A DNA stretch of 41,585 bases from NCBI RefSeq assembly GCF_000564855.1, contig NZ_AYXG01000136.1:1-41585 (forward strand), given 5' to 3'. This document shows, in pieces, positions 1 to 41,585 of the stretch (positions are counted from its first letter, which is position 1; each line of letters starts with the position of its first letter). The DNA comes from Actinokineospora spheciospongiae (GTDB lineage Bacteria; Actinomycetota; Actinomycetes; Mycobacteriales; Pseudonocardiaceae). A program made the position numbers and the translations under genes. The notes under the pieces were generated by a model. The model ran no database searches, was not told the origin of the DNA, and saw only the letters and a program-made list of their open reading frames with translations.

Positions 1-1
1 A

Positions 2-199
2 CACATCCACCCACCCGGGCAGGGCCGTAGCCGGGCCGGCGGTTCTCGGGGTGGTCGGTTGGCCAAGCACCTCCACCCACCCGGGCAGTTGGCTCGCCGG
101 GCCGCCGGTTCTCGGGGTGATTGGCTGACCAAGCACCTCCACCCACCCGGGCAGTTGGCTCGCCGGGCTGGCGGTTTGTGGGGTGGTCGGCTTGCCCTG
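2..199 (+). repeat. 66-bp tandem repeat, three copies
   Basis: Three consecutive 66-bp units start at about 2, 68 and 134; the block may extend left of the window. The core CCACCCACCCGGGCAG recurs exactly 66 bp apart. Copies 2 and 3 are nearly identical over their first 40 bp, while copy 1 and the end of copy 3 are more diverged. Since 66 is a multiple of three the repeat stays in frame and encodes a 22-residue unit with the core HLHPPGQLARRAGG. Confidence 0.85.
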
Positions 200-424
200 T
201 TTCCTGACCCCCCCGACACCGCCCACCTCGGTGGTGTCGGGTGGGATGCTGTGGCGGTGGACGTGGTGGTGCAGTGGGTGCGGACGTGGTGGACGAAGGA
301 GTCGCGCAGTGGCGTTGCGGCTGCCCGCCGCAACGCGCTGCCGACTGTGTTCCTCGGCGTGCCCACCCGGCACGTCGACGAGCGCGTTCAGTTGACCGTG
401 TACCGCCGGTCGGCATCGCGGTGA
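2..424 (+). CDS. C-terminal part of an unidentified repeat protein
   Basis: This frame is open from the window edge to a TGA at 422-424, so it is probably the 3' end of a longer gene; a TTG at 59 could also be a start. The first 66 codons are three 22-residue repeats rich in His, Pro, Arg and Gly. The last 74 residues are non-repetitive, with strong G/C third positions (for example the run VAVDVVVQWVRTWW), which supports real coding. A strong hairpin 45 bp after the stop fits the end of a transcript. I do not recognise the family. Tandem 22-residue units suggest a linker or scaffold region, but no function can be assigned. The alternative is a repetitive intergenic region with a fortuitous open frame. 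Confidence 0.45.
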   Translation, partial: HIHPPGQGRSRAGGSRGGRLAKHLHPPGQLARRAAGSRGDWLTKHLHPPGQLARRAGGLWGGRLALFPDPPDTAHLGGVGWDAVAVDVVVQWVRTWWTKESRSGVAAARRNALPTVFLGVPTRHVDERVQLTVYRRSASR

Positions 425-468
425 CCCGCTCCCGCGAACCCGTGCCGGGCTGATCACCCACCCCGACG

Positions 469-505
469 ACGAGGGCCGCGCTCCTGGTGGGAGCGCGGCC
501 CTCGT
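469..505. terminator. Strong bidirectional hairpin terminator
   Basis: A perfect 16-bp stem (469-484 with 490-505; arm ACGAGGGCCGCGCTCC) and a TGGTG loop lie between the stop at 424 and the minus-strand stop at 524. There is no T tract, as is usual for high-GC actinobacteria. Its place between convergent genes makes a shared terminator likely. Confidence 0.85.
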
Positions 506-523
506 GCTGTTCCTGGGATCTGG

Positions 524-2611
524 TCAGCGCCCGTCAGGCCACGTCTCATCCGTGGTGAGGACCGTGAGGCGTTGGGTGGCGCGGGTCAGGGCCACGTACA
601 GGGTGCGCGGGCCCGTGGTGGACTCGGCGACCAGTTCGCCGGGTTCGACCAGGACCACCGCGTCGTACTCCAGGCCCTTGGACTCCAGGCCGTCGACCAC
701 GCGCAGGCGGTCCTCGCCGAGGCCCTCGGCGGCGGTGCGGAGTCCGGGGAGCCTGGACGAGGCGGTGATGATGCCGACCGTGCCGTCCACCTCGGACAGC
801 AGGTCGGCGGCGGCCTTGAGGGCGGTGGTGTCCAGTTCGTCCTCCACGCACACCTGGACCAGGGGATCGACGCCGGTGCTGCGGACCGCGTGCGGGAGCT
901 GGTCGGGGGTGGCGACGTGGGTGACGACCCGGCCCGCCAGGGCGAAGATCTCCGCCGAGTTGCGGTAGTTGGTGCGCAGCGCGAACCGCCGGTGCTGGGT
1001 GCGCGGTCCGCCGAACGCGGCCTCCTGGGCCTGGCGGGCCTCCGCCGGGTCCGGCCAGGAGGACTGGACCGGGTCGCCGACGACGGTCCAGCTCGCGTAC
1101 TTGCCCCGCCTGCCGACCATGCGCCACTGCATGGGGGAGAGGTCCTGGGCCTCGTCGACCACGATGTGGGAGTACTCGTCGTAGTCCTCGCGCGGGGGCG
1201 GGAGCTGGTTGTCGCGGCTGCGGTGCCGCCGCCTCGGGGGGCGGCCCAGCAGGACCCGCAGTTCGTCGAGCAGGGCGACGTCGGCGACGGTGAAGCCCGC
1301 CTCCGGGTCGGCCCAGGAGTCGGCCAGGAGGTCGACCTCGGCGCGGGTGAGGCCGCGCCCGGCCGTCCTGGCCAGCCTGCGGCGGTCGGACAGGCCGCGC
1401 AGCACCTCGCCGGGGGTCAGTAGCTGCCACCACACGACGACGAACCGGTGGAAGTCGATCCGCTCGCCCAGTTCGGTGATCAGCTCCGCGCGCTTGACCG
1501 GGAAGTCCTCGTAGGACTCCGCCTTGCGCCACAGCGCCTCCAGCAGCGCCTCGGCCGCGTCGACCCGGGACTGGTTCGGTGGGCGCCGCCCGTTGTGCAC
1601 CGAGGCCCGGACCCGCGCCAGTTCGCGCGCGTCGAGCTTGAGGACCTCGCCGTGGTAGACGATGCGCAGTTCGGTCGGGGCGTCGGCGGGGGCCTCGCGG
1701 ATGGCCTTCTTCAGCACCCGGCGCATCCGCAGCGAACCCTTGACCGCCGCGACCGGGCCGGGGTCGGTGCGGGTGGCCTTGACCCCGTCGAGCAGGTCGC
1801 TCAGCGAGCGCAGCTCCACGGTGTCCTCGCCCATCGAGGGCAGCACCCGGGAGATGTAGGAGGTGAACGCGGGCGACGGGCCGACCACGAGCACGCCCGC
1901 GCCGCCCATCCGCCGCCGGTCCCGGTAGAGCAGGTACGCCACCCGGTGCAGGGCGACCGCGGTCTTGCCGGTGCCCGGGCCGCCGGTGATCTCGGTGACC
2001 CCGCGCCACGGCGCCCGGATCGCCTCGTCCTGCTCCTTCTGGATGGTGGCCACGATGTCGCGCATGTTCTCGCCGCGCGCCCGGGTCAGGCTGGCGATCA
2101 GCGCGCCCTCGCCGACCACCGGCATGGTCTCCTGCCGCGCCTCGGGCATCAGCAGGTCGTCGTCGATGTCGACCACGGACTGGCCGGTGGAGCGGATCAC
2201 CCGGCGCCGGATCACGCCCATCGGCTGCTCGGCGGTCGCCTGGTAGAACGGCGCCGCCGCGGGGGCGCGCCAGTCGGTCACCAGGTTGTCGAACTCGCTG
2301 TCGCGCACCCCGAGGCGGCCGACGTACATCGTCTCGGTGTCGGTGGTGTCCAGCCGCCCGAACACCAGGCCCTCGTGCTCGGCGTCGAGCGAGCGCAGGA
2401 TCTGGTTCGCGTGCCGCACCATCACGTCGCGCTCGAAGAGCATCGCCGCCTGCTCGAAGACGGCCTCGTTGCGCGCGCCGTGGGCGAGTTCGTCGCCGCG
2501 GTCGCGCATGGCCTCCGCCTCGCCGCGCATCTCGGCGACCCGCGTGTAGACGACGTCGACGTGCTTCTGCTCGACCGCGATCTCGGCCTCTCTCACCGAG
2601 GTTTCCGACAC
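524..2611 (-). CDS. helD: HelD/HelR-type RNA polymerase recycling motor ATPase
   Basis: A 695-residue UvrD-like superfamily 1 ATPase. The N-terminus (about 1-80) is charged and helical, as in the HelD coiled coil that enters the RNA polymerase channels. Walker A is GGPGTGKT at 210-217, Walker B is VVDEAQDLSP near 475, and the late helicase motif VALTRAT lies near the C-terminus. HelD proteins release stalled RNA polymerase from nucleic acid; the actinobacterial homologue HelR can also displace rifamycin. The GTG start at 2611 is preceded by GGGAG six bases upstream. The gene stands alone, divergent from rsmD. I see no rifamycin-associated palindrome in the 162-bp upstream gap, so the link to rifampicin is by family only. 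A general UvrD-type DNA helicase is less likely given the length and N-terminus. Confidence 0.87.
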   Translation of the reverse strand: MSETSVREAEIAVEQKHVDVVYTRVAEMRGEAEAMRDRGDELAHGARNEAVFEQAAMLFERDVMVRHANQILRSLDAEHEGLVFGRLDTTDTETMYVGRLGVRDSEFDNLVTDWRAPAAAPFYQATAEQPMGVIRRRVIRSTGQSVVDIDDDLLMPEARQETMPVVGEGALIASLTRARGENMRDIVATIQKEQDEAIRAPWRGVTEITGGPGTGKTAVALHRVAYLLYRDRRRMGGAGVLVVGPSPAFTSYISRVLPSMGEDTVELRSLSDLLDGVKATRTDPGPVAAVKGSLRMRRVLKKAIREAPADAPTELRIVYHGEVLKLDARELARVRASVHNGRRPPNQSRVDAAEALLEALWRKAESYEDFPVKRAELITELGERIDFHRFVVVWWQLLTPGEVLRGLSDRRRLARTAGRGLTRAEVDLLADSWADPEAGFTVADVALLDELRVLLGRPPRRRHRSRDNQLPPPREDYDEYSHIVVDEAQDLSPMQWRMVGRRGKYASWTVVGDPVQSSWPDPAEARQAQEAAFGGPRTQHRRFALRTNYRNSAEIFALAGRVVTHVATPDQLPHAVRSTGVDPLVQVCVEDELDTTALKAAADLLSEVDGTVGIITASSRLPGLRTAAEGLGEDRLRVVDGLESKGLEYDAVVLVEPGELVAESTTGPRTLYVALTRATQRLTVLTTDETWPDGR

Positions 2612-2773
2612 CCAGCGCTCCCACGGTTCGTTCGGACGGGAAAAGCGAGATTACGCGCTTTGTCCCGGCCGGTAATCGGCCGCCGGGTCTATGTGCTCCG
2701 CCTCACCCCCGTGCCCCGCCCCCGCGGGTCCCCGCGGTGCGGTCGGCGACCCGGGATCGGGCACGATGTGGTG

Positions 2774-3331
2774 GTGACCAGGATCGTGGCCGGGACCGCG
2801 GGCGGGCGCAGGCTGGGGGTGCCCGCGAAGGGCACCCGGCCGACGTCGGACCGGGTGCGGGAGGCGCTGTTCAGCGCGCTGGAGGCGTCGGTGGGCCTGC
2901 GCGGCGCCCGGGTGCTCGACCTGTACGCCGGGTCGGGCGCGCTGGGGTTGGAGGCGCTGTCGCGCGGCGCGGCGCTGGCCACCCTGGTCGAGCACCACCG
3001 CGACGCGGTGGGTGTGCTGCGCCGCAACGCGGGCGCGGTCGGGCTGCCCGGCGCCGACGTCCGCGCGGGCAAGGTCGCCACCGTCCTGGCCACACCCCCG
3101 GACGCGCCCTACGACGTGGTCTTCGCCGACCCGCCGTACGCCATCGCCGACACCGAGCTGGCCGCCGCGCTCGCCGCCCTGGTCGAGCGGGGGTGGACCG
3201 CGCCGGGCAGCACCGTCGTGGTCGAGCGGGCGGCGCGGGCCGGGGAACCCGGCTGGCCGCCGGAGCTGGCCCCGGACCGGTCCCGCCGCTACGGCGACAC
3301 CGAGCTGTTCTGGGCGACGCACCGGGGCTGA
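2774..3331 (+). CDS. rsmD: 16S rRNA (guanine966-N2)-methyltransferase RsmD
   Basis: A 185-residue class I SAM-dependent methyltransferase that modifies G966 of 16S rRNA in the small subunit. It opens with the family signature RIVAGTAGGRRL, followed by RPTSDRVREALF. The SAM loop DLYAGSGALGLEAL is at about 54-67 and the catalytic motif ADPPY near 118. Three GTG codons in a row (2768, 2771, 2774) could start it; 2774 gives the usual N-terminus VTRIVAG. The open frame extends far upstream antisense to the helicase gene, but that part is a high-GC artefact. coaD follows 60 bp downstream, the order seen in most actinobacteria. Confidence 0.92.
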   Translation: MTRIVAGTAGGRRLGVPAKGTRPTSDRVREALFSALEASVGLRGARVLDLYAGSGALGLEALSRGAALATLVEHHRDAVGVLRRNAGAVGLPGADVRAGKVATVLATPPDAPYDVVFADPPYAIADTELAAALAALVERGWTAPGSTVVVERAARAGEPGWPPELAPDRSRRYGDTELFWATHRG

Positions 3332-3379
3332 GCAGGTGACACGTCGGTGAACAGGGCTGGACGCCGGGGCCGACTCCGG

Positions 3380-3385
3380 TAGTTT
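3380..3385 (+). promoter_or_regulatory. Leaderless -10 box of coaD
   Basis: TAGTTT fits the actinobacterial TANNNT -10 pattern and lies six bases before the ATG at 3392, so a transcript from here would begin at or next to the start codon. No good Shine-Dalgarno sequence precedes the ATG, which agrees with a leaderless mRNA. No clear -35 element is seen. Confidence 0.5.
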
Positions 3386-3391
3386 CCGGGC

Positions 3392-3883
3392 ATGACCCGA
3401 GTCGTCTGCCCCGGTTCGTACGACCCGCCGACCAACGGTCACCTCGACGTCTTCGAACGGGCCTCGCGCCTGTTCGAGGAGGTGGTGGTGCTCGTCGGGG
3501 TGAACAAGAGCAAGAAGGGCCTGTTCACCGTCGAGGAGCGCATCGAGCTGCTGGCGAGCGCGGTCGGGCACCTGGGCAACGTGCGGGTCGACTCCTGGTA
3601 CGGCCTGACGGTCGACTACTGCGCCGAGCACGGCGTGCAGGCGATCGTCAAGGGCCTGCGCACGGCCACCGACTTCGACTACGAGCTGCCGATGGCGCAG
3701 ATGAACCAGCAGCTCACCGGGGTGGAGACGCTGTTCGTGCCGACCCGGCCCGGGTACAGCCACCTGTCGAGCTCGCTGGTCAAGGAGGTCGCGGCGTTCG
3801 GCGGCGAGGTCGTCGACATGCTGCCCCCCGAGGTCCACAAGCGCCTGCTGGTCCGGCTGGCCGAGCAGCGGGACAAGGGCTAG
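3392..3883 (+). CDS. coaD: Phosphopantetheine adenylyltransferase
   Basis: CoaD transfers AMP from ATP to 4'-phosphopantetheine, giving dephospho-CoA, the penultimate step of coenzyme A synthesis in the cytosol. The 163-residue length is typical. The nucleotidyltransferase motif GSYDPPTNGH spans residues 8-17, with T14 and H17 as the (T/H)xGH motif. SSSLVKEVA near 128 replaces the ISSTxxR-type ATP-binding loop and is the usual actinobacterial form. The segment IVKGLRTATDFDYE contacts the pantetheine arm in solved structures. It follows rsmD and converges on an acetyltransferase gene only 25 bp away. ATG 3392 is backed by the -10 box six bases before it. Confidence 0.96.
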   Translation: MTRVVCPGSYDPPTNGHLDVFERASRLFEEVVVLVGVNKSKKGLFTVEERIELLASAVGHLGNVRVDSWYGLTVDYCAEHGVQAIVKGLRTATDFDYELPMAQMNQQLTGVETLFVPTRPGYSHLSSSLVKEVAAFGGEVVDMLPPEVHKRLLVRLAEQRDKG

Positions 3884-3908
3884 GAACCCACCGCGGTCCT
3901 GGTCTCCG

Positions 3909-4376
3909 CTACAGCGGCAGCTTCATCCCGACGTGGCTGGCCACGAACCCGAGCCGCTGGTAGAAGCGCTGCGCGTCCTTGCGGGAGGCGTCGGTGGTGA
4001 GCTGCACCAGGACCGCGCCGCGCTCGCGGGCGGTGTCGATCGCCCACTCGAACAGCCGTTCACCGAGCCGGGCGCCGCGGTGGTCCGCGCGCACCCGCAC
4101 GCCCTCGATGGTCGCCCGGGTGGCGCCCATGCGGGACAGCCCGGGGGTGAGGGTGAGCTGGAGCGTGCCGACGACCTCGCCCGCCTCCTCGGCGACGACC
4201 AGGACCTGGTGGGGATCGGCGTCGATGGCCCGGAAGGCCTCGTCGTAGCGGGGGGAGCCGGGCAGTTCGCGGCTCGCGCCCAGCGGGTCCTCGGCCAGCA
4301 TCGCGACGATCGCGGGAACGTCCTCGGCTCGGGCTGGTCGGATCTCCACGTGATCAGACTGCCACAGCGGGTTCAC
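3909..4376 (-). CDS. GNAT family N-acetyltransferase
   Basis: A 155-residue single-domain GNAT enzyme expected to transfer an acetyl group from acetyl-CoA to an amine; the substrate is unknown. The strand order is typical: RPARAEDVPAIVAML at the start, VVGTLQLTLTPGL in the middle, the acetyl-CoA loop VRADHRGARLGERLFEWA at about 98-115, and the C-terminal YQRLGFVASHVGM. The GTG at 4376 has GGAGAG very close upstream. A GTG at 4349 (just before EIRPARAED) is a reasonable alternative that removes nine residues. The gene is divergent from the secreted ribonuclease gene, with a 44-bp gap, and the two promoters must overlap. Confidence 0.85.
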   Translation of the reverse strand: MNPLWQSDHVEIRPARAEDVPAIVAMLAEDPLGASRELPGSPRYDEAFRAIDADPHQVLVVAEEAGEVVGTLQLTLTPGLSRMGATRATIEGVRVRADHRGARLGERLFEWAIDTARERGAVLVQLTTDASRKDAQRFYQRLGFVASHVGMKLPL

Positions 4377-4385
4377 CTCTCCGTA

Positions 4386-4414
4386 TTGGAGTGCTCACCA
4401 CATCGGGTTACTGT
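4386..4414 (+). promoter_or_regulatory. SigA-like promoter of the ribonuclease gene
   Basis: TTGGAG (4386-4391), a 17-bp spacer and TACTGT (4409-4414) form a good housekeeping-type promoter. The -10 ends six bases before ATG 4421, so the mRNA should be leaderless. The element sits in the short divergent gap with the acetyltransferase gene. Confidence 0.6.
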
Positions 4415-4420
4415 TGGTTA

Positions 4421-4855
4421 ATGAGCAACATCACACTGAAGATGGTGAAGCCCCTCCTCGCGCTGGTGTTCGCAACCCTCGCCCTGCTCGGCCTCGCGGG
4501 ACCGGCCGCGGCCGCCCCGGCCCTGCCCGACCCGGCCGCCACCGCGCTCGCCCAGCCCGCGTGCGGCAACACGTCGAGCTACGACCTCGTCCGGCTGTCC
4601 GCCCTGCCCGCGCAGGCCACCGACACCTACGAGCTGATCCAGACCGGCGGCCCGTTCCCGTTCACCCAGGACGGCACCGTGTTCCAGAACCGGGAGGGCG
4701 TCCTGCCCGCCTGCGCGGCCGGCTACTACCACGAATACACGGTCATCACCCCGGGCTCCGGCGACCGCGGCGCCCGCCGCATCGTCACCGGCGGCGGTGG
4801 CGAGTACTTCTACACCGGCGACCACTACGGCAGCTTCTCCCTGATCGACGTCTGA
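4421..4855 (+). CDS. Secreted guanyl-specific ribonuclease, RNase Sa/barnase family
   Basis: A 144-residue exported endoribonuclease that should cleave RNA after guanosine. Residues 1-33 are a Sec signal peptide with an AAAAP cleavage region. The mature part closely follows Streptomyces RNase Sa: LSALPAQATDTYELI, GPFPFTQDGTVFQNRE, GYYHEYTVITPG, GARRIVTG and YYTGDHY-like FYTGDHYGSFSLID. The catalytic Glu (in QNRE), two Arg (RGARR) and His (GDHY) are all present. RNase Sa has a Cys at its C-terminus; here that residue is missing and a second Cys sits in LPACAAGYYH instead. ATG 4421 is chosen because a promoter -10 lies six bases upstream; ATG 4442 also leaves a signal peptide. No barstar-like inhibitor gene is in the window. 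Confidence 0.9.
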   Translation: MSNITLKMVKPLLALVFATLALLGLAGPAAAAPALPDPAATALAQPACGNTSSYDLVRLSALPAQATDTYELIQTGGPFPFTQDGTVFQNREGVLPACAAGYYHEYTVITPGSGDRGARRIVTGGGGEYFYTGDHYGSFSLIDV

Positions 4856-4881
4856 TTCCCGCTCGCCCCGGGGCGCGGGCG

Positions 4882-4901
4882 CCGGGCGGGGACACGCCCG
4901 G
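4882..4901 (+). terminator. Hairpin after the ribonuclease gene
   Basis: CCGGGCG (4882-4888) pairs with CGCCCGG (4895-4901) across a six-base loop, 26 bp past the ribonuclease stop and before the SepIVA gene. No T tract follows, so it is a terminator candidate only; the flanking sequence can also form other GC stems. Confidence 0.4.
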
Positions 4902-4970
4902 GGCCTGCGTCCCGCCCCGTCGCGCCACCTGCGGCAGAATCGGTGCGGGAGCCGTGGTGGAGGTGGAGCT

Positions 4971-5723
4971 GTGTACAAGGTCTTCGAGGCGATCGACGAA
5001 CTGGTGACGATCCTGGAGGAGGCCAGGGGCGTTCCCATGACGTCGGGGTGCGTGGTGCCCCGCGGTGACGTCCTGGAACTGCTCGACGAGGTCCGCGACG
5101 CGCTGCCCACCGAGGTGGACGACGCCCAGGACGTGCTCGACCGCAAGGACGAGATCATCGGCGCCGCCGAGCACGCCGCCGAGTCCATGCTCAGCAAGGC
5201 CAGGCTGGACGCCGAGACCATGGTCGCCGACGCCCGCGCCGAGGCCGATCGCCTGGTCGCCGAGGCCGCCGCGCACGCCGACCGGCTCGTCGCCGACGCC
5301 CAGGACGAGGCCGACCGGGTCGCCGCCGCGGGCCGCGCCGAGTACGAGGACCTGGTCGGGCGCTCCCGCGACGAGGCCGACCGGATGACCCAGGCGGGCC
5401 GCGAGTCCTACGAGCGCGCCGTCGAGGAGGGCCGCTTCGAGCAGGGCAGGCTGGTGTCGCAGACCGAGGTCGTGCAGGCCGCGCGGACCGAGTCCGCGCG
5501 CATCCTCGACGCCACCGCCGAGGAGGCCGCCCGCCAGCGCGCCGAGTGCGACGCCTACGTCGACGGCAAGCTCGGCGAGTTCGAGGAGCTGCTCTCGCAC
5601 ACCCTGCGCACCGTCGGCAAGGGCCGGGTGCACCTGCGCGGCGGGATGGGCGCGGTGCCCGCCGGGGTCGCCGCCCCCGCCTTCGACGGCCACGGCGCCC
5701 CGTTCGACTACGACGGCGCCTGA
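4971..5723 (+). CDS. sepIVA: SepIVA-like DivIVA-domain cell-division/growth protein
   Basis: A 250-residue, largely coiled-coil protein. The start YKVFEAIDELVTILEEARG and the later DVLELLDEVRDALP match the SepIVA/Rv2927c family of mycobacteria. A long Ala/Glu/Asp/Arg coiled coil runs from about 45 to 210, with repeated ADRLVA-type heptads. In mycobacteria SepIVA is an essential septation and polar-growth factor at the intracellular membrane domain and poles. The tail is Gly/Ala/Pro-rich. GTG 4971 is preceded by GGTGGAG four bases upstream. It lies directly before yceD as in Mycobacterium tuberculosis, which supports orthology. Role in this organism is inferred from the family. Confidence 0.85.
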   Translation: MYKVFEAIDELVTILEEARGVPMTSGCVVPRGDVLELLDEVRDALPTEVDDAQDVLDRKDEIIGAAEHAAESMLSKARLDAETMVADARAEADRLVAEAAAHADRLVADAQDEADRVAAAGRAEYEDLVGRSRDEADRMTQAGRESYERAVEEGRFEQGRLVSQTEVVQAARTESARILDATAEEAARQRAECDAYVDGKLGEFEELLSHTLRTVGKGRVHLRGGMGAVPAGVAAPAFDGHGAPFDYDGA

Positions 5724-5822
5724 GCCGCATCCGGATTTCGCCGGGGACGCCGATTCGCGTACCCTGACCTGGTTGACCGCGTGGTCGGACGAACCCCCGC
5801 AGAAGGTGCTGACGAGCGAGCC

Positions 5823-6404
5823 ATGTCCTCTTCCCGCAAGAGCCAGCAGGACCGACCGGTCCTGACCAGTTCCTGGGTCATCGACACCCGCGAGCTGGGC
5901 AGGCGGCCGGGGTCGAGCCGACCCGTCCGCCGCACGGCGCAGGCCAACCACGCCATCGGGCTGGAGGGCGTCATCGCCGTCCCGGCCGGTGCCGAGGTCG
6001 AGCTGGACCTGCTGCTGGAGTCGGTGGTCGAGGGCGTGCTGGTCTCCGGGACCGCGGTCGGGACCCTGGAGGGCGAGTGCTCCCGGTGCCTGGACCCGAT
6101 CACCTCCGAGGTCGACGTCGACATCACCGAGCTGTTCGCCTACCCGGACAGCACGACCGACGAGACCACCGACGACGACGAGGTCAGCAGGCTCGTCGAC
6201 GACCTGGTCGACCTGGAACCGGTGGTCCGCGACGCGGTCGTGCTGGCCGTGCCGCACGTGCCGCTGTGCGAGCCGGACTGCGCGGGCCTGTGCGCCGAGT
6301 GCGGCGGCAAGTGGGCCGAGGTCGGGCCCGATCACCGGCATGAGACCATTGACCCTCGGTGGGCCGCGCTGCAGGAGCGGTTCCAACAGGGGTCGGGTCA
6401 GTAG
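5823..6404 (+). CDS. yceD: YceD/DUF177 23S rRNA accumulation protein
   Basis: A 193-residue DUF177 protein. In bacteria YceD is encoded next to rpmF and is needed for normal 23S rRNA accumulation; the plant homologue also acts in rRNA processing. The conserved CxxC (GECSRC, about 84-89) and a C-terminal Cys cluster (CEPDCAGLCAECG) are present and probably bind a metal. An acidic stretch (STTDETTDDDE) lies between them. ATG 5823 is chosen; an in-frame GTG at 5781 would add 14 residues without family similarity. A TACCCT -10-like box at 5760-5765 could supply a promoter. rpmF follows after 58 bp. Confidence 0.88.
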   Translation: MSSSRKSQQDRPVLTSSWVIDTRELGRRPGSSRPVRRTAQANHAIGLEGVIAVPAGAEVELDLLLESVVEGVLVSGTAVGTLEGECSRCLDPITSEVDVDITELFAYPDSTTDETTDDDEVSRLVDDLVDLEPVVRDAVVLAVPHVPLCEPDCAGLCAECGGKWAEVGPDHRHETIDPRWAALQERFQQGSGQ

Positions 6405-6462
6405 TCCGCTCAGCTTCACCGCCCGAGTCCTGCACAAACAGCTCGTCAGAGGAGATTCAGTC

Positions 6463-6645
6463 GTGGCCGTCCCCAAGCGGAAGATGTCGCGTTCCAACAC
6501 CCGCTCGCGCCGTTCGCAGTGGAAAGCCAGTGCCGTGCACCTGGTGAACTGCTCGAACAAGGCGTGCCGCGAGCTCAAGCCGCAGCACATCGCCTGCCCG
6601 ACCTGCGGCCAGTACGACGGTCGCCAGGTCGTCCAGCCCGCGTGA
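6463..6645 (+). CDS. rpmF: Ribosomal protein bL32
   Basis: A 60-residue 50S subunit protein. [17 protein letters not shown] is the classic basic L32 start. Four Cys (C30, C35, C45, C48) show a zinc-binding C+ form, but the first pair is spaced C-x4-C instead of the usual C-x2-C, with C45-x2-C48 normal. Actinobacteria often also carry zinc-free L32 paralogues controlled by Zur; none is in this window. The start GTG has AGAGGAG eight bases upstream. It belongs to the conserved yceD-rpmF-rnc-mutM run. Confidence 0.96.
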
Positions 6646-6670
6646 CCCTCCGGCGGAAGTAGAACCAGGC

Positions 6671-7411
6671 ATGGGGGCCAAGGCGTCCCGCGGGCCCACC
6701 GCGGAGCCTGAGACGCTGCTCGACGCGCTCGGCGTCCAACTGGACGCCGAGCTGCTCGTGCTCGCCCTGACCCACCGCTCGTACGCGTACGAGAACGGGG
6801 GCCTGCCCCCGAACGAGCGGTTGGAGTTCCTGGGTGACGCGGTGCTCGGCCTGGTGGTGACCGACCACCTCTACCGCACCCACCCGGACCTCCCCGAGGG
6901 CCAGTTGGCGAAGCTGCGGGCCAGCGTGGTCAACATGCACGCGCTGGCCGGGGTCGCCCGCGGCCTCGGCCCCGGCGGCCTCGGCGCGCACCTGCTGCTG
7001 GGCAAGGGCGAGGAGCTGACCGGCGGCCGGGACAAGGCGAGCATCCTCGCCGACGGCATGGAGGCGGTCATCGGCGCGGTGTACCTGGAGCACGGGATCG
7101 ACACCGCCCGCCAGGTCGTGCACAAGCACTTCGACCCGCTGCTGGCCGAGGCCCCGCTGCGCGGCGCCGGTCTGGACTGGAAGACCAGCCTGCAGGAGCT
7201 GACGGCGTCGGCGGGCCTGGGCGTCCCGGAGTACCGGGTGCGCGAAGAGGGCCCGGACCACCGCAAGGAGTTCACCGCCATCGTCGTGGTGAACGGCCAG
7301 GGCTACGGCAACGGCGACGGCCGCACCAAGAAGGAAGCCGAGCAGAAGGCCGCCGAGGCGGCCTGGCGCGAGCTGACCGAGAAGATCTCCTCGGCCGGGG
7401 ACGGTGCCTGA
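6671..7411 (+). CDS. rnc: Ribonuclease III
   Basis: A 246-residue double-strand-specific endoribonuclease that processes rRNA precursors and structured mRNAs. The catalytic signature [13 protein letters not shown] is at about 43-55, and the second acidic cluster is [13 protein letters not shown] near 137-149. A double-stranded-RNA-binding domain occupies about 170-240 ([11 protein letters not shown] ... [14 protein letters not shown]). Length and order are normal. ATG 6671 has GGAAG ten bases upstream. The 3' end overlaps mutM by 8 bp, so translation of the two is probably coupled. Confidence 0.96.
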
Positions 7412-8270
7412 GCTCCCCGAGGTCGAGGTCGTCCGCCGCGGCCTGCGCGACCACGTCGTGGGCAGGCACATCGCGGAGGTGGACGTCTTCCACCCGCGCG
7501 CCATCCGCAGGCACGTCCCCGGCGCGGTCGACTTCGCCGCCCGGCTGGTCGGGCACTCGTTCACCGAGGCCCGAAGGCGCGGCAAGTACCTGTGGGTCGA
7601 CCTCAGCTCGGGCGAGGCGGTGCTGGCCCACCTGGGGATGAGCGGCCAGATGCTGGTCCAGCCCGTGGGCGCCCCCGACGAGAAGCACCTGCGGGTGCGC
7701 GTCTCCTTCGCCGACGACGGCCCCGAGCTGCGCTTCGTCGACCAGCGCACCTTCGGCGGCCTGTCCGTGGAGGGGGTCACCGAGGTCGACGGCGTGTCCC
7801 TGCCCACCCCGGTCGCCCACATCGCCCGCGACCCGATGGACCCCGACTTCGACCCGGTGGCGGCGGTCGCCGCGCTGCGGCGCAGGCGGACCGAGGTCAA
7901 GCGCGCCCTGCTGGACCAGACCGTGGTCTCCGGCATCGGCAACATCTACGCCGACGAGGCGCTCTGGCTGGCCCGGCTGCACTGGGCCCGCCCCGCCGAC
8001 GGGCTGAGCAGGGCCAAGGCGGCGGAACTGCTGACCGCCGCCACCGACGTGATGGACCAGGCCCTCCGGGCGGGCGGCACCTCGTTCGACGCCCTGTACG
8101 TCAACGTCAACGGCCAGTCCGGTTACTTCGACCGGTCGCTGAACGCCTACGGCCAGGAGGGGGAGCCGTGCCCCCGCTGCGGCAGGCCCATCCGCCGCGA
8201 GCCGTTCATGAACCGCTCCTCGTTCTCCTGCCCTCGGTGCCAGCCGCACCCGCCGGGCTTCCAGCTCTGA
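7404..8270 (+). CDS. mutM: Formamidopyrimidine-DNA glycosylase
   Basis: A 288-residue bifunctional glycosylase/AP lyase that removes 8-oxoguanine and formamidopyrimidines from DNA. It starts PELPEVE after the initiator, giving the catalytic N-terminal Pro and Glu after Met removal. K57-type Lys lies in [11 protein letters not shown]. The H2TH region ([19 protein letters not shown]) is at about 170-188, and a C-terminal zinc finger, CPRCG with CPRC 16 residues later, is intact. GTG 7404 lies inside the end of rnc (8-bp overlap). This rnc-mutM pairing is conserved in actinobacteria. Confidence 0.96.
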
Positions 8271-8325
8271 CCCATCCGGTTTCCGCACCCTGAGCTGCAC
8301 TTCGCCGCATCCGCTGTTCCGCGCC

Positions 8326-8355
8326 TTGCGCGGTAGTGCGCTTTGCGCAATAGTG
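8326..8355 (+). promoter_or_regulatory. Direct repeat in the PadR-operon promoter
   Basis: TTGCGCGGTAGTG (8326-8338) and TTGCGCAATAGTG (8343-8355) are 13-bp direct repeats 17 bp apart, matching at 11 positions; the second contains the palindrome TTGCGCAA. They end 29 bp before the PadR start. The placement and repetition suggest the autoregulatory operator and core promoter, but this is inference. Confidence 0.45.
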
Positions 8356-8384
8356 TTCCTAGCGCGATACCGGGGAGGGGATCG

Positions 8385-8714
8385 ATGGACACGAGCCAGT
8401 TGCTCAAGGGGGTGCTGGACCTCGCTGTGCTCGCCGTGCTCCAGGACGAGGACGGCTACGGGTACGACGTGCTGCGCAGGCTGCGCGGCGGCGGCATGGG
8501 GGAGGTGGGCGACGCCTCCGTCTACGGGACGCTGCGGCGGCTCTACAAGGCGGGCCTGCTCACGTCCTACGTGGTGCCCAGCGACGAGGGACCGCACCGC
8601 AAGTACTACGGGATGAACGACGCGGGCCGGTCGCGCCTGGTCGAGTCGGAGAAGGCGTGGCGCGCCTTCCAGGAGACGTTGGACGCGATTCTGCGGAAGG
8701 GGGCGGCGGCGTGA
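8385..8714 (+). CDS. PadR family transcriptional regulator
   Basis: A 109-residue winged-helix regulator of the short PadR type (N-terminal wHTH plus one dimerisation helix). The recognition-helix region is ASVYGTLRRLYKAGLL, followed by the wing EGPHRKYYGMNDAGR, both characteristic of the family. PadR proteins usually repress themselves and the adjacent gene. Its TGA overlaps the GTG of the following HAAS-domain gene (GTGA), a pairing common in actinobacteria and firmicutes. ATG 8385 is preceded by GGGAGGGG. A 13-bp direct repeat upstream is a candidate operator. The inducing signal cannot be told from sequence. Confidence 0.9.
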   Translation: MDTSQLLKGVLDLAVLAVLQDEDGYGYDVLRRLRGGGMGEVGDASVYGTLRRLYKAGLLTSYVVPSDEGPHRKYYGMNDAGRSRLVESEKAWRAFQETLDAILRKGAAA

Positions 8715-9943
8715 ACGGCGAGATCGACACCCGCCCGGGACTGGAGGACTACCTCACCGAGGTGCGGTCGGCGCTGTCCGACCTCCCCGCCGACGAGGTC
8801 GCCGAGATCATGGAGGACGTCGAACCCAACGTCTACGAGGTCTACGGCGAAACCGGTTCCCTCCCGGCGCTCACCGCCCGCCTGGGCACCCCGCAGTCCT
8901 ACGCCGACGAGCTGCGCGCGGCGGGCGACTACCCGCCGCCCCCGGCACCGGCCCCGCGCGGGACGGGCCGCGCCTTCCTGGCCAGGTACGTCCTGTGGAT
9001 CACCGGGCTGACCCTCGTGGTGGCCCTGATCACCGGGATCGCGGTGGAGAACCGCTACGAACCGGAGCGGTTCGCCGTGCTGTTCGTCGTCGTCCTCGCG
9101 CTGCTCCCGGCGCTGTGGCTGCTGCACTCCCGGCGGGTGGGCCGCGCGGACGTCGAGGCGCTGGCCGAGTACCAGGCCGCGCGCCGGGCGGGCCGCTCCG
9201 CCGTCGAGGCGGTGCCCGCGCACATCACGGCGTACCTGCGCGGCCTGCAACCCGCGTGGTGGCTGGTGCGCATCGTGCTGCTCGCCGTGGCGCTGGTGGC
9301 GGCCCTGATGATCCGCTCCGGTGGCTTCGTCCTGCTCGGCGTCGTCGTGGCGATCCTGCTGTGGGCGGGTCCGCGCGTGCGCCACGACCGCCGCTGGCTG
9401 CCGGTCGTCCTGGCCGCCAACGCGTTCACCGTGGGCGTCGCCATCGCCCTCGCCCTGTCGGTCTTCTCCGACGCGGAAGCCTCGTCCAACCCGTACCGGT
9501 ACGGGTACGCGGGCTACTCCGCCTCCGGCCTCACCTACGACGGCAGCTCGGTCGCCAACCTGTACGCGGTGGACGCCCAGGGCAAGCCCATCCCGGTGTT
9601 CTACCTCTACGACCAGGACGGCACCCCGCTCCGCTCGTACAGCTCGACCTGCAACCCCCAGGGCGGCCTGCACTCCGAGGACATGACCAACCGGTACCCG
9701 CAGCCCGAGGTCGACTACGGCCAGTACGGCTGCGTCGAGAGCACGACTATGCCGTTCGTGCCCCTGCCCCCGGTCGCGGGCCCGAGCCCCACACCCACCG
9801 CGCCGACCGGGCCGACCGCCCCGTCGGTGTCCACGGCGCCGACCCTGCCGCCGTCCGCCGCGCCGACCACCACCCCACCACCCGCGACCACCACCCCGTC
9901 GGCGCCCGCCGCGCAGCCGCCGACACCACCGACCACCGGGTAG
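8711..9943 (+). CDS. HAAS-domain polytopic membrane protein, PadR partner
   Basis: A 410-residue membrane protein. Residues 10-72 form a HAAS/DUF1700-type helical domain (LEDYLTEVRSALSDLP, LTARLGTPQSYADELRA), normally cytosolic and found next to PadR regulators. Five hydrophobic segments follow at about 93-112, 121-138, 185-201, 204-220 and 229-251. Residues 255-345 are an exported Tyr/Gly-rich region with two Cys, and about 350-410 is a Pro/Thr/Ala-rich tail. Translation is coupled to PadR through a GTGA overlap. The family is thought to act in signalling to PadR or envelope stress, but no biochemical role is established. A strong terminator follows. Confidence 0.8.
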   Translation: MNGEIDTRPGLEDYLTEVRSALSDLPADEVAEIMEDVEPNVYEVYGETGSLPALTARLGTPQSYADELRAAGDYPPPPAPAPRGTGRAFLARYVLWITGLTLVVALITGIAVENRYEPERFAVLFVVVLALLPALWLLHSRRVGRADVEALAEYQAARRAGRSAVEAVPAHITAYLRGLQPAWWLVRIVLLAVALVAALMIRSGGFVLLGVVVAILLWAGPRVRHDRRWLPVVLAANAFTVGVAIALALSVFSDAEASSNPYRYGYAGYSASGLTYDGSSVANLYAVDAQGKPIPVFYLYDQDGTPLRSYSSTCNPQGGLHSEDMTNRYPQPEVDYGQYGCVESTTMPFVPLPPVAGPSPTPTAPTGPTAPSVSTAPTLPPSAAPTTTPPPATTTPSAPAAQPPTPPTTG

Positions 9944-9968
9944 GGGAGACCCGGCGGCAGGGGGGCCG

Positions 9969-10005
9969 GGAGCGGGAGCGGGCGTCGGGGGCCCGCTCCC
10001 GCTCC
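9969..10005 (+). terminator. Terminator of the PadR-HAAS operon
   Basis: A perfect 15-bp stem (9969-9983 with 9991-10005; arm GGAGCGGGAGCGGGC) and a seven-base loop begin 26 bp after the HAAS-gene stop. It separates that operon from the response regulator starting at 10024. No T tract follows. Confidence 0.75.
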
Positions 10006-10011
10006 TGCGTC

Positions 10012-10017
10012 TACCGT
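10012..10017 (+). promoter_or_regulatory. Leaderless -10 box of the KdpE-like gene
   Basis: TACCGT fits TANNNT and ends six bases before GTG 10024, directly after the terminator at 9969-10005. The gene therefore probably has its own leaderless transcript and is not read from the PadR operon. Confidence 0.5.
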
Positions 10018-10023
10018 GTCTAC

Positions 10024-10698
10024 GTGACCCGAGTGCTGGTGGTGGACGACGAACCGCAGATCGTGCGGGCACTGCGCATCAACCTCACCGCCCACGGGTA
10101 CGAGGTCGTCACCGCGGCCGACGGCGCCGCCGCCCTGCGCGCCGCCGCCGAACGCCACCCCGACGTGGTGGTCCTCGACCTGGGCCTGCCCGACCTCGAC
10201 GGGGTGGAGGTCATCGAGGGCCTGCGCGGCTGGACCACCGTCCCCATCCTCGTCCTGTCAGCCAGGGTCGACAGCGGCGACAAGGTCGCCGCCCTGGACG
10301 CGGGCGCCGACGACTACGTCACCAAGCCGTTCGGGATGGACGAACTCCTGGCCCGCCTGCGCGCCGCTGTGCGGCGCGCGGCCCCGGTGGCGGACGAACC
10401 GGTGGTGCGCACCGCGTCGTTCACGGTGGACCTGGCGGCCCGGAAGGTGTCACGGGCAGGCGCGGAGGTCCACCTGACACCGACGGAGTGGGGTCTGCTG
10501 GAACTGCTGGCCCGCAACCGGGGCAAACTGGTCCCGCAGCGCCAACTGCTGCGCGAGGTCTGGGGCCCGGGGTACGAGTCGGAAACGCACTACCTGCGCG
10601 TGTACCTGGCCCAACTGCGGCGCAAGCTGGAGGACGACCCCGGCGCACCCCGACACCTGATCACCGAGGCGGGGATGGGCTACCGGCTGGAGGTCTAG
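10024..10698 (+). CDS. KdpE-like OmpR-family response regulator (orphan)
   Basis: A 224-residue two-domain regulator. The receiver has D8-D9, phosphoacceptor D52 in VLDLGLPDLDG, the switch Ser in LVLSAR, and Lys in YVTKPFG. The C-terminal winged helix contains LTPTEWGLLELLARN, QRQLLREVWGPGYESETHYLRVY and GMGYRLE, the pattern of KdpE, which controls the high-affinity potassium pump genes kdpFABC. Neither the sensor kinase kdpD nor kdp pump genes are adjacent: a terminator and the PadR operon lie upstream, and convergent smc lies downstream. It could answer to a distant KdpD or have a different role. Confidence 0.8.
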   Translation: MTRVLVVDDEPQIVRALRINLTAHGYEVVTAADGAAALRAAAERHPDVVVLDLGLPDLDGVEVIEGLRGWTTVPILVLSARVDSGDKVAALDAGADDYVTKPFGMDELLARLRAAVRRAAPVADEPVVRTASFTVDLAARKVSRAGAEVHLTPTEWGLLELLARNRGKLVPQRQLLREVWGPGYESETHYLRVYLAQLRRKLEDDPGAPRHLITEAGMGYRLEV

Positions 10699-10733
10699 CT
10701 GTGGGCAACCCCCGGCTCGACAGGGTTTCGTGT

Positions 10734-10819
10734 CGGTGCCGTGTGGTGGGATTGATTCGGGGGCTGCTCAGATCGGGCTGCGGGTTCGGCTCGCTGTTGT
10801 GCTGGTGCCGCGTGGTGGG
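10734..10819. repeat. Short direct repeat between the kdpE-like gene and smc
   Basis: The 189-bp convergent gap 10699-10887 holds GGTGCCGTGTGGTGGG (10735-10750) and GGTGCCGCGTGGTGGG (10804-10819), 69 bp apart and differing at one base. No gene or convincing terminator hairpin is seen in the gap. Confidence 0.5.
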
Positions 10820-10887
10820 TCGATCGGCGCCTGGGTCGGCGGGCTTGCCCTGCTTGGGTTGTGCTCGATCGGGTGGTTGCCCCGGGG

Positions 10888-13800
10888 CTACGCCGGATCG
10901 GTTGTGCTCGGTGCTCCGGTGGCCGAGTCGCTCGGGTCGGTCGGGGCGGCGGGACTCGCGGCTTCCGGGGCTGGGGCGGTGACCGCCTCGGCCGGGGGCG
11001 CCTCTGGGCCCGGGATCTCCGGCTCGGGGGTTTCGGCCGCCCCGGCTGCTGCCTGGGCCGCGTCCGCCGCTGCCTGTTCCGCCTTCGCCTTGGCGGCGGT
11101 GATGTGGGCGGGGGCGGGGCGGGATTCGTTGAGGCGCTGGGAGATGACCTGGGTGATGCCGTCGCCGCGCATGCTGACGCCGTAGAGGGCGTCGGCGATT
11201 TCCATGGTGGGTTTCTGGTGGGTGATGATGATGAGCTGGCTGCTGGCGCGCAGTTGTTCCAGGAGGCCGATGAGGCGGCGCATGTTGGTGTCGTCCAGGG
11301 CGGCCTCGACCTCGTCCATCACGTAGAACGGTGAGGGGCGGGCGCGGAAGATGGCGACCAGCATGGCCACGGCCACCAGGGACTTCTCGCCGCCGGAGAG
11401 CAGGGACAGGCGCTTGACCTTCTTGCCGGGTGGGCGGGCCTCGACGTCGACGCCGGTGGCGAGCATGTCGTCCGGTTCGGTGAGGATCATGCGCCCCTCG
11501 CCGCCGGGGAACAGGACGTCGAAGACCGTTTCGAATTCCCTGGCGACGTCGAAGTAGGCGGAGGTGAAGACCTCCAGGATCTTGTCGTCGACCTCCTTGA
11601 TGACGGTGAGGAGGTCGCGGCGGGTGGCCTTGAGGTCTTCGAGCTGGGTGGAGAGGAACCGGTAGCGCTCCTCCAGGGCGGCGAACTCCTCCAGGGCCAG
11701 CGGGTTGACCTTGCCCAGCAGGGTCAGGTCGCGCTCGGCGCGCTTGGCGCGGCGGGCCTGGGTGTCGCGGTCGTACGGTGTGGACGGTGGGGTGGAGACC
11801 TCCTCGCCGCGTTCGCGGGCCGCCTCGTACTCGGCCAGTTCGGCGGGCGACGGCGGGACCGCGACGTCCGGGCCGTACTCGGCGACCAGGTCGTCGAGGC
11901 CGATGCCGAACGTCTCCGCGATCTTGACCTCAAGCTGCTCCAGGCGCAGGCGCTGCTCGGCGCGCAGGACCTCGTCGCGGTGCACGGCGTCGACGAGCTT
12001 CTCCAGTTCCGACGACAGTTCGCGGACCTTGGCCCGGACGTCGGTGAGGACCCGTTCGCGCTCGGCCCGCTGCGCCTGCACCACGTCGCGCTCCTCGGCG
12101 GCGCGGGCCAGCGACAGCGCGATGCGCTCCAGGGCCAGTTCGCCGCCGTCGACCACGGCCTGCGCCACGGTCGCGCCGCGCTGCCGGGCGGCCATCGCGC
12201 GGGCGGCGCGCTCCCTGGCCTCGCGTTCGGCGCGGGCGGCGCGGCGGAGCTGGTCGGCCTTGCCCTGCAGGGCGCGGTGGCGCTCCTCGGCGGTGCGCAG
12301 CGTCAGCCGCGCCTCCATCTCCTCCTGCCGCGACGAGGCCAGCGCGCCCGCGTACTCGTCGCGCTCGGCGGAGTCCGGTTCGTCGTCGACCTGCTCGTCC
12401 TGCGCGACCGCGAGGCGTTCCTCCAGGTCGGCGAGCTTGGCCAGCGCGTCCTCCCGGGTGGCCTCGACCTTGCCGCGCTGGGTCAGGGCCCGCTCCACCT
12501 CGGCTTCGGCCGAGCGGACGACCTGGCGCAGCCGGTTGAGCCGCTCCGACGACCGGGCCGCGCGGACCTTCGCGTCGTTCATCAGCTCCTTGACCGCGTT
12601 CACGTCCTCGCGGCGGGCCTGCTGCTCGGCGCGGGCGCCCTCCAGCGCCGCCGCCGAGTGCTCCAGCGACCGTTCCGCAGCGGCCAGCTTGCCGTTGGCC
12701 TCGTCCACCGCGGCCTGCACCTCGATGACGCTCTGCGCCCGCTCCGAACCGCCGATCGCCCAGTGCGCGCCCAGCAGGTCGCCCTCGCCGGTCACCGCCC
12801 GCACCTGCGGGTGCTCGGCGACCAGGGCCCGCGCCGACGGCAGCGCCTCCACCACGGCCACCAGGTCCAGCGCCCGGTGCACCGCGGGCAGCAGCGCCTC
12901 GGGCGCCTGGACCAGGTCGACCGCCCAGCGCGCCCCCGGGGGCAGCACCGGCCACCCGGACCGGTCGACGGTGAACGCGCCGCCGACGAGCAGACCGGCC
13001 CGGCCCGCGTCCCCGGCGCGCAGCATCCGCAGCGCCTCCACCGCCCCGTCCGGGTCGGCGACGGCGACCGCGTCGGCCACCGGGCCCAGGGCGGCGGCCA
13101 GGGCGGCCTCCGACCCCGGTTCCACGGTCAGCAGCGCGGCCACCGACCCGAGCAGCCCGGGCAGGCGGTCGGCGGCGGCGAGCAGCGCGCCCGCGCCGTC
13201 CTTGCGGGCCAACCCCAGCGACAGCGCGTCGACCCTGGCCCTCCACGAGGCGATGTCGCGCTCGGCCTGCCGCTCGGCCCGGACCAGCTCGTCCACCCTG
13301 GCCCTGGCGGCGTCACCCGCTTCGACCGCGCGCTGGTGGCGCTCGGCGAGCCCGGCGTCGTCGGTGTCCTCGACCTCGGTGCCCGCCTGCTCCTCGGCCA
13401 GTTCCTCGGCGGCGACCTCCGCGCGCTCGCGGGCCTCGCCGAGGGCCACCGACAGCCGCTCGATCTCCTCGCCGGTCGCGTTCGCCTTGCTGCGCAACGC
13501 CTCCACCTGACCGGACAGCCGGGCCAGGCCCTCGCGCCGGTCGGCGATCGCGCGGACCGCGGCCAGGTGCGCCTTCTCCGCCGCCTGCACCATCCGCTCC
13601 AGCTCGGCGCGGCGCTCGGTGGACTCGGCCAGGGTGTAGCGGGCCTCGGCGACGGCCTCGAACAGCTCGGCCTCGCGCATGGCCGTGTGCTCGGCCTCCT
13701 CCTCCAGCTCCTCCGGGTCGCGCCCGCCGCGCGGGGCCTCGCCCGCCGCCGACAGGTGCCGGGCGCGCTCGACGGCCAGGCGGACCGTGCCGCGCAGCCG

Positions 13801-14694
13801 CTCCTCCAGCGCGGAGAGCCGGTACCAGGTCTCCTGGGCGGCGGCGAGCTTCGGCGCGTCGACCGCCAGGTGCTCCTCCAGCTCGGCCTGCCGGGCGTGG
13901 CCGATCTCCAGGGCCTGCTCGACCTCGGCGCGCTTGCGCCGGGCGGTGGCCTCGTCGGCCTCGTCGCGGGCGATGTCGGCGCGCTGGGTGACCAGGTCGT
14001 CGGCGTGCAGGCGCAGCCGGGCGTCGCGCAGCTCCGACTGCACCGACTGGGCCTTGCGGGCGATCTCGGCCTGCTTGCCCAGCGGCTTGAGCTGGCGGCG
14101 CAGCTCGGCGGTGAGGTCGGTGAGCCGGGTGAGGTTGGCCTGCATCGCGTCGAGCTTGCGGATGGCCTTCTCTTTGCGCTTGCGGTGCTTGAGGACGCCC
14201 GCGGCCTCCTCGATGAACGCGCGGCGCTCCTCGGGCTTGGACTCCAGGATGGCGCTGAGCTGGCCCTGCCCGACGATGACGTGCATCTCCCGGCCGATGC
14301 CGGAGTCGCTGAGCAGTTCCTGCACGTCCATCAACCGGCAGCCGTTGCCGTTGATCTCGTACTCGCTGGCGCCGTCGCGGAACATCCGGCGGGTGATGGA
14401 CACCTCGGCGAACTCGATCGGCAGCGCGCCGTCGGCGTTGTCGATGGTCAGCGTCACCTCGGCGCGGCCAAGCGGGGCGCGGCCCGCGGTGCCCGCGAAG
14501 ATGACGTCCTCCATCTTGCCGCCGCGCAGGCCCTTGGCGCTGCCCTCGCCCATCACCCAGCGCAGCGCGTCGAGCACGTTGGACTTGCCGGACCCGTTGG
14601 GGCCGACGACGCAGGTGATCCCCGGCTCGAACTTCAGCGTCGTCGCCGAGGCGAAGGACTTGAACCCCTTCAGCGTCAGGCTCTTGAGGTGCAC
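10888..14694 (-). CDS. smc: Chromosome segregation ATPase SMC
   Basis: A 1268-residue SMC protein, the ATPase of the SMC-ScpAB condensin that organises and separates daughter chromosomes. The N-terminal head has Walker A GPNGSGKS at 31-38 and VIVGQGQLSAILESKPEERR after it. Two long Ala/Glu/Arg coiled coils flank a hinge at roughly 500-650. The C-terminal head has the ABC signature LSLLSGGEKSLVAVAML, then Walker B FYVMDEVEAALDD and the D-loop. The last 75 or so residues (after ITQVISQRLNE) are a Pro/Ala/Glu-rich extension beyond the conserved core. The start GTG 14694 has GGAGGG nine bases upstream and its own -10 box. In relatives acyP, smc and ftsY are adjacent; here ftsY lies 8.5 kb away. 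Confidence 0.97.
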   Translation of the reverse strand: MHLKSLTLKGFKSFASATTLKFEPGITCVVGPNGSGKSNVLDALRWVMGEGSAKGLRGGKMEDVIFAGTAGRAPLGRAEVTLTIDNADGALPIEFAEVSITRRMFRDGASEYEINGNGCRLMDVQELLSDSGIGREMHVIVGQGQLSAILESKPEERRAFIEEAAGVLKHRKRKEKAIRKLDAMQANLTRLTDLTAELRRQLKPLGKQAEIARKAQSVQSELRDARLRLHADDLVTQRADIARDEADEATARRKRAEVEQALEIGHARQAELEEHLAVDAPKLAAAQETWYRLSALEERLRGTVRLAVERARHLSAAGEAPRGGRDPEELEEEAEHTAMREAELFEAVAEARYTLAESTERRAELERMVQAAEKAHLAAVRAIADRREGLARLSGQVEALRSKANATGEEIERLSVALGEARERAEVAAEELAEEQAGTEVEDTDDAGLAERHQRAVEAGDAARARVDELVRAERQAERDIASWRARVDALSLGLARKDGAGALLAAADRLPGLLGSVAALLTVEPGSEAALAAALGPVADAVAVADPDGAVEALRMLRAGDAGRAGLLVGGAFTVDRSGWPVLPPGARWAVDLVQAPEALLPAVHRALDLVAVVEALPSARALVAEHPQVRAVTGEGDLLGAHWAIGGSERAQSVIEVQAAVDEANGKLAAAERSLEHSAAALEGARAEQQARREDVNAVKELMNDAKVRAARSSERLNRLRQVVRSAEAEVERALTQRGKVEATREDALAKLADLEERLAVAQDEQVDDEPDSAERDEYAGALASSRQEEMEARLTLRTAEERHRALQGKADQLRRAARAEREARERAARAMAARQRGATVAQAVVDGGELALERIALSLARAAEERDVVQAQRAERERVLTDVRAKVRELSSELEKLVDAVHRDEVLRAEQRLRLEQLEVKIAETFGIGLDDLVAEYGPDVAVPPSPAELAEYEAARERGEEVSTPPSTPYDRDTQARRAKRAERDLTLLGKVNPLALEEFAALEERYRFLSTQLEDLKATRRDLLTVIKEVDDKILEVFTSAYFDVAREFETVFDVLFPGGEGRMILTEPDDMLATGVDVEARPPGKKVKRLSLLSGGEKSLVAVAMLVAIFRARPSPFYVMDEVEAALDDTNMRRLIGLLEQLRASSQLIIITHQKPTMEIADALYGVSMRGDGITQVISQRLNESRPAPAHITAAKAKAEQAAADAAQAAAGAAETPEPEIPGPEAPPAEAVTAPAPEAASPAAPTDPSDSATGAPSTTDPA

Positions 14695-14739
14695 TGGGCG
14701 GGACCCTCCAGGTTACCGACTGCTGCCGCGATCCGGATG

Positions 14740-14745
14740 AGACTA
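14740..14745 (-). promoter_or_regulatory. -10 box of smc
   Basis: On the minus strand TAGTCT (TANNNT) lies 45 bp before the smc GTG, downstream of the terminator at 14759-14786. It would give a leader of about 38 nt containing the GGAGGG ribosome-binding site. No clear -35 is visible. Confidence 0.4.
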
Positions 14746-14758
14746 CCCGGGCCCCGGG

Positions 14759-14786
14759 GCGCGGTCCCCCAGGTGGGGGCCCGCGC
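14759..14786 (-). terminator. Terminator after the anti-sigma gene
   Basis: GCGCGGTCCCCC (14759-14770) pairs with GGGGGCCCGCGC (14775-14786), a 12-bp stem with one mismatch and an AGGT loop, 2 bp past the anti-sigma stop. It should stop acyP-sigma-anti-sigma transcription before smc. Confidence 0.7.
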
Positions 14787-14788
14787 GG

Positions 14789-15436
14789 TCAGGCGGGCGC
14801 GGGCACGTCGACCAGCACGATGTCGTCGTCGGTCACCACCTCGACCCGGCTGATGCTGGACCGGCCGATGGAGGTGCTGCCCGGGATCTCCTCGTCCTGC
14901 CCGCCGCTGCCCCACCAGCCCGCCACCTCGCGGTTGCCGTCGCGGCCGCGCACCACCAGCTTGCACGGCTTGCCCGGCGGCACGTCGTGCAACTTGATCT
15001 TGACCTCGGTGCCCCAGGAGCGGTCGATGAGCCGCACGTCCGCGCGGACCCCGCTGGCCGAATCGGTCGCCGACCAGCTCACCGACGGCGGGGTCGACGT
15101 CGGTTCCGGGCGCAGCACCTCGAAGCCCACGACCCCGGCGGCGGCCAGCACGACCACCGCCGCGGCCGCGCTGAGCAGCACCTTCCGCTTCGCCCAGACC
15201 CCGCGGCGCGGCTCCGGCTCCGGGACGACCAGCAGGTCGGCCTCGGTGGGCTCCACGGCGTCCTCGAAGTCCTCCACGCGCACCCGGTGCAGCAGGCCCG
15301 GCAGCGGCGAGAGCCGCACCAGCTCGCCGCGGCAGGAGTCGCACCGGTGCAGGTGCGCCTCGAAGTCGGCGCGCTCGGCCGGGTCCAGCGCGCCGAGCAG
15401 GTAGGCGCCGAGGGACATCGTCTTCGTACAGGTCAC
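14789..15436 (-). CDS. RslA-like zinc-associated anti-sigma factor
   Basis: A 215-residue membrane anti-sigma factor. The cytosolic N-terminus has the ZAS motif H28-x3-C32-x2-C35 after YLLGALDPAERADFEAHL. A single TM helix lies at about 88-110. The extracytoplasmic part (SWGTEVKIKLHDVPPGKPC ... LVVRGRDGNREVAGWW) resembles the sensor region of mycobacterial RslA, the SigL anti-sigma factor. RslA-type proteins hold their sigma factor until an oxidative or zinc-dependent change releases it. GTG 15436 is chosen because it overlaps the sigma stop by 4 bp and leaves a family-length protein. The open frame continues far upstream, but that part is an artefact. Confidence 0.85.
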   Translation of the reverse strand: MTCTKTMSLGAYLLGALDPAERADFEAHLHRCDSCRGELVRLSPLPGLLHRVRVEDFEDAVEPTEADLLVVPEPEPRRGVWAKRKVLLSAAAAVVVLAAAGVVGFEVLRPEPTSTPPSVSWSATDSASGVRADVRLIDRSWGTEVKIKLHDVPPGKPCKLVVRGRDGNREVAGWWGSGGQDEEIPGSTSIGRSSISRVEVVTDDDIVLVDVPAPA

Positions 15437-15957
15437 AGCTCCGTCACCCCCCGCTCCTCCAGGGCGTCGCGCAGGGCGCGCAACGCGTAGAACGACCTCG
15501 ACTTGACCGTGCCCTGCGGCACCCCCAGCACCTTCGCCGCCTCCGCCACGGTCCGCCGCCGGTAGAACAGCTCGGCGATGACGTTGCGGTGGTCGCGCGA
15601 GAGCGCCCGCATCGCCTCGGCCACCTGCCAGCCCTGCAGGACCTGCTCGAACTCGTCCCCGGCGCGCGGCCAGTCCTTGTCCTCGATCGGCACCTCGGCG
15701 ACCCGGGCCCGCTGCCTGCGGTAGCCGGTGATCACCAGGTTCCGGGCCACCGTGTAGAGCCACGGCCCGGCCTTGTCGGCCTCCAGCGTCCCGGCGTTGC
15801 GCCAGGCGCGCAGCAGCGTCTCCTGCACCACGTCCTCGGCGCGCTGGTGGTCGCCGCCCACCGCGCGCAGCGCGTAGCCCAGCAGCGGCCGCCGGTAGCG
15901 GTCGTAGAGCTCGCGGACGAAGACGTCGTCCTCCTCGGGGGTGGGCACGTCCGGCAT
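15433..15957 (-). CDS. SigL-like ECF sigma factor
   Basis: A 174-residue sigma-70 family ECF factor. Region 2 reads LYDRYRRPLLGYALRAVGG then AEDVVQETLLRAWRN (about 14-52), and region 4 reads LSRDHRNVIAELFYRRRTV, EAAKVLGVPQGTVKSR (about 118-160). The sequence resembles Mycobacterium tuberculosis SigL, and its partner resembles RslA. It directs RNA polymerase to envelope or redox stress promoters in that family; targets here are unknown. ATG 15957 is the only sensible start, since upstream codons in the frame lack a start near the conserved region. It is coupled to the anti-sigma gene by a GTGA overlap and lies 23 bp after acyP. Confidence 0.88.
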   Translation of the reverse strand: MPDVPTPEEDDVFVRELYDRYRRPLLGYALRAVGGDHQRAEDVVQETLLRAWRNAGTLEADKAGPWLYTVARNLVITGYRRQRARVAEVPIEDKDWPRAGDEFEQVLQGWQVAEAMRALSRDHRNVIAELFYRRRTVAEAAKVLGVPQGTVKSRSFYALRALRDALEERGVTEL

Positions 15958-15980
15958 TACGCCGTCCGCCGCCCCCCGGT

Positions 15981-16274
15981 TCACCGCTCGACGAAACCGA
16001 CCAGGTCGCCCTTGACCGCGCCCCACTGCTCCACCACCACCTCGACCGACCCCGGCGACCGGCCCGATCGCAGCGCGGCCAGCAGCTCGTCGCAGCGCGC
16101 CCGGGTGCCCTCGGCCACCACCTCGACCCTGCCGTCGGCGGTGTTGCGGGCCCAGCCGACCAACCCCAGCTCCAGCGCGCGGGACCGGGTCCACCACCGG
16201 AAGCCGACGCCCTGCACGGTGCCGCGCACCCACGCCGTCACCCGCACATCCGGTTCCCCGGCCACCTCGGACAC
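15981..16274 (-). CDS. acyP: Acylphosphatase
   Basis: A 97-residue acylphosphatase that hydrolyses carboxyl-phosphate bonds such as acetyl- or 1,3-bisphosphoglycerate phosphate. The signature GTVQGVGFRWW contains the phosphate-binding Arg (R26), and GWARNTADGRVEV contains the catalytic Asn (N44). The length is typical. GTG 16274 starts it and no strong ribosome-binding site is seen. In mycobacteria acyP sits immediately before smc; here a sigma/anti-sigma pair and a terminator separate the two. Confidence 0.93.
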   Translation of the reverse strand: MSEVAGEPDVRVTAWVRGTVQGVGFRWWTRSRALELGLVGWARNTADGRVEVVAEGTRARCDELLAALRSGRSPGSVEVVVEQWGAVKGDLVGFVER

Positions 16275-16339
16275 CCCGCTATCGTGCCGTGCACAGACCC
16301 GTCGCCCGCCCGCGCCCGGGAGGGGAGTTTTGTCGTCGG

Positions 16340-16360
16340 GTGATACGTTACCGCGTCGTG
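16340..16360 (+). promoter_or_regulatory. Shared promoter motif, copy 1
   Basis: GTGATACGTTACC (16340-16352), then five bases and GTGAC. The same pattern recurs at 17054-17076 before the CAP-domain gene with identical spacing. TACGTT (16344-16349) fits the TANNNT -10 box, placing transcription start near the GTG at 16358. Confidence 0.5.
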
Positions 16361-16444
16361 ACGTGCGTCCCGACCGCGATCCGGCGCACCGCCGGGCCGC
16401 GGGGTGGGGCTGGGAGCCTGCACCGGAAGTCCAGGAAGGGTTAA
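16358..16444 (+). other. Possible 28-codon leaderless leader ORF
   Basis: If transcription starts just after the TACGTT box, the mRNA begins at GTG 16358, which opens a 28-codon frame ending in TAA at 16442-16444. This is 7 bp before the ATG of the next gene, whose AGGAAGGG ribosome-binding site lies within its end. It may be a leader peptide or chance. Confidence 0.25.
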
Positions 16445-16450
16445 CGGTTC

Positions 16451-17005
16451 ATGTCTGATCCGATCGACCGGGCCGAGGTGGCCCCGCCCGAGGACCGGCC
16501 CGGCCTGCGCCGCTCGTCCTACGCCATCCTCGGCGTCTCCGGTGTGGTGCTCTCCACCGTGTTCGCCGCCGTGGCCGCGTTCGCCAACGGCGAGGGCGGC
16601 CAGTCGGTCCCCACGCGGGTGAACGAGGAGGTCCAGGTCGGCACGTCGCGCACCACCGGTTCGACGCCGACCGCCGCGAGCAGCACCACCGCGGCCACCG
16701 AGACCAGCGCGCCGACCTCCGGCACGACCACCACCGAGGCGGGCGCGTCGACCACCGGCACCACCACGACCACCACCCGCAAGAGCAGCCCCGGCCAGAC
16801 CCCGCCCCCGGCGGGCGGCGGTGGCGGCGGTGGCGGTGGTGCAGGAGGCGGTGGCGGGGGAGGAGGCGGCGGCACATCTCCGACCACGCCACCGAGTACG
16901 CCCAAGCCGCCGACCAATCCACCGACGACCAACCCGCCTACGACCAACCCACCGACGACCAACCCGCCCGTCGAACCCACCACGCCGCCTCCCGGCGGGG
17001 GCTGA
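16451..17005 (+). CDS. Membrane-anchored low-complexity Thr/Gly/Pro-rich protein
   Basis: A 184-residue protein of unknown function. Residues 1-24 are charged, and a single hydrophobic segment (SYAILGVSGVVLSTVFAAVAAF split around residues 23-44) anchors or exports it. The rest is low complexity: Thr/Ser/Ala to about 115, two runs of Gly (about 122-143), then Pro/Thr with a five-residue NPPTT repeat. Such regions usually span the cell wall and are O-glycosylation targets in actinobacteria. ATG 16451 is preceded by AGGAAGGG about 11 bases upstream. It shares a promoter motif with the following CAP-domain gene, suggesting co-regulated envelope proteins. No catalytic domain is present. Confidence 0.7.
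   Translation: MSDPIDRAEVAPPEDRPGLRRSSYAILGVSGVVLSTVFAAVAAFANGEGGQSVPTRVNEEVQVGTSRTTGSTPTAASSTTAATETSAPTSGTTTTEAGASTTGTTTTTTRKSSPGQTPPPAGGGGGGGGGAGGGGGGGGGGTSPTTPPSTPKPPTNPPTTNPPTTNPPTTNPPVEPTTPPPGGG
16814..16873 (+). repeat. Poly-glycine (GGY)n tract
   Basis: Nearly uninterrupted GGC/GGT/GGA/GGG codons encode two glycine runs broken by a single Ala. Such tracts are slippage-prone, so the copy number may vary between strains. Confidence 0.7.
16916..16971 (+). repeat. 15-bp tandem repeat encoding NPPTT
   Basis: About 3.7 in-frame copies of a 15-bp unit (AAYCCRCCGACGACC-like) encode Asn-Pro-Pro-Thr-Thr in the exported tail of the low-complexity protein. Confidence 0.75.
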
Positions 17006-17053
17006 GCACCAGTCCGGTTGCGCCACTCGGCGTAGCGGTGGCGTCACTCGAAA

Positions 17054-17076
17054 GTGGTACGTTGCCAAACCGTGAC
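17054..17076 (+). promoter_or_regulatory. Shared promoter motif, copy 2 (leaderless CAP gene)
   Basis: GTGGTACGTTGCC, five bases, then the start GTGAC of the CAP-domain gene. TACGTT (17058-17063) is a TANNNT -10 box eight bases before GTG 17072. It matches copy 1 at 16340 at 11 of 13 positions with equal spacing to GTGAC. Confidence 0.55.
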
Positions 17077-17806
17077 ACAACGTCGGGGACGATCCGCCTT
17101 ACTCCCGGCCGTGCTCGTGGCCCTCGCGGTGGGGGCGGGCACGGCCGGGGTGACCACGGTGCTGGGCCTCGCGCCCGGCGCCGGTGCGGGCGCGGACCGG
17201 AGTGACGAGGTCGCCCTCGGCCTCTCCGCCCAGCGCATCGTGATCCCCCCGCAGGACGCCTCCACCCCGGTCGACGCCCCCTCGGGCAACGGCAGCGGCC
17301 CACCGGACAGGCCGGAGAACCCCGGAACGGGTTCCCCGGCGCCCAGTTCCACCACCGCGCCGCCACCCGAGACCCCGCCCAGTTCGGACCCACCGCCCGT
17401 CACCACCACGACCGAGGCCCCGCCCACGACCCGCGCCGCCAAGGCGGACGCCCGGGTGCTGGCCCTGGTCAACGACGAGCGCGCCACGGCGGGCTGCGAC
17501 CCGCTGGCACCCGACGACCGGCTCACCGCCGCCGCGCAGGCGCACGCGGTCGACATGTCGGCCAACGACTACTTCTCCCACGTCAGCCAGGACGGCCGCT
17601 CGTTCGTCGACCGGTCGAGGGCCACGGGGCACCCCGACCCGGCGGCGGAGAACATCGCCAAGGGGCAGCGCACGGCCGAGGACGTCATGCGGGCGTGGAT
17701 GGACTCACCGGGCCACCGCGCCAACATCCTCGACTGCGACCTCAAGACCCTCGGCGTCGGCTTCACCGCCGAGGGCCACTACTGGGTGCAGGACTTCGGC
17801 CGCTGA
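17072..17806 (+). CDS. Exported CAP (SCP/PR-1) domain protein
   Basis: A 244-residue exported protein. Residues 9-32 form a hydrophobic signal or anchor, about 60-118 is a Pro/Thr/Ser linker suited to crossing the wall, and about 122-244 is a CAP domain. Family motifs are LALVNDERATAGC, the His in QAHAVDMSANDYFSHVSQDG, AENIAKG, and HRANILDCDLKTLGVGF, with the YkwD-type bacterial layout. Functions of bacterial CAP proteins are poorly known; some bind lipids or wall components. GTG 17072 is preferred over the in-frame GTG 17054 because a -10 box overlaps the latter. It converges on the next gene with a 16-bp gap. Confidence 0.88.
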   Translation: MTQRRGRSALLPAVLVALAVGAGTAGVTTVLGLAPGAGAGADRSDEVALGLSAQRIVIPPQDASTPVDAPSGNGSGPPDRPENPGTGSPAPSSTTAPPPETPPSSDPPPVTTTTEAPPTTRAAKADARVLALVNDERATAGCDPLAPDDRLTAAAQAHAVDMSANDYFSHVSQDGRSFVDRSRATGHPDPAAENIAKGQRTAEDVMRAWMDSPGHRANILDCDLKTLGVGFTAEGHYWVQDFGR

Positions 17807-17819
17807 GCCCGGCCGGGCT
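17806..17819. terminator. Palindrome between convergent genes
   Basis: AGCCCGGCCGGGCT is a perfect 14-bp palindrome starting at the last base of the CAP-gene stop and ending just before the minus-strand stop at 17823. It could form a short hairpin (5-bp stem, GGCC loop) and act as a weak bidirectional terminator. Confidence 0.35.
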
Positions 17820-17822
17820 GCC

Positions 17823-18416
17823 CTACGGCATCGTCCCGTCCCACTCGTCGAGCGGCGCGCAGTGCCAGCGCCACCGGTCGAGCCTCGGGTGCCCGGGCAG
17901 CGCGGTGCGGCCGTTGGCCCACAGCAGCGTCCGCCACGGGTCGGCGCCGGTGGGCGCCCACGGGAAGATCCGCTCCAGGACCGGCGTGACCAGTTCGGCG
18001 GGCGGAGCGAAGTCCACACCCAGGGCCGCGGCGGCGTCCCCGGTGTGCACCAGGAGTTCGTCCCCCGCCATGGCCGCGAAGCCGGAGGCGTCGGCGGAAC
18101 CGAACGGGTGGAAGCCGCGCAGGCCCGGCGGCGCCGCGTCGACCAGCAGGGCGAGCATCCGGCCGTAGGTGTCCAGCGCCCGCAGCAACTCACCGGGCGG
18201 GCCGTCCGGGGGCAGCTTGACCTGCGCGACGGACAGTTCCGCCGCCCCCGCCAGGAAGTCCGCCGAGTACCAGAGCAGCGTCTCGCCGACGTGCGCCACC
18301 AGTTGCCCGGTCGACAGCTCCACCGCCTCGCCGGGCCGAGCCCAGTCGCCGCCGGTGTGCCCGGCCAGGAAGTCGCGGCAGCACTCGACCGCCGAACGCA
18401 GAATCGCCCCGTCCAC
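17823..18416 (-). CDS. DinB/maleylpyruvate isomerase-like (MDMPI) protein
   Basis: A 197-residue protein of the DinB-like four-helix fold, similar to actinobacterial mycothiol-dependent maleylpyruvate isomerase N-terminal/TIGR03086 proteins. The typical helix STGQLVAHVGETLLWYSADFL contains one metal-ligand-type His, and later His residues (GDELLVHTGDAAAALG, GHPRLDRW) fit the other ligand positions. Such enzymes use a thiol cofactor, often mycothiol, or act in detoxification; the substrate is unknown. GTG 18416 (VDGAILRSA) is chosen as the start; an in-frame TTG at 18452 would add 12 residues without family character. No neighbouring gene clarifies the pathway. Confidence 0.7.
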   Translation of the reverse strand: MDGAILRSAVECCRDFLAGHTGGDWARPGEAVELSTGQLVAHVGETLLWYSADFLAGAAELSVAQVKLPPDGPPGELLRALDTYGRMLALLVDAAPPGLRGFHPFGSADASGFAAMAGDELLVHTGDAAAALGVDFAPPAELVTPVLERIFPWAPTGADPWRTLLWANGRTALPGHPRLDRWRWHCAPLDEWDGTMP

Positions 18417-18455
18417 GCACGCAGCATGGCCGGGGCGATCCCGTTCGGGCAACCG

Positions 18456-18872
18456 TCAGGCGACGTGCCTGCGGGTGGCCTGGAAGGTCAGCACCGCGCC
18501 GACCGTCGACACGATCGCGGCGACCAGGCCCAGGAACAGCCCGACCCCGGCGCTCACCACGCCCATGTAGTCGTCGTCGCTCAGGGTGACCCAGCGCAGC
18601 AGGATGAACAGCACGGACACGCCCGCCAGCACCAGCCAGATCAGTGGCAGGTTCTTGACCGCGGTGCCGAAGTGCGTGGCGAGCAGCAGCCCGGCCGCGA
18701 CCACCAGCAGCAGCACCGGCAGCCAGGCGAGGAGCCCGGAGTTCCACGCGCTCGCGCTGAAGAAGGCGGAGATCGAGACCCAGGGCAGGAAGCTGAAGAT
18801 GAAGGCGGCGGCGCCCGCGCCGATCCCCATCCACTCGACGGGGGTGACGTTCTTGGGGTCGAAACTGGCCAT
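18456..18872 (-). CDS. Small four-TM membrane protein
   Basis: A 138-residue hydrophobic protein with about four TM segments: AAAFIFSFLPWVSISAFF, LLAWLPVLLLVVAAGLLL, LPLIWLVLAGVSVLFILL, and VVSAGVGLFLGLVAAIVS. It resembles the unnamed small integral membrane proteins common in Pseudonocardiaceae and Streptomyces; no function is known. ATG 18872 has AAGGAAGG eight bases upstream, which rules out the longer open frame from 18968. The promoter about 70 bp upstream holds a perfect palindrome in its spacer, so expression may be repressor-controlled. Confidence 0.8.
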   Translation of the reverse strand: MASFDPKNVTPVEWMGIGAGAAAFIFSFLPWVSISAFFSASAWNSGLLAWLPVLLLVVAAGLLLATHFGTAVKNLPLIWLVLAGVSVLFILLRWVTLSDDDYMGVVSAGVGLFLGLVAAIVSTVGAVLTFQATRRHVA

Positions 18873-18944
18873 GTGGAGGCCTTCCTTGGGCACGACCGGG
18901 GTCGGATCGGCGTCCGTCCGGATGGGACTGTCTGAGGTCGCACA

Positions 18945-18972
18945 AGTATCGGGCCGATCGGCCGACAATCAA
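18945..18972 (-). promoter_or_regulatory. Promoter with palindromic operator in the spacer
   Basis: On the minus strand TTGATT (18972-18967), a 16-bp spacer and GATACT (18950-18945) make a SigA-like promoter for the four-TM protein gene. The spacer contains the palindrome GGCCGATCGGCC (18952-18963). CACAAG flanks it at 18941-18946 and 18975-18980. Confidence 0.55.
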
Positions 18973-19092
18973 GTCACAAGACCGTCTCGGACCCGTGGGT
19001 GTGCCCGGATGGGCGACGGAACCGGCGCGACCGGCCCCACCGGTCACCCTCCGCGGGGGGCCGGTCGCACGGTGTCGACTCGGTGTCGGTGC

Positions 19093-19389
19093 TCAGGCGT
19101 CCACGACGAGGTCCGCGTACTCCGGGTGCTTGTCGACCCAGCCGCGGAGGAACGGGCAGTACAGGCGGGCGGGTGTGCCCTCCGCTCGGAGGTGGTCGAG
19201 CACCGCCCTGGCCAGCGCGCCGCCCACGCCCCGGCCCGCGAAGCCGTCGGACACCTGGGTGTGCATGAGCACGATGGCGTCGTCGAGCCGGTGGTACTGG
19301 ACGTACCCGGCCACCTCGCCGTCGGCCACGCCCTCGAAGCGGTGGCCGCCGGTGTCCTCGCGCAGCTCCAGGTCGATCTTGTCCGCCAC
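19093..19389 (-). CDS. Small YjdJ-type GNAT acetyltransferase
   Basis: A 98-residue member of the short GCN5-related acetyltransferase family (YjdJ-like). The order is GHRFEGVADGEVAGYVQYHRLD, then MHTQVSDGFAGRGVGGALARAVLDHLRAEG carrying the acetyl-CoA loop, then the characteristic CPFLRGWVDKHPEYADLV near the end. It should use acetyl-CoA; the substrate is unknown for most members. The GTG at 19389 starts it. It is divergent from a second acetyltransferase gene with a 65-bp gap, but the two are not closely related in sequence. Confidence 0.88.
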   Translation of the reverse strand: MADKIDLELREDTGGHRFEGVADGEVAGYVQYHRLDDAIVLMHTQVSDGFAGRGVGGALARAVLDHLRAEGTPARLYCPFLRGWVDKHPEYADLVVDA

Positions 19390-19454
19390 TGCCGTTCCTG
19401 CCCCTCGGGTTAATTTGCTCGCTTTCCGACACCGCCAGCGTTCACGATTCCGGT

Positions 19455-20372
19455 ATGTATGTCATCCGTCTCGCGGTTCCCGCCGATGAAGCCGCGGTGG
19501 TCGACCTGGTCACCAGGTTGCAGGGCGATCCGGAACAGCTCATCGGCTACCACGGCACCACGGCGGCGGAGGTCGCCGACGAACTCGCGGGCCTGCGCCC
19601 GGACTGGTCGTCGGGGGCGGTCGTGGCCGTCGACGACCACGGCGGCGTCCGCGGGGTGCTCAGCGTCGACGCCGACCCCGAGGTGGGCCGGGCCTGGCTG
19701 CTCGGCCCGTTCGTCGACCTCCCCGAGGGCCACCCGGCCGAGCGCCAGGCCTGGCACAACACCGCCGACGACCTCGTGGACGCAGCCCTGGCGCTGCCCC
19801 GGCTGACCGGGGTGGTCGACCTGGAGCTCTACGGGCACCGCAAGCACCGGCGGCTGGCCGACCTCGCCGCCCGGCACGGCTTCGACCCCATGGGCGCCAG
19901 CCGCGTGTTCACCCTCACCGGCCAGGCACTGCGCTCGGTACTGGTGTGCGCGGTGCCCGACGGCGGCGAGCCCCGGCTGCTCGGCGGCGACCAGACGACT
20001 GTCGACGGCGTCGCCGCCCTGCACGAGCGTTGCTTCCCCAACCGCACCGTCACCGGCCGCCAGCTCGTGCACGGCGACCGCGGGCACACCGTGGTCGTGC
20101 AGACCGGGGTCGACGGCGTCCTGGGCTACGCGGCGGGCTTCGCGCAGGAGGACGAGCTCTACATCGACTATGTGGCGGTGGACCCGGAGGTGCGCGGGGT
20201 CGGCACCGGCCGGGCGCTGGTCGGTGCCCTGCTGCGCGCCCTCGCCGCCGAGCACGGTGCCCGCCCGCGGGCGGCGGCGGTGATCGCGCTCGGCAACGAC
20301 GCCTCCGAGCGCATGTTCACCGCACTCGGGTTCGACCTGCACCTGGAACTGGTGAGCTACCGGCGCAAGTAG
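19455..20372 (+). CDS. Tandem-domain GNAT acetyltransferase
   Basis: A 305-residue protein with two GNAT-like halves. The N-terminal half (1-145: YVIRLAVPADEAAVVDLVTRL ... RLADLAARHGFDPMG) has lost a recognisable acetyl-CoA loop and looks degenerate. The C-terminal half (about 160-305) has YVAVDPEVRGVGTGRALVGALL, the acetyl-CoA loop, and ALGNDASERMFTALGF. The two-domain layout resembles mycothiol synthase MshD, but MshD signature stretches are not obvious and mshD normally lies elsewhere. The substrate is unknown. ATG 19455 starts it. The gene converges on the symporter gene with about 10 bp between stops. Confidence 0.8.
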   Translation: MYVIRLAVPADEAAVVDLVTRLQGDPEQLIGYHGTTAAEVADELAGLRPDWSSGAVVAVDDHGGVRGVLSVDADPEVGRAWLLGPFVDLPEGHPAERQAWHNTADDLVDAALALPRLTGVVDLELYGHRKHRRLADLAARHGFDPMGASRVFTLTGQALRSVLVCAVPDGGEPRLLGGDQTTVDGVAALHERCFPNRTVTGRQLVHGDRGHTVVVQTGVDGVLGYAAGFAQEDELYIDYVAVDPEVRGVGTGRALVGALLRALAAEHGARPRAAAVIALGNDASERMFTALGFDLHLELVSYRRK

Positions 20373-20390
20373 CCCACCCGGTCAGGTGGG
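20373..20390. terminator. Short hairpin between convergent genes
   Basis: CCCACC (20373-20378) pairs with GGTGGG (20385-20390). The six-base loop overlaps the symporter stop codon. A weak shared terminator is possible. Confidence 0.35.
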
Positions 20391-21920
20391 CGTGGCGGGG
20401 TGCTCCTCCTCGGCCCACCGGGCGGGTTCCCGGTGGCGCAGGGACAGCAGGCCGCCCACCACCAGGGTCACCAGCACCCCCAGCGGGGTGTACCAGGGGA
20501 ACGCCAGGGCCACCGACTCCTTGGTGGCCTTGGCGAAGTCCACCCCCAGGAAGGCGCCGGAGCGGCTGAACTTCAGGCCCAGGATCACGAACGCCATCAC
20601 CGCGACCGTCACCACGAACGCCGCGATCGCGTCGGCCTGGCGGGTCTTGCGCACCCACAGCCCCAGCAGGAACGCGCCCAGCAGCGCGCCGTAGGTGTAG
20701 CCGGTGATCGCCAGCGCGGTTTCCACGATCGGGTTCTTGGTGGTGGTGAACAGGGACGCGAAGACGATCAGGGCGCCCGCCCAGACGATGGTCCAGATGC
20801 GCCCCTGCTTGAGCAGTTCCGCGTCGGACAGCGTGCGGCGCACCACCTTCTGGTACACGTCGGTCACCGTGGAGGAGGCCAGCGCGCCCAGGGAGGAGCT
20901 GAGCGCGGCCGCCAGGATGCCCGCGATCACGAAGCCGGACAGGCCGCTGGGCAGCTCGGTGACGATGAAGTGGGCGAACAGCTCGTCGTTGGTGCCCAGG
21001 CCGAGGTCGCCGACCGGGTCGACGCCTCGGTAGAACGACCACAGCATCGTGCCGATGAACAGGAACAGCGCGAACTGGAAGAACACCACGACCCCGCTGG
21101 CGACGAGCGCCTTCTGACTGGCGCGCACGTCGTTGCAGGCCATCAGCCGCTGCACGATGAGCTGGTCGGCGCCGTGGCTGGCCATGGACAGGACCGCGCC
21201 GCCGAGGACGGCGGTGACGAACGAGTACGGGTTGGACAGCGGGCTGGAGGCGAAGTCCAGCAGGGAGAACTTGCCCGCGTCGAAGGCCGAGGAGAACCAG
21301 CCGTCGGGCAGTTTGCCCATCAGCACCAGGATCACCGCGAGCCCGCCCAGGACGTACCAGAGCATCTGGATGGCGTCGACCCAGATCACCGCGCGCACGC
21401 CGCCGAAGAACGTGTAGACGACCATCGCCACGCCCAGCGCCGCCACGATGAGCAGGTAGGAGGCGTCGAGGCCGTAGGCGGCGAGCACCACCTTGATCGG
21501 GATCGCGGTGGCGAACAGCCGCACCCCGTCGGCCAGCAGGCGGGTGAACAGGAACGTCACAGACGCCGTGCCCTGCAACCCGGCGCCGAAGCGCCTGCCG
21601 AGGAAGTTGTAGGCCGTGGTCATGTTGCCCGCCACGTACCGGGGCAGCAGCACGAACGACACCACGACCCGCCCCAGGACGTAGCCGATCGCCAGTTGCA
21701 GGTAGGTGAACGCCCCCAGGTAGGCGACCGTCGGCACGCTGAGCACCGTCAGCGTGGAAGTCTCCGCCGACACCACCGACAGGCAGGCGACCCACCAGGA
21801 GATCCGGCCCTCGCCGACGAAGTAGTCCGCGCCGGAGCGCTGCCGCCCGGCGATCTTGATGCCCAGCAGGGGCATGCCGACCAGGAAGACCGCGATGATC
21901 GCGAGGTCAAGGGCGCGCAC
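20382..21920 (-). CDS. Sodium:solute symporter (SSS family)
   Basis: A 512-residue inner-membrane transporter with about 13 TM helices. SSS family features are RSGADYFVGEGRISWWVACLSVVSAETST near the N-terminus, AYNFLGRRFG, and GFVIAGILAAALSSSLGALASSTVTDVYQ, which holds the sodium-site Ser residues. The family couples sodium entry to uptake of sugars, amino acids, sialic acid or similar solutes. GTG 21920 is chosen because GGAGG lies six bases upstream. The gene begins 14 bp inside the end of anmK, so the two are made together. This suggests a wall-derived amino sugar such as anhydro-MurNAc as substrate, which is inference from context. Confidence 0.87.
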   Translation of the reverse strand: MRALDLAIIAVFLVGMPLLGIKIAGRQRSGADYFVGEGRISWWVACLSVVSAETSTLTVLSVPTVAYLGAFTYLQLAIGYVLGRVVVSFVLLPRYVAGNMTTAYNFLGRRFGAGLQGTASVTFLFTRLLADGVRLFATAIPIKVVLAAYGLDASYLLIVAALGVAMVVYTFFGGVRAVIWVDAIQMLWYVLGGLAVILVLMGKLPDGWFSSAFDAGKFSLLDFASSPLSNPYSFVTAVLGGAVLSMASHGADQLIVQRLMACNDVRASQKALVASGVVVFFQFALFLFIGTMLWSFYRGVDPVGDLGLGTNDELFAHFIVTELPSGLSGFVIAGILAAALSSSLGALASSTVTDVYQKVVRRTLSDAELLKQGRIWTIVWAGALIVFASLFTTTKNPIVETALAITGYTYGALLGAFLLGLWVRKTRQADAIAAFVVTVAVMAFVILGLKFSRSGAFLGVDFAKATKESVALAFPWYTPLGVLVTLVVGGLLSLRHREPARWAEEEHPATPT

Positions 21921-23103
21921 GGGGGCCTCCAGGGGGCTGCGGGGACAGGTGCAGGGACTCGGCGGTGCCGTCGAGCGGTTCCGGCCAGCGGGCCGGGTCG
22001 CGGCCGGGGGTGACGCTGCCGAGCACCCGGGCGCCGCCGCCGGTGCCCGCGTCGACCGGGACACCGTGCCAGGTCAGGAAACCCAACAGGGCGGCCAGGT
22101 ACGCCTCCTTGGCCTCGGCGGGCAGGCCCAGCGCGTCGGTGGTGGTCAGCTCGGTCGGGGCGAGCGCGGCGGCCAGGGCGGTCATCAGCGCCGGGTTGCG
22201 CACCCCGCCGCCGGAGGCGAGCACCCGCCTCGGCCGGTGCGGGGCGCACGCCCGGGCGACGGTGATCGCGGTCAGCGCGACGAGGGTGGCCAGCAGGTCG
22301 GCGTCGGCGACCGCGGGCACCCGGGCGAGCGCCGCGTCCAGGTAGCCGCCGTGGAAGTGCTCCTTGCCGGTCGACTTGGGCGCGGGCGCGGCGTAGTACG
22401 GGTCGGCGAGCAGCACGTCGAGCAGGTCGCGGCGGACGGTGCCGCGGGCGGCGAGGGCGCCGTCGGTGTCGCACGGGGTGCCGGTGCGGGCCAGCGCCGC
22501 CGCGTCGAGCAGCGCGTTCGCCGGGCCGGTGTCGAAGGCCAGGCCGCCCGCGGTGCTGTCAGTGGTGATGTTGGCGATGCCGCCGAGGTTCAGCGCGGCG
22601 GTGCCCGGCTCGGCCGCGAGCAGCAGCCGGTCGAGGACGCCCGCCAGCGGCGCCCCGTGCCCGCCCGCGGCGACGTCGCGGGCGCGCAGGTCCGACACCA
22701 CCGGCAGCCCGGTGGCCTCGGCGATCCACGCGGGCTGCCCCAGTTGCAGCGTGCCGAGGCAGTCACCGCCGTCGACCCAGTGGTAGAGGGTCTGCCCCAG
22801 GGAGGCCACGAGGTCGACACCGAGGTCGACGCCGCTGTCGCCACCGCCGGTGAACCGCGCGGCGGCGGCGCCGAAGGCCTGGCCGACGCCGGTGTCGAGG
22901 CGGCAGAGGGTCCGCGCGTCGCACGGGTTCGGGGGCAGCGCGGCGAGCAGGTCGGCGCGCAACGCCTCCGGGTGGGGGACCTCGGCGTGCCGGACCGGGG
23001 ACAGCTCCACCACCCCCGAGCGCAGCCGCAGGTCGGCCACGGCCACGTCGATGCCGTCCACCGACGTTCCGGAGATCATCCCGAGCACCCGCCGCCAACC
23101 CAT
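21907..23103 (-). CDS. anmK: Anhydro-N-acetylmuramic acid kinase
   Basis: A 398-residue ASKHA-fold kinase that opens 1,6-anhydro-MurNAc and phosphorylates it to MurNAc-6-phosphate in peptidoglycan recycling. The start MGWRRVLGMISGTSVDGIDVA carries the phosphate-binding motif. SDLRARDVAAGGHGAPLAG contains the catalytic Asp, and LNLGGIANIT and FDTGPANALLD are family motifs. The usual SHGQT motif reads SLGQT here, losing a His. ATG 23103 is chosen over upstream codons because the family starts at this point. It shares an operon with the symporter. No murQ, nagZ or nagA gene is nearby. Confidence 0.92.
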   Translation of the reverse strand: MGWRRVLGMISGTSVDGIDVAVADLRLRSGVVELSPVRHAEVPHPEALRADLLAALPPNPCDARTLCRLDTGVGQAFGAAAARFTGGGDSGVDLGVDLVASLGQTLYHWVDGGDCLGTLQLGQPAWIAEATGLPVVSDLRARDVAAGGHGAPLAGVLDRLLLAAEPGTAALNLGGIANITTDSTAGGLAFDTGPANALLDAAALARTGTPCDTDGALAARGTVRRDLLDVLLADPYYAAPAPKSTGKEHFHGGYLDAALARVPAVADADLLATLVALTAITVARACAPHRPRRVLASGGGVRNPALMTALAAALAPTELTTTDALGLPAEAKEAYLAALLGFLTWHGVPVDAGTGGGARVLGSVTPGRDPARWPEPLDGTAESLHLSPQPPGGPRARP

Positions 23104-23199
23104 GACCCTGTGGTCTATTGCACACCCCGAGCGCGCGCAAGGGTTTGGTTGGTGATTGACCAAATTGACGCTAAATCGGTTCTTATCCCACCGGGGGTG

Positions 23200-23228
23200 G
23201 CATCCCGGCCGCCCACCGGCCGGGATGC
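23200..23228 (+). promoter_or_regulatory. Strong hairpin in the ftsY leader
   Basis: GCATCCCGGCCG (23200-23211) pairs perfectly with CGGCCGGGATGC (23217-23228) across a five-base loop, ending 12 bp before the ftsY GTG and one base before its likely ribosome-binding site GAGGA. No same-strand gene precedes it, so it is not an ordinary terminator. An AT-richer promoter region lies at about 23150-23190. Confidence 0.6.
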
Positions 23229-23240
23229 GAGGATGGCCCG

Positions 23241-24659
23241 GTGTCGAGCACCGTGATCATCATCCTGGTCGTCGTCGCTGTCGTGCTGCTCGCCGCCCTG
23301 GTCACCGGGGTCGTGCTGGCGCGCAGGCGGCGGATCACCCTGGACAAGCCCGAGGCCGTCGAGAAGCCGAAGGGCGGCGGCTACCAGGCGGGGGCGGGCA
23401 TCAGCCTCGCCCCGGCCAAGCCGAAGGACGCCCCGCTCGCCCCGCCCGCGCACCCGGCCGGTGAGCGCACGGAGGTCGACGGCCAGCCCGGCGTCGGCGA
23501 CGACGCCTCGGTGCCGCGCGACTCCGAGAAGCGCGGCATCGTCGACATCGCGCTCCCGGACGCGACCACCACCGGCACGCCCCCGACCGGCACCGCGCCC
23601 GTCGAGCCCGCCCCGGTCTCCTCCCTGCCCACGGACAAGCTCCCGGTGCAGGCCGAACCGGTCACCGAGCAACTGCCCGTCCAAGGCGAACCGCTGACCG
23701 AGCAGTTCCCCGCGCAGGACGAGATCGAGCCCACCGCAGGTCGCCTGGAGCGGCTGCGCGGACGGCTCTCCCGCTCCCGGTCCACCCTCGGCCAGGGCCT
23801 GCTCGGCCTGCTCGGCGCCGGTGACCTCGACGAGGACTCCTGGACCGAGGTCGAGGACACCCTGCTGCTGGCCGACCTCGGCGCGCGCACCACCGCGGAG
23901 GTCGTCGAGCGGCTGCGCGCCGAACTGGTCTCCCGGGGCGTGCGCACCGCCGACGGCGCCCGCGCCCTGCTGCGCGAGGTCCTGGTCGACGCGCTGCGCC
24001 CCGACCTCGACCGCGCCGTGCGCGCCCTGCCGCACGGCGACGGCGACGCCAAGCAGCCCGCCGTGGTGCTGGTCGTCGGCGTCAACGGCACCGGCAAGAC
24101 CACCACCACCGGCAAGCTCGCCCGCGTCCTGGTCGCCGACGGCCGCACGGTCGTGCTCGGCGCGGCCGACACCTTCCGCGCCGCCGCCGCCGACCAGTTG
24201 CAGACCTGGGCCGACCGGGTCGGCGCCGAGGTCGTGCGCGGCAAGGAGGGGGCCGACCCGGCGGCGGTCGCCTTCGACGCGGTCAAGCGCGGTCGCGCCG
24301 CCGCCGTCGACGCGGTGCTGGTCGACACCGCGGGCCGCCTGCACACCAAGGTCGGCCTGATGGACGAGCTGGGCAAGGTCAAGCGGGTGGTGGAGAAGCA
24401 GGCCGAGGTGGACGAGGTCCTGCTGGTGCTCGACGCCACCACCGGGCAGAACGGCCTCACCCAGGCCAGGGTCTTCGGCGAGGTCGTGGAGGTGACCGGC
24501 ATCGTGCTGACCAAGCTCGACGGCACCGCCAAGGGCGGCATCGTCTTCCAGGTGCAGCGCGAGCTGGGCGTCCCGGTCAAGCTCGTCGGCCTCGGCGAGG
24601 GCCCCGACGACCTGGCCCCGTTCGAGCCGGTGGCCTTCGTCGATGCCCTGCTCGGCTGA
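23241..24659 (+). CDS. ftsY: Signal recognition particle receptor FtsY
   Basis: A 472-residue SRP receptor GTPase that docks SRP-ribosome complexes at the membrane. Residues 4-26 form an N-terminal TM anchor, typical of actinobacterial FtsY. Residues 30-165 are a variable Pro/Glu/Ala region containing two copies of an LPVQxEPxTEQ repeat. The NG domain follows: helical N part at about 168-260, G1 GVNGTGKTTTTGK near 275, DTFRAAAADQL, G3 DTAGRLHTK, TKLDGTAKGG (G4), and GLGEGPDDLAPF at the end. GTG 23241 is preceded by GAGGA and a strong hairpin. smc and ftsY are neighbours in relatives; here an 8.5-kb insert divides them. Confidence 0.96.
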   Translation: MSSTVIIILVVVAVVLLAALVTGVVLARRRRITLDKPEAVEKPKGGGYQAGAGISLAPAKPKDAPLAPPAHPAGERTEVDGQPGVGDDASVPRDSEKRGIVDIALPDATTTGTPPTGTAPVEPAPVSSLPTDKLPVQAEPVTEQLPVQGEPLTEQFPAQDEIEPTAGRLERLRGRLSRSRSTLGQGLLGLLGAGDLDEDSWTEVEDTLLLADLGARTTAEVVERLRAELVSRGVRTADGARALLREVLVDALRPDLDRAVRALPHGDGDAKQPAVVLVVGVNGTGKTTTTGKLARVLVADGRTVVLGAADTFRAAAADQLQTWADRVGAEVVRGKEGADPAAVAFDAVKRGRAAAVDAVLVDTAGRLHTKVGLMDELGKVKRVVEKQAEVDEVLLVLDATTGQNGLTQARVFGEVVEVTGIVLTKLDGTAKGGIVFQVQRELGVPVKLVGLGEGPDDLAPFEPVAFVDALLG

Positions 24660-24699
24660 CCCGGCCGGGCGCCCGACCCGTGCCCGGGACAGCGCCGCC

Positions 24700-24744
24700 G
24701 TCGACGGGGCACTGGTCGATGGGGCATGGGTCGATGGGGCACCG
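24700..24744 (+). repeat. Three 15-bp tandem repeats upstream of a response regulator
   Basis: Units GTCGACGGGGCACTG, GTCGATGGGGCATGG and GTCGATGGGGCACCG lie at 24700, 24715 and 24730, ending 7 bp before the regulator ATG. An in-frame read-through could also translate them. They may be regulatory or remains of an earlier N-terminus. Confidence 0.75.
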
Positions 24745-24751
24745 TGGGGGG

Positions 24752-25435
24752 ATGGACCCGGTGCGCCTGTGGCTCGTCGACGACCACGAGCTGGTGACCG
24801 AGGCGCTGTCGGTCCGCCTCGGCGCGTTCACCGACCTGTGGGTGCTCGGACGCTGCGCCACCGACGACCCGAACCTGCTCGCCAGGGTCGAGCGGGGGCG
24901 GCCGAACGTGATCACCGTCGACCCGGACTCGGCCGGGGTCGACGAGGTCGAGCTGTTCACCTCGCTGCGGCTGGCCGCCCCCGGCGCCCGGCTGGTGGTG
25001 CTGTCCGGCCTCGACGACGCCGACCGGGTCGTGGCGGCGGCCCGGCTCGGCGCCGACGCCTGGGTGCCCAAGGAGTCCGGGGTCGCGGACCTGGTGCAGG
25101 TGCTGCGCGGGGTCTGCCGGGGCGAGGGGTGGTTCCCGCCGCGGCACCTCGGGGCCGTGCTGCGCGGCCTGCGCGAGGAGGTCAGCCGCTACCGCGAGGG
25201 CGGCGGGCCGCTCGCCGCGCTGACCGGCCGCGAGCGGCAGGTGCTGGTCAGCATGGTCGACGGGCTGCGCGGCACCGAGATCGCGGCCGAGTTGGGGCTC
25301 TCGGCGAACACGGTGCGTACACACACGCACTCCCTCTACCGCAAGCTCGGCGTCCACTCCCGCTTGGCGGCGGTCAGCACGGCCCGCGCGGCCGGACTAC
25401 TACCGACACGACGTGATCCCCACCAGACAACGTAA
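24752..25435 (+). CDS. NarL/LuxR-type response regulator 1 (orphan)
   Basis: A 227-residue regulator. The receiver has the acidic pair in LWLVDDHELVTEAL, a probable phosphoacceptor D57 in NVITVDPDS, Ser in VVLSG and Lys in WVPKES. The LuxR-type HTH (about 163-222) reads LTGRERQVLVSMVDGLRGTEIAAELGLS, then NTVRTHTHSLYRKLGVHSR. No histidine kinase gene is adjacent. ATG 24752 is chosen because it begins the receiver; an in-frame start further up (24680) would translate the 15-bp repeats. The regulator is followed after 103 bp by the GT2 membrane protein gene and is the likely controller of that cluster. GACAAC elements around 25426-25515 are candidate sites. Confidence 0.85.
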   Translation: MDPVRLWLVDDHELVTEALSVRLGAFTDLWVLGRCATDDPNLLARVERGRPNVITVDPDSAGVDEVELFTSLRLAAPGARLVVLSGLDDADRVVAAARLGADAWVPKESGVADLVQVLRGVCRGEGWFPPRHLGAVLRGLREEVSRYREGGGPLAALTGRERQVLVSMVDGLRGTEIAAELGLSANTVRTHTHSLYRKLGVHSRLAAVSTARAAGLLPTRRDPHQTT

Positions 25436-25489
25436 GAAATCTCATCCTCTGGGCTGACCCCATGAGGAGGACGCCCGCCTACGCTCTGT

Positions 25490-25515
25490 GACAACAGTCG
25501 GGGGTTGTCGACAAC
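25490..25515 (+). promoter_or_regulatory. GACAAC/GTTGTC operator-like repeats
   Basis: GTTGTCGACAAC (25504-25515) is a perfect 12-bp palindrome. A third half-site GACAAC lies at 25490-25495 and a fourth at 25426-25431. TACGCT at 25480-25485 could be the -10 box, placing the palindrome about 18 bp into the transcript of the GT2 gene. Confidence 0.45.
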
Positions 25516-25538
25516 GGGGTGGCAATGGGGTTCCGCAC

Positions 25539-28388
25539 GTGATTCCTTGGCTCCTGGCCCTGCTGGTGGTGGGCATCGGTCCGCTGGTGAACGTGGTCCT
25601 CGGCGTGCTGCGCCGCGACCGCGAACGCGGCTCGCTCGTCGGCGGTGTGCGCGAGAAGAAGGTCCTCGGCGAGGTCGCCGTGGTCATCGCCGCGCACGAC
25701 GCCGAGTCCGAGGTCGCCGAGGCGCTCGCCGCCGCCACCCGGCTGGTCGCGCGCGGCGACGTCTTCCTGGTCTCGGACGCCTCCACCGACCGCACCGCCG
25801 AGATCGGCAGGGAGCACGGGGTCAACGTCGTGGAGACGGTGTCGCCGCTGGGCCGCTCCGGCGCGGTCGTCGCCGGGCTCACCGGGTTCCGGGTGCCGCA
25901 GGACTACCGGTACGTGCTGGTCCTCGACGTCGACCACCGGCCGCACCCGGCGTTCCTCGACCGCACGCTGCCGATCTTCGACGACCCGGACGTGGTCGCG
26001 GTGGCCGGGTTCGCCCGCACCGACTGGACCACCGCCCGCCGCGGCCCCCTGGGCAGGCTGGTCACCGCCCACCGGGGCCGGGCCTACGCGCTCGCGCAGT
26101 TGCTGCTGACGATCATCCGCACCCGCCCCAACGCCGAGGCCGCCCGCGTCCTGCCCAGCCCGGCGCGGATGTTCCGCACCTCGGTGCTGGAGCGGGTCGA
26201 CCTCGCGCCCGAGGGCGTGCCGGTCGCCGACTTCGACGTGTCCAACCAGATCTACCGCGCGGGCCTGGGTCGGGTCGTGGTGGTGCGCGGCGCGGTGGTC
26301 GGCACCCGCGACCCGGACACCCCGCGCGGTTACGTCCGCCAGGCCCGGCAGTGGGCGGTCGGCTTCTGGCAGGCGGTGCGCCGCAACGGGCTGCGCCGCG
26401 GCCCGCAGGTGCTGGGTCTGGGCTGGTTCGCGGTGGAGAGCGTGCTCACCTCCGCCGTACTGCTCGCGCTGCCGTTCCTGCTCGGCTTCGGGCTGCTGCC
26501 GGTGTGGACGGTGCTGCTGGGCGTGTTCCTGCCCGACCTGCTGCTGACCGCCCTGGTCGCGCTGCGCCAGCGGCAGCCCGGGTACCTGCTGCCTGCGCTG
26601 TTCCTGCCGCTGATGCGACTCGTCGACGCGGTGGTCCTGCTGTCCGCGCTGCCGCACGCGTTCCGCGACCGGCCCGCGACCGCGCCCTGGCTGAGCCCGG
26701 TGCGCACCGCGCAACCGCCGCCGCCCGAGGGGCCGTGGTGGCGCTCGAGGCCTGCGGCGGCCGTGGCGTGGCTGGTCGGGGTCGCCGCCGGGGTGGTGCT
26801 GACCCTGCGGGTCGCCGCCGCCGTCTCGACGCTGCCCGCCACCGCCTCCGAGCCGGGGCTGGTCGACGCCGTGTTCGGCCGGGTCGCCGGGTTCGGCGGG
26901 GCGGTGCCGGAGGGCATGGTGCCCGCCGCCGCCCAGCTCGCCGGGTACGCCTCGCTGACCGGGGCGTTCGACCGGCACGCGACCGTGCTGACCGGTGTGC
27001 GCGAGCTGTCGGTGGTCTGCGCGGCCGTCTTCGCCGCCGGGTTGCTGGTGGCCGCGGCGGTCCTGCGGCTGCGGCCGGTGGCCGTCGCGGTCGCCCTCGC
27101 CGCGGTCGCGGTGTGCCCGCCCGCGATCGGCGTGCTCGCCGGTGCCGGGCCGGGGCCGATCGCCGCCGCCTGGCTCGCCGTGGCCGCCGTGCCGCTGGCG
27201 CTGGCCGCCAGGGTCGGCTGGAAGGCGGTGCCCGCGGCGGTCATCCCGGTCGCCGGGGCCGTCGTCACCGTGCCCGCGCTGGTCGTCCCGGTCGCCGTCG
27301 CCGCCGCGGCCTGGTGGGTGGGCGACCGGGAGCGGGCGCGCGAGGTCCGCCGGGTCGTGGTGGCCGTCGCCGTGCTGGTGGCCGGTGGCGCGCTCGCCGC
27401 GCTGCTGGCCGGGTTGGGCCTGGTGGGGGTGTCGGACGCCGCGCCGATCGCCGCCGCGCAGCGGGTGTGGCTGCTGGTGGCGGTCGCCGTGGTCGCGGTC
27501 GGCGGTCTGGTCCGCGGCCGGGCCCGCGCCGGGTCGGCCGGGCTGCTGGCCGTCGCCGCCGGTTCGGCGGTGCTCGACTCGGACGTGCTGCTCGCCACCG
27601 CGGTGGCCGGGGCCGCGCTCGGGCTGGCCGCCCTGCTCGACGGGACCGCCACCGAGCGGTCCGCGGTCCGCCGGGTCGCGGTCGGGGTGGCCGCGCTGGC
27701 CGGGCTCGCCGTCGTCGGCGCGGGGGCGGCGGCCGTGCTGCCGGTCGCGCCCGCCGTCGACCACCGGGGCGCCGCCGACTGGTTCACTGTCGCCGCCGCC
27801 CCCGGCGCCACCCTCGCCGCGCCGCCGCTGCTGGTCTCCGACCTGCGCCGCGACCTGCGCGGCCGGGCACCGCAGCAGGTGCGCCCGGAGGGCGGCTACG
27901 CCCACTACACCGTGTCCCCCGCCGACGGCGCGGGCCTGGTGGTCGCCCGGTTCGACGGCCTCACCGCCCGCCTCGCCGACGGCACCGCCGTGCACAGCGG
28001 CGGACCCGACCGGACTGCGGCGGGCGCCCAGCTCGCCGACAACCCCCGCATCCAGAGCCCGGAGGAGGTCAAGGCGGTCCTGCGCGCGGGCGCCCTGGAC
28101 TTCCGCGCCATGGCCGTGCTCGCCGAGATCGGCGCCCAGCACGACCTGGTCGTCGCCGACACCTCGAAACCGGTGGCGGAGAACGGTTCGGACCTGCCCG
28201 ACCGGACCGTCGTCCTGTCGAGTGTGGACGGGCGGCCCGCGGGTGACCCGGCCGTCGTCGACACCCTGCGCGCCTGGGTCCAGGCCCAGCGCGGCCCCTA
28301 CGCCCCCAGCGACGTCCGCCCCACCGGGGACGGCCGCGCCGCGCTCGACTGGCGCATCCCCAACCCCGGTGACCCCGCCCCCCGGTGA
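25539..28388 (+). CDS. GT2 glycosyltransferase fused to multi-TM domain and exported tail
   Basis: A 949-residue membrane protein. An N-terminal TM (1-23) is followed by a GT2 catalytic domain (about 45-280): VVIAAHDAESEVAEAL, LVSDASTDRTAEI, the metal-binding VLDVDHRPH, and RQARQWAVGFWQAV, a QxxQW variant of the processive-synthase QxxRW motif. Roughly 12 TM helices occupy about 295-740. The last 200 or so residues (from ADWFTVAAAPGATLAAPP) are hydrophilic and probably extracytoplasmic; they contain NPRIQSPEEVKAVLRAG and VVLSSVDGRPAG. It may assemble and export a glycan or glycolipid. GTG 25539 is chosen because its likely promoter lies at 25480; an upstream GTG 25488 would precede the transcription start. 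The product is unknown. Confidence 0.78.
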   Translation: MIPWLLALLVVGIGPLVNVVLGVLRRDRERGSLVGGVREKKVLGEVAVVIAAHDAESEVAEALAAATRLVARGDVFLVSDASTDRTAEIGREHGVNVVETVSPLGRSGAVVAGLTGFRVPQDYRYVLVLDVDHRPHPAFLDRTLPIFDDPDVVAVAGFARTDWTTARRGPLGRLVTAHRGRAYALAQLLLTIIRTRPNAEAARVLPSPARMFRTSVLERVDLAPEGVPVADFDVSNQIYRAGLGRVVVVRGAVVGTRDPDTPRGYVRQARQWAVGFWQAVRRNGLRRGPQVLGLGWFAVESVLTSAVLLALPFLLGFGLLPVWTVLLGVFLPDLLLTALVALRQRQPGYLLPALFLPLMRLVDAVVLLSALPHAFRDRPATAPWLSPVRTAQPPPPEGPWWRSRPAAAVAWLVGVAAGVVLTLRVAAAVSTLPATASEPGLVDAVFGRVAGFGGAVPEGMVPAAAQLAGYASLTGAFDRHATVLTGVRELSVVCAAVFAAGLLVAAAVLRLRPVAVAVALAAVAVCPPAIGVLAGAGPGPIAAAWLAVAAVPLALAARVGWKAVPAAVIPVAGAVVTVPALVVPVAVAAAAWWVGDRERAREVRRVVVAVAVLVAGGALAALLAGLGLVGVSDAAPIAAAQRVWLLVAVAVVAVGGLVRGRARAGSAGLLAVAAGSAVLDSDVLLATAVAGAALGLAALLDGTATERSAVRRVAVGVAALAGLAVVGAGAAAVLPVAPAVDHRGAADWFTVAAAPGATLAAPPLLVSDLRRDLRGRAPQQVRPEGGYAHYTVSPADGAGLVVARFDGLTARLADGTAVHSGGPDRTAAGAQLADNPRIQSPEEVKAVLRAGALDFRAMAVLAEIGAQHDLVVADTSKPVAENGSDLPDRTVVLSSVDGRPAGDPAVVDTLRAWVQAQRGPYAPSDVRPTGDGRAALDWRIPNPGDPAPR

Positions 28389-28433
28389 CACTTTCCGGGA
28401 ACAACGATTCCCGTCGCGTGATAACACTTTCCG
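28388..28433 (+). promoter_or_regulatory. Candidate promoter/direct repeat before the DUF4397 gene
   Basis: ACACTTTCCG occurs at 28388-28397 and 28424-28433. Between them GGGAAC-AAC-GATTCCC holds the inverted repeat GGGAA/TTCCC. GGAAC (28398-28402) with TGATAA 16 bases later resembles an ECF-sigma -35/-10 layout. The 116-bp gap suggests the DUF4397-sortase pair has its own promoter. Confidence 0.4.
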
Positions 28434-28504
28434 CCCCAGGACGACTCCCTTCACAGTCTTCCCTTACCGCTTCCTTTGGTTCCACCCGATGAAGGACCAC
28501 CGCG

Positions 28505-29371
28505 ATGAGCACAACCCTCCGGCGTTCCCTGGTCCCGCTGCTCGTCGCCGGTGTCCTCATGGCACTGACCGCGGGCCTCCTGCCCGCGAGCGCGGCCACC
28601 GGCACCTACCTGCGCCTGGCCCATCTCTCCCCGGACACCCCGAACGTCGACGTGACCGTCACCAGCTTCGGCCGCCCGGACTGGTCGGTGCGGCTGGGCG
28701 GCGTCGGCTACGGCGACGTCTCCGGCTACCAGCGCATCGAGCCGGGCACCTACACCATCGCCATGCGCCCCGCCGGGGCCGACCCGGCGAGCGCCCCGGT
28801 CATCTCCGCGACCCTGGACGCGGGCGAGGGCAACGCCTACACCGTCGCGGGCCTGGGCAAGTTCGACGGCCTGGCGCTGCGCGTGCTCAACGACGACATC
28901 AGCCTGCCGCCCAACGGCCAGGCCCGGATGCGGGTGGTCAACGCCGCGCCCAACGCGGGCAACCTGACCATCGACCGGGCCGGGCAACCGGTGACCGGCC
29001 AGGCCGTGTTCGGCGCCGCCACCGACTACGCGCTGGTGCCCTCGGGCGCGTCCGCGTTCCAGGTCGCCCCGATCGGCGCGGGCCCCACCGAGCTGTCGGT
29101 CACCCTCGACCCGGGCGGCGTCTACACGGTGCTGGTGCTCGAACGCGAGGGCAGGCTCGTCGCCGAGGTCAAGGCGGACGCCAAGGGCGCCGAGGTGGTG
29201 CCCGCGGGCGGCGTGGAGACCGGCTTCGGCGGCACGGCGGACGCCACCGGCACCGGCAGCGCTGACACCGAGGGCTCGGGTGTCGAGGTGGTGGCGCTGG
29301 GCCTGCTGCTCGCGGCCTGCGCCGCAGGCGGGCTGTTCGCCGCCGCGCTGCCGCGGCGCCGCCGGGCATGA
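28505..29371 (+). CDS. Exported DUF4397 protein with sorting-signal-like C-terminus
   Basis: A 288-residue surface protein. Residues 1-31 are a Sec signal peptide ending ASAATG. Two DUF4397-type beta units follow: YLRLAHLSPDTPNVDVTV at about 35-52, and RMRVVNAAPNAGNLTI near 141-156, giving a beta-rich fold. At 232-244 lies VPAGGVETGFGGT, then a spacer, a TM (about 262-281) and RRRR at 284-287: the tripartite layout of a sortase signal without LPXTG. Its ATGA overlap with the class F sortase gene makes it the obvious substrate. DUF4397 has no assigned function. ATG 28505 has GAAGGA upstream. Confidence 0.85.
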   Translation: MSTTLRRSLVPLLVAGVLMALTAGLLPASAATGTYLRLAHLSPDTPNVDVTVTSFGRPDWSVRLGGVGYGDVSGYQRIEPGTYTIAMRPAGADPASAPVISATLDAGEGNAYTVAGLGKFDGLALRVLNDDISLPPNGQARMRVVNAAPNAGNLTIDRAGQPVTGQAVFGAATDYALVPSGASAFQVAPIGAGPTELSVTLDPGGVYTVLVLEREGRLVAEVKADAKGAEVVPAGGVETGFGGTADATGTGSADTEGSGVEVVALGLLLAACAAGGLFAAALPRRRRA

Positions 29372-30222
29372 GCGCACCAGCGGCGGGCAGGCCCGTCGCC
29401 GCGTGCAGGCCCGGTGCCGAGTCCGGGGCTGGCATCGCAGGCAGTTCCGGCGCCGCGCGCAGTTCCGGCGCTGCGCGCAGGCCCGGCGCCGCGCGCAGGC
29501 CCGGCGCCGCGCGCAGGCCCGGCACCGCGCGCAGGCCCGGCACCGCGCGCAGACCCGGCACCGCGCGCAGACCCGGCGCCGTGGGCGGGCTCGGCACCGC
29601 GCTGCGGCTGGTCGCGGTGGCCACGGTCTTCGCGGTCGCCGGGTGCCAGGCAGGGGGCACCGCCGAGCCCGCGCCGCCGCCGGGCGGGCCGGTGTCCTGG
29701 GCGCCGGTCGCGGGCCAGGACGCGGCGGACGGCCCACCGCCCACCTGGGACGGCGGGTCCACCGCGGACCCCGCGCCGAAGCGGCCGACGCACCTGCGCG
29801 TCCCGGCCATCGGGGTGGACACCGACCTGGTCGACCTGGCCGTCGACGGCACCGGGGTGCTGGTCCCGCCGGAGTCCGCTGCGGTCGCCGGGTGGTTCGC
29901 CGCCGGGGCCGCCCCGGGTTCGGTCGGCCCGGCGCTGCTGGCCGGGCACGTCGACTCCCACGCCGGACCGGGTGTGTTCTACCGACTGGTGGACCTCAAG
30001 CCGGGCGACCGGGTCGAGGTGGGGCGCGCGGACGGCTCGACGGTGGTGTTCTCGGTGACGGGGACGCGCCGCTCGCCCAAGGCCGACTTCCCCACCGCCG
30101 AGGTCTACGCGCCCACCCCGGGTCCGGAACTGCGCCTGGTCACCTGCGGCGGCGCGTTCGACCACTCGGCCCGCAGCTACCGCGACAACATCATCGTCGA
30201 GGCGACGCTCGCCGGGCCGTGA
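29368..30222 (+). CDS. Class F sortase
   Basis: A 284-residue transpeptidase expected to cleave a sorting motif and join the surface protein to the wall or another acceptor. Catalytic residues are H194 (LLAGHVDS), C260 (LRLVTCGG) and an Arg in HSARSYRDNIIV (R269 or R272). Residues 1-78 are a cytosolic tail in which 26-72 are repeats of a six-residue RRPGAA/RRPGTA unit encoded by an 18-bp minisatellite. The TM at 79-92 ends in VAGC, so C93 could be a lipobox Cys. The linker to about 138 is Pro/Gly/Ala-rich and the beta-barrel is about 140-284. Its start overlaps the DUF4397 stop by 4 bp. A later start would omit the repeats, but no strong ribosome-binding site favours one. Confidence 0.9.
   Translation: MSAPAAGRPVAACRPGAESGAGIAGSSGAARSSGAARRPGAARRPGAARRPGTARRPGTARRPGTARRPGAVGGLGTALRLVAVATVFAVAGCQAGGTAEPAPPPGGPVSWAPVAGQDAADGPPPTWDGGSTADPAPKRPTHLRVPAIGVDTDLVDLAVDGTGVLVPPESAAVAGWFAAGAAPGSVGPALLAGHVDSHAGPGVFYRLVDLKPGDRVEVGRADGSTVVFSVTGTRRSPKADFPTAEVYAPTPGPELRLVTCGGAFDHSARSYRDNIIVEATLAGP
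29441..29602 (+). repeat. 18-bp minisatellite in the sortase N-terminus
   Basis: Eight 18-bp units begin at 29441, 29459, 29477, 29495, 29513, 29531, 29549 and 29567, with a degenerate ninth at 29585. Units 3 and 4 are identical, as are 5 and 6; edge units are more diverged. The unit keeps frame and encodes a basic six-residue repeat. Confidence 0.9.
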
Positions 30223-30332
30223 TCCCGGCGCCCGCCACCGGATCGGGGGCATCCGCCCGCGCCGCCCACCGCGGCGTGGCACCCTCGGTCGACGAACACT
30301 CCATCGGAGCCGACCACCGGGGGGAGCGCCCA

Positions 30333-30383
30333 GTGCCACCCGACCGCGCCGCCGCCGGACCGCCCGCCCCGGCGCGCCGGTGA
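30333..30383 (+). other. Possible 16-residue coupled leader peptide
   Basis: GTG 30333, with GGGGAG six bases upstream, opens a 16-codon Pro/Ala/Arg-rich frame whose TGA (30381-30383) overlaps the GTG start of the following response regulator. The regulator lacks a good site of its own, so translation may depend on this leader. Confidence 0.35.
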
Positions 30384-31063
30384 CCGCCCCCGACGGGGAG
30401 CCGCGCCGGGCGGACGTGGTGGTGTGCGACGACCACACCGTGTTCACCGAGGCGCTGGCCGCGGTGCTGGAGGCGCACGGCTTCCGGGTCCGCGACACCG
30501 CCGCCACCCTGGCCGGGGCGCTCGCCGCGGTCCGCGCGGCCACCCCGGCGATCCTGCTGCTCGACCGGCACCTGCCCGACGGCGACGGCGTGGCCGCCCT
30601 GCCCACCCTGGCCGCAGCCTCCCCGCGCACCCGGATCGTCCTGCTCAGCGCCGACGGCGACCCCGCCGCGGTCCGCCGCGCGGTCGACGGCGGCGCCGCG
30701 GGCTACCTGCACAAGACCGCGGGCGTCCGTGATCTCGCCCACGCCCTGCGCCGGGTTCTCGACGGCGAGACGGTCGTCGACGTGCCCGCCGGGCGCTCGC
30801 CCCGGCATTCCCCGGACGCCGCCGCGGCGCACCGGCTGGCCGCGCACCTCACCCCGCGCGAGCGCGAGTGCCTGGCCCTGCTCGTGGAGGGTGCGAGCAC
30901 CGCCGCGATGGAGCGGCGGCTGGGCGTCTCGGGCACCACGGTGCGCACCCACGTGCAGGCGCTGCTGACCAAGCTGGGCGTGCACTCGCGGCTCGAAGCG
31001 GCCTCGCTCGCCGTCCGCCACCGGCTGCTGCTGCCGCAGCCCGATCGCGCGGCGGGTACCTGA
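30380..31063 (+). CDS. NarL/LuxR-type response regulator 2 (orphan)
   Basis: A 227-residue regulator of the same length as the one at 24752. The receiver has D17-D18 in VVVCDDHTVFTEAL, phosphoacceptor D62 in LLLDRHLPDGDG, Ser in VLLSA and Lys in YLHKTAG. The HTH (about 156-215) reads LTPRERECLALLVEGAS, then TTVRTHVQALLTKLGVHSR. It shares the ending KLGVHSRLxAxSxA with regulator 1, suggesting paralogy. No kinase gene is adjacent. It lies 157 bp after the sortase gene; GTG 30380 overlaps the stop of a possible 16-codon leader. It probably regulates the sortase/GT2 cluster, by context only. Confidence 0.85.
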   Translation: MTAPDGEPRRADVVVCDDHTVFTEALAAVLEAHGFRVRDTAATLAGALAAVRAATPAILLLDRHLPDGDGVAALPTLAAASPRTRIVLLSADGDPAAVRRAVDGGAAGYLHKTAGVRDLAHALRRVLDGETVVDVPAGRSPRHSPDAAAAHRLAAHLTPRERECLALLVEGASTAAMERRLGVSGTTVRTHVQALLTKLGVHSRLEAASLAVRHRLLLPQPDRAAGT

Positions 31064-31091
31064 ACGCGGCTTCTCGGGTCACTATGTCCCC

Positions 31092-32669
<1,578 letters not shown>

Positions 32670-32670
32670 C

Positions 32671-33906
32671 GTGCCCCTCGACCCCGGACTGCTGGCCGCC
32701 GCCACGAGCAGGCTGACCGCCCCCGACGCCGCCCGAGCCGCCCGCTACCCCGGTGACCCGGGCACCCGCCAGCCGGTGCACACCTGCTACGTCCCCGCCG
32801 ACAAGGTCACCGACGACACCCCCACCGCCTGGGGCGCCGCCGCCCTGGCCGCCCTCGACGAGCACGCCCCCGACGCGGCGGCGCTGGCCGAAGTCCTCGG
32901 GCTCGACCAGGCCCTGGCCGGGGCCGTGCACGAGCGGGTGCGCGCCAAGCTCGCCACCGAGCCGATCGAGGACCTGCGGGTCGACTTCGAGGACGGCTAC
33001 GGCACCCGCGCCGACGCGGACGAGGACGCCGACGCCGTGCGCGCCGCGGGCCTGCTGGCGCGGTGGGGCCTGGCGAGCGCGGGCATCCGCATGAAGTCCT
33101 TCGACACCAGGGCTTTGCTCGACCGCGGCCTGCGCACCCTCGACCTGGTGCTCACCACCGCGGGCGGCCCACCGCCGGGCTTCGCCCTCACCTTCCCCAA
33201 GGTCACCGTCCCCGAGCAGGTCGAGGTCCTGGTGGACGTCCTCGGGCTGCTGGAGCGCGACCTCGGGCTGGCCGGGGGCGCGCTGCGCTTCGAGGTCCAG
33301 ATCGAGACCACCCAGGCGGTGATCGACGCCGAGGGCCGCTTCACCGTGCCCCGGCTCATCTCCGCCGGGGCGGGCCGGGTCAGCGGCCTGCACTTCGGCA
33401 CCTACGACTACACCGCCGCCTGCGGCCTCGGCGCCGCCGAGCAGCACCTGGCGCACGCGGCCTGCGACTTCGCCCGGCACGCCATGCAGGTCGGCGCGGC
33501 GGGCACCGGGGTGCGGCTGTCCGACGGCTCGTCGAACCTGCTGCCGGTCGGCGACCGCGAGACCGTGCACCGCAACTGGTCGACCCACTACACGCTGGTC
33601 CGCCGCTCGCTGCGGCACGGCTTCTTCCAGGGCTGGGACCTGCACCCGGCGCAACTGGTCACCCGCTACGCCGCGGTGTACGCCCACCACCTGGCCTCCG
33701 CCGAGGCCGACGGCGGGCGCCTGGCCGCCTACGTCGCCAGGACCACCGGCTCGGCCGTGCTCGACGAGCCCGCCACCGCCGCCGCGCTCGCCCTGTCCCT
33801 GCGCCGGGCCGTGGACTGCGGCGCCCTCACCGCCGACGAGGTCACCGCGTACTCCGGCCTGGGCACCGACGACCTGAACGCCCTCATCGAGCGGAGAACC
33901 GCGTGA
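32671..33906 (+). CDS. DUF6986 CitE-like aldolase/lyase family protein
   Basis: A 411-residue protein of the HpcH/HpaI-CitE type TIM-barrel superfamily (DUF6986). Metal-site motifs are [10 protein letters not shown] (about 95-104) and [18 protein letters not shown] (about 209-226), and [14 protein letters not shown] and [18 protein letters not shown] follow. Superfamily members cleave or form carbon-carbon bonds in compounds such as citramalyl- or malyl-CoA. GTG 32671 begins one base after the aceB stop, and the 3' end overlaps allB by 4 bp, so it belongs to the allantoin operon. No ureidoglycolate lyase is present; this protein is a candidate for a step around ureidoglycolate or glyoxylate, which is inference. 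Its reaction has not been established to my knowledge. Confidence 0.8.
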
Positions 33907-35222
33907 CCCTCCTGTTCCGCGCCCCCCGGGCGATCGTCGACGGCACCGAGCGGCCCGCCGCGGTGCGCGTGGTCGACGGCCGGATCACCGCGATCGAGCT
34001 GCTGACCGCCGACGCCGACGGCGCCGAGGTGGTCGAGCTGGCCGGGGACGAGGTGCTGCTGCCCGGTCTGGTCGACACGCACGTGCACGTCAACGACCCC
34101 GGCCGGGCCGACTGGGAGGGCTTCCCGTCGGCCACCCTGGCCGCCGCCGCGGGCGGGGTCACCACCGTCGTCGACATGCCGCTCAACAGCCTGCCGCCCA
34201 CCACCGACGTGCGGGCGCTGCGGGTCAAGCAGGAGGCCGCGACCGGCCGGGTGCACGTCGACGTCGGCTTCTGGGGCGGGGCCGTGCCGGGCAACGCCGG
34301 TGAGCTGGCCGCGCTGCACGAGGCGGGCGTGTTCGGCTTCAAGTGCTTCCTGCTGGACTCCGGTGTCGCCGAATTCGGCCACCTCGACCCGGACCAGCTC
34401 GCCGAACACCTCGGGGTCACCGCGGGTCTGGGCGCGCTGCTCATCGCGCACGCCGAGGACGGCGGGATCGTCGAAGCGCCGCCGAACAGCCGCGACTACG
34501 CCGACTTCCTCGCCTCCCGCCCGCGCGCCGCCGAGGACTCCGCCATCGCCGGGATCATCGCCGCGGCCAGGGCCACCGGGGGCCGCGCGCACGTGGTGCA
34601 CCTGTCCTCTTCGGACGCGTTGCCGATGATCGCCGCCGCCAAGGACGAGGGGGTGGCGCTGACGGTGGAAACCTGCCCGCACTACCTCACCCTCACCGCC
34701 GAGGACGTGCCCGACGGCGCCACCGAGTTCAAGTGCTGCCCGCCCATCCGCGAGGCCGCCAACCGGGAACTGCTCTGGGAGGGCCTGCGCGACGGCGTGA
34801 TCGACGTGGTGGTCAGCGACCACTCCCCGTGCACCCCGGACCTCAAGCGGCTGGACTCCGGCGACTTCGGCGAGGCCTGGGGCGGTGTGTCGAGCCTGCA
34901 ACTGGGCCTGCCCGCGGTGTGGACCGGGGCGCGCGAGCGCGGGGTTGAGCTGTCGGAGGTCGTCGGCTGGATGGCCGAGGGGCCCGCCGACCTGGTCGGC
35001 CTGGCGCGCAAGGGCCGCATCGCCGTCGGCTGCGACGCCGACCTGGTGGTCTTCGCCCCCGACGACACCTTCACCGTCGACGCCGCCGCGCTGCGCCACC
35101 GCAACCCGGTGACCCCGTACCACGGCGCCACCCTGCGCGGTGTCGTCCGCTCGACCTGGCTGCGCGGGGCCCCGGTGGCCGGGGAACCGCGCGGACGACT
35201 GCTGAGGAGGGGACACGCGTGA
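33903..35222 (+). CDS. allB: Allantoinase
   Basis: A 439-residue cyclic amidohydrolase that opens allantoin to allantoate. Dinuclear-metal ligands are visible: [11 protein letters not shown] near 58-68, the carboxylated Lys in [28 protein letters not shown], and the Asp in [14 protein letters not shown]. The sequence [11 protein letters not shown] and [16 protein letters not shown] are allantoinase-like rather than dihydroorotase-like. GTG 33903 overlaps the DUF6986 stop, and the 3' end overlaps alc, so the three are translated together. No IclR-type AllR regulator gene is next to it. Confidence 0.95.
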
Positions 35223-36247
35223 ACGGCGAACGCGCCTGGGTGACCCGGCCGGACCTGGCCTCGCGCCGGGTCGGCGGCTCGGTGCTGTGGGCCAACGATG
35301 AGACCTTCGCCGAGCGGGAGAACCTGATCACCCCCGCCCCGGCCGGGTTCCGGCCCGCCACCTTCGGCCACAAGGGACAGGTCTACGACGGCTGGGAGAC
35401 CCGCAGGCGCCGGGAACCGGGCGACGACGAGGTGGTCGTGCGCCTCGGCCTGCCCGGGGTGATCAGCGGCGTGGTCGTCGACACCGCGTTCTTCACCGGC
35501 AACTACCCGCCCGAGTGCACCGTCTCCGCGCTCGCCGCCGAGGGCTACCCGAGCCCGGCGGAGCTGCTGGCCGCCGACTGGGAGGTGGTCGTGCCGCGCT
35601 CCCCGCTCGGCGGCGACACCCGCAACCCGTTCGACGTCGTCTCCCCGCGCCGGTTCACCCACGTCCGGCTGACCATCCACCCCGACGGCGGGGTGGCCAG
35701 GCTGCGCGTGCACGGCACCCCGGTGGCCGACCCGGCGCTGCTCGACCTGGGCTCGCTCGACCTGGCCGCGCTGGCGCACGGCGGCTCGGTCGTGGCGTGC
35801 AGCAACATGTTCTACTCGACCCCGGCGAACCTGCTGGCCCCCGGGAACGCGCAGGTGATGGGGGAGGGCTGGGAGACCGCCCGCCGCCGCGACGGCGCCA
35901 ACGACTGGGTCGTGGTCGCCTTGGCCGCCGCCGGTGTGCTGCGCCTGGCCGAGTTGGACACCACGCACTTCAAGGGCAACGCGCCCGGCTGGGCGACGCT
36001 GTCCGGTTGCGACAGCACGACCGCGGACCCGGACGACCCGACCGCGTGGTTCCCGCTGCTGGAGCGCACCCGCCTGCAACCCGACACCGTGCACCGGTTC
36101 CCGATCGCGCAGCGGCGGCAGACCACGCACGTGCGGATGGACATCCACCCCGACGGCGGCATGGCCCGGCTGCGGCTGCACGGGGCGATGACCGACGCGG
36201 GCCGCGACGATTTCCTCCGCCGCTTCGCGGAAGTCTCCGGGAACTGA
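35219..36247 (+). CDS. alc: Allantoicase
   Basis: A 342-residue enzyme that hydrolyses allantoate to ureidoglycolate and urea. It is built of two allantoicase repeats: the first contains [20 protein letters not shown] and [15 protein letters not shown], then [20 protein letters not shown]; the second repeats this as [18 protein letters not shown] and [20 protein letters not shown]. Length is typical. GTG 35219 overlaps the allB stop by 4 bp. It ends the operon and converges on a FhuF-like gene with only 7 bp between stops. Confidence 0.95.
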
Positions 36248-36254
36248 ATTCCGC

Positions 36255-36929
36255 TCAACCGCCGAATACCGCGCGCAACCGCGCGGCCCGTTCCTCCGGC
36301 GATTGCCGCGGGCAGCTCACGCATTTCGCCGCGCCCCCCGCCCGGTAGACCAGGCAGCAGGACGCGCGGCGCACGACCTGTTGTCCCCCCACTGAAACAA
36401 AGCGGGGCACCGGCAGTGACGCTCCGACACCGGCGGCCAGGGCCACCGCCGTTTCTCCGGTGCCACCCGCCCACAGCACCCGATTCGCCAGCGAATCGGC
36501 GGCGATGGCCCAGAAAGGCCGCGTCGAGGTGCCCAGGGCGTCGCCCAGCAGGTCGGCGAACGCGCCGATCACCCCGGCCAGCGCCGGACCGGGCTCGGCA
36601 CACACCGCGTCCGAGCGGGCCGCGAGCATTCGGCCATCCGGGTGGGCGTACACCGTGACCCGCCCCGGGTCGAGCGCGGTCCCGGTCACCAGCAGTGACT
36701 CCACCGTCGGTGCCAAGACGACCGAACTCGCCGAGTACCACCACAGCGTGCCCAGCGTGTGCGGGTCGTCGGTCCGGTACAACCGGGACAGACCGCGCAG
36801 CCGCCCGGGCAGCGCGCCGGGGTCGAGCAACCCGGCCACGGGGGTCGCCAGCAGGCCGGATGTCGACGAACCGGCGTGCGCGGGCAGGCGCTCGGCCAGT
36901 AGGCGGTGGACCGCGGGGGCGTCAAGCAT
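36255..36929 (-). CDS. FhuF-like [2Fe-2S] ferric-siderophore reductase
   Basis: A 224-residue cytosolic protein of the FhuF type, which reduces iron in imported ferric siderophores. The C-terminal iron-sulfur motif CC-x10-C-x2-C (RRASCCLVYRAGG ... KCVSC) is complete, the key family mark. The N-terminal part (DPGALPGRLRGLSRLYRTDDPHTLG, LWWYSASSVVLAPTVESLLVTG) fits the family fold. ATG 36929 starts it. No siderophore transporter or synthase gene is nearby. It is divergent from amtB, sharing a 172-bp region that also holds GlnR-like elements. Confidence 0.85.
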   Translation of the reverse strand: MLDAPAVHRLLAERLPAHAGSSTSGLLATPVAGLLDPGALPGRLRGLSRLYRTDDPHTLGTLWWYSASSVVLAPTVESLLVTGTALDPGRVTVYAHPDGRMLAARSDAVCAEPGPALAGVIGAFADLLGDALGTSTRPFWAIAADSLANRVLWAGGTGETAVALAAGVGASLPVPRFVSVGGQQVVRRASCCLVYRAGGAAKCVSCPRQSPEERAARLRAVFGG

Positions 36930-36984
36930 GGCGAGGTCACGTTACCGGCACGGGTCCGCGGCGGTCGTCGGGCGGCCGGATGGG

Positions 36985-37000
36985 GAAACGCGTCCGTAAC
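36985..37000 (+). promoter_or_regulatory. Second GlnR-box-like element
   Basis: GAAAC (36985-36989), six bases, then GTAAC (36996-37000) fits the b-n6-a spacing of GlnR boxes, though the outer half-sites at the expected spacing are poor. GTCAC-GTTAC at 36936-36945 is a further partial match. Confidence 0.35.
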
Positions 37001-37016
37001 ACGGACCGGTCGGTAG

Positions 37017-37054
37017 TTCACCGCTGCGAAACCTCACGCGCCCGTCGGCGAAAC
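37017..37054 (+). promoter_or_regulatory. GlnR-box-like element upstream of amtB
   Basis: TTCAC (37017-37021)-n6-GAAAC (37028-37032)-n6-CGCCC (37039-37043)-n6-GAAAC (37050-37054) has the exact a1-b1-a2-b2 spacing of actinobacterial GlnR boxes (GTNAC-n6-GAAAC), with a poor a2 site. It lies 48 bp before the amtB start, where GlnR activates amtB-glnK-glnD under nitrogen limitation. Confidence 0.65.
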
Positions 37055-37101
37055 AGCACCCCCCGATGCTTCCCGCAATCATTAGTTCACGGGAGGACGA
37101 T

Positions 37102-38783
<1,682 letters not shown>

Positions 38784-38786
38784 CAC

Positions 38787-41168
38787 ATGGCACAGGGGGA
38801 GCACGCGAGTTCGACCCCGACGGCGGCGGACCTGGTCCGCGCCCGCGACCGGCTCCTCGGCGCGGGCGCGACGACCAGGTCCGCGGGCCCGTCGGGCTCC
38901 CGGCTGAACCCCGGCGCCCTGCGCGAGGCCCTCGCCGACCTGCACGAGTTCTGGCTGACCGCGCACGCCGCGCAGGCCGGGGTCGGCGGGCGCGGCGGGG
39001 GCGTCGCGCTGCTGGCCGTCGGCGGCCTGGGCAGGCGGGAACTGGTCCCGTTCTCCGACCTCGACCTGGTCCTGGCGCACGACGGCCGCAAACCGGTCGA
39101 CGCGGTGGCCGAGCGGCTGTGGTACCCGCTGTGGAACTCCGGGGTCGGCCTGGACCACTCGGTGCGCACCGTCGGCGAGGCCCTGGACGTGGCCTCGCAC
39201 GACCTGCGCACCCAGCTCGGCCTGCTCGACGCCCGGCACATGGCGGGCGACGCCGAGATCACCGCCCGGCTGGCCACCGCCGCCCGCGCCCAGTGGCGCG
39301 GCGGGGTGCGCAAGCGGCTCGGCGAGCTGATCGAGTCCGTCCGGCAGCGCTGGGCCCGCGCGGGCGAGGTCGCGCACTGGGTGGAACCGGACCTCAAGCA
39401 CGGCCGCGGCGGCCTGCGCGACCTGGCGATCCTGGACGCGCTGGCGCTGGCGCAGTTGATCGACCGCCCCGGCCCCGAGGTGGTCGCGGCGCACACGCTG
39501 CTGCTCGACACCCGCACCGAACTGCGCCGCATCGCGGGCCGCCCGCGCGACGTGCTGCGCCCGCAGGACGGCGACGAGATCGCCGCGATCCTGGGCCTCG
39601 GCGACCGGTTCGCCCTCGCCAGGGCGCTGTCCGGGGCGGGGCGCACCATCGCCTACGCCCTCGACGTGGCGCTGCGCTCCACCGGCGCCACCACCCCCAC
39701 CCGCAAGGTGCTGGGCGTGCTGCGCCGCCAACCCGAGCGCCGCCCGCTCGACGAGGGCGTCGTCCTGCACGGCAACGAGGTCGCGCTCGCCCGCGACGCC
39801 GACCCCGGCAAGGACCCCGGCCTGCTGCTGCGCGTCGCCGCCGCCGCGGGCCGCACCGGGCACCCGATCGCCCCGGTCGCGCTGAGCAGGCTGGGGGAGT
39901 CCGCCCCGGAACTGCGCGCCCCGTGGCCCGAGGAGGTCCGCCAGGACCTGGTGGCGCTGCTCGGCGCGGGCGAGGGCCTGACCGACGTGGTCGAGGCGCT
40001 GGACCGCACCGGCCTGTGGGCCAGGCTGTTCCCGGAGTGGGGCGCGGTCCGCGACCTGCCCCCGCGCGACGCCGCGCACGTCTGGACCGTCGACCGCCAC
40101 CTGGTCCAGGCGACGGTGAACGCCGCCCGCCTGGTCACCTCGGTCTCGCGCCCCGACCTGCTGCTCATCGGCGCGCTGCTGCACGACCTGGGCAAGGGCC
40201 GCGGCCAGGACCACTCGGTCGTCGGCGCCGCGCTGGCCACCCAGGTCGGCGCCCGGCTCGGCCTGCCCGCCGCGGACGTCGCCACCCTCTCGGCGGTGGT
40301 CCGCCACCACCTCCTGCTCCCGCACACCGCCACCCGCCGCGACGTCACCGACGAGGCCACCGTCCACCGCGTGGTCGACACCCTCGGCGGCGACCCGGTC
40401 CTGCTCGAACTCCTGCACGCCCTGGCCGAGGCCGATTCCCTCGCCACCGGCCCCGGCGTGTGGACCGACTGGAAGGCCCGCCTCACCGCCGAACTGGTCT
40501 CCCACTGCCGGATGGCCATGGCGGGCACCCCCCTCCCGGCCGCGGACCCCCTCGACGACGCCCAACGGGCACTCGCGCAGACGGCCGCCGAGTCCGGCAG
40601 ACCCGACATCCACGTCGACACGGTCGACCGCCTGGCCACGGTCACGTTCGTCGCCAAGGACTTCCCCGGCGTGCTCTCCCGCGCGGCGGGCGTGCTGGCG
40701 CTGAACTCCCTGGAGGTGCACGCCGCCACGGTCGGCTCGCACGCGGGCGTGGCGGTCGGGGCGTTCTCGGTCACCCCCCGCTTCGGCTCCATGCCCGACC
40801 CGGCCCTCCTGCGCGAGCAGTTCACCAGGGCCGTCTCCGGCTCCCTGCCCCTGGCGGAGAAGCTGGCCGCCAAGGAACGCGACTACGGCGGTCGCGCCGA
40901 GGACGCCCCGGCCCCCAAGGTCCTCTGGTTCGACCACGAGGCGGGCGGCCTCGACTCGGCGGCGGTCGTCGTCGAACTCCGCTGCGCCGACCGCATCGGC
41001 CTGCTGCACTCGGTCGCCGACGCCCTCGAGCGCTGCGGCGTCGACGTCCTGTGGGCCCGCGTCGCCACCCTCGGCGGCTCCGCGGTCGACTCGTTCAGCT
41101 TCGCCGCGGGCACCACCCCGGGCTGGCGCAGCGCCGTCGAGGTGGCCGTGCTCCAAGCCGCCCGCTGA
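38787..41168 (+). CDS. glnD: PII nucleotidyltransferase/removing enzyme GlnD
   Basis: A 793-residue bifunctional enzyme that attaches nucleotide to PII (AMP in actinobacteria) and removes it. The nucleotidyltransferase motif GGLGRRELVPFSDLDLV is at 79-95. A helical PII-binding region follows, including EPDLKHGRGGLRDL. The HD phosphodiesterase domain has LLIGALLHDLGKGRGQDHS near 460. Two C-terminal ACT domains (VTFVAKDFPGVLSRAAGVLALN and LRCADRIGLLHSVADALERCG) should sense glutamine. Length is normal. It closes the amtB operon. ATG 38787 is 3 bp after the glnK stop. Confidence 0.96.
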   Translation: MAQGEHASSTPTAADLVRARDRLLGAGATTRSAGPSGSRLNPGALREALADLHEFWLTAHAAQAGVGGRGGGVALLAVGGLGRRELVPFSDLDLVLAHDGRKPVDAVAERLWYPLWNSGVGLDHSVRTVGEALDVASHDLRTQLGLLDARHMAGDAEITARLATAARAQWRGGVRKRLGELIESVRQRWARAGEVAHWVEPDLKHGRGGLRDLAILDALALAQLIDRPGPEVVAAHTLLLDTRTELRRIAGRPRDVLRPQDGDEIAAILGLGDRFALARALSGAGRTIAYALDVALRSTGATTPTRKVLGVLRRQPERRPLDEGVVLHGNEVALARDADPGKDPGLLLRVAAAAGRTGHPIAPVALSRLGESAPELRAPWPEEVRQDLVALLGAGEGLTDVVEALDRTGLWARLFPEWGAVRDLPPRDAAHVWTVDRHLVQATVNAARLVTSVSRPDLLLIGALLHDLGKGRGQDHSVVGAALATQVGARLGLPAADVATLSAVVRHHLLLPHTATRRDVTDEATVHRVVDTLGGDPVLLELLHALAEADSLATGPGVWTDWKARLTAELVSHCRMAMAGTPLPAADPLDDAQRALAQTAAESGRPDIHVDTVDRLATVTFVAKDFPGVLSRAAGVLALNSLEVHAATVGSHAGVAVGAFSVTPRFGSMPDPALLREQFTRAVSGSLPLAEKLAAKERDYGGRAEDAPAPKVLWFDHEAGGLDSAAVVVELRCADRIGLLHSVADALERCGVDVLWARVATLGGSAVDSFSFAAGTTPGWRSAVEVAVLQAAR

Positions 41169-41380
41169 CCGGTTGGGTAGTCCTACTCAGCGCCACCCGG
41201 GTGGCTTCACGCTGGGCCGCCCCCACCGTCCACGACAGACTTTTCCCGTCCCCACCGAGTGGCGGACCCCGGCCGGGGAGGGCCGGGGGAACCCACTCGA
41301 CCGGGATGCCGGGAGGGGCCCGTCGAGGGGTCGGGCCCCACCCGGACGGCCCGGTCCGCGCCGGTTCGGTCGTGGGTCGA

Positions 41381-41411
41381 CCCGGGTCCCCCGCCCAGCG
41401 GGGGACCCGGG
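41381..41411. terminator. Hairpin terminator after glnD
   Basis: CCCGGGTCCCCC (41381-41392) pairs perfectly with GGGGGACCCGGG (41400-41411) across a seven-base loop, between glnD and a convergent gene. In the 212 bp from the glnD stop to this hairpin I see no gene, only a CCACCCGGGTGG palindrome (41193-41204). Confidence 0.75.
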
Positions 41412-41416
41412 AACGA

Positions 41417-41585
41417 TCACACCGCCGCCTTCCCGGCGAGCCGGGACCTGGCCACCACCAGCAGGGCCGCCGCGGCCACCGCCGCCCCGCCCTCGAGCGG
41501 CCAGAACACCGCCACCCCGTCCTCCCGGGCGAACCGGACCAGCACGGTCACCGCCACCAGCCCCAGGACCGCCGCACCGGCCGCC
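41417..41585 (-). CDS. C-terminal part of a small membrane protein
   Basis: The minus-strand frame ending in TGA at 41417-41419 is open to the window edge. Its 55 residues include two hydrophobic segments (AAVLGLVAVTVLV and AAVAAAALLVVA) separated by a short charged loop FAREDGVAVFWPLEGG, ending in a basic tail. Codons use almost only G/C in third position. The fold resembles small two- to four-TM actinobacterial proteins; the family is unknown. The hairpin directly downstream supports a real gene end. Confidence 0.55.
   Translation of the reverse strand, partial: AAGAAVLGLVAVTVLVRFAREDGVAVFWPLEGGAAVAAAALLVVARSRLAGKAAV

Follow-up and report, generated by a model that had tools for sequence, protein, structure and literature searches.

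A DUF4397 protein with a GVETG tail tag, a class F sortase and a predicted GT-A/GT-C fusion protein: a candidate surface-display cassette in Actinokineospora

Locus layout and encoded proteins

Five adjoining genes were identified in the window (the whole stretch of DNA analyzed, 41,585 nucleotides of Actinokineospora spheciospongiae), all on the + strand, as a preliminary description had it. On one side lies ftsY, at 23241-24659, and on the other, at 31092-32669, a malate-synthase-like gene; both were named by eye. The features are as follows:

24752..25435, +, RR1, LuxR-type response regulator, 227 aa, REC+GerE (PF00196 1.1e-16, PF00072 2.8e-8)
25539..28388, +, predicted GT-A/GT-C fusion protein, 949 aa (PF00535, 46.6 bits against a cut-off of 23.3)
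25668..26678, +, predicted GT-A half, residues 44-380, hyaluronan/cellulose-synthase-like (motifs SDASTDRT, DVDH, DFDVS, QARQW)
26730..27758, +, predicted GT-C half, residues 398-740, protein O-mannosyltransferase/oligosaccharyltransferase fold
27756..28385, +, C-terminal domain, about residues 740-949, a conserved mark of the partner family (alignment A1)
28505..29371, +, DUF4397 exported protein, 288 aa, candidate sortase substrate (PF14344 8.5e-35, 120.3 bits against a cut-off of 30.6, two stretches)
29201..29233, +, putative sorting motif PAGGVETGFGG, residues 233-243
29282..29350, +, C-terminal TM helix, about residues 260-282 (hydropathy)
29354..29365, +, basic tail RRRR (sequence)
29368..30222, +, SrtF, class F sortase, 284 aa (NF033748, 177.4 bits against a cut-off of 166)
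29383..29602, +, 18-bp tandem array of 12.2 copies in the N-terminal coding part of SrtF (Tandem Repeats Finder)
30223..30379, site of a histidine-kinase-like gene in 4 of 6 relatives, empty in the window
30380..31063, +, RR2, LuxR-type response regulator, 227 aa, REC+GerE (PF00072 2.4e-19, PF00196 8.4e-15)

The DUF4397 protein starts with a signal-peptide-like N-terminus (by eye). At its other end, PAGGVETGFGG is followed by a TM helix and then RRRR, which together are predicted to form a sorting signal of three parts whose core is not LPXTG. No LPXTG or LAXTG pentapeptide was found in this tail, and TIGR01167 gave no match at E 0.1. The signals of sortase A and class E (LPXTG, LAXTG) share its tripartite build and xTG core, but the window-type tag has a small residue where those have Leu, either V or P in second position, P-x-G upstream, and G-x-G downstream. 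The tag is not wholly unknown, since NCBIfam includes a “GVDTG sorting domain” (NF058571) with the same succession of motif, TM helix, and basic tail, and a G[VI][DE]TG motif, the helix, and the basic end are all present here. That model has a cut-off of 29 bits, which the window protein missed with 14.4 bits (22.5 when the genome was scanned), probably because its linker is longer; the orthologue P0005 exceeded it with 35.8 bits. Among the matches listed, all 120 proteins (the window protein plus 119 homologues) carried this motif class with Pro at -2, and 119 of these 120 had a C-terminal TM stretch by hydropathy.

The stop codon of this gene overlaps the sortase start as ATGA at 29368-29371, as earlier reported, and the class F identity of SrtF was borne out by a score above the curated cut-off of NF033748. 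Its catalytic His, Cys, and Arg are in place as in the class: His194 (GH, 193-194), Cys260 (TCGG, 259-262), and Arg272 (SYRDN, 270-274). AGC at residues 91-93 is likely a lipobox, judging from its sequence. The tandem array encodes an Arg-Pro-Gly-Ala-rich N-terminal stretch that was not present in the five orthologous sortases translated.

The large protein had been described as a 949-residue GT2/multi-TM protein; the GT2 domain is real (DVDH at 130, QARQW at 268, PF00535 above cut-off), but the whole is rather a fusion, in which fold models predict that one chain is two enzymes, a GT-A half and a GT-C half of the PMT/OST/ArnT fold. Its start is GTG 25539, and an alternative GTG further upstream at 25488 would give 966 aa. 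The AlphaFold2 model reached a pLDDT of 80.0; the fold models drew on 21 and 27 sequences. Support for the GT-C half comes from folds, because PDB sequence searches matched only cellulose synthases: searches with the sortase and with the GT2 protein returned nothing at E 0.001, and profile A3 matched three cellulose synthase sequences (best E 4.2e-6), no other match having an E under 0.09. Pfam PMT and PMT_2 had no match in the window protein, and the C-terminal domain had none in Pfam-A; the relative L279 matched PMT_2 over cut-off (1e-11). A conserved Glu438 after the first helix of the GT-C half is kept; L274 and L279 also have a YDHPPLGW loop, which is lost in the window protein. The GT-A half shares fold and motifs with bacterial cellulose and hyaluronan synthases but differs from them in its predicted fusion to a GT-C half, and no PilZ was found among its Pfam matches. 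The earlier idea that this protein makes or exports a glycan or lipid-linked carrier is sharpened, as a GT-C fold in the second half would make a lipid-linked-sugar route structurally plausible. The available text of PMC5882110 describes a similar logic for Ppm1 and Pmt in actinobacterial O-mannosylation, wherein a GT-A enzyme feeds a GT-C enzyme via a polyprenyl-phosphate sugar; unlike that pair, the window protein would have both halves in one chain, a cellulose-synthase-like GT-A, a diverged donor loop, and linkage to a sortase and its candidate substrate.

Conservation of the gene set and its regulators

The closest relatives at the locus were other Actinokineospora. Among 14 loci fetched by DUF4397 similarity, all 6 of this genus had the five genes in identical order, with an RR1 match in each, so the arrangement is not chance. 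As a five-gene unit with both regulators, however, the set earlier proposed was found only in Actinokineospora. Absence of conserved co-occurrence in relatives had been named as what would speak against a functional link; co-occurrence was found for the DUF4397 protein and class F sortase. Of the 21 DUF4397 genes that 80 Pseudonocardiaceae genomes yielded at E 0.001, 19 adjoined or were fused to a class F sortase by coordinates, and SrtF lay within about 1.5 kb of DUF4397 in 27/30 loci scanned from the class-wide set. A second triplet (C59), with the motif GVETGAGG, was found in the same genome as the window.

Inclusion of a glycosyltransferase held for a subset. A membrane glycosyltransferase partner stood beside DUF4397 and SrtF at 8/8 Pseudonocardiaceae sites and 12/20 fetched class-wide partner sites, and GT-C partner, DUF4397, and class F sortase co-occurred in several actinobacterial families. 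The window-type GT2 domain itself was found in 0/20 class-wide partner loci, which places it outside the shared core; the PF00535-type match also fell below cut-off in L020, the one shortened Actinokineospora orthologue scanned. In the class-wide partner scan, five partner-like proteins of one family (f14) had neither DUF4397 nor sortase nearby, and the 80-genome scan found no DUF4397 in G078, of the same genus. The partner occurred in 6/80 Pseudonocardiaceae genomes and a class F sortase in 74/80; class-wide, class F sortases were found in 146/197 genomes (E 0.001).

The two flanking regulators had been called kinase-less. No kinase gene lies between the five genes, but in 4 of the 6 relatives a kinase-like ORF precedes RR2 (L016 and L019-L021, with HATPase_c shown for L016), and from this comparison RR2 is a putative orphan by loss of its kinase partner. 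A kinase relic between SrtF and RR2 was sought by tblastn with the relatives' kinases and was not found there, the best match in the window (E 0.075) lying elsewhere. LuxR-type HTH segments were also found near the DUF4397-SrtF pair in four other genomes, downstream in G022 and G060 and upstream in G042 and G075. Separately, when intergenic DNA was inspected by eye, the window, L017, and L018 were seen to have a block of similar sequence ahead of the GT2 gene, a candidate regulator site.

A tail tag beside class F sortases at large

The physiological role of class F sortases is given as unknown in the accessible portions of PMC13251363 and PMC6998099. As far as the former's available text goes, deletion of all four from Actinoplanes missouriensis gave no visible phenotype, and the neighbors of two, though called possible substrates, were left unanalyzed because they lacked a known pentapeptide. 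The class F enzyme of C. acnes is said to take LPXTG in the part of PMC13257024 consulted.

A strict form of the motif, PxGxxx[TA]GxG, was sought in ORFs upstream of each sortase. It was present at 90/126 class F sites in Pseudonocardiaceae and at 35/49 outside the family (one edge site dropped), leaving 36/126 (two scored on a truncated copy) and 14/49 sites without it. Other gene-like ORFs of the family loci carried it in 7/460 cases, all seven with substrate-like tails. Class E sortases had it beside them at 0/30 loci, and the lipobox pattern occurred in 27/34 sortases with TM-less partners versus 25/56 others, the Fisher comparisons in both cases ignoring kinship between genomes. Those TM-less partners were unexpected: 34/90 Pseudonocardiaceae motif neighbors had no TM helix after the motif, with one clear case only outside the family, and plain anchoring does not explain them. 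TM-less tails and GAPETG forms would be expected to lie mostly outside or low on the GVDTG model, an extrapolation rather than a tally of individual scores. Of the 52 over-cut-off GVDTG matches in the 80 genomes, 41 had a class F sortase less than 1 kb away and 10 were far from any listed one.

Substrate-sortase fusions were seen in P0012, P0098, L058, L182, L187, L193, and L195; those in P0012 and P0098 could also result from a slight shift of frame where the two genes overlap in ATGA. No report of a GVDTG-type tag or of the gene triad was found in the literature searched, which was thin on subscription journals, or in the available portions of PMC13251363, PMC6998099, PMC13293333, PMC13257024, PMC10924467, and PMC5148588.

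Proposed working of the cassette

We favor, at a probability of roughly 0.6, a cassette that displays one dedicated surface protein, the DUF4397 protein, with SrtF processing its tail at VET|G; the tail signal and the co-occurrence with SrtF lend predictive support to the earlier view that the sortase acts on this protein. The DUF4397 protein would be exported and then held by its TM tail. SrtF is probably an outward-facing lipoprotein and would cut between Thr239 and Gly240. The product would probably be joined to an amino acceptor, most simply a peptidoglycan precursor. On the inner face, the GT-A half would use an NDP-sugar to load a polyprenyl carrier or extrude a glycan. Outside, the GT-C half may act together with the C-terminal domain to transfer sugar to the DUF4397 protein or to neighboring wall glycan; that the DUF4397 protein is itself the sugar acceptor is a tentative suggestion. 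Control of the operon probably lies with RR1 and RR2.

Possible, though less probable than such display, is an exopolysaccharide locus, in which the GT-A half extrudes a β-glycan processively, the GT-C half decorates it, and the anchored DUF4397 protein binds or ties it to the wall; the class-wide absence of the window-type GT2 profile (0/20) and the sub-threshold match in L020 argue against it. It is rather unlikely that the tail is an ordinary membrane anchor, the neighborhood an old operon, and the true substrates of the sortase others: the silent quadruple srtF mutant of Actinoplanes (PMC13251363, as far as its available text goes) and the 10/52 distant GVDTG matches are consistent with this, but it is the motif, not the TM helix alone, that is conserved, it is kept in TM-less tails, and it was found beside none of the 30 class E sortases. 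Improbable is the earlier proposal that the GT protein makes a glycan or lipid-linked carrier to which SrtF joins the DUF4397 protein, which gene neighborhood suggests, since to our knowledge the sortases characterized so far use amino acceptors, and class F sortases mostly occur without the partner (6/80 against 74/80 genomes).

Extending the preferred reading of dedicated display, a more speculative and on balance doubtful generalization is that each class F sortase serves a single substrate and recognizes P-x-G-[GA]-[VP]-x-[TA]-G-x-G, not LPXTG, even at a free C-terminus without a substrate TM helix, a lipoprotein sortase then keeping both enzyme and substrate at the membrane. For the DUF4397 branch this reading adds that the linked GT-C would glycosylate the product, making a coupled glycosylate-and-anchor machine.

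Together, these analyses give a little-understood sortase class a concrete candidate substrate, an adjoining exported protein with an unusual tail tag, and, because the tag is common to neighbors of most class F sortases examined, point experiments to a particular protein and a particular bond. The conserved association with a GT-C, which in the window is predicted to be fused to a synthase-like GT-A, suggests a route to surface glycoprotein or glycan. If the TM-less tails are true substrates, they would break the textbook view of sortase substrates.

A conserved five-gene locus and its regulators

The layout given in the preliminary description, five genes on one strand, was borne out by gene positions and family matches in the window:

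24752-25435, + strand: RR1, LuxR-type response regulator
25539-28388, + strand: GT2 gene, encoding a 949-residue GT-A/GT-C fusion
28505-29371, + strand: DUF4397, exported protein and candidate substrate
29368-30222, + strand: SrtF, class F sortase
30380-31063, + strand: RR2, LuxR-type response regulator

The DUF4397 stop overlaps the SrtF start (ATGA). The source is a 7.5-Mb draft genome; at this locus, the closest relatives that bear a name belong to Actinokineospora. Among 14 loci collected by DUF4397 similarity, the order RR1-GT2-DUF4397-SrtF-RR2 was kept in all six from Actinokineospora, with an upstream ftsY match in five and a downstream malate-synthase-like gene in three. A CTCAT...TGACCCC...GCCTAC-like stretch 5' of the GT2 gene (window 25436-25538) recurs in relatives L017 and L018 and is a possible promoter or regulator site. 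Within srtF, an 18-bp repeat (12.2 copies, 29383-29602) encodes an ARRPG[AT]-like N-terminal stretch before the lipobox; it was absent from five translated orthologous sortases.

Both regulators had been described as orphans, and no kinase adjoins either in the window, nor RR1 in the ORF lists of the relatives' loci. The description of RR2 needs amending: in four relatives (L016, L019, L020, and L021), SrtF and RR2 are separated by an ORF of 214 to 262 codons whose end falls on the start of RR2. The L016 protein, the one of the four scanned, matched HATPase_c at 1e-10, and the C-terminal ends of the other three resemble it. The window, L017, and L018 yielded no counterpart of this ORF; the best match (E 0.075) fell in another part of the window. 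On these sequence comparisons, RR2 is thus an orphan through loss of its kinase.

A sorting tag beside class F sortases

The predicted pairing of DUF4397 with a class F sortase held widely. Across 80 Pseudonocardiaceae genomes, 19 of 21 DUF4397 genes detected at E 0.001 have a class F sortase-like gene next to them or, in four cases, in the same frame; the exceptions were in G050 (L199) and G055, a weak hit with no listed sortase near. DUF4397 was present in 46 of 197 class genomes, and a class F sortase-like match lay within about 1.5 kb in 27 of 30 scanned class loci, the window's included. Of the other three, L303 ends at a contig end, L316 showed none, and in L322 (L274) the sortase is more distant, with a GH8 gene between. 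A GH8-family gene also separates the two in L279, where SrtF is followed by a GT2 gene similar to polyprenyl-phosphate sugar synthases, with scores under every NCBIfam cut-off. DUF4397 and sortase are read as a single ORF or open frame in L018 (P0012), P0098, L182, L187, L193, and L195.

The DUF4397 C terminus, VVPAGGVETGFGGTADATGTGSADTEGSGVEVVALGLLLAACAAGGLFAAALPRRRRA, consists of a motif, a hydrophobic stretch, and a basic end. Among the window protein and 119 listed homologues (of 1446 found), a motif of the form G[GAP]xx[TAS]GxG was present in all 120, as was a Pro two residues ahead of it that the pattern does not require; the hydrophobic stretch and the basic end each occurred in 119. 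The window protein scored 14.4 bits on the NCBIfam "GVDTG sorting domain" model (GVDTG_CTERM), below the cut-off of 29. Four of nine scanned DUF4397 proteins passed it, including the A. bangkokensis orthologue P0005 (35.8 bits). Since this model covers such tails, the tag had already been noticed by database curators.

Class F sortases matched in 74 of the 80 Pseudonocardiaceae genomes at E 0.001, over the cut-off in 55; loci were taken for the over-cut-off matches, with a single exception in the table that lay at a contig end, and for some weaker matches, and genome counts are not independent of one another. The strict pattern PxGxxx[TA]GxG, required to lie no more than 80 residues from the stop of a same-strand ORF upstream of the sortase, was found at 90 of 126 distinct sites (two scored on copies cut by the locus end); six further sites match solely in frame with the sortase, and close variants, PTGGVATGGY and PKGAPETGGD among them, appear at many of the 36 misses. 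Thirty of these loci had served to design the pattern, which was then tried outside the family, where it occurred at 35 of 49 class-wide sites (one edge site dropped), with a looser pattern at two more (one, L228, looks spurious) and none at 12. As controls, it occurred in 7 of 460 other gene-like ORFs of the family loci, all seven with substrate-like tails, and in none of 30 class E sortase loci. Conversely, a class F sortase lay within 1 kb of 41 of 52 over-cut-off GVDTG hits and 1.2 kb from another; for seven hits the distance exceeded 190 kb, and the contigs of the last three have no listed class F sortase, indicating that the pairing is common, not strict. A third class F pair in the window's own genome (L012/L057, contig C51) includes a VWA-domain protein ending in PRGGVATGGGTVVP.

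The oddest observation was of tails without a helix. At 34 of the 90 family sites (L121, L150, L157, L112, and 30 others), the motif protein stops 3 to 13 residues past the strict pattern with no hydrophobic stretch, as in PKGGVETGFGGTAQI and PRGAPQTGDGSLAP; the occurrence of such tails in many genomes makes sequencing error unlikely. A lipobox pattern was commoner in the sortases beside them (27/34 versus 25/56). Six scanned helix-less proteins had no over-cut-off Pfam match, and a seventh, from C51, carries the VWA domain. Outside the family, 32 of 37 motif tails have the hydrophobic stretch at an unchanged threshold, and of the remaining five L246 alone is clearly TM-less; with one clear case outside, this kind of tail may be mostly restricted to Pseudonocardiaceae.

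The glycosyltransferase partner

Searching the 80 family genomes with a profile (A1) of the fusion's C-terminal domain gave eight sites, spread over 6 genomes, and each of the eight adjoins DUF4397 and SrtF. In the class set, the profile matched 24 of 197 genomes. Among 20 class-wide sites fetched, of 31 listed outside the window's own genome, 12 have both genes near, in six families besides the window's own (by handle), with the partner placed after the sortase in L280 and L290. The other eight comprise one on a short contig, two weak hits, and five proteins of one family (f14: L281-L283, L285, and L288) that share the C-terminal domain with neither DUF4397 nor sortase nearby; three f14 loci viewed lie beside purH-/folD-like genes (named by eye). 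A second triplet in the own genome (L011, contig C59, 6889-10359, - strand) has a GVETGAGG tail and no GT2 domain.

The N-terminal GT2 module is present in the window and most of P0125-P0137, is sub-threshold in the Actinokineospora orthologue L020, and is missing from the C59 partner and L276 (by length and lack of a Pfam match). In P0141 (Pseudonocardia) the N-terminal module instead comes near a daptide protease model, below its cut-off (95.9 versus 300 bits). By eye, those of L024 and P0144 are also near RiPP proteases (these three are Pseudonocardia and Geodermatophilus partners), and P0144 ends in a glutamine cyclotransferase domain. Because the N-terminal module varies, GT-C plus the C-terminal domain is the common core of partners, and GT2 is probably an addition. 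The proposed association of the GT2 protein with the pair holds, in a subset of loci, for the partner and less so for its GT2 module.

Predicted processing and what the cassette offers

Sortases are described as cleaving between Thr and Gly (PMC10924467), and it follows from this general rule that SrtF would cut DUF4397 between Thr239 and Gly240. By analogy with the Ppm1/Pmt pathway, in which a GT-A feeds a GT-C (PMC5882110), the GT-A half may load polyprenyl phosphate inside and the GT-C half use the loaded carrier outside, one chain performing both steps. The GT-A half may instead make a processive glycan, in keeping with its synthase-like fold and with the GH8 genes of L274 and L279. Speaking against the predicted processing, a quadruple srtF mutant of A. 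missouriensis formed normal sporangia; the same study left two sortase neighbors with signal peptide, TM segment, and basic tail unanalyzed for want of a pentapeptide, while stating that these may be substrates (PMC13251363). On the same side, the class F sortase of C. acnes is reported to accept LPXTG (PMC13257024).

The locus is thus a real, conserved cassette of a sortase and its predicted substrate, with an unexpected GT-A/GT-C partner. It is of good interest because it renders the class F substrate question testable.
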